From positions 1 through 34,183 of the IMG/VR virus record IMGVR_UViG_3300036820_000057: 34,183 bases of DNA, one strand, 5' to 3'. The stretch's first letter is position 1, and each line of letters opens with the position of its first letter. Origin of the DNA: a virus. The translations under genes and the position numbers were made by a program. The notes beneath the pieces are model-generated. The model saw only the letters and a program-made list of their open reading frames with translations. It had not been told where the DNA came from and did no database searches. Positions 1 through 34,183 of the stretch are shown one piece after another.

Positions 1-127
1 AGACCAGCGTTGACGGCAAATAACTCGCCGGGATCAGATTCGAGGCGCTGTAGCTCGTTCCCCACGCGGTACAGGGCGTTCCGGTGCACACGGCGATTCC
101 GGGAAGCGACGGCCAGGTCATCGAACC
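1..127. repeat. Direct repeat copy 1 (perfect, 127 bp, may extend left)
   Basis: Bases 1-127 are identical to 646-772. The offset of 645 bases is 215 codons, so the copies are in frame inside the fibre-like gene. The first copy touches the window edge and may be longer. After base 127 the two copies diverge at once, which suggests recent duplication or gene conversion of a repeat unit. Confidence 0.9.
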
Positions 128-1300
128 GCCGCTCACGGACTCGCATTGTCCATCGGCGGGCACATAGGCATATCCGGCAGTTGCGCAGCCCGTCACTCCA
201 AAAAGAAACGTGGGCAGGTTTGCAGCCACCGCAGCCACCAGTTGCCCACTGGAATTTGTTCCGACGAACAACGCCGAGGCAGGCACCGAAACACCGTTGA
301 TTTTCGTGCAGGTCATCGCGCCTGCGCTGCTCAGTGTGCAATCGCCACTGAGCGCCTGTGCCGCGTAAGCCGTGCCTCCGGAGTTGCCGACAGGGATTTT
401 GCCCGCGGCGGGAGCGGTGGAAGGCATCACGGCGGCGTTCGTGGGTGTGAACCCGAGCGCGGTTTGAAAATAACTTGCGGCCTGAAACGCAGCGGTGCCA
501 AAGGCCGTGCCGCCGCTTTTGGTGCAGGCGATCGCCCCGGACGCTGTCCAGGTGCAATCGCCGGACAGAAATCCCGAGGGCAGTTTGATGCTGGCGCTCG
601 AGAAATCCTGCAGGTATGCGCCATAAGTATTGGCCTGGCCGGTGTAGACCAGCGTTGACGGCAAATAACTCGCCGGGATCAGATTCGAGGCGCTGTAGCT
701 CGTTCCCCACGCGGTACAGGGCGTTCCGGTGCACACGGCGATTCCGGGAAGCGACGGCCAGGTCATCGAACCCGACCCGCCGGCCGCGGTACAGGTCAGT
801 GTCGTCAGATTGCAGGTAAATCCACTACCCAGCGTCCACGCACCGGCAATCCCATTGATCGATTGCACATAGTTGACGGTGGGCAACGGCGCGAGGCTGG
901 GAATCCAGTTATCGAAGTTATCGACGCCGGCTGAGTACCAGTAGTTACTCGCGCTGGGCTGCACGCAGGTTGCCAGAACTTTGCTGCCGTTCTGCGTTAT
1001 GAGCGTGACGCGCCAGCAGAGGTTCTGTGGCGTGGTATATGCCGAGTCCGGCATCGACGGGATACTGAAAACACCGTTGGTCACCAACGCGCTCACCGGC
1101 GTTGGCGTGGCCATGCCGCCGCCGGGCTTGCGATAGACGGAAGGCGTATTGCCGCTGCTCACCGGCGTCCAGAGGATGGTTCCGTTCGCAGGAGAATTCC
1201 CGTCCTGCAGGAGATTCGCCGCGACGGGCACAGTCTGCGCGCAGATGAATCTGCCAGACAAAAACAACGCCGCCAAAAACCACCAGACCGAAGTCCTCAT
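1..1300 (-). CDS. Secreted fibre-like protein, partial at its C-terminus (runs off the left edge)
   Basis: About 433 residues are visible; no stop occurs before the window edge. The start at 1300 overlaps the stop of the upstream collagen-like gene in an ATGA junction. The N-terminus is a typical signal peptide: [22 protein letters not shown], with a hydrophobic core and an AQ cleavage zone, here 22 residues split as [11 protein letters not shown] then [11 protein letters not shown]. The rest is rich in Ser, Thr, Gly and Ala with scattered Cys pairs, as in beta-rich phage fibres and surface adhesins. A block containing [12 protein letters not shown] and [19 protein letters not shown] occurs twice, 215 residues apart, so the protein is built from long repeats. 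A role in adhesion or host binding is inferred. The signal peptide argues for export as a surface protein and against a cytoplasmically assembled virion fibre. Confidence 0.7.
646..772. repeat. Direct repeat copy 2 (perfect, 127 bp)
   Basis: This is the second copy of the in-frame intragenic repeat (copy 1 at 1-127). It encodes the stretch from about MTWPSLPG to SYLPSTLV of the fibre-like protein. Confidence 0.9.
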
Positions 1301-2679
1301 TGGTGCACCATCATTCTTGGCAGGGCAGTGCTGCTCCAGGCGGCCAGAGCGTTATACGTGAATGAAGGAAGAGTCTGCGAGGAGGGAAGCACGCCGCCCG
1401 TGCCGCTGCCATAGCTTGCCGCGCTGATCGGCAACGCATTGTAAAGGTCGTAGCCAAAGACAGACTGCGCCGCGGAAAGCGCCGTCGGAATCACCGTGTC
1501 GCAGGAACTCGCACAGTTCGAAGTGATCTCAAGGACATAGGTTCCGTTCAGCACCTGAGCGGCCTGCGTCGGCGCCGCGCAGTAGTTGCCAGCGCTTCCG
1601 CTCAGAGCCGAGTGAATCGTGCTGCCGGCGATTCCACCCCAGGACGCGACGAGCGCGCCTGTACCGATATCCCTTAACGCGAGGTCGTACTTATTCGACG
1701 TGTTGTCGTTCGGATTCAGCAGCACACATAGATAATTCCCTGTCACCGGAGGCGAGATGTTGATCGCCCATCCCGTGATGGTGCCGTTTGGGATACTGAG
1801 CGTGTTGGCCGTATCGAACTCGCACTCCGAATTCGCGCACGCATAGATTGCGGTGGCGCTCACTGTCCCGGCCGGTCCCTGCACGCCGGCCGCAGTAATA
1901 TTCCATGTCGCAATACTGCTTCCCGAACCGCTGGTCAACGTCACGCTGACCGTCATTGACCCGGTACCGGAGTTATAGGCCGTGACCTGGCCCTCCATCC
2001 AATTGGTTGTCGCGGCACTATCGACGATCCGCACCTGCTGGCCCACCCCATATGCGAGGCCGGCCTGCGTGGTCAGCGTCCTGCTTCCCGTTGCAATGCT
2101 GAGCGATGTAGTGGATGTAGCGTAATAGCCTGAGCCGGCAACACCCGTTGACCCGGTTGGTCCGGTCGGACCCGTAGGGCCGGTTGACCCGGTCGGACCC
2201 GTAGGGCCAGTGGGTCCGGTGGCGCCCGTAGGTCCCGCCGGGCCTTCGGCCAGTAGCGCGGTAGTCGCGCCGGTGGGCACGTAGGTGTTGAAGCTCCATG
2301 TCGAGCCGGATGGCTGCACGCAGGGCATCACCGGCGCGGTCCATCTGGTCACTGTGTCCACGATGGTCGTTTTGTAGCAGAAATTTGCGGGGTTGGTGAC
2401 CGTGGTGTCGATTACCGTGCAGGCCGATCCATTGAGCGCCGTCGTGATGGCGCCAGCCGCAATCAGACAGACGGCCGCGCGCGGAACGATAAGGCCGCCG
2501 CTCGATCCAATATTCACAACCAGCGGGTTACCGTTCAAATCCGTGGGTTGCATCACGATCTGGCCGCGCTGCAATGGCGCGTCGTCCGCACCCAGAATCG
2601 TCGTGCCCACAATGTGCGTGGTCTGGGCGGTGAGTGTGGCGGCAAAGAAACAAAGGGCTGCTGCGCCGGTGAGTTTCAC
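1297..2679 (-). CDS. Secreted protein with collagen-like GXY repeats, fibre-like
   Basis: 460 residues from a GTG start at 2679, preceded by AGGAG at good spacing and overlapping the upstream stop (GTGA). Residues 1-19 look like a signal peptide ([19 protein letters not shown]). Residues 20-145 form a Cys-containing domain with the motif [13 protein letters not shown] near its end. About residues 146-184 are 13 collagen-like triplets, mainly GPT and GST. The remainder is a Gly/Ser/Thr-rich beta-type region. Collagen-like stretches trimerise phage fibres and bacterial surface proteins. The signal peptide favours a secreted or surface-displayed product. It sits between two other fibre-like genes at the end of the early operon, which is an unusual place for virion fibres. 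Confidence 0.75.
2128..2244 (-). repeat. Collagen-like triplet repeat tract
   Basis: Thirteen in-frame GXY triplets ([12 protein letters not shown] x3, GST, GPT x3, GST, GVA, GSG). At DNA level the tract is a near-tandem repeat of gacccggt / ggacccgtagggcc elements, prone to expansion and contraction by slippage or recombination. Confidence 0.85.
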
Positions 2680-3068
2680 TGAGCTTCTCCTTGTGCCACC
2701 GCGATCGCCTCCCACGTCGTGCTGGTGGGCGCGGCGGGCAGCACGAACGCAGCAAACTCCGCGAACACGCCGAGGTTCTGCCCCTCATTCGTGAAAAAAT
2801 AAGCGCCGTATTGCGCGGAGGGATTGTCGAGCGAATCGATCGTCGACTCCAGCGTGCAGGCCGCGATAGTGAGCGTGGTGCCGCTCTGCGTGCAGCTCAC
2901 AGCCTGGAAGAAATTGTCATTTTGCGAGGAGTCCTGGCTGGGCACGCCGGCGGCGTTGAGATTGCCATCGGCGGAAACGAAACTTTCCAGCGCGTAGATC
3001 CGCAACTGCACATCGGGGCCGAGTTCCCAGTTGGAGAGAGCTGCGGAGGCGATCGAGATCACAGCCAT
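2676..3068 (-). CDS. Unknown protein upstream of the fibre-like genes
   Basis: 130 residues; not recognised. It has no signal peptide, unlike the next two genes. The sequence is acidic and beta-rich, with two Cys (VSCTQSG, IAACTLE) and aromatic stretches ([20 protein letters not shown]). The stop overlaps the GTG start of the collagen-like gene, so the two are probably translated together. It is separated by 27 bases, including the palindrome TCGCGCGCGCGA, from the upstream regulator gene. A structural or fibre-associated role is inferred from context only. Confidence 0.6.
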
Positions 3069-3095
3069 AAGGCTCGATCTTCGCGCGCGCGAGAG

Positions 3096-3647
3096 CTACA
3101 GGGGGTCCGTAGCGGCGAAACTGCGCGGGGCGGTGAACTGTTTATCCCGCGTCTCATCGAGAAAACGCTTAAATGAAATCCGCGAGATGCGCCAGGTGTA
3201 TTCGTTGCTCAGACGGTAGGCGTCGAAACGGCCTTCTTCGATCAGGTAAACCAGCGGACGGCGGTCATCGTAGCCTAGCGCCGCCAGGGCCTCGGCCGAA
3301 TAGATCGTGTCGATCAGCGGGAAAGGCAGCAGATCTTCGTCGCGATGGCGCAGCATGGGATTGTCGAGATTGGGACGTCGGTCCGCGATGCCGTATTCTG
3401 CGCGCAGAAAGTTGCAGAACGCCACGATCGACGAATAGAGCACACGCTTGCGCGCCTGATGGCGGTAACTCACCAGCCTGATAGCCGCGTGGCCGTCGCG
3501 ATAGCCTTCCTCGGCCATGCGATACACCGTGCTCACGCCCACGCTGAAGATGCGCGCGGTGCGAGCCACATCCACATACTCCTTCTCCGCGAAGGGCAGG
3601 ATGAGCTGGGCATCGGAATGATTTTGGGTCTCGAAGCCGTCGCTCAC
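3096..3647 (-). CDS. Two-domain excisionase/MerR-like DNA-binding protein
   Basis: 183 residues from GTG 3647, chosen because GGAGG lies 8 bases upstream and the start overlaps the GemA-like gene's stop (GTGA). Residues about 24-50 (EYVDVARTARIFSVGVSTVY) read as a MerR/excisionase winged helix-turn-helix. A second similar unit lies near residues 115-170 (YSAEALAALGYDD, then VYLIEEGRFDAYRL). Such proteins bind DNA as architectural or regulatory factors. In Mu the gene after gemA is mor, the middle activator. This protein does not look like Mor, but its position is compatible with control of later genes. That role is inference. Confidence 0.65.
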   Translation of the reverse strand: MSDGFETQNHSDAQLILPFAEKEYVDVARTARIFSVGVSTVYRMAEEGYRDGHAAIRLVSYRHQARKRVLYSSIVAFCNFLRAEYGIADRRPNLDNPMLRHRDEDLLPFPLIDTIYSAEALAALGYDDRRPLVYLIEEGRFDAYRLSNEYTWRISRISFKRFLDETRDKQFTAPRSFAATDPL

Positions 3648-4156
3648 GTCTTCTTCCTCCAGATGCCCTTTCGCTGCGCGATGCCTTTGAGCGCCCACCA
3701 CACTTTATTTGCATCGGATGTCGTCCGGATGGATTTGTCCGAGCGCTTCGCCAGCGGCGAGCGGGACGATTCCAGAAATTTGCGAAACGTCTCCTGCTGC
3801 CAGCCGAGCTGGTCCAATAGACGTTGAATGCGCGCCAGATCCTCACTGGTGGCGATCTGTGGCGTCGCGGAGTACTCCGCGCCATCACGACGCCCATCGA
3901 GTCCTGCGCGCCGCGCCTGAGCCGCGCCGGGCCGCTTTACGGCGGGAGCCTTGACGCCGAGCTGCTGCTGGATGCTGTCGATCAGGAAACCGGCGTCGTC
4001 GGCCGAGAGAGTCTTGAAACTCACAATCTCCCGCTGCAGCCGCTCGCTGGCCCAGCGGATCCGCGACTCGCGATCGGAGCTCAGCCCGATCTCGTGCCGT
4101 GAAAGTTGGCTGTAGAGTACCTGCAGCCTGGCGAGTTGTGGTTTCGTGATCTGCAT
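3644..4156 (-). CDS. GemA-like phage regulatory protein (DUF1018-type)
   Basis: 170 residues, close to the usual size of Mu gp16/GemA relatives. The N-terminal half is helical (MQITKPQLARLQVLYSQLSR onward, including SFKTLSADDAGFLID). The C-terminal half contains SEDLARIQRLLDQLGWQQ and a basic end with DANKVWWALKGIAQRKG. The late-early position, just before a DNA-binding regulator, matches GemA upstream of mor in Mu. GemA modulates host DNA topology and gene expression. The assignment rests on composition, helices and context and not on an alignment. Confidence 0.5.
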   Translation of the reverse strand: MQITKPQLARLQVLYSQLSRHEIGLSSDRESRIRWASERLQREIVSFKTLSADDAGFLIDSIQQQLGVKAPAVKRPGAAQARRAGLDGRRDGAEYSATPQIATSEDLARIQRLLDQLGWQQETFRKFLESSRSPLAKRSDKSIRTTSDANKVWWALKGIAQRKGIWRKKT

Positions 4157-4157
4157 G

Positions 4158-4367
4158 TCAATCCTCCGATGCGCGGGCCTTTCGCTTCAGTTCTGCCCTA
4201 CAGCAATCGCACAGCGCGGGCGGCTTGTTGCGCTGTGCCGCCCTGCGCACTTCGCGGCCGTCTTTCTGGCGGCACGCGTCCGAGCAGAACTTCTGCAGCC
4301 GACGCTTCGGATCGATCAGCTTCCTGCATCCCATCCGCTGGCATTGCCGCCGATATTCCTCTTCCAT
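4158..4367 (-). CDS. Small zinc-ribbon protein
   Basis: 69 residues. It has C9 and C14 (CQRMGC), then C28 and C32 in KFCSDACRQ, a spacing seen in small FCS-type zinc fingers. A second Cys cluster, CDCC, lies at 53-56. The protein is very basic (many Arg/Lys), so nucleic-acid binding is likely. The start has GGGGAG upstream; the gene ends one base before the GemA-like start. Function unknown. Confidence 0.65.
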   Translation of the reverse strand: MEEEYRRQCQRMGCRKLIDPKRRLQKFCSDACRQKDGREVRRAAQRNKPPALCDCCRAELKRKARASED

Positions 4368-4382
4368 CGTTCTCCCCTGGTC

Positions 4383-4781
4383 TCATATCCTGTGCCTCGC
4401 GTCCATGGTGGCTTGGTAGCTTTTGAAATCGAAATAGCGCCAGCCGCGAAAGCTGTCGAAGAAAATGCGCTTTTCCAACCGAACGCACGGCGCGGCACAA
4501 ACCGCGATCCATGAATCCTTGCGAAACTGCCAGCCACTCTCGCCTCCATCGAGCCGAGAGAGTTTTGGCAACGTCCCGTCATTGCAAACAATTTCCACGA
4601 CGATGAAGCGGCCGATGATGCGGCCTTGGTAGGTGAACCACATCCACCTGACTGGCTGCTTTGGCTTGCCGCGGCCGACTGAAAAGTAATAGTCGACGAA
4701 CGGCGGATGGCCAGGAGAAAACACGCGTGCTGTCGTTTTTGCGGGAATGCAGGCCGGCCACGTCTTGATGATGTCCGCCAC
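4383..4781 (-). CDS. Unknown protein, possible ASCH/PUA-like fold
   Basis: 132 residues from GTG 4781. GGAGG lies 9 bases upstream inside the preceding gene, and the start is one base past that gene's stop. Alternatives are an ATG at 4814 and a TTG at 4853. The core (VRWMWFTYQGRIIGRFIVVE, then IVCNDG, GWQF and GWRYFDFKSY) is aromatic and beta-rich. The pattern of a WF strand followed by G-R-I-x-G-R-F resembles ASCH/PUA-like RNA- or modified-base-binding domains. This is a visual resemblance only; a structure prediction would test it. Confidence 0.55.
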   Translation of the reverse strand: MADIIKTWPACIPAKTTARVFSPGHPPFVDYYFSVGRGKPKQPVRWMWFTYQGRIIGRFIVVEIVCNDGTLPKLSRLDGGESGWQFRKDSWIAVCAAPCVRLEKRIFFDSFRGWRYFDFKSYQATMDARHRI

Positions 4782-4782
4782 T

Positions 4783-4947
4783 TCAACAAGCCTCCGGAAT
4801 TTCGTCCATGGCATGCCAGATCGCCACTTTGGCGTCTTGTAGGCGGCGTACAAAATTTCTCCACTGAGCGTCGTGAGGTTGAATCGAATCTGCTTCCCGT
4901 AGCGCCCGAAGAATTTGCGATTCGATGTCTTTTAATCTGTCTCTCAT
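4783..4947 (-). CDS. Short helical protein of unknown function
   Basis: 54 residues (MRDRLKDIESQILRALREAD onward, ending MDEIPEAC), predicted to be two amphipathic helices. It shares one base with the upstream stop (TAATG), and its own 3' end carries the ribosome-binding site of the next gene. No family recognised. Coding is supported by the unbroken coupling on both sides. Confidence 0.5.
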   Translation of the reverse strand: MRDRLKDIESQILRALREADSIQPHDAQWRNFVRRLQDAKVAIWHAMDEIPEAC

Positions 4948-5315
4948 TAGTAGCCGTCCTCCTGATCGCGCGAGTAGCTGCGCGATGTCAGCGCGCGCGC
5001 TTCGCCGGGCGTGCCGTCGATCGAGGGCAGCAGCTTGCGCACCATCTCCTCGGAGATCGGCGTGATGCTGTAGATTGAGCTCAGTCCGAAGTAGCGCGTG
5101 AATCCCTCGCGGATCACTTTGCCCGAAGAAGTGAGATCGGGGACGTCGACACGGAACAGTACGCAGGTTCCGAACGATTGCTGCGAGAGATAGCCCACGA
5201 TGCGCTGGTGGCCGAATAACTCCACCAGCGCCCACGATTTGAGTTCTTTCGGCGCGTCCGCTTCCGGTTCGGGCGGCAGCAAAAGCGCCTGCTCGGGCTC
5301 GGTTTTGTTTCTCAT
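4947..5315 (-). CDS. Conserved-looking protein of unknown function
   Basis: 122 residues. After an acidic Pro-rich N-terminus comes a beta-rich core: WALVELFGHQRIVGYLSQQ, then VLFRVDVPDL, then RYFGLSSIYSITPISEE. Proteins with this VELFGHxRIxG / SSIYxITP pattern recur in phages and accessory regions, but I know no assigned function. It overlaps the upstream zinc-knuckle gene by ATGA and shares a base with the gene after it. Confidence 0.6.
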   Translation of the reverse strand: MRNKTEPEQALLLPPEPEADAPKELKSWALVELFGHQRIVGYLSQQSFGTCVLFRVDVPDLTSSGKVIREGFTRYFGLSSIYSITPISEEMVRKLLPSIDGTPGEARALTSRSYSRDQEDGY

Positions 5316-5524
5316 GCGATCCTCCGGTCAAAATGTGAAAAATGTACAGAATTTACAATTTCGCGCGGTTGGCTCGCGGGCGGCTTTCTCGGCGTGCGCT
5401 CGCGATGAAAGACGGCCTGGAATGCGCCGGACGCGATGCGGCAGCGCTGCCCGGGCGCCGCGCCGCAAACCGGGCACGCAGCGTGCATCCATAAGGCGCA
5501 GCGCGCGCTGGCGTCGCGCTTCAC
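5312..5524 (-). CDS. Small zinc-knuckle protein
   Basis: 70 residues from GTG 5524, which overlaps the stop of the receiver gene (GTGA). C17-x2-C20-x7-C28 plus H40 (CPVCGAAPGQRC, then FHRERTP) matches a small Cys3His zinc-binding motif common in phage proteins. The N-terminus KRDASARC and the tail are basic. Nucleic-acid or protein binding is likely; role unknown. Confidence 0.6.
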   Translation of the reverse strand: MKRDASARCALWMHAACPVCGAAPGQRCRIASGAFQAVFHRERTPRKPPASQPREIVNSVHFSHFDRRIA

Positions 5525-5997
5525 GCCGTCCTCCGCTCGGCCGGGAAATCGGCGGCTGGCATCGGCGTGGGCTCGGCGGCCGGCATGATCTTGTACAGGC
5601 CTCCGTGGCGTGGGCTGCCCTTGCGCGGGCCGCGCTTGCGGGCGCTCATCACCTTGACGCGCTCCAGCAGCTCCTGCGTGGAGCAACTCTTCCGCGCGAT
5701 CACGGCGTCGGCTGCGTGCGGCTCGTCGGACGCCGCGGCTCCAGTGTGCAGCAGAATCATGGGCACATGATTTTGCATGCCTTTGAGCCGCTCGATAAGC
5801 TGGCATCCATTCATCTGCGACATTGTGGCCTTGACCAGCACCAGATCGATTTGAGGCGCCGTAGCAAAGATGGCGATGGCCTCCTGCCCATTCGCCGCCG
5901 CCAGCACGCGATAGCCGTTGGTTTCCAGCATGAACTTATCGACGGAGAGCGCCCGCTCGTTATCGTCCACGTACAGAAGTACTTTTTTGGGTCTCAT
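5521..5997 (-). CDS. Stand-alone CheY-like receiver, degenerate (phospho-acceptor Asp missing)
   Basis: 158 residues. Positions 4-120 follow the receiver fold: VLLYVDDNE with the acidic pair D11-D12, then DLVLVKATMSQMNG, LLHTGAA with T85, and ARKS with the conserved K103. The site that should hold the phosphorylated Asp has Lys (K56). So the metal pocket, switch Thr and Lys persist but the acceptor does not. A basic tail (SARKRGPRKGSPRHGG) follows in place of an output domain. GGAG and a 9-base gap precede the start. Pseudo-receivers act by phosphorylation-independent protein contacts. An effect on host two-component signalling is inference. Confidence 0.8.
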   Translation of the reverse strand: MRPKKVLLYVDDNERALSVDKFMLETNGYRVLAAANGQEAIAIFATAPQIDLVLVKATMSQMNGCQLIERLKGMQNHVPMILLHTGAAASDEPHAADAVIARKSCSTQELLERVKVMSARKRGPRKGSPRHGGLYKIMPAAEPTPMPAADFPAERRTA

Positions 5998-6006
5998 CGT
6001 TTCTCC

Positions 6007-6345
6007 TTAAAATGTTTCGGACGCCGATCGCGCCCAGCGCGCGAGCTGCGCTTCGAGATTGCGCACATCGAGGTTGTGCAGTCTGGCGACGTGAAGGATA
6101 GCCATCACCCGCGCCCTGAGATATGCCCGCGCGCTGCTCTTGCCGCCGAGGTATGCCGCCAGCGAGACCTCGACGTCGGCGCGCAGATCGGCCGGAACTT
6201 CGAACCAGTGTTGCGGACACATGAGATGCCGCCGGGGAATGCCGGCCGCGCAGCCGGGGATCTGGCATACCTGGACGAAGCGTGCGGCCGCCGTTGCCGG
6301 AAGCGCCGGTTTGCCGGTGTCCCTGTTGACTGAGCGGACGTACAT
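6007..6345 (-). CDS. Phage zinc-finger protein (C-H-C-H cluster)
   Basis: 112 residues. The motif C27-x4-C32-x7-H40-x2-C43-x2-H46 (CQIPGCAAGIPRRHLMCPQH) followed by W and EVPADLRADVEVSL is typical of small phage proteins with a treble-clef-like knuckle. A helical, Arg-rich C-terminus follows. GGAGG lies 5 bases before the ATG, overlapping the end of the tiny membrane-peptide gene. Function unknown. Confidence 0.65.
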   Translation of the reverse strand: MYVRSVNRDTGKPALPATAAARFVQVCQIPGCAAGIPRRHLMCPQHWFEVPADLRADVEVSLAAYLGGKSSARAYLRARVMAILHVARLHNLDVRNLEAQLARWARSASETF

Positions 6346-6347
6346 GG

Positions 6348-6449
6348 TTACCTCCAGAAGTACGCGATCATCAGGCCGACGGCGAAAAGTGCGACGGTGA
6401 CGATGGAGACGGTGAGCATCACGAGCGGATCGCTTTCACGAAACTTCAT
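6348..6449 (-). CDS. 33-residue single-helix membrane peptide
   Basis: The peptide is MKFRESDPLV, then MLTVSIVTVALFAVGLMIAY, then FWR. It has a polar N-terminus, one strong transmembrane helix and a short aromatic/basic end. An AAGG sequence lies just upstream of the ATG. It fills the gap between two well-supported genes with spacings of 1 and 2 bases, which is what a real gene in this operon would do. Early phage membrane peptides often inhibit host functions or exclude superinfecting phage. That role is inference. Confidence 0.6.
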   Translation of the reverse strand: MKFRESDPLVMLTVSIVTVALFAVGLMIAYFWR

Positions 6450-6450
6450 G

Positions 6451-6684
6451 TCAGCCTTCTTTCGGGTAGCGCATCCTGCCACCGAATCGCCGGATCGCAA
6501 AATTTAGGCCGCTGATCTGGCCGTCGTAGTACTCGCAGGCATGGCAAGTACCGCAAACCTTGAGCGAACCCATACGGTCATGTGTGCTGTGTCGCTCCCC
6601 ATAGGCCCGTATGTGAATGTTCTTGTATTCGCGCAGCGCGCGGCGCAACGCATAGAGTTCAGCGCGGATCTCAGCTTTGGTCAT
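6451..6684 (-). CDS. Small protein with CxxCxxC cluster
   Basis: 77 residues, ATGA overlap with the upstream gene. The N-terminal half is a basic helix (AEIRAELYALRRALREYKN). C44-x2-C47-x2-C50 (CGTCHAC) with nearby His residues (H37-region ERHSTHD) suggests metal binding. The C-terminus is basic (RRFGGRMRYPKEG). Family not recognised. Confidence 0.55.
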   Translation of the reverse strand: MTKAEIRAELYALRRALREYKNIHIRAYGERHSTHDRMGSLKVCGTCHACEYYDGQISGLNFAIRRFGGRMRYPKEG

Positions 6685-6854
6685 GTAAGTGTTTCCTCGC
6701 CGGCGCTTTCGCGCCACATCTTTACTTCGTCGATCAATTGCCGAATCTCGCGGTTGCGCTGCTGCACGGCAGGCGGCAGGTATTTGTCGCGAAGCTGATG
6801 CGCGTGCAGCGTATCCAGCGTTTCCAGTTGCGCCGCGCTGAGGTACTTAGCCAT
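6681..6854 (-). CDS. Short helical protein of unknown function
   Basis: 57 residues from ATG 6854 (MAKYLSAAQLETLDTLHAHQ onward), mostly charged helix, ending RESAGEETLT. It overlaps the preceding gene by 8 bases and the next by ATGA. No family recognised; accepted on coupling and composition. Confidence 0.5.
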   Translation of the reverse strand: MAKYLSAAQLETLDTLHAHQLRDKYLPPAVQQRNREIRQLIDEVKMWRESAGEETLT

Positions 6855-7320
6855 TGCCGGCCTCCGGGCTGGCTTCAAGTTCGTGGGAGATCTGGCCGAA
6901 CAGCGCGCGCAGATCGTGCAGGTTGCGGATGACGCGGATGCGCTGAGCCAGGGCGACAATCTCTTTCACGTAGTCGGCGGTGCCGGAGATCCGCTCCTCG
7001 GCCGTGACGGCGAAGAAATATCCGCCGTCGTCGCCATCGCGGCTGGCAACGATGGGCAGTCCGAATGTCACGACGAGCGCGCGCACGTCGGCCTTGATAT
7101 CGCGGCGACCCCCGCCCACCCTGGCGATCACTTCGGCGATGCTCATGGCCTGCAGCTTTCCCTGGCGGCCGCGCAGACATTCCAGCACGCGGCGCTGGCG
7201 CGGGGTCAATTCGCAACTGCAGTTGCCCATCAGCGCGTCGTGGACGCGGCGCTGGTTATCGCCCACTGCATCGCGGCGGAGCTCCTCGTCGGTGCGCGTC
7301 TCAAACAGAGTGCCGTTCAT
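6847..7320 (-). CDS. Winged-helix-type protein, probable DNA-binding
   Basis: 157 residues from ATG 7320 (ATGA overlap with the gene before). Residues about 37-105 (LTPRQRRVLECLRG, then MSIAEVIARVGGGRRDIKAD, then GLPIVASRDGDDGGYFF) fit a winged helix with a beta-hairpin wing. A helical C-terminal part (ADYVKEIVALAQRIRVIRN) may dimerise. Such proteins are common in phage early regions as regulators or replication accessories. The DNA target is unknown. Confidence 0.6.
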   Translation of the reverse strand: MNGTLFETRTDEELRRDAVGDNQRRVHDALMGNCSCELTPRQRRVLECLRGRQGKLQAMSIAEVIARVGGGRRDIKADVRALVVTFGLPIVASRDGDDGGYFFAVTAEERISGTADYVKEIVALAQRIRVIRNLHDLRALFGQISHELEASPEAGNG

Positions 7321-7592
7321 TGGATCGTCTCCTTCGGATCGGAATCCGGGGGCGTCTCGGGAGCCGCCTCGGCCGGAGGCGCGAGAAGCGATTGAATCTC
7401 GCCCCACGCGGCGGTGGTTGCCCGCGAGAGCGCCACAAGGTTGATGTCGGCAACGACAGTCGCGGGCAGGCAGCCGTACAGAATGGCGGAGCGCTGCATC
7501 TGCGTGAACTCGCGCAGCCCGCGATAGTTCGCGTCGAGCAGCTCGTAAAGCAGGTTCAGCCGGATGCGTTCTTCGGGCGTGAAGGTTTTCAT
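7317..7592 (-). CDS. Unknown early protein
   Basis: 91 residues from ATG 7592 (ATGA overlap). A helical N-terminal two-thirds (MKTFTPEERIRLNLLYELLD, YRGLREFTQMQRSAILYG, ALSRATTAAWGEIQ) is followed by a Pro/Glu-rich tail. No catalytic motif or family was recognised. Not predicted to cross the membrane. Confidence 0.5.
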   Translation of the reverse strand: MKTFTPEERIRLNLLYELLDANYRGLREFTQMQRSAILYGCLPATVVADINLVALSRATTAAWGEIQSLLAPPAEAAPETPPDSDPKETIQ

Positions 7593-7810
7593 CGCACCAT
7601 CTCCGTCGTGGTCAGTGAATCTTCGAGCAGCCGCCCGCACTCCGCGCAGTAGTCGTGCGGATAGCGCGGGCGCAGGCCGGTGGATTCGGCGGCGAGGATC
7701 TCGACGTAGTGGGCGAACCTTGTTCCCGTCCAGATCTCCACGCCGCACTCGCAGCAGGTGTGCGGATGGCTGGCAATCAGCCAGCGCACGGGCTCGATCC
7801 TGTCCGTCAT
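7589..7810 (-). CDS. Small zinc-binding protein (CxxC...CxxC)
   Basis: 73 residues from ATG 7810 (ATGA overlap). Two Cys pairs, CCEC at 19-22 and CAEC at 55-58, flank a beta-rich middle with TRFAHYVEI. His residues near the first pair may also take part. The two-knuckle layout resembles zinc ribbons that bind nucleic acid or protein. Function unknown. Confidence 0.6.
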   Translation of the reverse strand: MTDRIEPVRWLIASHPHTCCECGVEIWTGTRFAHYVEILAAESTGLRPRYPHDYCAECGRLLEDSLTTTEMVR

Positions 7811-8478
7811 GACACGACGCCTTCCAGCCTGATCACGTAGTTGGCGGCGAAGAGCGCGGCCTTGTCTGCCAGACCCAGCGATCTCCACCACGCGTCGAGA
7901 GTCGCGCGGCGAACTGATAAGTTGACCAGCACCTCTTCCGGCTGCGCGTCGTGCGCGTCATGACCGTCGGTCCAGAAGGTTTCTACCTCAGCCGTTGACG
8001 GCGCAGCAGCGATGGCGGAGGCGTCCGGAACGAGCGGAGCCGGCGCTTCGGTTCGTGCGGACTTCGTAAGCCGGCCGGCGGCGTGCAACCAATGTCTCCC
8101 TGGCACCACGATGCCGGCCGCGCGTCTCCATGCGCCCACGGTGACGTCGGTGATCTCGTACTTGCGCGCCAGCTCCGAATTCGAGACGGTGACCGGCGCG
8201 GCGAGAACCGCCCGCTTGATCTCGGGGCCGATCCGGGCGCCGCAGTTCCTTCCGCTTGTAATTGTCATGTGAGATTTCTCCCTGATCGGTTCAATTCCTA
8301 TGGGTTCAAGGTCGATCGCGGGCAGATCGATCGCCGGCGCGGGGCGAGAATCAGGCAGCGGCGGATGTGTTCCGTCGTCGCAGGCCGCGCAGAGTTTCTC
8401 GCCGTCAAAGGCGACGATCGCCAGACAGCAGAGGCAGCGCGTGCACTTTCCGGTTGCGCGTGTGGTTTGCTCGATCAT
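7807..8478 (-). CDS. Zinc-ribbon plus helix-turn-helix protein
   Basis: 223 residues from ATG 8478 (ATGA overlap). Residues 12-33 hold Cys pairs (CTRC, CC, CAAC) like a zinc ribbon, followed by a Pro/Ile-rich linker. Residues about 95-125 (VTVSNSELARKYEITDVTVG, then AWRRAAGIVVPGRHW) are a clear helix-turn-helix. The C-terminal part ends WWRSLGLADKAALFAANYVI. An internal ATG at codon 71, with GGGAG 9 bases upstream, could yield a shorter product lacking the ribbon. Transcription or replication control is likely; the target is unknown. Confidence 0.6.
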   Translation of the reverse strand: MIEQTTRATGKCTRCLCCLAIVAFDGEKLCAACDDGTHPPLPDSRPAPAIDLPAIDLEPIGIEPIREKSHMTITSGRNCGARIGPEIKRAVLAAPVTVSNSELARKYEITDVTVGAWRRAAGIVVPGRHWLHAAGRLTKSARTEAPAPLVPDASAIAAAPSTAEVETFWTDGHDAHDAQPEEVLVNLSVRRATLDAWWRSLGLADKAALFAANYVIRLEGVVS

Positions 8479-8684
8479 TCGGCACGCAGCCTCTCGCGGC
8501 GAGCGCGCAGCGCGTCCGCCGCATCTTTCCATGCAGCCTTAGGGCTCGCGCAAATCGCGCTCAGCAGACGGCCCTGTGGACCGCAGCGAATAAACCAGCA
8601 GGGTTTCCCCTGGCCGCGCAGCAATTCGTAGTAGTCGAGAATTGCCTTCGGCTCGGCATGAATAACTGTTTGCTTGTTTGTCAT
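8475..8684 (-). CDS. Unknown small early protein
   Basis: 69 residues from ATG 8684 (ATGA overlap with the gene before and after). It starts MTNKQTVIHAEPKAILDYYE and contains CWFIRCGPQGRLLSAIC, whose three Cys could bind metal or be fortuitous. The C-terminus is a basic helix (ALRARRERLRAE). No family recognised. Confidence 0.5.
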   Translation of the reverse strand: MTNKQTVIHAEPKAILDYYELLRGQGKPCWFIRCGPQGRLLSAICASPKAAWKDAADALRARRERLRAE

Positions 8685-9196
8685 TTCGCACCTTCTTTCT
8701 TCGCGCGCTTCGCGGGCCTGGCCGGATCGGCGATGACGACTTTGAGCGACGGTTTCTTCGGCTTGACGGTGATGCAGCGGCCCCAGAGGTTGAGCACCTT
8801 CTCGGCGAGCCGCTTCGGCAGCGACTCGGCCTTGAGCGCGGCCTCCGCGCCTTCGACGACTTCCCACTTGCGGCGCTCCGCGAAGAGTTTGCCGAAGAAC
8901 GCGCCGAAGCCGTTGGCTTCGAGTGCTTCCTTCAGCGCATCCACGCGCTCGTCGACAATGGTCAGCGTATCGGCTTTGGTGACGGTGAATTCCGAGAGCT
9001 TGCCGGCGAGGCGGCGGCTCTTTTCGGCGTGGGCGGGAACCGCGCCCCACTCCTTCACCAGCGCGATGGCCTTGTTCTCGACATCCTTGAATGCCTCAGC
9101 CGCGGTGAGTGCCACAAGTTTCGCTTCAAGGTAGAGCCGGGCCAGCTCGTCGAGCTGCTCGGGCGTTGGCCGTAGTGCTTCAGTCTGACTGCACAT
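8681..9196 (-). CDS. Helical early protein, possible Gam-like DNA-end protector
   Basis: 171 residues. Long N-terminal helices (PTPEQLDELARLYLEAKLVA, then LTAAEAFKDVENKAIALVKE) lead to a beta-hairpin (KLSEFTVTKADTLTIVDERV), a helix, then KLFAERRKWEVV and a basic tail. Size, the helix-hairpin-helix order and the position after the transposase genes resemble Mu Gam, which binds double-strand ends and blocks exonucleases. No diagnostic residue was seen, so this is only a candidate. AAAGGA precedes the start by a suitable distance. Confidence 0.5.
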   Translation of the reverse strand: MCSQTEALRPTPEQLDELARLYLEAKLVALTAAEAFKDVENKAIALVKEWGAVPAHAEKSRRLAGKLSEFTVTKADTLTIVDERVDALKEALEANGFGAFFGKLFAERRKWEVVEGAEAALKAESLPKRLAEKVLNLWGRCITVKPKKPSLKVVIADPARPAKRAKKEGAK

Positions 9197-9205
9197 AGAG
9201 TCCTT

Positions 9206-9454
9206 TCACTTCGGGTTGGAGCTTGCTGCCTTGAGTTCGTCGAGCCAGCGGGAGAGATGTTTGAGCGCGCAGCTCTCGCCGCACAGGTGCTCGATCTTGA
9301 AATCCGGATCGTCCCGCACCGGAGCGCCGAGCGGTCCGAACGCGATGCCGGGATTGTCTGCGGCGCTGCTGACCGACGTGACGGCGATCAGCCAGTGATT
9401 GGTCTCGCGCTTCTCGACGCCGCACACATCGCAGGTGATCGTCGTCGCGTTCAT
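9206..9454 (-). CDS. Small Cys-rich zinc-binding protein
   Basis: 82 residues from ATG 9454 (ATGA overlap). C8-x2-C11 (CDVC) pairs with C58-x3-C62-x3-H66 (CGESCALKH) to make a probable split zinc site. The middle (WLIAVTSVSS, GIAFGPLGAP) is beta-rich. Function unknown; one of several such proteins in this operon. Confidence 0.6.
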   Translation of the reverse strand: MNATTITCDVCGVEKRETNHWLIAVTSVSSAADNPGIAFGPLGAPVRDDPDFKIEHLCGESCALKHLSRWLDELKAASSNPK

Positions 9455-9699
9455 CGTGCGCCGCCTTTCACTGTGCACGTCTGGTTGATCGGGCCTGCGA
9501 CGTGCGGGCTGCGCGGGCTGCATGGACACGCAAGGGAGAAGTCCTCGCCGCACCGCGCGCACACGGTTTCGAATGAATCCGGCACGGCCTCGACGAATCG
9601 TCCTCTGCGCTCCGGGCGCTTCCGCCACAGAAACAGTGCGTGCCCGTTGTTTTCGGCCAGCAGTGTCGCCTCTTTCTTCATCACGCGAAGTCTGGCCAT
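9451..9699 (-). CDS. Small Cys-cluster protein
   Basis: 82 residues. A basic N-terminus (MARLRVMKKE) precedes ALFLWRKRPERRGRF, then C47-x2-C50-x7-C58-x-C60 (CARCGEDFSLACPC), a probable zinc knuckle. It shares one base with the upstream stop and overlaps the next gene by ATGA. Function unknown. Confidence 0.55.
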   Translation of the reverse strand: MARLRVMKKEATLLAENNGHALFLWRKRPERRGRFVEAVPDSFETVCARCGEDFSLACPCSPRSPHVAGPINQTCTVKGGAR

Positions 9700-9995
9700 C
9701 AGCGCGCCGCCTTTCCGGGCGCGGCCGCCGAAGATTTGAGGCCGGCGCCGAGAGCGGCGATCGTCTGATCCGTGCCGCGCAAAATGGCTCTCGTCACCGG
9801 GACTGGCACACCGCCCCAGAGTTCAATGCATTCGAGCGCGAGATCGAGATCCGAGCGGAGCCTGCGCAGCGCGTCTCTGAATTCCGCTGGGATGGCGACC
9901 ACCGAGGCGCTGCGCGTGACGCACTTCATATCGCCGTTCGAGTCGACATAAGCCAGACGGTCTTCGCTCGCGGGAGGCTTGACTTCGTAAATCAT
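9699..9995 (-). CDS. Unknown early protein
   Basis: 98 residues. A short beta-rich start (MIYEVKPP, RLAYVDSNGDMKCVTRS) is followed by helices (AEFRDALRRLRSDLDLALEC, then VTRAILRGTDQTIAALGAG). No Cys cluster or membrane segment. Coupled by ATGA to the membrane-protein gene before it. Not recognised. Confidence 0.5.
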   Translation of the reverse strand: MIYEVKPPASEDRLAYVDSNGDMKCVTRSASVVAIPAEFRDALRRLRSDLDLALECIELWGGVPVPVTRAILRGTDQTIAALGAGLKSSAAAPGKAAR

Positions 9996-10303
9996 TGCCC
10001 ACCCCCGAGAACGCGCTGGACGGGGCCGCCGGGCAGGAACGCCGTGGCGATCTCAGCGAAGATGTAGATCGCCACCAGAATGGTGGCCACCATGACGGCG
10101 TTATGCGCCATGCGGCCGGACAGTTCAAGACACGCGCCGATGCGCCGCGCGTGGCTGTCGCTCGGCGACCAGCGCATCAGCCGCTGCCAGCAAAGGCGCG
10201 GGAACACGAAGATGCGCCGCCCTGTTGGCCACCTGCCGGTGAGAAGGTAATAGTCAATCTCGACGCCCAGACGCTCTTTACCTCGGACGATAAAAATCTT
10301 CAT
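9992..10303 (-). CDS. Small membrane protein of unknown function
   Basis: 103 residues. The N-terminal half is basic and aromatic (MKIFIVRGKERLGVEIDYYL, then RRIFVFPRLCWQRLMRW). The C-terminal half has one transmembrane helix (AVMVATILVAIYIFAEIATA). It directly follows the MuB-like gene with an ATGA overlap. Not recognised. Confidence 0.5.
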   Translation of the reverse strand: MKIFIVRGKERLGVEIDYYLLTGRWPTGRRIFVFPRLCWQRLMRWSPSDSHARRIGACLELSGRMAHNAVMVATILVAIYIFAEIATAFLPGGPVQRVLGGGQ

Positions 10304-11274
10304 GCGACGCGCTCCTTTCTCTCATCCACGGCCGCACATGCATCCATCGCCGGATCGGCGGCCCGCGGCATCTGCTTTTGCGTTTCGCGAATGTAGGCCA
10401 TGAGCCGGCCGATGGAGAGATACCGCTGCGTGCCGTCGTCGCTGCGGATGTCGACGTGCGCGGCCTCGATGATGGAATGCGCCTTGGCGGGGTCCAGGCC
10501 GGGCAGCTCGGAACGGATAATGCCGGCCGCCTCTTCGGGCGTGACGGCAGGGAGAGCGATTTTGGCAACGACGCGCCGCTCTAACTGCTCGAGATCGCCG
10601 GTCCACTTATCGAAGACCCTGCGCAACTGGTGCGACCCGGCGAAACAGATGCTCCAGCCCAGCTCGTCATACAGCTCGCGTACCGTCTCAAAACATTCGA
10701 CGGAAAGATGCTGCGCCTCGTCGAGGTAGAGCGCCGCGCGGCGGCCGGCGTAGTCATAGCGCAGATTGCTGATGGTGCGTTCAATGCCAAGGTCGGCGAT
10801 GGAGCCGCAGGCAATGGCGATGCGGCGCATGAGGTCGCGGCGGGTGATGGCGGCGCGGCAGTAGATTCTGAAAATCTCCACGCCTTTGCCGGCGTATTCA
10901 GGAAGCAGAGCGCGAGCCACATCGGTCTTGCCGCTGCCCGGAGGCGCATAGGCCATCACAATGCACCTGCCGTCGCACATCCGGTCAAGGATTCTGCGCA
11001 TCGCGCGCGTGTTGCCTATCTCATAAAGCGTGCCGGTGAATTGATCCAGGCCGGCGTCGTGGCTCGTGCCAAGGAAGCGCAGGATGGCTTCGCAGATGGC
11101 GGTCTCTTTCGATTCCGCTCCGCGCCGATATTTGCCGAGCAGGAACTGACTGAAGGTTGAGTAGTGGTAGCCGATGCGGCGCGCGAAATCGGCGGGCGCC
11201 ATGCCGCTGCGGCGCAGGTAACTTCGCGCGTGATGACGCACTTCGGTGGCGTTGATTGAGATCGAGTCGGACAT
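10300..11274 (-). CDS. MuB-like transposition AAA ATPase with N-terminal helix-turn-helix
   Basis: 324 residues, close to Mu B (312). Residues 10-50 are a Cro-like helix-turn-helix (MAPADFARRIGYHYSTFSQF). The ATPase core has Walker A at 110-117 (APPGSGKT) and Walker B around 180-187 (ALYLDEAQ), followed by LDEAQHLSVECFETVRELYD. The FAGSHQLRR stretch near 215 fits sensor 1, with ERRVVAKIALP beyond. MuB-type proteins bind target DNA, recruit the transposase and give target immunity. The gene starts directly after the transposase stop (TGAATG), with GGAG inside the transposase end. Confidence 0.9.
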   Translation of the reverse strand: MSDSISINATEVRHHARSYLRRSGMAPADFARRIGYHYSTFSQFLLGKYRRGAESKETAICEAILRFLGTSHDAGLDQFTGTLYEIGNTRAMRRILDRMCDGRCIVMAYAPPGSGKTDVARALLPEYAGKGVEIFRIYCRAAITRRDLMRRIAIACGSIADLGIERTISNLRYDYAGRRAALYLDEAQHLSVECFETVRELYDELGWSICFAGSHQLRRVFDKWTGDLEQLERRVVAKIALPAVTPEEAAGIIRSELPGLDPAKAHSIIEAAHVDIRSDDGTQRYLSIGRLMAYIRETQKQMPRAADPAMDACAAVDERKERVA

Positions 11275-13113
11275 TCATTCTCCTAAAAGTTTTTCAACGA
11301 ACTCCGCGGGCGTCTGTGGCGCCGCGATAGGTTTAGTGGGGCGCAGCCGGGGCTTGCGCTGCGTGACGATGCCGGCGACATCGCCGGGAAGTTCGAGTCG
11401 CGAAGCCATGGCCTCAAGCGGAGACAGCGCGCCGTTCGATCTGGCGACGCGGCTGATCGTGGTGAGAGTTTCGCGCGTAGCTTTTTCGAGGCCGCGCCGC
11501 GTCCTGAAGCTCTCCGCGACCTGCTGCTGCGTGCGCTGGTTGCCGGGCGCGAAGTGCGCCAGATCCTCCACGCGCAGCCACGCCAGAAAGCAGCCGTCCG
11601 TGTCGAGGGCCGCGGCGCACTCCCAGTCGTTGGGATCGTAGGCCACCACAATTTCGCGCTCGTTGCGTTCATGGATGGTCATCCAGCCGGCCTGATCGAC
11701 GGGCTGGTACCGGCGCTTGTTGAGCGTGATCGCGCATTCGCGGACCTGCCGGGTCTGGCGTTCGGCCAGCAACAGCGCCAGCGCGGCCGGATCGGGTGCG
11801 GGCTTTTGCTCGGGGTTGCGATTGCCGTTGAAAACCTGCAGCGGCGATCCGCCCTCCATGCCTTCGCCGGTGTGCGGCGTGTCGTTGTACTCCTCGATCC
11901 ACGCAAGGCACGCGACGATGAAACGGCTGGCCAGCGGGTGGCGGCTTTCGGCGACGCGGCCGGCGCGCAGCAGGCGCCGGTGATCCATCATGGCGACGGA
12001 AGTTGCATCGGGCCGCGTGAAGGGATTGCCGCTGGTGTAGGTGGGCCAGCACTTGTCAAAGCGCTCGTGTAGCGAGCGGAAGAAGCGCTCGACGTGCTTG
12101 GATTGCGGATGGCGCGGAAGGCAGTGCGTGACGGCGATGCCCAGCCGCGCCAGAAACCCGGTGTGGCCGATATCTTCAAGCTCGGCCTTCCACCATCCTT
12201 GTGGCGCCAGCGCCGACTCCCGCAGGTAGCCGGGCATCGCGCCGCGCGCGATCTTCTTGTAGTCCTTGCCGTTGTCGACGTAGATGTGTTCCGGCGGCCC
12301 GTGGCGGAAGATGCCGCGGCGCATGGTTGCGGCGATGGCGCGCGAGCTGCCTTCCCACGCCCAGCTCGCGCCGGCCACCAGACGGGAGCGGTAGTCAAGC
12401 ATCGCGGAAAGCCGGATGCGGATCGGCGCGCCCCACTCGACATCTTCGAAAATGTCATTACAGCACTCGACATCGTGAATCATGTGGTCGCCCACCCAAA
12501 CCTGATTCGCCCACACGTCGGTGTAGGCGCGGCGCAGGTATGCGGCCATGCGTTCGCGATAAGCCTTGCGGCCCTGGCGCGCGTAGACGGTGAGCGCCGC
12601 CGGCATCTGCTTCAGCCAGGCGCGCACGGTTTCGTAGCTGGGCGCTTCTTCCTCTGGAATTTCCAGGAGCAGCAGATCGCGCACGATGGCTTCGTAAGCC
12701 ACGCGCACGCTGGTGCGCTCGTCGAGAAAGAGATACGCGGCCAGCCATGCTGCCTTTGGGTAGGCGGCGAAGAAGCGGCTGGTGTTTTTATCGCGGCGCT
12801 GCCGGTCGGCGAGGGCCGGCAGGCCGCCTTCACGGAAGGCACTGAGCCAGTTAAATAATGTGCCTTCGCTGAAGCCCGAAGTTTCCGATGTGAATTTGAC
12901 GAGACGCGTGAGACTTGTAACGGGCGTTCCGTCTTTGAGGCGCAGCGCGCGGTAGCGCGTCGCGCCGGAGGTGTAATCCAGAAGCGGAGCGATGATCTGC
13001 ATACGCGTCTCGGCCTGCGCTTCGGCTTCGGGATCGGTGAGCGCCACGCGCTGCGGTCGCGCCAGCGAGGCGGGAGCAAAGGGCAGAAGGGAGAGCTGGG
13101 GCTGCGCGCTCAT
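11275..13113 (-). CDS. Mu-type DDE transposase
   Basis: 612 residues, near Mu A (663). The N-terminal part (residues 60-175) has helix-turn-helix units (SEGTLFNWLSAFREGGLPAL, YETVRAWLKQMPAA). The RNase H-like core has D209 (VWVGDHMIHDV), D280 (IYVDNGKDY) and E342 (KHVERFFRSL), with RHPQSKH before the Glu, as in integrase-type DDE enzymes. A Mu-type beta-barrel region (VAYDPNDWECAAALD) and a helical, basic C-terminus likely contacting the ATPase follow. It catalyses end cleavage and strand transfer in replicative transposition. It overlaps the preceding gene by ATGA. Confidence 0.95.
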   Translation of the reverse strand: MSAQPQLSLLPFAPASLARPQRVALTDPEAEAQAETRMQIIAPLLDYTSGATRYRALRLKDGTPVTSLTRLVKFTSETSGFSEGTLFNWLSAFREGGLPALADRQRRDKNTSRFFAAYPKAAWLAAYLFLDERTSVRVAYEAIVRDLLLLEIPEEEAPSYETVRAWLKQMPAALTVYARQGRKAYRERMAAYLRRAYTDVWANQVWVGDHMIHDVECCNDIFEDVEWGAPIRIRLSAMLDYRSRLVAGASWAWEGSSRAIAATMRRGIFRHGPPEHIYVDNGKDYKKIARGAMPGYLRESALAPQGWWKAELEDIGHTGFLARLGIAVTHCLPRHPQSKHVERFFRSLHERFDKCWPTYTSGNPFTRPDATSVAMMDHRRLLRAGRVAESRHPLASRFIVACLAWIEEYNDTPHTGEGMEGGSPLQVFNGNRNPEQKPAPDPAALALLLAERQTRQVRECAITLNKRRYQPVDQAGWMTIHERNEREIVVAYDPNDWECAAALDTDGCFLAWLRVEDLAHFAPGNQRTQQQVAESFRTRRGLEKATRETLTTISRVARSNGALSPLEAMASRLELPGDVAGIVTQRKPRLRPTKPIAAPQTPAEFVEKLLGE

Positions 13114-13613
13114 AACTCCATCCCCGCCAGCCGCTTTTCCAGCAGCTCGGCCTCTTCGTTCGCGCGCTTGCGGCGCAGATATTGCCTGCCCAGCTCAAGT
13201 AATTCAGCTTCGGATTCTGTGATAAGCCTGAATCCGGAAAGCTCAACACGGCGCCGCAGGAGATCCCAGGAGCCGGTTACGGTGCAGAAGGCGCGGTCCA
13301 GTTCGGCGGGCCAGCGGTAGTCTTCGCGCGATTTCGCTGTAAAAGCGTTGAGCCGTCTTACTGTTACTTCGGTGCCGGTCAAAGCCGACATCTCATCGGC
13401 AATGATTTCGCGGCTCTTGCCGCATTTGCGGATGCCCTCGATGAGCGCCGCGCGCACCAGCGATGCGTCGTTCATCGAGCCTTGAAGCGCTTGGCTCCGG
13501 TTGTCGAAGAGGCTGGGGGAGGAATCCACGGAAAAAGTTTGTGGAGAAATTACAGTGGACGCAGCACGCAAAAGGGAGCGAACCTGAGGCAGTGATGAAC
13601 TTCCCCTCGTCAT
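13110..13613 (-). CDS. Conserved phage protein upstream of the transposase
   Basis: 167 residues from ATG 13613, which overlaps the previous stop (ATGA). An alternative ATG at 13475 (codon 47) has AAGG at good spacing and begins the part that looks conserved: NDASLVRAALIEGIRKCGKS, REIIADEMSALTGTEVTVRR, LNAFTAKS, RWPAELDRAFCTVTGS. This pattern occurs next to transposase genes of Mu-like phages, with no function known to me. The first 46 residues are Ser-rich and may not be translated. The C-terminus is a charged helix. Confidence 0.65.
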   Translation of the reverse strand: MTRGSSSLPQVRSLLRAASTVISPQTFSVDSSPSLFDNRSQALQGSMNDASLVRAALIEGIRKCGKSREIIADEMSALTGTEVTVRRLNAFTAKSREDYRWPAELDRAFCTVTGSWDLLRRRVELSGFRLITESEAELLELGRQYLRRKRANEEAELLEKRLAGMEL

Positions 13614-14068
13614 GCCGCACGCTCGGGCGTCTTGCTCCGAATACGCTGAATCTCGCGGTTGATCGCCGCCTCGACGCGCCTCGATCGATGAATTCCTTTC
13701 GCGACCTGCCGGACATGCTGAGGCGTGACTCGCAGCTTTCTGGCGAGCCTGCTATACATGCCATAAAAAAGCGCGGCCTGTTCCAGTTCGGGCGCCGTAG
13801 ATTTAACAAGGAAATCAGAGGACAAAGGATCAGCGCCGCGATCGGCCGTATCCAGCACACGTTCGCTCGCCTCGGCGAAGCGCGGGTCGATGTACGAATC
13901 CTTCACCGGCGCGGGCGCAGGGGTTTGCGCTGGTTCGGCGCAGTCCATGAGGGACGTAATTGCTTCGGCGAAGCGCGGGTCGATCTCAAACGGCGGCAAC
14001 GGGCCGCAGAACAGCACACGCGCGGAGCAACGAAGGAGGTGCCATGCCTGGCTTAGCCGTCTTTTCAT
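13610..14068 (-). CDS. Helix-turn-helix protein, paralogue of the first early gene product
   Basis: 152 residues. The C-terminal about 45 residues (SRLARKLRVTPQHVRQVAKG, then HRSRRVEAAINREIQRI, ending ERAA) align by eye with the preceding 69-residue protein. The N-terminal part holds IDPRFAEA twice, 31 residues apart, encoded by two identical 20-base copies at 13872-13891 and 13965-13984. A phage regulator role near the early promoter is likely. The N-terminal half is Pro/Ala-rich and probably disordered. Confidence 0.6.
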   Translation of the reverse strand: MKRRLSQAWHLLRCSARVLFCGPLPPFEIDPRFAEAITSLMDCAEPAQTPAPAPVKDSYIDPRFAEASERVLDTADRGADPLSSDFLVKSTAPELEQAALFYGMYSRLARKLRVTPQHVRQVAKGIHRSRRVEAAINREIQRIRSKTPERAA

Positions 14069-14274
14069 GCCGCACGCTCACGGCTCTTCCGCTCGAAGCG
14101 GTCAACCTCGCGTTCGATCCGGGCGTATTCAACCGCCAAGGCCCTCTCTACGCGGGCAGATTTGCGGAACCCGTTCGCCACGAGCGAGACGTGGCCGCGC
14201 GTCAGGCCAAGGCGCCTGGCAACGCGGCTCTGGAGGTCGCGCGTAAGTTTCGTCCTGAAAGTGTCGCTATTCAT
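14065..14274 (-). CDS. Small Cro/Ner-like helix-turn-helix protein, first early gene
   Basis: 69 residues. The motif SRVARRLGLTRGHVSLVANG is a compact helix-turn-helix, followed by a basic helix (RVERALAVEYARIEREVDRF). It is the first gene after the leftward early promoter, the place of ner in Mu or cro in lambdoid phages. A role in turning down early and repressor promoters is therefore inferred. AGGA lies only about 3 bases from the ATG, so initiation may be modest. Confidence 0.7.
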   Translation of the reverse strand: MNSDTFRTKLTRDLQSRVARRLGLTRGHVSLVANGFRKSARVERALAVEYARIEREVDRFERKSRERAA

Positions 14275-14358
14275 TTATCCTGTGAGGCAATCAGTGATTC
14301 GGTTGATTATCGTATCGACGATAACGCCGATACGATACGTTGTCAACATAAAAATCAT
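14275..14358. promoter_or_regulatory. Divergent switch region with repressor operators
   Basis: 84 bases between the divergent early operon and repressor gene. TTATCGTATCGACGATAA (14307-14324) is an inverted repeat with 7-base arms. TATCGTATCG (14308-14317) and CGATACGATA (14328-14337) form a second, 10-base inverted repeat with a 10-base spacer, so half-sites repeat every 10-20 bases along one helix face. This fits co-operative binding by the HTH repressor and the Ner-like protein. The region is AT-richer than its surroundings. No clear repressor promoter could be placed. Confidence 0.75.
14318..14346 (-). promoter_or_regulatory. Leftward early promoter (TTGACA - 17 - TATCGT)
   Basis: On the minus strand, TTGACA (14346-14341) is separated by 17 bases from TATCGT (14323-14318). 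This is a perfect -35 and a 4/6 -10 at ideal spacing. Operator half-sites cover the spacer and the -10, so bound repressor would block RNA polymerase. Transcription would start near 14311, about 36 bases before the first early ATG. Confidence 0.7.
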
Positions 14359-14901
14359 ATGGCCGCAGAAGAAAAAGAACCGCCGCTTTGGCCGCTGCGT
14401 CTTCGCGCACTGAAAGCGAAGCTCGGTTATACGCGGCAGAGCGATTTCGCCGCCGCCCTGGATACGAGGCAAGGCGTGGTCTCTACATGGCTTAGCGGCG
14501 AAAGCCGCCCGGTCCCCGAGGCATTTATCCGTATAGCTAAGTTGGCTTCAGGAGAGGATCGGGTTTTTTTTCTGAAAGAGGCGGGGATCCCCATGGATGC
14601 CTCCCTCGGCTACGGCCTTGGTGTTGTCCGCATAGATAAAGATCGTGCTAAACTTCTCCCAACCACCCAGCTAAAAAAACAGAAGGACGGCCGAAGCAGT
14701 CGCCCTGCACCGGAATCATTTTTCGACCCAGATCTACTCATGTCGATCCTTGAGAGCATCAACACGGGGCTCAGGAAAAGGGGAGAGCCTCCACCGCCAG
14801 CGCATGCGCGCACGGTCCTGAATATTTACAGGATTTGCCTGCGGAACAACATACGCGATCGTGAGTCTATCGCGGAAATTTGTTCGGGGATGACGGCTTG
14901 A
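14359..14901 (+). CDS. Phage repressor-like XRE helix-turn-helix protein
   Basis: 180 residues from ATG 14359. The reading frame stays open upstream through the operators, but this is the first ATG after the promoter region. No Shine-Dalgarno is visible, so the mRNA may be leaderless or poorly translated. Residues 14-60 form an XRE-type helix-turn-helix (LGYTRQSDFAAALDTRQGVV, then STWLSGESRP). The C-terminal part has no LexA/CI-like Ser-Lys protease motifs. Thus SOS-type self-cleavage is unlikely. Divergence from the early operon supports the role of lysogeny repressor. Confidence 0.75.
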   Translation: MAAEEKEPPLWPLRLRALKAKLGYTRQSDFAAALDTRQGVVSTWLSGESRPVPEAFIRIAKLASGEDRVFFLKEAGIPMDASLGYGLGVVRIDKDRAKLLPTTQLKKQKDGRSSRPAPESFFDPDLLMSILESINTGLRKRGEPPPPAHARTVLNIYRICLRNNIRDRESIAEICSGMTA

Positions 14902-14938
14902 AGGCTCATCGGCACGTTGTTGCCTTGGGAGCCTAAGA

Positions 14939-15217
14939 GTGACGAAGTGGGACAGAATTGAAATCGAAGAAGAGATCGGAGCTATGATGGACTCGATTCA
15001 AGCACCGGGAAGAAACGATCGAGGTTTTTCTATAAGCATCCACGCGCCGTGCAGCATTCAGGTTCACCATGGAGATTGCACTGGCGATCACGTTGACGTG
15101 CATATCCACGCAGGCGGCCCTGAGAGTCTGGAGCTTTCAGCAGCTTCAATCGCGGAGCTTGTCGAGGGTGCTATCGCGGGCACTCGACATGGCACGTCCG
15201 ATCCGGAAGGTAAGTGA
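14939..15217 (+). CDS. Unknown small protein in the lysogeny region
   Basis: 92 residues from GTG 14939 with GGGAG 7 bases upstream. The N-terminus is acidic (RIEIEEEIGAMMDSIQAPG). The middle is rich in His and Cys (ISIHAPCSIQVHHGDCTGDH, then VDVHIHAGG), which suggests metal binding. The C-terminal helix ends in a polar tail. It lies one base before the lipoprotein start, so the pair is probably co-expressed from the prophage. Not recognised. Confidence 0.55.
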   Translation: MTKWDRIEIEEEIGAMMDSIQAPGRNDRGFSISIHAPCSIQVHHGDCTGDHVDVHIHAGGPESLELSAASIAELVEGAIAGTRHGTSDPEGK

Positions 15218-15218
15218 C

Positions 15219-15836
15219 ATGAAGAGCGCTCTGTTGGGATTGATCTTTCTTTTACCGCTTTTCGCGTGTCAAAAAAGCCAGCAATCGCAGGCCGCAAGTC
15301 AGTCATCGCGATTGAAGCAAATGCTTAGCGAGACAGACGTTCTTCTCGTGAAGCATTTTTATGGAGAAAGTGATACGTTTGAGGACCGGGACTCGAAGTA
15401 CCCGGAGCTTAATCCGGGCATGTTGGGTATCGAACCGATTTGGGTCTACGAGCCTCAGAAGCAAGCGCAGGGCCTCAAGGGCGCGATTCTCAGAGTGCGG
15501 CAGTCTTACTTTTTCGATTCCGACGCCAGAATGCAGGGAGGAGAAAAAGCGGAGATAGCCCTCGATTTTGATGAGTTGCGGGATTTGAATAACTCCCTCC
15601 TCGCCCTACAAGCGAAAGATGCCGATTGGCGGACTGCACCTACGGGCGAACATATAGAAATGCAGTTTTCCTCGAAAGATGGATTCAGCTTGTCGGCATT
15701 TCATAGCCCAGAAACGCACGACGATGTGCTCTACTTCAAGATCGACGGACGGTCGGTTGGGATAAATGCGGGCAAGGTCCAGGACCTCATCAATGAGACA
15801 AATTCCGCGATTCAATTATTGAAAGCCAAGGGGTAG
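15219..15836 (+). CDS. Predicted lipoprotein, probable lysogenic-conversion gene
   Basis: 205 residues from ATG 15219. The signal MKSALLGLIFLLPLFAC with lipobox LFAC at residues 14-17 marks it for lipidation and the cell envelope. The mature part is acidic and globular-looking (WVYEPQKQAQGLKGAILRVR, then VLYFKIDGRSVGINAG). Its codon use is visibly less GC-biased than the structural genes, hinting at separate origin. Between repressor and lysis genes, such envelope proteins often alter phage receptors or exclude related phages. No family was recognised, so that role is inference. Confidence 0.7.
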   Translation: MKSALLGLIFLLPLFACQKSQQSQAASQSSRLKQMLSETDVLLVKHFYGESDTFEDRDSKYPELNPGMLGIEPIWVYEPQKQAQGLKGAILRVRQSYFFDSDARMQGGEKAEIALDFDELRDLNNSLLALQAKDADWRTAPTGEHIEMQFSSKDGFSLSAFHSPETHDDVLYFKIDGRSVGINAGKVQDLINETNSAIQLLKAKG

Positions 15837-16033
15837 AAAACTCTCCCTCCCGCTCCCTCCTCGCCACATAACGCCGCTTTTCCGCTGAGCGCATCTCTGT
15901 GCTCGCGCCCTGCCTACGCTGTGATCTGGAAGTCCGCGACACCAATCCTCATGAAAGGACAGTCGCGGAGCGCCAGAGCTGGAAGCGCGGCGAGCGGGGC
16001 TTTCTGCCCTCTCCCCGCGCGTTCCATAGGCAG
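15837..16033. other. Intergenic region before the lysis genes
   Basis: 197 bases with no convincing gene. It contains GCGGGG and CCCCGC arms near 15995-16017 with a 13-base loop, and pyrimidine-rich CTCCCTCC runs at the start. A promoter for the late arm would be expected here or further right, but no sigma-70 type pair is clear. It could depend on a phage activator. Confidence 0.4.
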
Positions 16034-16558
16034 ATGGGCGGCAGCGCGGTGAATCAATTTCAATCCGACTTCATGAAGATGGCGGTGCCGGCGGCGATTG
16101 CGTCCGAGGCCGCGACGGGAGTGCCTGCGTCGATAACCATCGCGCAGGCCATTCTCGAATCGGGTTGGGGGCAAAGCGGGCTGGCGAAGCAGGCCAACAA
16201 TTTCTTCGGCATCAAGGCGGCGGCGCACGTTGCCCCGGACAGCTACATCCAGTTGCCCACCGAAGAAATTGTGATGGGCCGCGCTGTGGCCGAGAACGCG
16301 GAATTCATGAAATACAAGAGCGCGGCCGACAGCTTTACGGCTCACGGCTTGTTGCTCGCGCAGGCGTCGCGCTACGCGCCGGCCATGGCGGTGCGCGGCA
16401 ATCCCGCGCAGTTCGCCGCGGAGCTGCAGCGCGGCGGCTACTCGACCAATCCCAACTACGCGGACGATCTGATGTGTATCGTAGCGGAGCTCGATCTGAC
16501 GCAATACGACACGCAGGCAAACACGCAGCCGGCCGCGCCGGCGGAGGTGAAGGCATGA
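16034..16558 (+). CDS. Endolysin: GH73-type glucosaminidase
   Basis: 174 residues from ATG 16034; an in-frame GTG at 16049 is an alternative. The single domain starts at once: FQSDFMKMAVPAAIASEAAT, then ITIAQAILESGWGQSG, where E42 of ILESGWG is the expected catalytic Glu, then NNFFGIKA. A distal stretch SFTAHGLLLAQASRYAPAM and GGYSTNPNYADDLMCIV complete the FlgJ/LytG-like fold. It hydrolyses the glycan chains of peptidoglycan to release progeny. It has no signal peptide, so export needs a holin. The stop overlaps the next start (ATGA). Confidence 0.85.
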   Translation: MGGSAVNQFQSDFMKMAVPAAIASEAATGVPASITIAQAILESGWGQSGLAKQANNFFGIKAAAHVAPDSYIQLPTEEIVMGRAVAENAEFMKYKSAADSFTAHGLLLAQASRYAPAMAVRGNPAQFAAELQRGGYSTNPNYADDLMCIVAELDLTQYDTQANTQPAAPAEVKA

Positions 16559-17217
16559 CGGAAGCGATCTTCTATCTGAAGACCCTGAAGAAATTGAACG
16601 CCCGCGCGCTGGGCGCTGTCGCGCTATGCGCAATCCTGTTTTGCGGCACGCTGCCCGTGGCGGGCTGCAGCGGCGTGAGCGTGGCGCAGGACATTGTGAA
16701 CTGGACGCCCACGCTGCAATCGGCCGTGGCCAGTGTCGACGCAACCGCTTCGGTGCTGGATCCGGCCGGCGCGCCGATCTTCACGGGCGCCACGGCCGGC
16801 TTCGATGCTGCCAGCACTATTCTCGCGGCCCAGGCGAAGGCATATCTGGCCAACCCGAATGCGAACGCTCTGACTCAGCTTCAGACGGCCGTCGCAACCT
16901 TTCAGCAGCAGGTGAACGCCGCGCTGCTCGCGGCGGCAGGGATCGCCGACCCGGCCAGCCAGCAGAAGGCTCTCGCCGACATCGGCGCCGTGGGCACCAT
17001 CGTAAGCACAATCCTCGCGCTGGTGGCTTCGATTTCGACTAAGGCACAGGTAACAGCCATGGCCACGGCGTCGACGGTGAAGCTAAGCCAGGTTGACCGG
17101 TACATGGATCGATCGCGGGCCGCGCGAATTCTCGCGTCCCACTATGGCGATTCGACGGGCCGGGAGCAGGCGCGAGTACTTGTGGCACGCGCGGATCTGG
17201 GTCGCGCGGGATTTTAA
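16555..17217 (+). CDS. Membrane/lipoprotein of the lysis region
   Basis: 220 residues from ATG 16555, overlapping the endolysin stop. A basic start and hydrophobic helix (LGAVALCAILFCGTLPVAGC) with a lipobox-like VAGC suggest a lipoprotein signal. The mature part is Ala/Gln-rich and helical (LQTAVATFQQQVNAALLAAA), with a hydrophobic stretch (IGAVGTIVSTILALVASIST). The C-terminus is basic (DRSRAARILASHYG). It could be a spanin or holin-associated component; no family was recognised. Confidence 0.6.
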   Translation: MTEAIFYLKTLKKLNARALGAVALCAILFCGTLPVAGCSGVSVAQDIVNWTPTLQSAVASVDATASVLDPAGAPIFTGATAGFDAASTILAAQAKAYLANPNANALTQLQTAVATFQQQVNAALLAAAGIADPASQQKALADIGAVGTIVSTILALVASISTKAQVTAMATASTVKLSQVDRYMDRSRAARILASHYGDSTGREQARVLVARADLGRAGF

Positions 17218-17336
17218 GGGTTACCCAAGCAGAGAGAGAACGGCCCGAGATTGCCGCCGGCGGTAATAAATGCGGAACGCCGGTTCATCGTGAATGGAGA
17301 CGTCCACGGCGCGTACCTCGGGAACTCAACCAACCG

Positions 17337-17364
17337 CGGGGCGCTTGTTCAGGCAGGCGCCCCG
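17337..17364 (+). other. Hairpin before the 17384 gene
   Basis: CGGGGCGC (17337-17344) and GCGCCCCG (17357-17364) form an 8-bp stem with a 12-base loop. No T-run follows. It ends about 10 bases before the GGAGG of the next gene and could influence its translation or mRNA stability. Confidence 0.6.
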
Positions 17365-17383
17365 TTCACAAGCGGAGGCAATT

Positions 17384-17650
17384 GTGAATCCAGTCACGTT
17401 CAGCAATATTTCGCGGTTGAAGTATCGCGCGATCGTGGCGCGGATCCGCGCGCAGGCCGACTCGACAACCGACAACGGAGATAGCGGATCGGCGACCGGC
17501 GACACTCCTCTCGGCCGGATGTATTCCCGGTGGACTTACAACGAGGCCGCGCGGACCCTGACCGTCACGGTCACTAAGAAACCGTTACTGATCACCGAGA
17601 ACTACATGGTGGCCAAGATGCGGGCGCTGGTGGACTCAATCAATGTCTGA
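17384..17650 (+). CDS. Unknown 88-residue protein
   Basis: It starts at GTG 17384, with GGAGG 5 bases upstream. Sequence MNPVTFSNISRLKYRAIVAR is followed by a Gly/Ser/Asp loop, then MYSRWTYNEAARTLTVTVTK and YMVAKMRALVDSINV. This suggests two helices around a beta-hairpin. No signal peptide. It overlaps the next ORF by 8 bases. Not recognised. Confidence 0.6.
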   Translation: MNPVTFSNISRLKYRAIVARIRAQADSTTDNGDSGSATGDTPLGRMYSRWTYNEAARTLTVTVTKKPLLITENYMVAKMRALVDSINV

Positions 17651-17876
17651 ACGCTGCCGGCGCGGGGTTCTGATCGCCGTCGCTTCGCTTCTTGCGGCGT
17701 GGGCGGCAAGCTGCAGTATGACGCCGGCGTACGCGGTCGGAGACCGGGGAGGTAATGGCGGTGATCGCGGCGGTTTTATCGGCAGTGGCGCTTCTGGTGC
17801 TGCTCATCTGGGGCATCCGGCGCTTACTCAACAAAAACAACGTAACCGGCGGAGTCATCCGCCGTATTTCCGATGA
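17643..17876 (+). CDS. Possible small lipoprotein (o-spanin-like), overlapping another gene
   Basis: 77 residues. A signal-like N-terminus (MSERCRRGVLIAVASLLAAW then AASC) could be lipidated at C24. From about codon 38 on, the reading frame is overlapped by the 17755 gene, whose frame carries a strong membrane helix. Here the translation turns into a low-complexity Gly-rich tail (GDRGGNGGDRGGFIG). The stop lies just before a good ribosome-binding site. It may be a real small lipoprotein overlapping a membrane protein, as spanin pairs do, or only its N-terminal part may matter. Confidence 0.4.
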   Translation: MSERCRRGVLIAVASLLAAWAASCSMTPAYAVGDRGGNGGDRGGFIGSGASGAAHLGHPALTQQKQRNRRSHPPYFR

Positions 17877-18228
17877 GGAGAAGAAATATATGGGCAGCTC
17901 TAGCTTTCCGGCTCTTGGCCCCGGTGTTTCGGCCAGATTCCAGGTAACTCCGGCGCCTGCCGGTGTTGTGACCGAGGCCGCCGATGCGGTCTGGTCCAGC
18001 AGCGACCAGGCAAACTTTCCAGCCGTAATGGATCCCACCGATCCCACCGGCAACACCTGCGACGTCGCCATTCCGGCGGGTGAGACCACGACAGAGGAAG
18101 TCACCCTGACGTGGACTTACGCGAACGCTGACGGCACGTCGGCCACCGCATCGGCAGTCTTCGATCTGGTGGGCGGCACCGTCTCCCCGGTCGACGTCAC
18201 CGGTGGAACCATCGCTCGCATCGCCTGA
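17755..18228 (+). CDS. Membrane-anchored protein with Ig-like C-terminal domain
   Basis: 157 residues from ATG 17755. The first 23 residues form a membrane anchor (MAVIAAVLSAVALLVLLIWG then IRRLL). Residues 46-157 look like a small beta-sandwich (ARFQVTPAPAGVV, DVAIPAGETTTEEVTLTWTY, SAVFDLVGGTVSPVDVTGG). A second start, ATG 17890, has GAGGAG 9 bases upstream and would give the soluble 112-residue domain alone. VTGGVIRRI (residues 30-38) and VTGGTIARI near the end repeat a motif. Both forms may be made. Function unknown. Confidence 0.55.
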   Translation: MAVIAAVLSAVALLVLLIWGIRRLLNKNNVTGGVIRRISDEEKKYMGSSSFPALGPGVSARFQVTPAPAGVVTEAADAVWSSSDQANFPAVMDPTDPTGNTCDVAIPAGETTTEEVTLTWTYANADGTSATASAVFDLVGGTVSPVDVTGGTIARIA

Positions 18229-18436
18229 CTGGATTCTCGCCGGAGAGGCCCGCGGGTTTCTCCGGCGAGAAAGGGCGCCCCGAGCGGCGATAGGGAAGGA
18301 AAAGCGAAAACGCACAGAATTGCGTTTTAAGGCGTCGATAGGGCGAAGGTGGGGAGAAACTACGTTGGACCCCCTGAACGGGGGCGACAAACTCAAGTGT
18401 GTGCGATTTTTGCCTATTTTGGGACTCGTGGGGGTA
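18229..18436. other. Hairpin-rich intergenic region between the lysis and late genes
   Basis: 208 bases without a gene. Besides the 13-bp hairpin, AAAACGCA (18307-18314) pairs with TGCGTTTT (18321-18328), and CCCCC (18370-18374) with GGGGG (18380-18384). The composition is more A/T-rich from 18300 on. It probably ends one transcript and starts another, or encodes a structured RNA. No convincing -35/-10 pair was found. Confidence 0.5.
18234..18271 (+). other. Strong hairpin after the Ig-like gene
   Basis: TTCTCGCCGGAGA (18234-18246) pairs perfectly with TCTCCGGCGAGAA (18259-18271), a 13-bp stem with a 12-base loop containing CCCGCGGG. It starts 5 bases after the stop codon. No T-run follows, so it may be a factor-dependent end, an mRNA-protecting structure or a processing site. 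Confidence 0.7.
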
Positions 18437-18844
18437 ATGAAAATGGGTTCAAACCGTAAGAGGCCCGAAAAGGCCACCCCAAAACCCGAAAATCCCGGGA
18501 TCGCGGCCCGGCTTTCTCCGCTCGAATACGAGGTCGCGGTTTGGGTTGGCAGAGGTGCGCGGCCGAGAGAGATCGCCGACCGGCTCGGCCTCGACGTTGG
18601 CGAGGTGGCGCTCCTCGTTCTCAGCGCCGCCCATTACTCCGGCTGCCGGAATATCGCCGAACTGGAAGCGATGTTCGAGCCGGACTGGGCGCGCCTCGAC
18701 GATCCGCCCCAATCCCGATGGGAAAAGGTTGGCGGCAGGCAGGTACTTCGCGGCGGCGAGATGTCGAGACGGCGCGCGCGGCAGGCATATGCGGAGAAGA
18801 AGGATCGCGACTTGATTGAGGCGATGAAGAGATTCGGGATGTAA
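18437..18844 (+). CDS. Helix-turn-helix protein at the start of the late block
   Basis: 135 residues from ATG 18437 after GTGGGGG (18443 is an alternative ATG). A basic N-terminus leads to LSPLEYEVAVWVGRGARPRE, then IADRLGLDVGEVALLVLSAA, a clear helix-turn-helix of the sigma-region-4/LuxR kind. The C-terminus is very basic (MSRRRARQAYAEKKDRDLIE). It sits before the membrane and packaging genes and after a structured gap. It may regulate late genes or assist packaging. No Mor/C family features were seen. Confidence 0.6.
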   Translation: MKMGSNRKRPEKATPKPENPGIAARLSPLEYEVAVWVGRGARPREIADRLGLDVGEVALLVLSAAHYSGCRNIAELEAMFEPDWARLDDPPQSRWEKVGGRQVLRGGEMSRRRARQAYAEKKDRDLIEAMKRFGM

Positions 18845-18856
18845 CCGGAGGGTTTT

Positions 18857-19201
18857 ATGGGGAAGATCTGGGCGGCGGTAGTGGTTTGGTTTGAGGGCAA
18901 GAAGACCATCCTCGGCGGAGGGCTGGTAATGGCGGCGGCGGTGGCTGGCGTCTGGGCGGGAAAACTGGATCCCGCGACCGGTCTGGCGGTGCTGGGATTC
19001 GGCCTGTCGATCGCCGGCATGAGCGCCAAGGCGAACCGGCATCAGGCGCAGCTCCTTGCCGCGCTGAGAGCGGTGGCGCAGGTAGCCGGCGACGAACGAT
19101 CGGGCCGTCCCGCGCAAGCGGTCGCGGATGCGGAATCCGCGGCAACCACGATCGGGTTGTCGCTGGTGCCTTCGGCGCCGCAGGGCGGCGCGGCTAAATG
19201 A
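18857..19201 (+). CDS. Holin-like membrane protein
   Basis: 114 residues, GGAGG 5 bases before the ATG. Two hydrophobic segments, residues about 16-37 (TILGGGLVMAAAVAGVWAG) and 42-55 (GLAVLGFGLSIAGM), are followed by a charged helix and an Ala/Ser tail. Size and two-helix layout suit a phage holin, though many acidobacterial-type prophage membrane proteins look alike. The stop overlaps the next start (ATGA), giving a membrane-protein pair. Confidence 0.55.
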   Translation: MGKIWAAVVVWFEGKKTILGGGLVMAAAVAGVWAGKLDPATGLAVLGFGLSIAGMSAKANRHQAQLLAALRAVAQVAGDERSGRPAQAVADAESAATTIGLSLVPSAPQGGAAK

Positions 19202-19635
19202 GCACGGATCTGATCGCGGTCGAGGGTGGCGTGAATAAATGGCTTCGCAGTCTTATCTATCCCGGCGTGGCAGGCGTGGTGATAACCATCCTGCTGGCGT
19301 ACATGGAATTGCTGAAAGCGAATCCAGCCGCCGGCGGCGATCTGCTCAGGAGCTGGGGGCCGGGCTTTGTGCTGGGGCTCATCGCCCTGGTGGTCATCGG
19401 CGTCTTCCTGGACAAAATGGTTGACGCGCAGACGTCGAGCGTGGAGGCGCAGCAGAAGGTTGCGGTGGCGTTGACGCAACTGGCGGAGCGGGACGATCGC
19501 GACCGCGACCGCATGGTGACAGAGACGCAGTACATGGCCCAACGGATGGACCAGACGCACGCATTGGTAACCAGCGTTTCCGCACAGTTGAGCAGGATCG
19601 AGATGAAGCTGGGAACAAAGAACGCGGGGGAATGA
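19198..19635 (+). CDS. Two-helix membrane protein with coiled-coil tail
   Basis: 145 residues. Two transmembrane helices, about 20-38 (IYPGVAGVVITILLAYMELL) and 55-73 (GFVLGLIALVVIGVFL), are followed by a long charged coiled coil (VAVALTQLAERDDRDRDRMV, then SAQLSRIEMKLG). Overlap with the holin-like gene suggests a partner, such as an antiholin or an inner-membrane spanin-like protein. No family was recognised. Confidence 0.55.
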   Translation: MSTDLIAVEGGVNKWLRSLIYPGVAGVVITILLAYMELLKANPAAGGDLLRSWGPGFVLGLIALVVIGVFLDKMVDAQTSSVEAQQKVAVALTQLAERDDRDRDRMVTETQYMAQRMDQTHALVTSVSAQLSRIEMKLGTKNAGE

Positions 19636-19636
19636 G

Positions 19637-19951
19637 ATGGCAGCGGTGGACGCACAGCAGAACAAGAGGCTGCGGGGCGCGATTCTGGAGATCCTGAACA
19701 CGCGGCATGGGGCGCAGCAGTCGCGGGTGGATCACGTCGCGCTGTGGCACATCATGCTCGACCTGCGCTTCGATCTGGGCGAGAACGAGCTGCTCACGCT
19801 GCTGCAGGATCTCCATGACCGCGATCTGATCGCTTATGGCGAGACGCGCGACCGCCGCAGCAACCGCGTGAGCATTTACAAATTACAACTCACGCCGGAT
19901 GGCCGCGACCTCTGCGAGGGCACAACCACCAACCCGGCAATCAGTTTCTAG
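19637..19951 (+). CDS. Winged-helix protein next to the terminase genes
   Basis: 104 residues. Helices (NKRLRGAILEILNTRHGAQQ, then VALWHIMLDLRFDLGENELL) and a hairpin (LIAYGETRD ... VSIYKLQLTPDGRDL) make a typical winged helix. Mu-like phages have small DNA-binding proteins just before the DUF3486 gene, so a late-operon or packaging role is likely. It starts one base after the previous stop. Confidence 0.65.
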   Translation: MAAVDAQQNKRLRGAILEILNTRHGAQQSRVDHVALWHIMLDLRFDLGENELLTLLQDLHDRDLIAYGETRDRRSNRVSIYKLQLTPDGRDLCEGTTTNPAISF

Positions 19952-19963
19952 GAGGGCGCGTCC

Positions 19964-20674
19964 GTGGCTATTGCAAAACAACGTCCGCGCACCGGCGAGC
20001 CGCGCCGGGTTAAGCAGCCGCTGAAAATCGACAAGCTGCCGCCCGATGTTCACGGGCGGATCCTCGCGCTGCGCAATCGACGCGGTAAAACGTGGGAAGA
20101 GATTGAAGCCATCTCCGCCGAGCCCTTCGATGAAAAGAAGCACACGGGAATTGTGGATTGGGCCGCGCTGCCGGCAGCGCTGGAAAAACTGTTTCCGGAA
20201 AAGCGTTTGCCGCACAGCTCCCTGCATCGCTGGTACGACCTGCGCGTGAGCCAGGTGCGCCGCGACGTGGAGCAGCGCAGCGTAGTTGCCCGCGAGCTCG
20301 CCGCCAGCTTTGCAAAGAGTGTTGTCGAAGGTGGCAGCGAGGCGGTAACGAATGCGGCGCGCGACCAGCTCATGGCACTGCTCGCCGAAGATCTGACGCC
20401 GAAGGGGCGGCTGAACGCAACCAAAGGGTTGATTGGCCTCGCCGAGATCCTGCAGTCCGCGCGCGCCAACGACATCAAAGAGCGCAGGGTCGGCATCGAC
20501 GCGCGAAGGATCAAGCTCCTCGAAGACCGCGAGAAGGTGGCGCGCGAACGTCTGGATGCGGAAACGCAGCGCGTGGCGAAGAAGGGCACCGGGCAATTTT
20601 CCCTGGCCGACATCAACCTGCTGCGCGAGCGCACCTTCGGCCTGCCGGCGTTGAAGGCTCCCGCGAATGCCTGA
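19964..20674 (+). CDS. Small terminase subunit, DUF3486 (Mu gp27-like)
   Basis: 236 residues from GTG 19964, with GGAGG directly after the previous stop. The N-terminal part (IDKLPPDVHGRILALRNRRG, then KTWEEIEAISAEP) is a helix-turn-helix; LPHSSLHRWYDLRVSQVRRD lies near residues 85-104. The C-terminal part is a long helical region (SVVARELAASFAKSV, LNATKGLIGLAEILQSAR) for oligomerisation. DUF3486 proteins recognise phage DNA for headful packaging and precede the large subunit, as here. Overlaps the next gene by 8 bases. Confidence 0.85.
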   Translation: MAIAKQRPRTGEPRRVKQPLKIDKLPPDVHGRILALRNRRGKTWEEIEAISAEPFDEKKHTGIVDWAALPAALEKLFPEKRLPHSSLHRWYDLRVSQVRRDVEQRSVVARELAASFAKSVVEGGSEAVTNAARDQLMALLAEDLTPKGRLNATKGLIGLAEILQSARANDIKERRVGIDARRIKLLEDREKVARERLDAETQRVAKKGTGQFSLADINLLRERTFGLPALKAPANA

Positions 20675-22145
20675 CCGAGACAAAGACCGAGCGAAGCTCC
20701 CGGCCGTGCTGCAGATGCGGCCGTATCAGCAGCGCTGGATCGACGACGATACCAGGTTTAAGTGCTGTGTGAAATCGGCGCGCATAGGCTACAGCTTCGC
20801 GACGGCGTATCGCCGCGTGGAGATCTCGATGCGCGTGCCGGGGCGAACCACCACGGTGCTCTCCGCATCGAAGGCTCAGTCCGTTGAGTTCGTGGAGACC
20901 TGCGCCAAGCTGTGCCAGTTGATGGGCGGCACGGCGCAGCTCGTGGCGAACGAAGACTTTGTCGACGCTCTCGGCCGCATCGAGGCTATTCAAAGCAAGA
21001 TCACATTCCCCAACGGCAGCCGCATCATCGCGCTGCCCGCCAATCCGCGCACGGCGCGCGGCTATCCCGGCGATGCGGTGCTCGACGAATTTGCGCACCA
21101 CGAAGACAGCTATGCGATCTTCGCGGCCGTGTTTCGCCAGGTGGCGCTGGGCAACTCGCTCGAAGTACTGTCGACACCCAATGGCGAGCAGGGCAAGTTC
21201 TACGACATCGCGCGCAACCTCGGGCTCGATCTCGGCGTGGCGCCATCGCGGCAGCCGGTCAGGAAAGACGGCTGGTCCGGACATTGGGTGGATGTGCATG
21301 CCGCCGTAGCCGAAGGCTGCCCGATCGACATCGAAGGCATGCGCCGCGGCCTGAACGACGACGACACATGGAATCAGGAATTCTGCTGCGTCTTCCTTAA
21401 GTCGACGGGCGCGTGGCTGACTCTCGACTTGATCGCCAACTGCGAAGACTCGGGACTAGACGCTGAGCTTGTGCATCTGGACGCCAGCTCGCCGACGAAC
21501 GCTCTGGAAGAGATCGCCCGGAAAATCAAAGCCAACGCGCGCGGGCCGCTGTCGGCCGGCATTGACGTGGGCCGCGATCACGACGCCACCAATCTCTGGC
21601 TCGACGAAAAGGTTGGCGACGTTTCCGTCACGCGCCTGGTTGCATGGGTCACCGCCGTCAGTTTCCCGAATCAGTTCCGCATCCTCAACCCCGTCGTCAG
21701 GATCACATCGCATACCGCGATCGACAAAACCGGCATGGGCGTGGGCCTGTTCGATTCTTTCGACGAAGCCAATCCCGGACGCATTCTCGGCGTGAGCTTC
21801 GCGGGCACCAACGACAACGGCGTGCGGATCAAGACCGACCTTGCCATCAGGCTCAAGAAACGTTTCGAGCAGATGCGCGCGCGGATTCCCTACGACGGCC
21901 GCATCCGCACGGAGCTGCAGGCCATCAAGCGTCAGGCGACGTCGACGGGCGTAACCTTCGACGCGCCGCGGATCGAAGTGGACACGGCCGTCGCCGGCGG
22001 CGTGAAGAAGAAGGTTTTTGCGCACGCCGATGCGTTCTGGGCAAAGGCTCTGGCCGAGCTCGCCGCCGACACCGGCAACTGCGCGCTGGGCATGCAGCAG
22101 CCGCAGACTGAATCGACCTGGTCGCAAACGAAAGGCATTCTCTGA
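20667..22145 (+). CDS. Terminase large subunit (Mu gp28-like)
   Basis: 492 residues. The ATPase domain has an adenine/Walker-A-like segment VKSARIGYSFATAYRRVE (about 35-52), lacking the classic GKT as in Mu gp28, and Walker B AVLDEFAHH with D140 and E141. The RNase H-like nuclease starts at AGIDVGRDHDATNLW with D300, with a late acidic residue in AHADAFWAKALAEL. It drives DNA into procapsids and cuts phage-host junctions. Order between small subunit and portal is conserved. Confidence 0.92.
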   Translation: MPDRDKDRAKLPAVLQMRPYQQRWIDDDTRFKCCVKSARIGYSFATAYRRVEISMRVPGRTTTVLSASKAQSVEFVETCAKLCQLMGGTAQLVANEDFVDALGRIEAIQSKITFPNGSRIIALPANPRTARGYPGDAVLDEFAHHEDSYAIFAAVFRQVALGNSLEVLSTPNGEQGKFYDIARNLGLDLGVAPSRQPVRKDGWSGHWVDVHAAVAEGCPIDIEGMRRGLNDDDTWNQEFCCVFLKSTGAWLTLDLIANCEDSGLDAELVHLDASSPTNALEEIARKIKANARGPLSAGIDVGRDHDATNLWLDEKVGDVSVTRLVAWVTAVSFPNQFRILNPVVRITSHTAIDKTGMGVGLFDSFDEANPGRILGVSFAGTNDNGVRIKTDLAIRLKKRFEQMRARIPYDGRIRTELQAIKRQATSTGVTFDAPRIEVDTAVAGGVKKKVFAHADAFWAKALAELAADTGNCALGMQQPQTESTWSQTKGIL

Positions 22146-23596
22146 TGGCAGACGAAGTTTCAAAACAGCCGATCGCATCCGCGCCGCAAAAGGGCCAGAT
22201 CGTTACCGACGCGGCGCTCTACCTGACGCAGATCTCCCTCTATCGCAACTCCATTGCCTTCGGCGGCACGCGAAATCCATCCGCCATCTGGCAGGCGATG
22301 ACTTATAACCAGCCCGAAGCGATGGCGTATTACCGCGAGCTTGAAGCCAAAGACGAGGACGTGGCCAACTGCCTCGACACGTTGCGGCTCAGTGTTCTGG
22401 AACGCGATCGCAGCGTGGATGCCTTCGACGATTCGCAGGCCGCGCTCGATGTGCAGACCTTTATCGAGCAGCAGCTCGCACAACTCGACTTTCATCAGGT
22501 GCTCGACTGCGTCCTGGACGCGCCGGGCTACGGCTTCAGCGTGCAGGAGATGATGTTCGACGTGAGCGCCGGCCAGGCATCGCTGCTCGAAGTTGCGGAC
22601 TGTCCGCAGGAACTCTTCCTTTTCGGCAATCGCTACTATCCGCAGGTTGGCCCGCTGCAGTATCTCGACCAGCCGTGGGCTTCCGAAGGCCAGCTCGTTC
22701 CCGAAGACAAGTTCATCGTCTTCACCTATCGCAAACGCGGCCGCAATCGCATGGGACGGCCGCTGCTGCAGAGCGTCTTCTGGCCGAGCTGGTTCAAGCG
22801 CAACATGCAGCGCCTCTGGGTGCAGTACGCGGAGAAGGGGCCGGGCACCGCCGTCGTTCGCTACAACGACCCGGACAATCAAAGCGAAAAGCGGCAAGCC
22901 GCGGATATTGCCCAGGCTATCGTGGAGCGCACGGCCATCGCGGTTCCCAAAAGTTTTGAATACGATCAGGAACTACTGAAGACCGCGCGCGCGCAGAACC
23001 CCGACGTTTACATGAAGTTCTTCCAGGCGATGCAGTACTCGATCGCGCGCCGCGTGCTGGGCGAGACGCTGACCAGCTTCGGCAACGAAGGCGGCGGCGG
23101 CTCCAAAGCTCAAGGAGAAACGCACGCCGACACACTGGATCGCCGGTCTGTCGAGCTGTGCCGGCAGATGGAGTCGGTGATCAATCAGCAGCTCGTCAAA
23201 CCTTTGGTCCTTTGGAATTTTGGGCCGAATGCGCCGGCGCCGAAATGGCACTTCGATCTTGAGGAAGCCGAGGATCTGGCGGAGCGTCTGACAATCGATT
23301 CCGGGCTGCAGCGCATGGGCAAAAAATTCAGCGTGGGTTACGTGTCGGATCGTTACGACACGCCATTGGCCGAAGGCGAGAAGCCCGATGATTTGCTGGT
23401 CCCGAATATCAGCGCTCCGATGGTCGCACTGCGCGACACTACCGCTTCGAGCTTCAGCGAGGCAGAAGCCGCGGCGGCCGCGGAGCTGCAGGAATTCGAC
23501 AAGCTCTTCGCCGGCCTGAAGGCCGATGCAGCGGCAGCATACAAACAGCGCACGAAGGAGATTGCCGCGTCCGTCGTGCCCGTCGTGAGTTTGTAG
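22145..23596 (+). CDS. Portal protein, DUF935 (Mu gp29-like)
   Basis: 483 residues, a usual size for this family. Features are the helical N-terminus (YRELEAKDEDVANCLDTLRL), the wing and stem regions (GYGFSVQEMMFDVSAGQASL, VFTYRKRGRNRMGRPLLQSV, FWPSWFKRNMQRLWVQYAEK) and ITTxGE-like ETLTSFGNEGGGG. The C-terminus is Ala-rich. A dodecameric portal forms the DNA gate and tail joint. The start shares one base with the terminase stop (TGATG). Confidence 0.9.
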   Translation: MADEVSKQPIASAPQKGQIVTDAALYLTQISLYRNSIAFGGTRNPSAIWQAMTYNQPEAMAYYRELEAKDEDVANCLDTLRLSVLERDRSVDAFDDSQAALDVQTFIEQQLAQLDFHQVLDCVLDAPGYGFSVQEMMFDVSAGQASLLEVADCPQELFLFGNRYYPQVGPLQYLDQPWASEGQLVPEDKFIVFTYRKRGRNRMGRPLLQSVFWPSWFKRNMQRLWVQYAEKGPGTAVVRYNDPDNQSEKRQAADIAQAIVERTAIAVPKSFEYDQELLKTARAQNPDVYMKFFQAMQYSIARRVLGETLTSFGNEGGGGSKAQGETHADTLDRRSVELCRQMESVINQQLVKPLVLWNFGPNAPAPKWHFDLEEAEDLAERLTIDSGLQRMGKKFSVGYVSDRYDTPLAEGEKPDDLLVPNISAPMVALRDTTASSFSEAEAAAAAELQEFDKLFAGLKADAAAAYKQRTKEIAASVVPVVSL

Positions 23597-23597
23597 C

Positions 23598-24434
23598 ATG
23601 GCGCTAAGCTTTCACATGATGCCGACGCGCGACACGGAAGTGCAGCAGCGCGTCGGCGACATGCTGGCGCGGCACCTGGCCGCGGCGAACCTGCTCGGCC
23701 GGGTGCAGATCGTGAAGCGGGCGCACAGGCTGAGCGGCCATAAGCTGCCCATCGCCGCCAGCTCGCGCCACGTCGGCTTCGGCGACGACGACGACGATCT
23801 TTATGGCAGCTTCGCAACCGATCTGCCCAACGACGACGCGGCCGGTTACCTTGCCGATCTCACGCCCGTCACGAAGGAGATCTTCGACGGGCTCAGCTCG
23901 CAATACAAGAAAGACGCGTTCACGCTGGCCGGCGCGGCCGACGTGCGGTTGATCGGCAAGATCCGCGACGCGCTGGCCGACGCCGCGCAAAAGGGCGAGA
24001 CCGCGGATGAGTTCGAGCTGGCGGCGAAGAAGATCACCGACGACGCCGGCGTGGCGGAGCTGAGCAGCTTCACGCTCGATGTCGCATTTAACACCGCGAT
24101 GCAGAAGGCGTTTTCCCTTGGCCGATGGGAGCAAATCCAGGATCCGGCGACGAAATTAGTACTTCCTTTTCTGCAGTACTGGACGGTGGGCGACGATCAT
24201 GTACGTCCGGAACACGCGGTGCTTGATGGTTTTGTCGCGCGCGTGGATGATCCGGTCTGGTTGAAGATTTATCCACCCAACGGATTCGGCTGCCGCTGCT
24301 CTGGCGTTCCTGTGCCGGAGGCGGAAGCGCTGAAGGCCGACAAGGACGCGAACGAGCCAGGCTACGCGCGGCTGCCGCTGTTGGCGCGGCTGCTGGTGCC
24401 GCAGCCGGGATTTGCCAAAGTGTTTTCGGAGTAA
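23598..24434 (+). CDS. Head morphogenesis protein (Mu gpF-like)
   Basis: 278 residues. The conserved C-terminal block is clear: LDVAFNTAMQKAFSLGRWEQ, then YWTVGDDHVRPEHAVLDGFV, then DPVWLKIYPPNGFGCRCSG. The RPEH...LDG...PPNGFGCRC signature defines the phage Mu F family of minor head proteins. These are a few copies inside or at the portal vertex and often fused to toxins in other phages, but no extra domain is seen here. One base after the portal stop. Confidence 0.88.
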   Translation: MALSFHMMPTRDTEVQQRVGDMLARHLAAANLLGRVQIVKRAHRLSGHKLPIAASSRHVGFGDDDDDLYGSFATDLPNDDAAGYLADLTPVTKEIFDGLSSQYKKDAFTLAGAADVRLIGKIRDALADAAQKGETADEFELAAKKITDDAGVAELSSFTLDVAFNTAMQKAFSLGRWEQIQDPATKLVLPFLQYWTVGDDHVRPEHAVLDGFVARVDDPVWLKIYPPNGFGCRCSGVPVPEAEALKADKDANEPGYARLPLLARLLVPQPGFAKVFSE

Positions 24435-24474
24435 ATCTCGCCGCCGAACGCGAGTTTGCCGTTTCAGGCGAGAT
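24435..24474 (+). promoter_or_regulatory. Hairpin covering the ribosome-binding site of the protease gene
   Basis: ATCTCGCC (24435-24442) and GGCGAGAT (24467-24474) are an 8-bp inverted repeat filling the 46-base gap. The only purine-rich candidate ribosome-binding site before ATG 24481 lies in the 3' arm. Pairing would mask it, so the protease/scaffold may be made only when ribosomes or other structures open it. Confidence 0.5.
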
Positions 24475-24480
24475 GTTTCG

Positions 24481-25833
24481 ATGGGCGGTTTGAAGATGGC
24501 TGCAATGGCAGCGAAGGTCAAGACGGTCGATGGCGCGCCGCTCACCGCGGACAAGTTCGCCTATGTTGGCGATCCCGGCGATCCTGAGACCTGGCATCTT
24601 CCGCTGGACACGCACCAGCACGTCAACTCCGCACTGGACATGTTCGCGCATACCGATCTGCCGTCGAGCGCCAAGGCGCCCACCGCGCGCAGGATCGTGG
24701 AAAAAGCGCGGGGAGAGAATCTTGACACAACCGATTTTGTAAAGAACCATCTCAGCTCGCAGATGCACGGCGAAGCGCCGCGTCCGTGGTTTGAGATCTT
24801 CCGCGCCGGAGATTATTCGAAGGCCGGCAAGGGCGTGATCACGCCCGACGATCTGAAGCGCGTGGTGCGTAACTACGACCCGACGTATCACGAAGCGCCG
24901 GAGACACTCGGTCATCGCTCCGACGATCAGCCGGCATACGGCTGGATCGATGGGCTGATGGTCGATGGGGATAAGTTGCTGGCGCGCGAGCGGCAGGTCG
25001 ATCCAAAGTTTGACGAAGCTCGCAAGGCGGGCAAATTCAAGAAGCGTTCGGCGGCTTTCTACACGGACGATAGCGGGCAGGTTACGGGGCTGCGGCATCT
25101 GGCATGGCTGGGCGCCGGGATTCCCGAAGTTAAGGGTTTAGAGGACGTCGCATTCGACGATCACGGATCGAAGTTCATCACGGTGAACTTCGGGGAGGAT
25201 GATGCAGTGGCAGCAGAAACGAAAACCGTAGCCGAGGAAATCAAGGCGTTCTTCGCGAAGATGTTTGGCGAGGGTGCGCCGAAGACGTTCAGCGAGGACG
25301 ATGTGAAGCGCGTGGCCACCGAGGCCGCGACCGCGGCCGCTGCGCCGCTGCAGACGAAGATCGCCGCGCTCGAGGGCGATCTGACAAAGCAGACCACGAA
25401 GTTTGCGGAGCGTGAAGCAGCGCTCGCCGGCGGTGAAGTGAAGCAGCGCGCCGCCGCGGCCGAGGCGCGGCTCAAGACCGCCGGCAGGTGGATTCCCGCT
25501 TACGAGAAGATGGGTCTCGGCCTGGTCTTCGACGAGCTCGCCAAGGTGACCGCGACGGTGGAGTTCGGCGAGGGCGCCGCGAAGAAGTCCGTCACGCCGC
25601 TGGAGATGCTGGTGCTCTTCCTTGAAGGGCTGCCGAAGATCGTTCCCGGCGGCCGCATAGTGGATGGCGTCCAGCCGGCGAGAACCGGCAAGACCACCGG
25701 TGATCCGTTGACCGATGCGGCGAAGGCGCGCCAGAAAGAAAAGAATATCTCCTTCGGCGAAGCGCTTGCGCAGATCGCCGAGGAGCAGCCTGAGTTAACC
25801 GCTCCTGGGACGGCGGCAGGCGGCGCGGTTTAA
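24481..25833 (+). CDS. Prohead protease/scaffold (Mu gpI-like) with N-terminal DUF6582-type domain
   Basis: 450 residues from ATG 24481 (ATG 24496 also possible). Residues about 15-80 (FAYVGDPGDPETWHLPLD ... ARRIVEKARG) resemble the DUF6582 domain. About 95-235 (PWFEIFRAGDYSKAGKG, VVRNYDPTYHEAPETLGHRS, KKRSAAFYTDDSG) match phage I-type maturation proteases. The C-terminal half is an Ala/Lys/Glu coiled coil with LQTKIAALEGDLTKQTTKFA, the scaffold. Protease and scaffold in one gene, before the capsid gene, follow the Mu I/Z logic. Catalytic residues cannot be assigned by eye. Confidence 0.8.
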   Translation: MGGLKMAAMAAKVKTVDGAPLTADKFAYVGDPGDPETWHLPLDTHQHVNSALDMFAHTDLPSSAKAPTARRIVEKARGENLDTTDFVKNHLSSQMHGEAPRPWFEIFRAGDYSKAGKGVITPDDLKRVVRNYDPTYHEAPETLGHRSDDQPAYGWIDGLMVDGDKLLARERQVDPKFDEARKAGKFKKRSAAFYTDDSGQVTGLRHLAWLGAGIPEVKGLEDVAFDDHGSKFITVNFGEDDAVAAETKTVAEEIKAFFAKMFGEGAPKTFSEDDVKRVATEAATAAAAPLQTKIAALEGDLTKQTTKFAEREAALAGGEVKQRAAAAEARLKTAGRWIPAYEKMGLGLVFDELAKVTATVEFGEGAAKKSVTPLEMLVLFLEGLPKIVPGGRIVDGVQPARTGKTTGDPLTDAAKARQKEKNISFGEALAQIAEEQPELTAPGTAAGGAV

Positions 25834-25874
25834 GTTCCGAGTGGGCGCGCCATAGTCGGCATCCGCCCAGCGAG

Positions 25875-25900
25875 GCCGGCCTCGCGATTGGCCGGCAGCT
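25875..25900 (+). terminator. Weak intrinsic terminator or attenuator before the capsid decoration gene
   Basis: GCCGGCC (25875-25881) and GGCCGGC (25890-25896) form a 7-bp all-GC stem with an 8-base loop, followed by AGCTTTTG. The T-run is short, so partial termination is more likely. It lies between the scaffold and decoration genes. Confidence 0.45.
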
Positions 25901-25926
25901 TTTGAATCACAGCCCAGGAGGGCGCG

Positions 25927-26655
25927 ATGACAAACAAGTATGTTGAAGGCAAAGGCCCGCAGGGACCGCAGATTAAAGAGTCGTTGGCGCCCACTGCGGT
26001 GACGGGCTACAACCGCGGTCTGTGCGTGAACTTCGGCGCAACGAACCTGATTTGCGCATTGGTGACAGTGGCTGGAAGCGCTGCGCTGGGCATCCTGGAA
26101 GAGGATGCGGTCAGTACGAAGAATCCCTGCTCGACGATTCTGTTCGGCGAGGCGATCGCGCAGATCGGCGCCAATATCACGGCTCAGGCCGCCCTGGCGA
26201 CCGATGCCAACGGGCGGCTGGTGCCGGCGACGGCGGGCCAGCAGGTGGTTGCAATCGCGCTTGAGCCGCAGACCTATGTCGCTCCGGACGCGAACGGAGA
26301 AGGCAGCTTCGCGCTGGTCCTTTTCCTTGGCGCGGACGGCCCCATCCTGGCCGGTCCGCTGACGTTCTACTACACCGCGAGTGGCGCGCTTGCGCCCATG
26401 ACCGGCACGCATGTTCTCGATGGCGCGGCCGCGATCGCGATGACGCTGGTGGCGCCCCCTAACGATGGCATCGAGATGTACATCGTGGCACAGACGGCGC
26501 ACGCGCATACGGTGACGACGCCTGGCAGCGGCATCTACGGCGCCAAGCACGTCATCACATATGCGGCCGAAGGCGATGGTGCGACTGTCCGCTCCGCGGC
26601 AAACGTGTGGATGGTGCCAGCGCTGGGTGGGCCGACGCCGGCGGCGCTGAGCTAA
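25927..26655 (+). CDS. Capsid decoration (cement) protein, DUF2190-like N-terminal part
   Basis: 242 residues with GGAGG upstream. The N-terminal region (LCVNFGATNLICALVTVAGS, LGILEEDAVS, FGEAIAQIGANITAQAALAT, then DANGRLVPATAGQQVVAIAL) follows the DUF2190 pattern of small head-stabilising proteins. The C-terminal half (VLFLGADGPILAGPLTFYY ... GIYGAKHVITYAAEGDG) is an added beta-rich domain. Between scaffold and major capsid is the usual site. Probably binds the outside of the expanded head. Confidence 0.65.
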   Translation: MTNKYVEGKGPQGPQIKESLAPTAVTGYNRGLCVNFGATNLICALVTVAGSAALGILEEDAVSTKNPCSTILFGEAIAQIGANITAQAALATDANGRLVPATAGQQVVAIALEPQTYVAPDANGEGSFALVLFLGADGPILAGPLTFYYTASGALAPMTGTHVLDGAAAIAMTLVAPPNDGIEMYIVAQTAHAHTVTTPGSGIYGAKHVITYAAEGDGATVRSAANVWMVPALGGPTPAALS

Positions 26656-26676
26656 CAGGGGCCGCAAAAGGTTTTG

Positions 26677-26702
26677 CCCCGGAGCGCGCGAGCGCTCCGG
26701 GG
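26677..26702 (+). other. 11-bp hairpin with GCGA tetraloop before the major capsid gene
   Basis: CCCCGGAGCGC (26677-26687) pairs perfectly with GCGCTCCGGGG (26692-26702) around a GNRA-type loop, GCGA. No T-run follows on either strand. It begins 21 bases after the decoration-gene stop and ends 43 bases before the capsid ATG. A 5'-protecting or processing structure for the abundant capsid mRNA is plausible. Confidence 0.8.
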
Positions 26703-26745
26703 AACCAAAGACGAGTTGCCGCGCTAAGCGGCGGAGGGTATGTAA

Positions 26746-27801
26746 ATGGCGGGTTTTGCTCCATTAATGCCGGCAGGGGCGCTGAGTGTCGCCCTGTCGA
26801 ATTTTGCCAAGGATTACCGCGATCAAAAGCTTATCGGCGACACAGTCTGCCCGCGCGTGCCCGTGGATCGCCAGAGCTTCCAGTATGTCGTCTGGAGCCA
26901 GGACGACTACCGTATGCCGGACTCGACCTATCGCGCTCCCGGCGCCGAGCCGAACTCGATTCGCAAGACGTATTCGACCGGCACCTACTTTGCCCGCGCC
27001 CACGCGCTGCAGTCCGACGTGCCCTTCGAGACGGAAGCTTACGGCCTCGGCCTGGGATTCTCGACGCGGCAGAAGTTGACCGCGAGTCTTACCAGGCGGC
27101 TGAATCTCTTCCGTGAGGGCGAGATCGCCACGGCCGCGCTGAGCACCACCAACTTCCCGAACGGCACGACGTTGAGTGGCAATTCGATGTGGGACTCCTA
27201 CATCACCACGCCTGCCAACGACACGCAGGCCACGGTCACGTCGCATCCAATCGTCGACGTCGAGACCGCCAAGGAAACATTGCGCCAGGTCGGTATCGCG
27301 GATGAGGAGATGGTTCTTATTCTGTCGAGCCCCGTGGTCCGCGTGCTCGTCAACCATCCGGATATTATCCAGCGCTTCCAGTTCACGAACGTCCTTGGCA
27401 TCATCGACATTGACAAGCTCAGCTCCGTCTTTGGCGTCAAGTGCCTGCGTGCCGGCGCGGTGCAGGTCTCGAAGAACAACACCAAGAGTTTCGTGTGGGG
27501 CAACAACGCCTTCCTGGGCTACGCACAGAACTCGCCGAGCATGGACGACCTGAGCTGCATGAAGACCTTCTCGTGGACGGGTGAGTCGGACGGCGGAGTC
27601 CTGGCCGGCCTGGTGGCTCCGGGCTCGCAGGGCTTTGCGGTGTTGGAGTGGCCCGATGCGCAGCGGTCGAAGAAGACCTGGTGGCAGAGCGCGGAATGGT
27701 ATTACGACATCGAGATCACCGCGGCCGAAGCGGGGTATCCGCTGCTTGGCGTGGTCACCGGCGACACGATGGAGACGGTCCCGGCCGATAGCGAAGGCTG
27801 A
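26746..27801 (+). CDS. Major capsid protein
   Basis: 351 residues with GGAGG about 9 bases upstream. The layout is a helical N-terminus (LSVALSNFAKDYRDQKLIGD), the segment VCPRVPVDRQSFQYVVWSQD, a long E-loop-like stretch, and a C-terminal core (LILSSPVVRVLVNHPDIIQR, VSKNNTKSFVWGNNAFLGYA, AEWYYDIEITAAEAGYPLLG). This matches large phage capsid proteins of the HK97 fold found after the scaffold in Mu-like siphophages. Flanking hairpins set it off as its own expression unit. Confidence 0.85.
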   Translation: MAGFAPLMPAGALSVALSNFAKDYRDQKLIGDTVCPRVPVDRQSFQYVVWSQDDYRMPDSTYRAPGAEPNSIRKTYSTGTYFARAHALQSDVPFETEAYGLGLGFSTRQKLTASLTRRLNLFREGEIATAALSTTNFPNGTTLSGNSMWDSYITTPANDTQATVTSHPIVDVETAKETLRQVGIADEEMVLILSSPVVRVLVNHPDIIQRFQFTNVLGIIDIDKLSSVFGVKCLRAGAVQVSKNNTKSFVWGNNAFLGYAQNSPSMDDLSCMKTFSWTGESDGGVLAGLVAPGSQGFAVLEWPDAQRSKKTWWQSAEWYYDIEITAAEAGYPLLGVVTGDTMETVPADSEG

Positions 27802-27819
27802 GGCGGGGCGTGATTCGGA

Positions 27820-27850
27820 GGGGCGCGTGCTGATCGGCGCGCGCCCCTTT
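27820..27850 (+). terminator. Terminator-like hairpin after the major capsid gene
   Basis: GGGGCGCG (27820-27827) pairs with CGCGCCCC (27840-27847), an 8-bp stem with a 12-base loop, followed by TTT then CC. The T-run is short, so read-through into the downstream genes is expected. Confidence 0.55.
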
Positions 27851-27884
27851 CCACAGAACGCATTTCCAATCGGGAGGGACAGCA

Positions 27885-28052
27885 ATGGCAGAAGCAGAGA
27901 AGTCTGAAAAGAAAACCTTTGAAGTGTTGGGCGCGGTGAAGCACGACGGCAAGGACTATCGTAAGGGCGACTCGATCAAGATCAGCGCGTCGCAGGCCGC
28001 GCACCTGGCGCGCCACGGTGTCGTAAAGCTGCCTCCGGCTGCAAAGAAATAG
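27885..28052 (+). CDS. Small head protein of 55 residues
   Basis: Sequence MAEAEKSEKKTFEVLGAVKH continues DGKDYRKGDSIKISASQAAH and ends VVKLPPAAKK. GGGAGGG lies just upstream of the ATG. The pattern of a charged N-terminus, KxDGKxYxxGD and a late AxxLxxxGVV is a small SH3-like or DUF7210-type fold found after capsid genes in Mu-like phages (position of Mu gp35). Probably a head-tail or capsid accessory protein. Confidence 0.65.
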   Translation: MAEAEKSEKKTFEVLGAVKHDGKDYRKGDSIKISASQAAHLARHGVVKLPPAAKK

Positions 28053-28060
28053 TCGCGCCA

Positions 28061-28088
28061 ACCATTTCCGTGACACCACGGAAATGGT
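28061..28088 (+). other. 12-bp perfect hairpin before the DUF1320 gene
   Basis: ACCATTTCCGTG (28061-28072) and CACGGAAATGGT (28077-28088) enclose the loop ACAC. It lies 8 bases after a stop and 15 bases before the next ATG. No T-run follows. It could block ribosome entry or protect the mRNA end. Confidence 0.8.
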
Positions 28089-28103
28089 CGAAGAGAGACG
28101 CCG

Positions 28104-28568
28104 ATGGCCTATGCCGCACAGTCCGATCTGGTACCGCTGCGCATCACGCAGACCGAGCTCACGCAGCTCACTGTCGATGAGCCCAGCGGAGTTCCGGCCA
28201 CGGATGCGGCCGTCACCGCGTCGATCACATCCGCTGTGCTCGAAGAAGCCAGCGGAACTGTCGATTCCTATTGCCGTGCGCGCTATATCACGCCCCTGCA
28301 GTCCTCCGACATGGTTACGGCGCGCACGCTGGATATCGCGGTCTACCTGCTTTTCAGCAGGCGGCGCGGCGGCCTGCAGCCCACGGAGCTGGTGCGGCAG
28401 CGGTACGAGGATGCAATCGCGTTTTTGAAAGATGTGGCCGCGGCAAAAGCGTCGCTCGATCAGCCGGCCACGCAGCAGACTCCGCAATCGTCCGCGGCCG
28501 GCGCGCAGATATCCGAGCGCGATCGGCATCTGCGCTTCGGGGATCATCACATCGAGGGGTTCGTTTAG
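28104..28568 (+). CDS. Head-tail connector, DUF1320 (Mu gp36-like)
   Basis: 154 residues. The family pattern is visible: MAYAAQSDLVPLRITQTELT, TSAVLEEASGTVDSYCRARY (a hallmark of this family), TARTLDIAVYLLFSRRRGG and RYEDAIAFLKDVAAAKASLD. DUF1320 proteins fold like lambda gpFII/HK97 gp6-type adaptors and attach to the portal. The stop shares a base with the GTG start of the next gene. Confidence 0.9.
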   Translation: MAYAAQSDLVPLRITQTELTQLTVDEPSGVPATDAAVTASITSAVLEEASGTVDSYCRARYITPLQSSDMVTARTLDIAVYLLFSRRRGGLQPTELVRQRYEDAIAFLKDVAAAKASLDQPATQQTPQSSAAGAQISERDRHLRFGDHHIEGFV

Positions 28569-29182
28569 TGTCTGTCGTCATCCAATCCGACGCCTCGAAT
28601 GTGACGGTCGCGCTGGGCCAGTTCAAGCTGTCGCTGGGCGCGCGCGAGCAGCTCATGCGTATCATCGGCATCGGCCAGTTGCAGAGCGTGCGTCAGACCT
28701 TTCGTGAGGGCGGATCGCCGTCCGGATCGTGGGCTCCGCTGAGCGCGGCGTCGCGGAGCTGGCGCAGGTACTCCACGGGGCACAAGCTGCTGATCGATAC
28801 CGGCCTTCTGCTCAACTCCATCACCTTCGCCGTGCAGGGCAGCGCGGTGGTTGTGGGCACAGGGCTGCGCTACGCCGGCATCCAGCAATACGGCTTCGAC
28901 GGCGATCAGAGCGTGAAGCCTTACAGTTACACGCGCCGCCAGCGCAGCCGCGACACCTACGGCAGTCAGCGGATCACCAATAAGCTCGGCCGCTCGCAGA
29001 CGGTGCGCCGCAAGACGTCCAGCGGCATCGTGACGGTGAACGTGCGCGCCTTTACGCGGCACATCCGCATTCCGGCCAGGCCGTTTCTGGTTTTCCGGCC
29101 GGAAGATCCGGCCCGCATTCAGGCTGAGGTTGAAGAGTACGTGAAGGCGTCGGCCGCGCAGGCCGGCCTGGAGGTGAAGTAA
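28568..29182 (+). CDS. Virion morphogenesis / tail-completion protein (Mu gpG- and P2 gpS-like)
   Basis: 204 residues from GTG 28568 (TAGTG junction). The family markers are QTFREGGSPSGSWAPLS, YSTGHKLLIDTGLLLNSITF, VVVGTGLRYAGIQQYGFDG and, near the end, RIPARPFLVFRPEDPARI. Such proteins complete the tail or head-tail joint. In Mu the G gene follows the F gene directly; here it has moved behind the DUF1320 gene, as in tail-proximal arrangements. Confidence 0.88.
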   Translation: MSVVIQSDASNVTVALGQFKLSLGAREQLMRIIGIGQLQSVRQTFREGGSPSGSWAPLSAASRSWRRYSTGHKLLIDTGLLLNSITFAVQGSAVVVGTGLRYAGIQQYGFDGDQSVKPYSYTRRQRSRDTYGSQRITNKLGRSQTVRRKTSSGIVTVNVRAFTRHIRIPARPFLVFRPEDPARIQAEVEEYVKASAAQAGLEVK

Positions 29183-29670
29183 TGGGCACGGCCTCTATGT
29201 TCCTTCCCGGCGATACGCAGACCGCCCTGCAGGCGCTGCTCCGCGATCAACTGCCCAACGTCAACGTAGGATCGGTCGGCGACCTGAGCACCGATCAGGA
29301 CGGCGAGCTGGTTTTCGATCCGCCCTGCGCGCGGACGTTCTTCGCGGGCACGGATTACGGCGAGACGCACGATAACGTCGCCCAGTTCTACGACGAAGCA
29401 TCGCACGAGATCGACATCTGGTGCGCGGCCGAGAATCTGTCGTCGCTCGAAGCGCAGCGGCGCGACACCCTGATTCTGGTGGGGAAGATCCTGCCCGTGC
29501 TGGCCGGCGCTGAGCTTATGCTGCGCGACGGCACCACAACGCAACCGGTGCGCCTCAGGGGCATCGTGGGCACGCTGCAGGGCAGGCAGGGCGCGCCGGT
29601 GAACACCGTGTACACGATCAAGGTGCAGGTGCCGGGAATCGCGCAATTCCCGCCGCAAACGGGCGAGTGA
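29182..29670 (+). CDS. Tail terminator-type protein (Mu gp37/DUF1834-like)
   Basis: 162 residues. The ATG shares a base with the previous stop. The beta-rich body (LLRDQLPNVNVGSVGD, EIDIWCAAENLSSLEAQRRD, TLILVGKILPVLA) ends in VNTVYTIKVQVPGIAQFPP. The pattern and order after the G-like gene match DUF1834, thought to cap the tail tube. Family assignment is by order and gross pattern. Confidence 0.7.
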   Translation: MGTASMFLPGDTQTALQALLRDQLPNVNVGSVGDLSTDQDGELVFDPPCARTFFAGTDYGETHDNVAQFYDEASHEIDIWCAAENLSSLEAQRRDTLILVGKILPVLAGAELMLRDGTTTQPVRLRGIVGTLQGRQGAPVNTVYTIKVQVPGIAQFPPQTGE

Positions 29671-29693
29671 AGAGGAAGGGCCGGAGAAAAACT

Positions 29694-29975
29694 ATGAGCA
29701 GAGCACGTCCCGATTTCGCAACCATTCAACTCACGGACGCCGGCAGGCGCATGGCCGGTGAGCACGGCGTGATTGGCTGGGCGAATGGACGCCGCCACTT
29801 TACGTTCACCGCCGGCGAGGCGCAGGAAGTGGAGCGCAGTTTCGAGTGGAATCACCTGCTGCGTCACGAAATGTTTGAAGGGCAACCCATTCTGGAAGAG
29901 GTTCGCGAAGAAGAGGGAGAGTTGCCCCAGGCGCTCAAGGCCCTCATCGATGCCGAGCCGGGAGAAGGTGACTGA
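29694..29975 (+). CDS. Small protein before the tail tube gene
   Basis: 93 residues from ATG 29694 with GGAG 8 bases upstream. A GTG at 29667 would extend it by 9 basic residues and overlap the previous stop. The basic beta-rich half (HGVIGWANGRRHFTFTAGEA) precedes an acidic helical end (EVREEEGELPQALKALIDAE). Similar in size and position to Mu gp38. Not recognised beyond that. TGATG overlap with the next gene. Confidence 0.6.
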   Translation: MSRARPDFATIQLTDAGRRMAGEHGVIGWANGRRHFTFTAGEAQEVERSFEWNHLLRHEMFEGQPILEEVREEEGELPQALKALIDAEPGEGD

Positions 29976-30988
29976 TGGCTGGACCGTATAATTTCGAATC
30001 CCAGAAAGTATCCGCGCGCAATCTGGTGCTGACCGCCAACAAACAGGCCGCCGCGGGCACCGCCGTCGCGTCGGCGGACATGCTGCGCCGCCAGAAGTTC
30101 GACGGCTCGTCGGTGTTCGAGCTGAAGCAGACGCGCTATAGCGACAAGAACCTTTCCGGCAAGGGCACTGAGTTTGCCACGCAGGGACTTCTGACCGCGT
30201 GGGATACTTCAGGCGGCTTCAAGGGTGATCTCGACGACTACATGGCGGGCTGGATCCTCGCCTTCCTGATGGGCAAAGATGTGATCACGGGCGCCGGCCC
30301 GTACACGCACACCATCAGCTTCGACGAGACCACCACGCAGGCGCCGATGACGTCGATCTACCTGGCCGACACCAACGACGTGCTGTGGACGCTGATCGAC
30401 ATGGGCGTCGTGGATGTGACCCTCACCATTCCCGCGCACGGGCCGCTCACGTTCGAAATCAACTTCGTCGGGACGGGCCACTACACCTACGGCGTCATCA
30501 CGTCGCTGCCGGCGCTGCCCGCTTCGTATGCTTACCTGCTCGGTTCAGACTGCGTGTTCTCGATCGGCGCGAGCGGCGCCACGGTGGCAAAGATCGGCCG
30601 CCACATGTCGACGACGATCAAGATCTCGACCGGCGCCGTGAGCCACACCGCGCCCGGCCTGGGACTTTACGGCGCGTTCATCCGCACCGGACTGCGCAAG
30701 GTGAGCTTCCAGACCACCATCGCGGCGACCAGCACCGACGATGTGTTCACGCTGCTGCGCGGCAACACGCTGCAGGAAGTGAACTGGACAACGACTTCCG
30801 GCGCATCTTCGCTGGCGCTCGATATGCCGAACGTCTACCTGAAGGCCGCGAAGGTCGGCACCACGGGCAATATGGTGGTCTGGCAGATTCAGGCCGACGA
30901 GATGTCGATTCTGAACGTGGGCGGCGCGGGCGTCCTGAATGCCACCGTCATCAACACGCAGGCTACGGCTTACCTGGTCGGCGCGTAA
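29975..30988 (+). CDS. Major tail tube protein (siphovirus type)
   Basis: 337 residues. LVLTANKQAAAGTAVASADM near the start, a central block FKGDLDDYMAGWILAFLMGK with TGAGPYTHTISF, and beta-rich repeats (YLADTNDVLWTLIDMGVVDV, TFEINFVGTGHYTYG, SFQTTIAATSTDDVFTLLRG) match the phage tail tube superfamily found in non-contractile tails. No sheath gene is seen. Its place before chaperone-like and tape-measure genes fits. A strong terminator follows. Confidence 0.82.
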   Translation: MAGPYNFESQKVSARNLVLTANKQAAAGTAVASADMLRRQKFDGSSVFELKQTRYSDKNLSGKGTEFATQGLLTAWDTSGGFKGDLDDYMAGWILAFLMGKDVITGAGPYTHTISFDETTTQAPMTSIYLADTNDVLWTLIDMGVVDVTLTIPAHGPLTFEINFVGTGHYTYGVITSLPALPASYAYLLGSDCVFSIGASGATVAKIGRHMSTTIKISTGAVSHTAPGLGLYGAFIRTGLRKVSFQTTIAATSTDDVFTLLRGNTLQEVNWTTTSGASSLALDMPNVYLKAAKVGTTGNMVVWQIQADEMSILNVGGAGVLNATVINTQATAYLVGA

Positions 30989-30999
30989 AAGTTCTCCTT

Positions 31000-31033
31000 C
31001 CGGAGCGCTGCGGATTTGGCGCTCCGGTTTTTT
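31000..31033 (+). terminator. Intrinsic terminator after the tail tube gene
   Basis: CCGGAGCGC (31000-31008) pairs perfectly with GCGCTCCGG (31019-31027) around a 10-base loop, followed directly by TTTTTT (31028-31033). It starts 12 bases after the tail tube stop. The best rho-independent terminator in the window. It would lower expression of the chaperone and tape-measure genes relative to the tube. Confidence 0.9.
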
Positions 31034-31156
31034 GCAGTACATGGCTGCGTGCTACGGCGGCCATTTCGAAGCAACGCACGGCTACGCGGGCTTCGGGCGG
31101 TGCAGGGTTCTCCACCCTGGGAATGCAACAAAAATCCCACACAAAGGAAAACCCTC
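31034..31156. other. Gap between the terminator and the tail chaperone gene
   Basis: 123 bases. An open frame runs through it but has no ribosome-binding site; the clear start is ATG 31157. CAGGGT (31103-31108) and ACCCTG (31114-31119) form a small hairpin. An internal promoter might exist but no sigma-70 pair is evident. Confidence 0.4.
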
Positions 31157-31906
31157 ATGTCTGAAGGTGTAATGGAATCGAACGTCGGCTCACCCGGTCC
31201 GCAGAAGGAACGCGGCAACTTCAACTTCATCGATCTCGCGCTGCCGCGCAAGATCGTGATCCGGCAGGGCGCGAACTGCGTTGCCCACCTCATCAAGCCC
31301 GTTCCGCAGGGCGCGTGGTTCAAGTACTTCGACGGCATCGTGTCGACGGCGGAGCGCGAAGGCAAAGAAATTGTGCAGCGCATCGACGCCAGCAGCGCCG
31401 GCGTGGCGTTGGTCGACGAGATGCTGGCCCGCGACAGTGGGTCCACGGCTGTTCCGTTTGCGCACAAGCTGGCGCTGGCGAACGTGCTGACTTCCGCGTA
31501 TGCACCGCCGAAGAATGATGCGGACGATCTCTCGCCCGAAGCCGTGCGCCTGCATTGCATCTGGTCCGCGGGCGACGGCGACGCGATGCGCCGCTACAGG
31601 AATCTGGTGCACTGGTTTGAGACGCCCACCGCCGAGCAGAACCGGCGGTACCGCCGCGACGACAGCCGCTCGCAGATTGTCAGCGGCTCGCGCAAAGGCA
31701 CGACGGTTTTCCACGGCGCGCAGCGCACGCTGGCCGCGCTCTACGACGAGCTGATCATGGACGTAGGCGGATACGCGGTGAACGGCGTTGCGCTTGAGGG
31801 GCGCGAGGAAATCGCGCGGCACATGGACGCTTATCACAAGGTGGCAGCGGCGGCGCAGCTCTTTGCGCCGGCCGAGATCGAGATCGAAGAGGAAGAAGAA
31901 GAGTAG
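31157..31906 (+). CDS. Tail assembly chaperone-like protein
   Basis: 249 residues from ATG 31157 with AAGGA 8 bases upstream. Features are NFNFIDLALPRKIVIRQGAN, VPQGAWFKYFDGIVSTAERE, a helical middle (FAHKLALANVLTSAY, DAMRRYRNLVHWFETPTAEQ) and an acidic tail (EIEIEEEEEE). Position between tube and tape measure is that of the G-type chaperone that coats the tape measure. No frameshift site was seen. The next gene is in the same frame, directly after the TAG stop. Confidence 0.6.
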   Translation: MSEGVMESNVGSPGPQKERGNFNFIDLALPRKIVIRQGANCVAHLIKPVPQGAWFKYFDGIVSTAEREGKEIVQRIDASSAGVALVDEMLARDSGSTAVPFAHKLALANVLTSAYAPPKNDADDLSPEAVRLHCIWSAGDGDAMRRYRNLVHWFETPTAEQNRRYRRDDSRSQIVSGSRKGTTVFHGAQRTLAALYDELIMDVGGYAVNGVALEGREEIARHMDAYHKVAAAAQLFAPAEIEIEEEEEE

Positions 31907-32302
31907 ATGGCGATCGACGTCACACGCGACGGGGAAGGGTTGCGCATCGCGCTCGGCGAAATGCTGGAGCGGGGCTTTGCCCAGTCGCGGATCTCGCGAT
32001 CGCTCGACGATGCGGACGACGGCGGCGAACGGGCCTTCGGCTCGCTGCCGCCGCTTACGCTTTCGCCCGGCTACTACAAGCGCGCGGAGTACCTGCTGTG
32101 GCTGGATAAGTGCAAAAACGCCGGATTGGCGATGGGCGGATTCACGATGGCCGAGGCGGATGGATTGATGGCGGTGGCTGAGGCGCGCGGGCAGTTCGAA
32201 CGCAACCATCCGCCGTGCGGCATTTGCGGCGCGCTGCAGGAAACTCCATTCGCCACGAGCTGCTGCAAGTGCGGCACGGAATTTGTGCGGAGGGTCGCTT
32301 AG
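31907..32302 (+). CDS. Zinc-ribbon protein between chaperone and tape measure (T-like position)
   Basis: 131 residues. The N-terminus (EGLRIALGEMLERGFAQSRI) is helical. A conserved-looking middle (LSPGYYKRAEYLLWLDKCKN) is followed by a C-terminal zinc ribbon with C104-x2-C107 and C119-x2-C122 (CGIC ... CCKC). It occupies the slot of the T half of a G-T chaperone, but starts at its own ATG right after an in-frame TAG. It ends in TAG directly followed by the tape-measure ATG. Confidence 0.6.
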   Translation: MAIDVTRDGEGLRIALGEMLERGFAQSRISRSLDDADDGGERAFGSLPPLTLSPGYYKRAEYLLWLDKCKNAGLAMGGFTMAEADGLMAVAEARGQFERNHPPCGICGALQETPFATSCCKCGTEFVRRVA

Positions 32303-34183
32303 ATGGGTGGCCAGACTGTACAGATCACGATCAACGTCACCGACGCGAACGCATCGCAGGCGGTCGAGCAGATCGTCACGCAGCTCAACGCGCTCGGGCC
32401 TGCGGGCCACGCAGCGGGCGCGGAAGCCGGCGCTGGTCTGGACGAGGTGGGCGAACACGCTCTCAGCGCAAAGGAGCAGGTGCGGCTGCTGAGCGAGGAG
32501 ATGGGCATTCACGTTCCGCGCGCCATGCAGAGCGTGATCGCCCAGAGCCAGATGCTGACGACGGTGATCGGCGCGATCGCGCCGGCTATGATAGCGATCG
32601 GCGGCGTCGACATCCTGATGCACATGGGTGAAGCGGTTTATAACGGCGTCGAGAAGTACATCATGCTCCGAGACGCGATCGCTGATTCGAATTCTGCGAT
32701 AACAAAGTACGGCGAATCGGCTGAGGCAGCGATGAATCGGGCCGCCGCCGCGACCGAGGACTATATCCGGAGGACGCAAGGAGCGGCGGCCGCCGATCAA
32801 GCTCATTTAAATAGATACGAGGGCACGGCCGTTCCCATCTCGCTCTATAGCGATCCGAAATTTCAGAATCTCCCGGACGCAATGAAGGGGAATTTTGAAA
32901 AGATCAGCGGCGAGTCGGTGATGCCCAAAGATCTCGACGCGACGATCCAGAAACTGAAGGAGTACGAAGAACAGCAGGAAAAAATTCTCGCGACGATGCA
33001 GGCCGCGAAGTCTCCCGCGGTACTCGGTGGTCAGTATAGTGTGCCCCAACTGCGGCAGATGGGCGAACAGGAGCAAGTAGTAGACGCAGGGAGGACGGTC
33101 ATCGATGTTCTGACAAAACAGCAGGACGACTACGCAAAGGAGGTCCGGGACCAACAACAGAAAATAGCGGACGACAATAAGGAGAAAGCGGACGAAGCAA
33201 TCGCAAAAGCGAAGGAAAAGACCGACGCCATTCTTGCGCTCGAAACCAGCGCGCGCAACGCGCAACTCTCCGGAGACGCGCTGCTCGAAGCGCAGCGCGA
33301 GCAGGCCATCGACAGCTTTGTGAGTAAGTACGGTCAATCGCGCGCGGCCATTCTTGCGATCGATACCGAGTACATACAGAAAGAGGCTTCGCTCTGGAAA
33401 CAGCAATCGGAAGAGGCTGACAAAGCGATGCGCGCCGCACAGCAGGGCGCGGATCAGCAGGCCCACACTGGCAGCGGAAGCATTCAGTTTGAATTAGATC
33501 AGAGCCTGCGCGATGTCAGCCAAAAACAGTCGAACGGGATGCAGCCTGGATACGCCAACGATGAGCGCGACGCGGCCTATCAGACAGCGAACACAAAGAT
33601 TCTGGCTGCGCAAACGGAGTTCGAAAATCAGATGGCGCAGATCGGCCAGCACGGCGACGCCCAGCAGATCGAGGGTTACGCGCGAATCGCGAGCGAAGCC
33701 GACAAGTCCCTGAAGCAGATCACCGACGCATGGACCAGGTACGAAGATTCCGTGCGCGGGAGCGCTGGCCTCACCGTCGATGAGGAGCAAAAGAAAAACG
33801 CCGCAATTTCAGCTCTCGACCAAAACGCGTTGCGGGAAATGGAGCAGCTCCACCAGCGCACGATGGAGCAAATCGGAAAGGACGAAGAGCAGGCTGCGCG
33901 TTATTCGCTTGCGGAGTGGCAGCAGGCGCAGCTCCGAATCATAGACGAGTACCAGGATCGCGTGCAGCACATTCAGGATCTCGAGAAACAGCAGGACGCG
34001 GCTCTTAATGCCGACATGCAGGCGCACGCGGCCAACTTTGCCGCAGACCAGCAAGCCGAAGTGATGGCCGCACAGGACGCGAATGCGCAGATGGTTGCCG
34101 CGCGCCAGCAAATGAACGCCGAACTCCAGCAGAGCGACGAAGAGACGCGCGACAAACTGGCGCAGGGCCTGCAGAGCATGTTC
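32303..34183 (+). CDS. Tail tape measure protein, partial (runs off the right edge)
   Basis: 627 codons are open to the window end. The N-terminus MGGQTVQITINVTDANASQA then VEQIVTQLNALG is typical of tape measures. A hydrophobic segment (LTTVIGAIAPAMIAIGGVDI) lies near residues 85-105. The rest is a Gln/Ala/Glu-rich coiled coil with repeated QQ and EQ pairs (RDQQQKIADDNKEKADEAIA; LEKQQDAALNADMQAHAANF). Codons here are slightly more A-rich than in head genes. It sets tail length and enters the host cell. Confidence 0.8.
   Translation, partial: MGGQTVQITINVTDANASQAVEQIVTQLNALGPAGHAAGAEAGAGLDEVGEHALSAKEQVRLLSEEMGIHVPRAMQSVIAQSQMLTTVIGAIAPAMIAIGGVDILMHMGEAVYNGVEKYIMLRDAIADSNSAITKYGESAEAAMNRAAAATEDYIRRTQGAAAADQAHLNRYEGTAVPISLYSDPKFQNLPDAMKGNFEKISGESVMPKDLDATIQKLKEYEEQQEKILATMQAAKSPAVLGGQYSVPQLRQMGEQEQVVDAGRTVIDVLTKQQDDYAKEVRDQQQKIADDNKEKADEAIAKAKEKTDAILALETSARNAQLSGDALLEAQREQAIDSFVSKYGQSRAAILAIDTEYIQKEASLWKQQSEEADKAMRAAQQGADQQAHTGSGSIQFELDQSLRDVSQKQSNGMQPGYANDERDAAYQTANTKILAAQTEFENQMAQIGQHGDAQQIEGYARIASEADKSLKQITDAWTRYEDSVRGSAGLTVDEEQKKNAAISALDQNALREMEQLHQRTMEQIGKDEEQAARYSLAEWQQAQLRIIDEYQDRVQHIQDLEKQQDAALNADMQAHAANFAADQQAEVMAAQDANAQMVAARQQMNAELQQSDEETRDKLAQGLQSMF

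Follow-up and report, generated by a model that had tools for sequence, protein, structure and literature searches.

The virions of tailed phages are taken to be completed in the cytoplasm. In streptococcal phage SM1 the tail proteins PblA and PblB reportedly end on the bacterial surface as adhesins; they are said to have no signal peptide and to need the phage lysis proteins for release, in another host and with another tail type, and resemble the proteins described here in being tail-type phage proteins that may reach the cell surface. For Lom of phage lambda we know of no tail-fibre homologues that lack a signal peptide. Lom is an outer-membrane protein whose gene lies between J and the tail fibre genes, that is, a tail-region gene with an exported product outside the virion (PMC12309495). 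A signal-peptide gene within a phage tail region is what it has in common with the family described below (PMC12309495), whereas Lom differs in being a beta-barrel made in lysogens, neither fibre-like nor equipped with collagen repeats; no OmpX/Ail-type beta-barrel Pfam match was found in any family member scanned. Lys44 of fOg44 is a Sec-exported endolysin of a tailed phage (PMC6116005), a likeness in that the host Sec system serves one late function of the phage, although endolysins of this type are lysis enzymes, neither fibres nor receptor-binding proteins. In cyanophage A-1(L) the baseplate anchors fibres of both types (PMC10966104). A literature search whose scope mostly excluded subscription journals and preprints yielded no report of signal peptides in tailed-phage tail fibres.

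The DNA analysed here (the window) spans 34,183 bp and forms one linear IMG/VR record, and the left end of the phage therefore lies outside it. Matches of a MuA-like transposase (11275..13113, minus strand; phrog_310, E 6.6e-80) and a MuB-like transposition protein (10300..11274, minus strand; phrog_296, E 1.6e-28) mark it as a fragment of a Mu-like (transposable) siphophage. MuA, MuB and the early genes run leftward and the terminase, head and tail genes rightward, a layout (early genes facing out towards one end, head and tail genes towards the other) common to 17 viral contigs and to prophages in Acidobacteriaceae MAGs; through these prophage relatives, the host is presumably a member of the Acidobacteriaceae. 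The late operon ends with a putative tape measure gene cut by the window (32303..34183, plus strand), assigned from position and size, which has no significant PHROG match; relatives carry complete homologues of 1,000-1,200 aa. The names tape measure, distal tail and tip denote size, order and by-eye similarity unless a PHROG match is cited, and most sequences compared are metagenomic, with MAG binning that may be wrong. MuB is 23-65% identical among relatives compared with 44-85% for MuA, which suggests that MuB has been swapped by recombination. The early operon also includes a response-regulator-receiver-like ORF (by eye; 5521-5997) found at 25-41% identity in many relatives, and an ORF with a lipoprotein-like signal (LLGLIFLLPLFAC) at 15069-15836 adjoins the endolysin gene, a possible spanin or lysis protein.

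Three overlapping leftward genes, orfC, fibB and fibA, close the early operon, preceded by an HTH_17-type DNA-binding protein gene (3096..3701, minus strand) that in most relatives is the final early gene ahead of the fibre module. orfC (2676..3068, minus strand) encodes 130 aa without a signal peptide and is a candidate tail-attachment partner of the fibre. fibB (1297..2679, minus strand) likely starts at the GTG at 2679, the listed start at 2715 being further upstream, and encodes an exported-type fibre-like protein of 460 aa with 10 cysteines in its mature part. fibA (2..1300, minus strand; 63% to the fibA of relative G001), likewise an exported-type fibre-like protein, has at least 433 aa and is cut off by the window edge inside a repeat; because nucleotides 1-127 repeat nucleotides 646-772 within fibA exactly, the left edge probably marks a break in the assembly within that gene. 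The original prediction described two fibre-like genes with signal peptides, one of them carrying collagen-like triplets, coupled by overlaps to each other and to a third gene and co-directional with the early rather than the tail genes, and it holds in each respect: the N-termini of fibB (2626..2679, minus strand) and fibA (1238..1300, minus strand) are typical Sec signals, orfC and fibB have GTGA in common and fibB and fibA ATGA, and MuA, MuB and the early genes run leftward with them, opposite to the head and tail genes. The triplets (G-P-T/G-S-T, residues 145-182 of fibB; 2134..2247, minus strand) match Pfam Collagen at E 1e-5, just short of the curated cutoff, and bring fibB to PHROG tail-fibre families down to E 1e-10, a match resting on this collagen-like part. 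fibB does not belong to the Scl/Lcl collagen-like adhesins, scoring 21-24 bits against NCBIfam cutoffs of 325-500 through the triplets alone.

Signal peptides were called by inspection and a fixed home-made rule, that of fibB also by comparison with relatives and that of fibA by homologous positions in them. The signals end in L-x-A|Q in fibB, I-x-A|Q in fibA and mostly A-x-A|Q in relatives; the N-terminus of orfC has no such feature. A signal-peptide (SP)-like N-terminus is present on nearly all large fibre-type proteins of the group; it is missing from the G005 and G008 fibres and from five SP-less homologues. By the fixed rule, such N-termini at the first start occur in 1 of 160 virion-slot and 1 of 206 early-slot homologues, a rarity which argues that their presence on the fibres is not due to chance. 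The fibre signals are 37-44% identical compared with 52-80% in the mature domain, with a divergent hydrophobic core, a conserved A|Q cleavage-type site and the character of a signal kept; on their sequence features these are predicted to be cleavable signal peptides of Sec-exported proteins. The possibility that wrongly chosen start codons produced them was rejected: the SP-less homologues begin at the domain border, and the aligned SP-bearing fibres have no Met there.

An even number of mature cysteines is a mark of disulphide-bonded exported proteins. Of the 21 complete SP fibres in the first set, 20 have an even mature count (binomial p 1e-5), as do all 16 new, out-of-sample ones (binomial p 1.5e-5), p-values that are optimistic because the proteins have some N-domain cysteines in common; combined, 36 of 37 follow the pattern of exported proteins. 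In several SP fibres the signal itself contains a cysteine, and the count is odd for the whole protein but even for the mature part. Among other phage proteins with four or more cysteines, 98 have an even and 51 an odd count; many are orthologues and not independent. The median cysteine content of SP-bearing fibres is 1.9%, that of SP-less homologues 0.75% (p 4e-4); virion-slot proteins overall have 0.68%. Mature SP fibres thus appear to be under selection for paired cysteines.

AlphaFold models of orfC (pLDDT 82) and of the N-terminal, transthyretin-like domain of fibB (2260..2625, minus strand; pLDDT 77) have the same best PDB match, the A-1(L) tail fibre (8KEC), to about residues 1-104 of which both align. 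The match is closer for orfC (Z 9.7, 96 residues, 2.5 A; fibre residues 2-104) than for the N-domain of fibB (Z 7.5, 97 residues, 4.7 A), where at such a Z shared topology alone is possible, and where the next PDB matches are transthyretin-like domains and pilins. The A-1(L) fibre differs in belonging to a myophage of a cyanobacterium and, in the available part of the source, is not described as having a signal peptide (PMC10966104). A Foldseek search of BFVD with both models gave no E below 1e-3, with tail fibre entries among the top rows, and PDB profile searches with alignments A8 and A9 gave nothing significant.

SP fibres occupy more than one place in the Mu-like relatives. They lie at the early end in the window, G001, G002, G006, G011, G012, G014, G018, G020, L086, L091 and others, and after the tip gene in G007 and G010; in G005 and G008 a cysteine-poor, signal-less fibre follows the tip gene, and in G006, G014 and G020 nothing fibre-like was seen there. 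A search based on orfC located orfC-SP fibre pairs in the tail modules of other siphophages, in the order tape measure, orfC, SP fibre, distal tail (L092, L093, L103) or tape measure, orfC, SP fibre, second SP gene (L097). On the 72.5-kb contig that contains L098, a pair of SP fibres comes soon after the baseplate genes (by eye), and the first of the pair matches several tail-fibre PHROGs (phrog_454, E 8e-31). SP fibres stand in a tail or fibre slot in L092, L093, L097, L098, L103, L140 and L143, those of the window instead at the early end. The tape measure-distal tail slot holds an SP-less homologue in L136 and L139 and an SP-bearing one in L140, after which no further fibre-like gene was seen. 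Homologues that share this N-domain but have no SP match the tail-fibre families phrog_4201 (E 4e-97) and phrog_11419 (E 7e-51), and the N-domain family is therefore a tail-fibre family. In INPHARED, tblastn with the SP-less L136 fibre matched 41 phages via its C-terminal tail-fibre/spike region; neither fibB nor the L093 fibre had a match. The late operon of G020 carries an insertion of four SP genes between the portal and MuF genes (L072 15866-18091, 18084-18974 and 18974-19888; G020 C312 19885-20733), the first a fibA homologue (60%), which look like cargo.

The fibre N-domain profile matches 25 of 200 Acidobacteriaceae genomes (with five weak matches that are probably host proteins), 4 of 297 Acidobacteriota genomes and, among 398 genomes of the phylum of G018, the G018 MAG alone, which is labelled a beta proteobacterium and is possibly misbinned. 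The strong matches examined lie within or adjoin recognisable phage genes, the neighbourhood being short or only partly identified in L134, L151, L153 and L155; among weak matches (E above 1e-5), the five weakest examined are host TonB/CarboxypepD_reg-like proteins.

The window stops inside the fibre genes with the phage end outside view, and it had been proposed that a prophage end at 3069-3095 would make them host genes adjoining a prophage. A check in relatives placed the phage ends outside the fibres. Both phage ends carry a terminal motif (AATTCCTGTATTCA-like), and three relatives have the 5'-TG...CA-3' ends and 5-bp target duplications of Mu-like phages: the 39.5 kb G014 prophage (7066-46545, duplication GTTTG), the 40.4 kb G006 prophage (436-40809, TCCAT) and the G017 remnant (C95, about 152,840-168,552, about 15.7 kb, GCTGT). 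In G006 and G014 alike, the SP fibres occupy the stretch from the HTH gene to the early end. The G014 fibre gene (42423-45110) is inside the phage end, as is another SP gene (45407-46180), the outer neighbours being metH-like and ribD-like host genes (by eye). Because prophages bounded by target duplications contain the fibre homologues, the SP fibres are not host genes, and the strong N-domain matches examined in Acidobacteriaceae genomes are compatible with a prophage context; we reject the host-gene explanation as very improbable. The small G017 remnant retains MuA and MuB and has lost most late genes, and no fibre was found in it. In L046, a 336-aa gene (6450-7460; G006 38429-39439; phrog_3243, E 3.5e-51) lies between the SP fibre and the early end.

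By all sequence signs the proteins are, as originally predicted, fibre-like, phage-encoded and exported, and the SP fibres are apparently exported, disulphide-bonded proteins of the tail-fibre type. Phage origin, tail-fibre family, signal peptide and selection for paired cysteines have the support of the sequences; actual export, disulphide formation, a tail location for orfC and the joining of exported fibres to the virion we infer. Our preferred explanation, to which we give an even chance, is that fibB and fibA are Sec-exported, processed and disulphide-folded tail fibres that dock on virions at lysis via orfC. The host Sec pathway would carry both out of the cytoplasm, signal peptidase would remove their signals and disulphide bonds would form as they fold in the periplasm, while orfC, signal-less and encoded just ahead of the fibres, would remain cytoplasmic, probably as a piece on the tail. 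At lysis, virions with orfC-type attachment domains would pick up the exported fibres outside the cytoplasm, and docking through orfC or the N-domain would yield receptor-binding fibres on the particle; early expression in Mu-like phages would leave time for export. Against a virion part, the fibre genes of the Mu-like group are co-oriented with the early genes, which is unusual for a virion component.

Two readings had been offered at the outset, surface adhesins made in lysogeny or early infection and fibres added outside the cytoplasm. The latter fits better, because homologous pairs occupy tail modules elsewhere, because the sequences of SP-less homologues in the slot in question are those of tail fibres, and because the N-domains are similar to a tail fibre's N-terminal part. 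The former survives, with lambda Lom as its precedent, in the form of one-time tail fibres now placed on or secreted from the infected or lysogenic cell and never in the virion, where they might serve as adhesins, or prevent superinfection by covering or modifying receptors. Such proteins would be expected to have signal peptides and even cysteines; also in keeping with them are the end of the early operon beside the phage end (a usual place of cargo), the extra SP genes of G020 and the GDSL-esterase-like domains, below the Pfam cutoff, in the G010 and G012 fibres. This is the main rival of our explanation, and we find it the less likely of the two: the signal-less partner orfC accompanies the fibre into tail modules, the SP-bearing fibre of L140 is the sole fibre-like gene seen in a slot that is SP-less in L136 and L139, and G006 and G014 have no other fibre gene after the tip gene. 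Joining virions after lysis is favoured over staying on the cell surface. It is a good deal less probable that the hydrophobic N-terminus is an uncleaved anchor for cytoplasmic tail assembly rather than a working export signal; tail genes as neighbours and SP-less homologues beginning right at the N-domain would agree with an anchor, whereas the conserved A|Q cleavage-type site, a cysteine parity that is even once the signal is removed (including several cases with a cysteine in the signal) and a cysteine content about 2.5x that of the SP-less homologues speak against it.

More generally, we tentatively suggest that several unrelated groups of Acidobacteriaceae tailed phages finish their virions outside the cytoplasm, combining a cytoplasmic orfC-type piece with Sec-exported, disulphide-bonded fibres that would gather in the envelope and dock at or after lysis. 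Sec signals with paired cysteines, and SP-bearing and SP-less alleles in one slot, would mean either two-compartment assembly or repeated conversion of fibres to secreted proteins. Either outcome is testable and changes the search for receptor-binding proteins in soil phages, because annotators may file SP fibres as host adhesins. The fibre ORF of G012 (L048 7613-11998) opens with an N-terminus resembling that of orfC (MAPITIASVTIPA) and continues in frame into a signal-like stretch, as if it were the product of an internal orfC deletion.

Follow-up and report, generated by a model that had tools for sequence, protein, structure and literature searches.

A Mu-like phage of soil bacteria, represented by a viral record of 34,183 bases (the whole of which was analysed and is hereafter referred to as the window), appears to carry two neighbouring modules of a lysogeny operon directly downstream of its repressor gene: a 92-aa gene whose product would act as a partner of the repressor, and an envelope lipoprotein gene carried as cargo, for which superinfection exclusion is the likeliest use. 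The chances that this combined reading is correct are judged to be about even. Cargo in a repressor operon and lipoproteins encoded by phages are kinds already known; the protein families found here have not been described before, and what is most original is the repressor cassette. Among the literature matches listed, none dealt with this repressor-endolysin slot or with Mu-like phages of Acidobacteriota. A preliminary description of the same DNA had correctly placed both open reading frames, separated by one base, between the repressor and the lysis genes, and had regarded them as a pair acting in lysogenic conversion.

The transposition genes MuB (10300-11274) and MuA (11275-13113), both on the - strand, were identified by matches to annotated phage transposases and by their position. 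Beyond a divergent control region the + strand carries, in order, the repressor gene, the 92-aa gene, the lipoprotein gene, the endolysin gene and the late genes. A search with MuA yielded 17 related viral contigs, and an alignment of MuA retrieved 30 genome contigs, five of them close (42-70% MuA identity); all five are MAGs of Acidobacteriaceae/Acidobacteriales, and one of these matches lies within a 290-kb contig. Two further loci (L020 and L066) were added through the lipoprotein and four (L063, L067, L068 and L069) through the 92-aa protein. The comparison set, the window included, thus comprised 29 loci, which amount to 24 distinct phages once near-identical loci are merged (L006/L013, L008/L012/L017, L015/L018 and L067/L068).

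The divergent early/repressor control region contains an inverted repeat (14308-14320/14325-14337; 13-nt arms, 92% complementary, 4 nt apart, not assigned to a strand), which is a candidate operator and is overlapped, within 14308-14337, by a sigma-70-like site on the - strand (TTGACA-17-TATCGT, 14346-14318). Beside this candidate lie two adjacent small - strand genes (14065-14274 and 13610-14068) of weakly YdaS-like HTH type that resemble paralogues, the number of such genes being variable among the other phages of the group. The repressor gene (14359-14901, + strand) encodes an HTH protein with a DPxLL C-terminal domain, as recognised with Pfam (HTH_3, E 9e-4, below the Pfam cut-off), PHROG (transcriptional repressor, E 1e-4) and a DPxLL profile built from five of the compared sequences, the window repressor being one of the sources. 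The DPxLL domain reads to us as helical. The Pfam search gave no match to PF00717 (S24) in the window repressor, which is therefore not assigned to the S24 (LexA-type) repressors; the repressor of L020 carries PF00717 (E 2e-18). Among the 24 distinct phages, ten have a DPxLL repressor and ten an S24 repressor, and neither domain was found in the remaining four.

The 92-aa gene (14939-15217, + strand; labelled HisP) has a GTG start preceded by a purine-rich stretch and no internal stops, and it begins 37 bp after the repressor stop codon. A profile search detected it in eight loci, corresponding to seven distinct phages out of 24, i.e. the window and six others, and in all seven it begins 30-37 bp past the stop codon of a DPxLL repressor. 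It is present in seven of the ten phages with a DPxLL repressor, as against none of the ten with an S24 repressor (Fisher p 0.0015); with the window and the MuA-fetched phages alone (15 with a typed repressor), thus omitting phages fetched through the 92-aa or the lipoprotein gene, the figures are 4/7 and 0/8 (p 0.026), and both p-values serve as guides because the compared phages are related and the Fisher tests overstate their independence. An order-level scan found the gene in a single genome of 397, in two copies that both lie within such phages.

The traces left in the related phages L067 and L068 suggest how this linkage arose. Just downstream of their 92-aa gene lies the in-frame 18-codon end of an S24 repressor gene (67% identity to L020, E 2e-4), which runs into 25 bp identical to the end of the L020 repressor gene, the next gene being different; a shorter S24 piece also appears, as read by eye, to be retained in L069. 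The L067 repressor itself has a 176-residue stretch with 55% identity to the S24 repressor of L020. In the simplest history consistent with these sequences, the DPxLL domain together with the 92-aa gene replaced the S24 domain of the repressor in some members of the group, and the 92-aa gene seems to belong to an immunity cassette by which that domain was replaced. Since the replacement would have involved the unit as a whole, the 92-aa protein probably works with the repressor, either helping it to assemble or permitting it to be switched off; the linkage, the spacing and the S24 remnant are observed, and the role is inferred from them. It may further be proposed, though tentatively, that the DPxLL domain and the 92-aa gene jointly take over from the self-cleaving S24 domain as a module of two parts, in which a repressor without RecA-sensing autocleavage would be held or released by a small partner, so that a swappable induction module would be followed by a swappable surface-protein cargo.

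The preliminary description had termed the 92-aa protein His/Cys-rich, which applies only to the copy in the window (7 His and 2 Cys), the six homologues having 2-4 His and 0-3 Cys. Metal binding through His and Cys was considered and rejected, no His or Cys being invariant across five aligned homologues. Structure prediction with AlphaFold gave no usable model of this protein (pLDDT 43).

The lipoprotein gene (15219-15836, + strand) starts with ATG one base after the 92-aa gene, is preceded by a purine-rich stretch and encodes 205 aa, consisting of a predicted signal peptide (aa 1-16), Cys17 and a mature acidic alpha/beta domain. Its 618-bp reading frame has no internal stops, and none of 2000 base shuffles remained open. 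The lipobox LFAC, already pointed out from the sequence of the window, is borne out by the homologues: Cys17 is aligned in all seven lipoprotein-type members and thus in seven of the eight members of the family, the distant eighth (L074) being exported without the lipobox Cys. Besides Cys17, the KHF, YxP, LDxxE, W and KDxF positions are conserved in seven copies that are 26-50% identical to that of the window. The mature forms of the seven lipoproteins are acidic (computed pI 4.9-5.6, with lengths and pI slightly off for L020, L057 and L066, which were cut at a wrong Cys at position 7; the alignments show the right one). The less GC-biased codon usage claimed for the two genes was confirmed, with GC3 values of 0.516 for the 92-aa gene and 0.597 for the lipoprotein gene (overall GC 0.503). 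The dip is not confined to them: the repressor, at 0.575, likewise lies below the remaining 21 of the 24 window genes for which GC3 was computed (0.655 to 0.858).

A search for homologues in other phages, as had been suggested, located the lipoprotein between the repressor and the lysis genes of L014 (50% identity), L020 (34-36%) and L066 (34-35%), so that it occurs, with or without the 92-aa gene, in four of the 24 distinct phages. Chromosomal homologues with non-phage neighbours were found in three genomes; as read from the translations of neighbouring genes, the copy in G001 lies in an apparent exopolysaccharide cluster, that in G346 near a GidA-like gene, and that in G321 next to a gene that opens with a CxxC motif. 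The genome surveys, whose draws overlap, gave lipoprotein matches in four of 397 genomes at the order level, one of 399 at the class level and one of 297 at the phylum level (2/297 with a broader profile, L074 included). One match (G060, E 2e-4) was dropped as it is antisense to a 427-aa gene, which leaves three genomes for the order and removes the only match for the class. Direct searches with either protein gave no matches in viral contigs and no real ones in phage records, where five weak lipoprotein matches (E 2-6) represent chance, and nothing in Pfam, PHROGs, NCBIfam or PADLOC matched either protein significantly. A pattern scan of the genome contigs with a two-row lipoprotein alignment returned nothing; such empty scans are weak evidence, because chromosomal homologues exist despite this result. 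A hint of a CAT acetyltransferase (Pfam E 0.71, NCBIfam E 0.24) was regarded as chance, and for Bor, considered as a possible relative, no model appeared among the matches of the Pfam scan.

The repressor-endolysin region is where the related phages, viral contigs and MAGs alike, differ in their gene content, and the comparison supports its interpretation as a variable cargo slot of this phage group. The slot contents (listed for all loci except L005 and L016) include the lipoprotein in the window, L014, L020 and L066; another exported family in L002 and L006; other exported proteins in L003, L004, L022 and L025; small proteins combining a CxxC-like N-terminus with a single hydrophobic stretch in L003, L007, L009, L010, L015, L021, L063, L066, L067 and L069, together with relatives without the Cys part in L023 and L024; a Dam methylase in L004, L007, L020, L024, L025 and L063 (PF02086, E 1e-19 in L020); and a Mu F-like protein of 202 aa in L008 (7190-7798) and L011 (7231-7839). 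By the hydropathy limit used to recognise a signal or membrane helix, 17 of the 22 first cargo genes passed, three more fell just short and the Mu F-like first genes of L008 and L011 were counted as failures without scoring; in the control, 7 of 26 other window genes passed, the endolysin with its misframed start being left out. In 16 of 18 phages the slot has a lower GC content than either MuA or the late genes. The lipoprotein gene is a moron; the slot in the repressor operon where it lies is occupied differently from phage to phage. The claim of a site of lysogenic conversion therefore stands in part: the variable slot, the patchy occurrence of the lipoprotein and its chromosomal homologues agree with it, and the casting of the 92-aa gene as a conversion partner does not hold.

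Some of the occupants deserve separate mention. The small proteins of the form CKxCGxxxG...H..C with one hydrophobic stretch are the commonest cargo (L009:8036-8272, L066:6566-6790, L067:6413-6655 and others); no Pfam match was obtained for the one in L009, and the chromosomal protein beside the lipoprotein homologue in G321 (L057:10014-10886) opens with the same motif. The Dam-type adenine methylase is reduced to a fragment in L067. The 202-aa protein of L008 and L011 resembles the C-terminal portion of Mu F (PF04233, E 7e-5, short of the cut-off) and is possibly a free-standing MuF-type effector; a relative is encoded in the window at 23598-24434, among the head genes.

A recognisable joint is associated with the exchangeable genes. 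With up to one mismatch allowed, the 10-bp motif GGAAAGTGAG was counted 15 times in the 20 slots, in 13 of the 20 phages; its frequency in the parts of these loci beyond the slot predicts 0.7. The slot ends of L025 and L063, where no lysis gene was seen, were set by hand. With one exception (the second match in L009), each match immediately precedes a start codon. The motif accompanies different cargo, namely the lipoprotein (L020, L014), the CxxC protein (L067) and the Mu F-like protein (L008, L011). Its counterpart in the window (15205-15217, + strand) coincides with the end of the 92-aa gene (Gly-Lys-stop) and also provides the ribosome-binding stretch for the lipoprotein gene; it is diverged, and fails the count because it has two mismatches. 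The joint acts as a ribosome-binding stretch, and it probably also provides short homology for the exchange of cargo. No downstream joint common to all slots was found, several phages sharing stretches there.

The slot is closed by the stretch 15837-16048 (+ strand), which is probably non-coding and precedes the lysis genes. The first of these encodes a glucosaminidase endolysin (PF01832, E 1.4e-34; longest reading frame 15899-16558, + strand), for which comparison with homologues suggests an in-frame GTG at 16049 as the true start. Blocks of the intervening stretch (e.g. GCCAGAG) are common to five phages with different cargo, the counterparts being L002:8453-8673, L014:7158-7387, L066:6791-7013 and L009:7751-8035. 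Its folding as RNA is more favourable than that of 199 among 200 shuffles (z -3.2), the consensus structure before the endolysin is weak (covariation term -0.44), and Rfam gave no match in the window; the stretch could be a late promoter, a terminator or a structured RNA. A widely kept gene after the endolysin (16555-17217) encodes a protein with a lipobox-like AGC motif, for which Pfam and PHROG gave no match and which is a candidate lysis lipoprotein or spanin.

An AlphaFold model of the lipoprotein built from three sequences (pLDDT 71.5, pTM 0.70) contains eight strands of at least three residues and four helices. In VIA-align its best match was human PURA (Z 11.8, 131 residues, 3.3 A), followed by Whirly WHY2 (Z 9.2) and MRP1/2 (Z 8), with Z of 6.4 or less for all rows beyond PUR, Whirly and MRP; the mature lipoprotein is accordingly predicted to resemble the PUR/Whirly domains in fold. 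Foldseek gave a weak match in the PDB (2.8e-3) and matches to uncharacterised viral proteins (best E 2e-4). No PUR or Whirly profile was matched in Pfam, and no PUR/Whirly chain appeared among the PDB sequences at E values up to 10; the lipoprotein profile matched a 75-residue stretch of cytochrome bc1 core protein 2 (E 0.005).

Taken as a lysogeny module, the lipoprotein gene would be read from the repressor transcript in the lysogen. This is probable because the spacings are 37 bp and 1 bp and a consensus scan of 14060-16060 found no promoter-like site on the + strand, and expression in lysogens is likely since the gene lies in the apparent transcription unit of the repressor. After export and lipidation at Cys17, the product would remain in the cell envelope; there its alpha/beta domain may bind something and thereby alter the lysogen surface or block an incoming phage. 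The lipoprotein is thus most likely an envelope protein of lysogenic conversion. Its position, its targeting to the envelope and the prevalence of exported proteins among the alternative cargoes point to superinfection exclusion as the likeliest single role, a change in host surface physiology being nearly as likely.

The latter possibility, a conversion gene that alters envelope physiology (stress, adhesion or polysaccharide) rather than phage entry, is the strongest competitor, although on balance somewhat unlikely: it draws on the bacterial chromosomal homologues, one of which lies in an apparent exopolysaccharide/glycosyltransferase cluster (L059), and on several other cargo families that are likewise exported without a known phage role, but the exopolysaccharide neighbourhood is seen in just one of three chromosomal copies. 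That the lipoprotein gene is instead a passenger from the host, with no selected role in the phage, would fit its rare and patchy occurrence (4/24 distinct phages and 3/397 order genomes, the antisense match excluded); this is rather improbable, as every copy is open and the motif positions are kept across seven copies with only 26-50% identity to that of the window.

The remaining explanations carry little weight. Adjacency on the same strand, 1 bp apart, and the same order with a short spacing (7 bp) in L014 would agree with a single two-gene defence or toxin-immunity unit requiring the joint action of both proteins, in line with the functional pair first proposed; the two genes, however, are apart in seven of the nine distinct phages having either (L020 and L066 have only the lipoprotein, and L009, L022, L063, L067 and L069 only the 92-aa gene), the 92-aa gene follows the repressor type, and no PADLOC defence model matches either protein, so that such a unit is very unlikely. 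As little credit is due to an accessory role in lysis, akin to an outer-membrane spanin, which the lipoprotein signal and the adjoining endolysin gene might suggest: most relatives that retain an endolysin or lysozyme lack the gene, the distance to the endolysin is about 210 bases and includes conserved elements, the lysis module already has the widely kept lipobox-like protein, and the chromosomal homologues lie away from lysis genes. Equally slight is the prospect that the protein, at the surface or in the periplasm, uses its PUR/Whirly-like fold to bind nucleic acid and traps entering phage DNA. The Z scores for PURA and WHY2, well separated from those of other folds, are in its favour, but the Foldseek E value, the moderate pLDDT of a model from three sequences and the lack of a PUR sequence match speak against it, and likeness in fold shows no function; the acidity of the mature proteins disfavours nucleic-acid binding altogether.

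The comparison defines a cargo slot, marked by a recognisable joint, in transposable phages of the Acidobacteriota, an environmental phylum, and envelope and defence genes can be sought there. Should the proposal for the repressor cassette be true, the natural swaps between the S24 and the two-protein form make the switching-off of non-cleavable phage repressors directly testable.

In comparison with the LexA-type (S24) repressors, the N-terminal part is shared between sister phages (L067 versus L020), whereas the window repressor has no S24 domain and is followed by the 92-aa gene. Known members of the PUR/Whirly domains bind nucleic acids inside cells; the window protein, alike in its predicted fold, is an acidic exported lipoprotein. 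BstA and Rex act within the cell, whereas the gene described here encodes a lipoprotein in a Mu-like phage of Acidobacteriota, and no sequence relation to them was found. The lipoprotein Ltp of the Streptococcus phage TP-J34 has a helical repeat fold, which is not that of the lipoprotein model with its eight strands and four helices; the two also differ in length (142 aa against 205 aa) and in the kind of cell envelope. The placement is nevertheless similar: as described, the accessory gene of cI-bstA in BTP1, transcribed with the repressor, and rexAB in lambda directly follow the repressor gene at a mosaic site, as the lipoprotein gene does, for which co-transcription in the lysogen is likewise expected (PMC7067206). 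According to its report, Ltp is a superinfection-exclusion lipoprotein whose gene, in the lysogeny module beside the repressor genes, is scattered over phages and bacterial genomes, much as the window lipoprotein, which directly follows the repressor unit (PMC3952083). The accessory reading frames of the Pseudomonas Mu-like phages, mostly of 34-100 codons, have no sequence relation that was found to the window genes. These phages are reported to carry variable genes at fixed sites (regions of genomic plasticity), as here, and in the Mu-like phage Fc02 the gene e4, directly downstream of repc, is transcribed in the lysogen (PMC9936078, PMC4378225).
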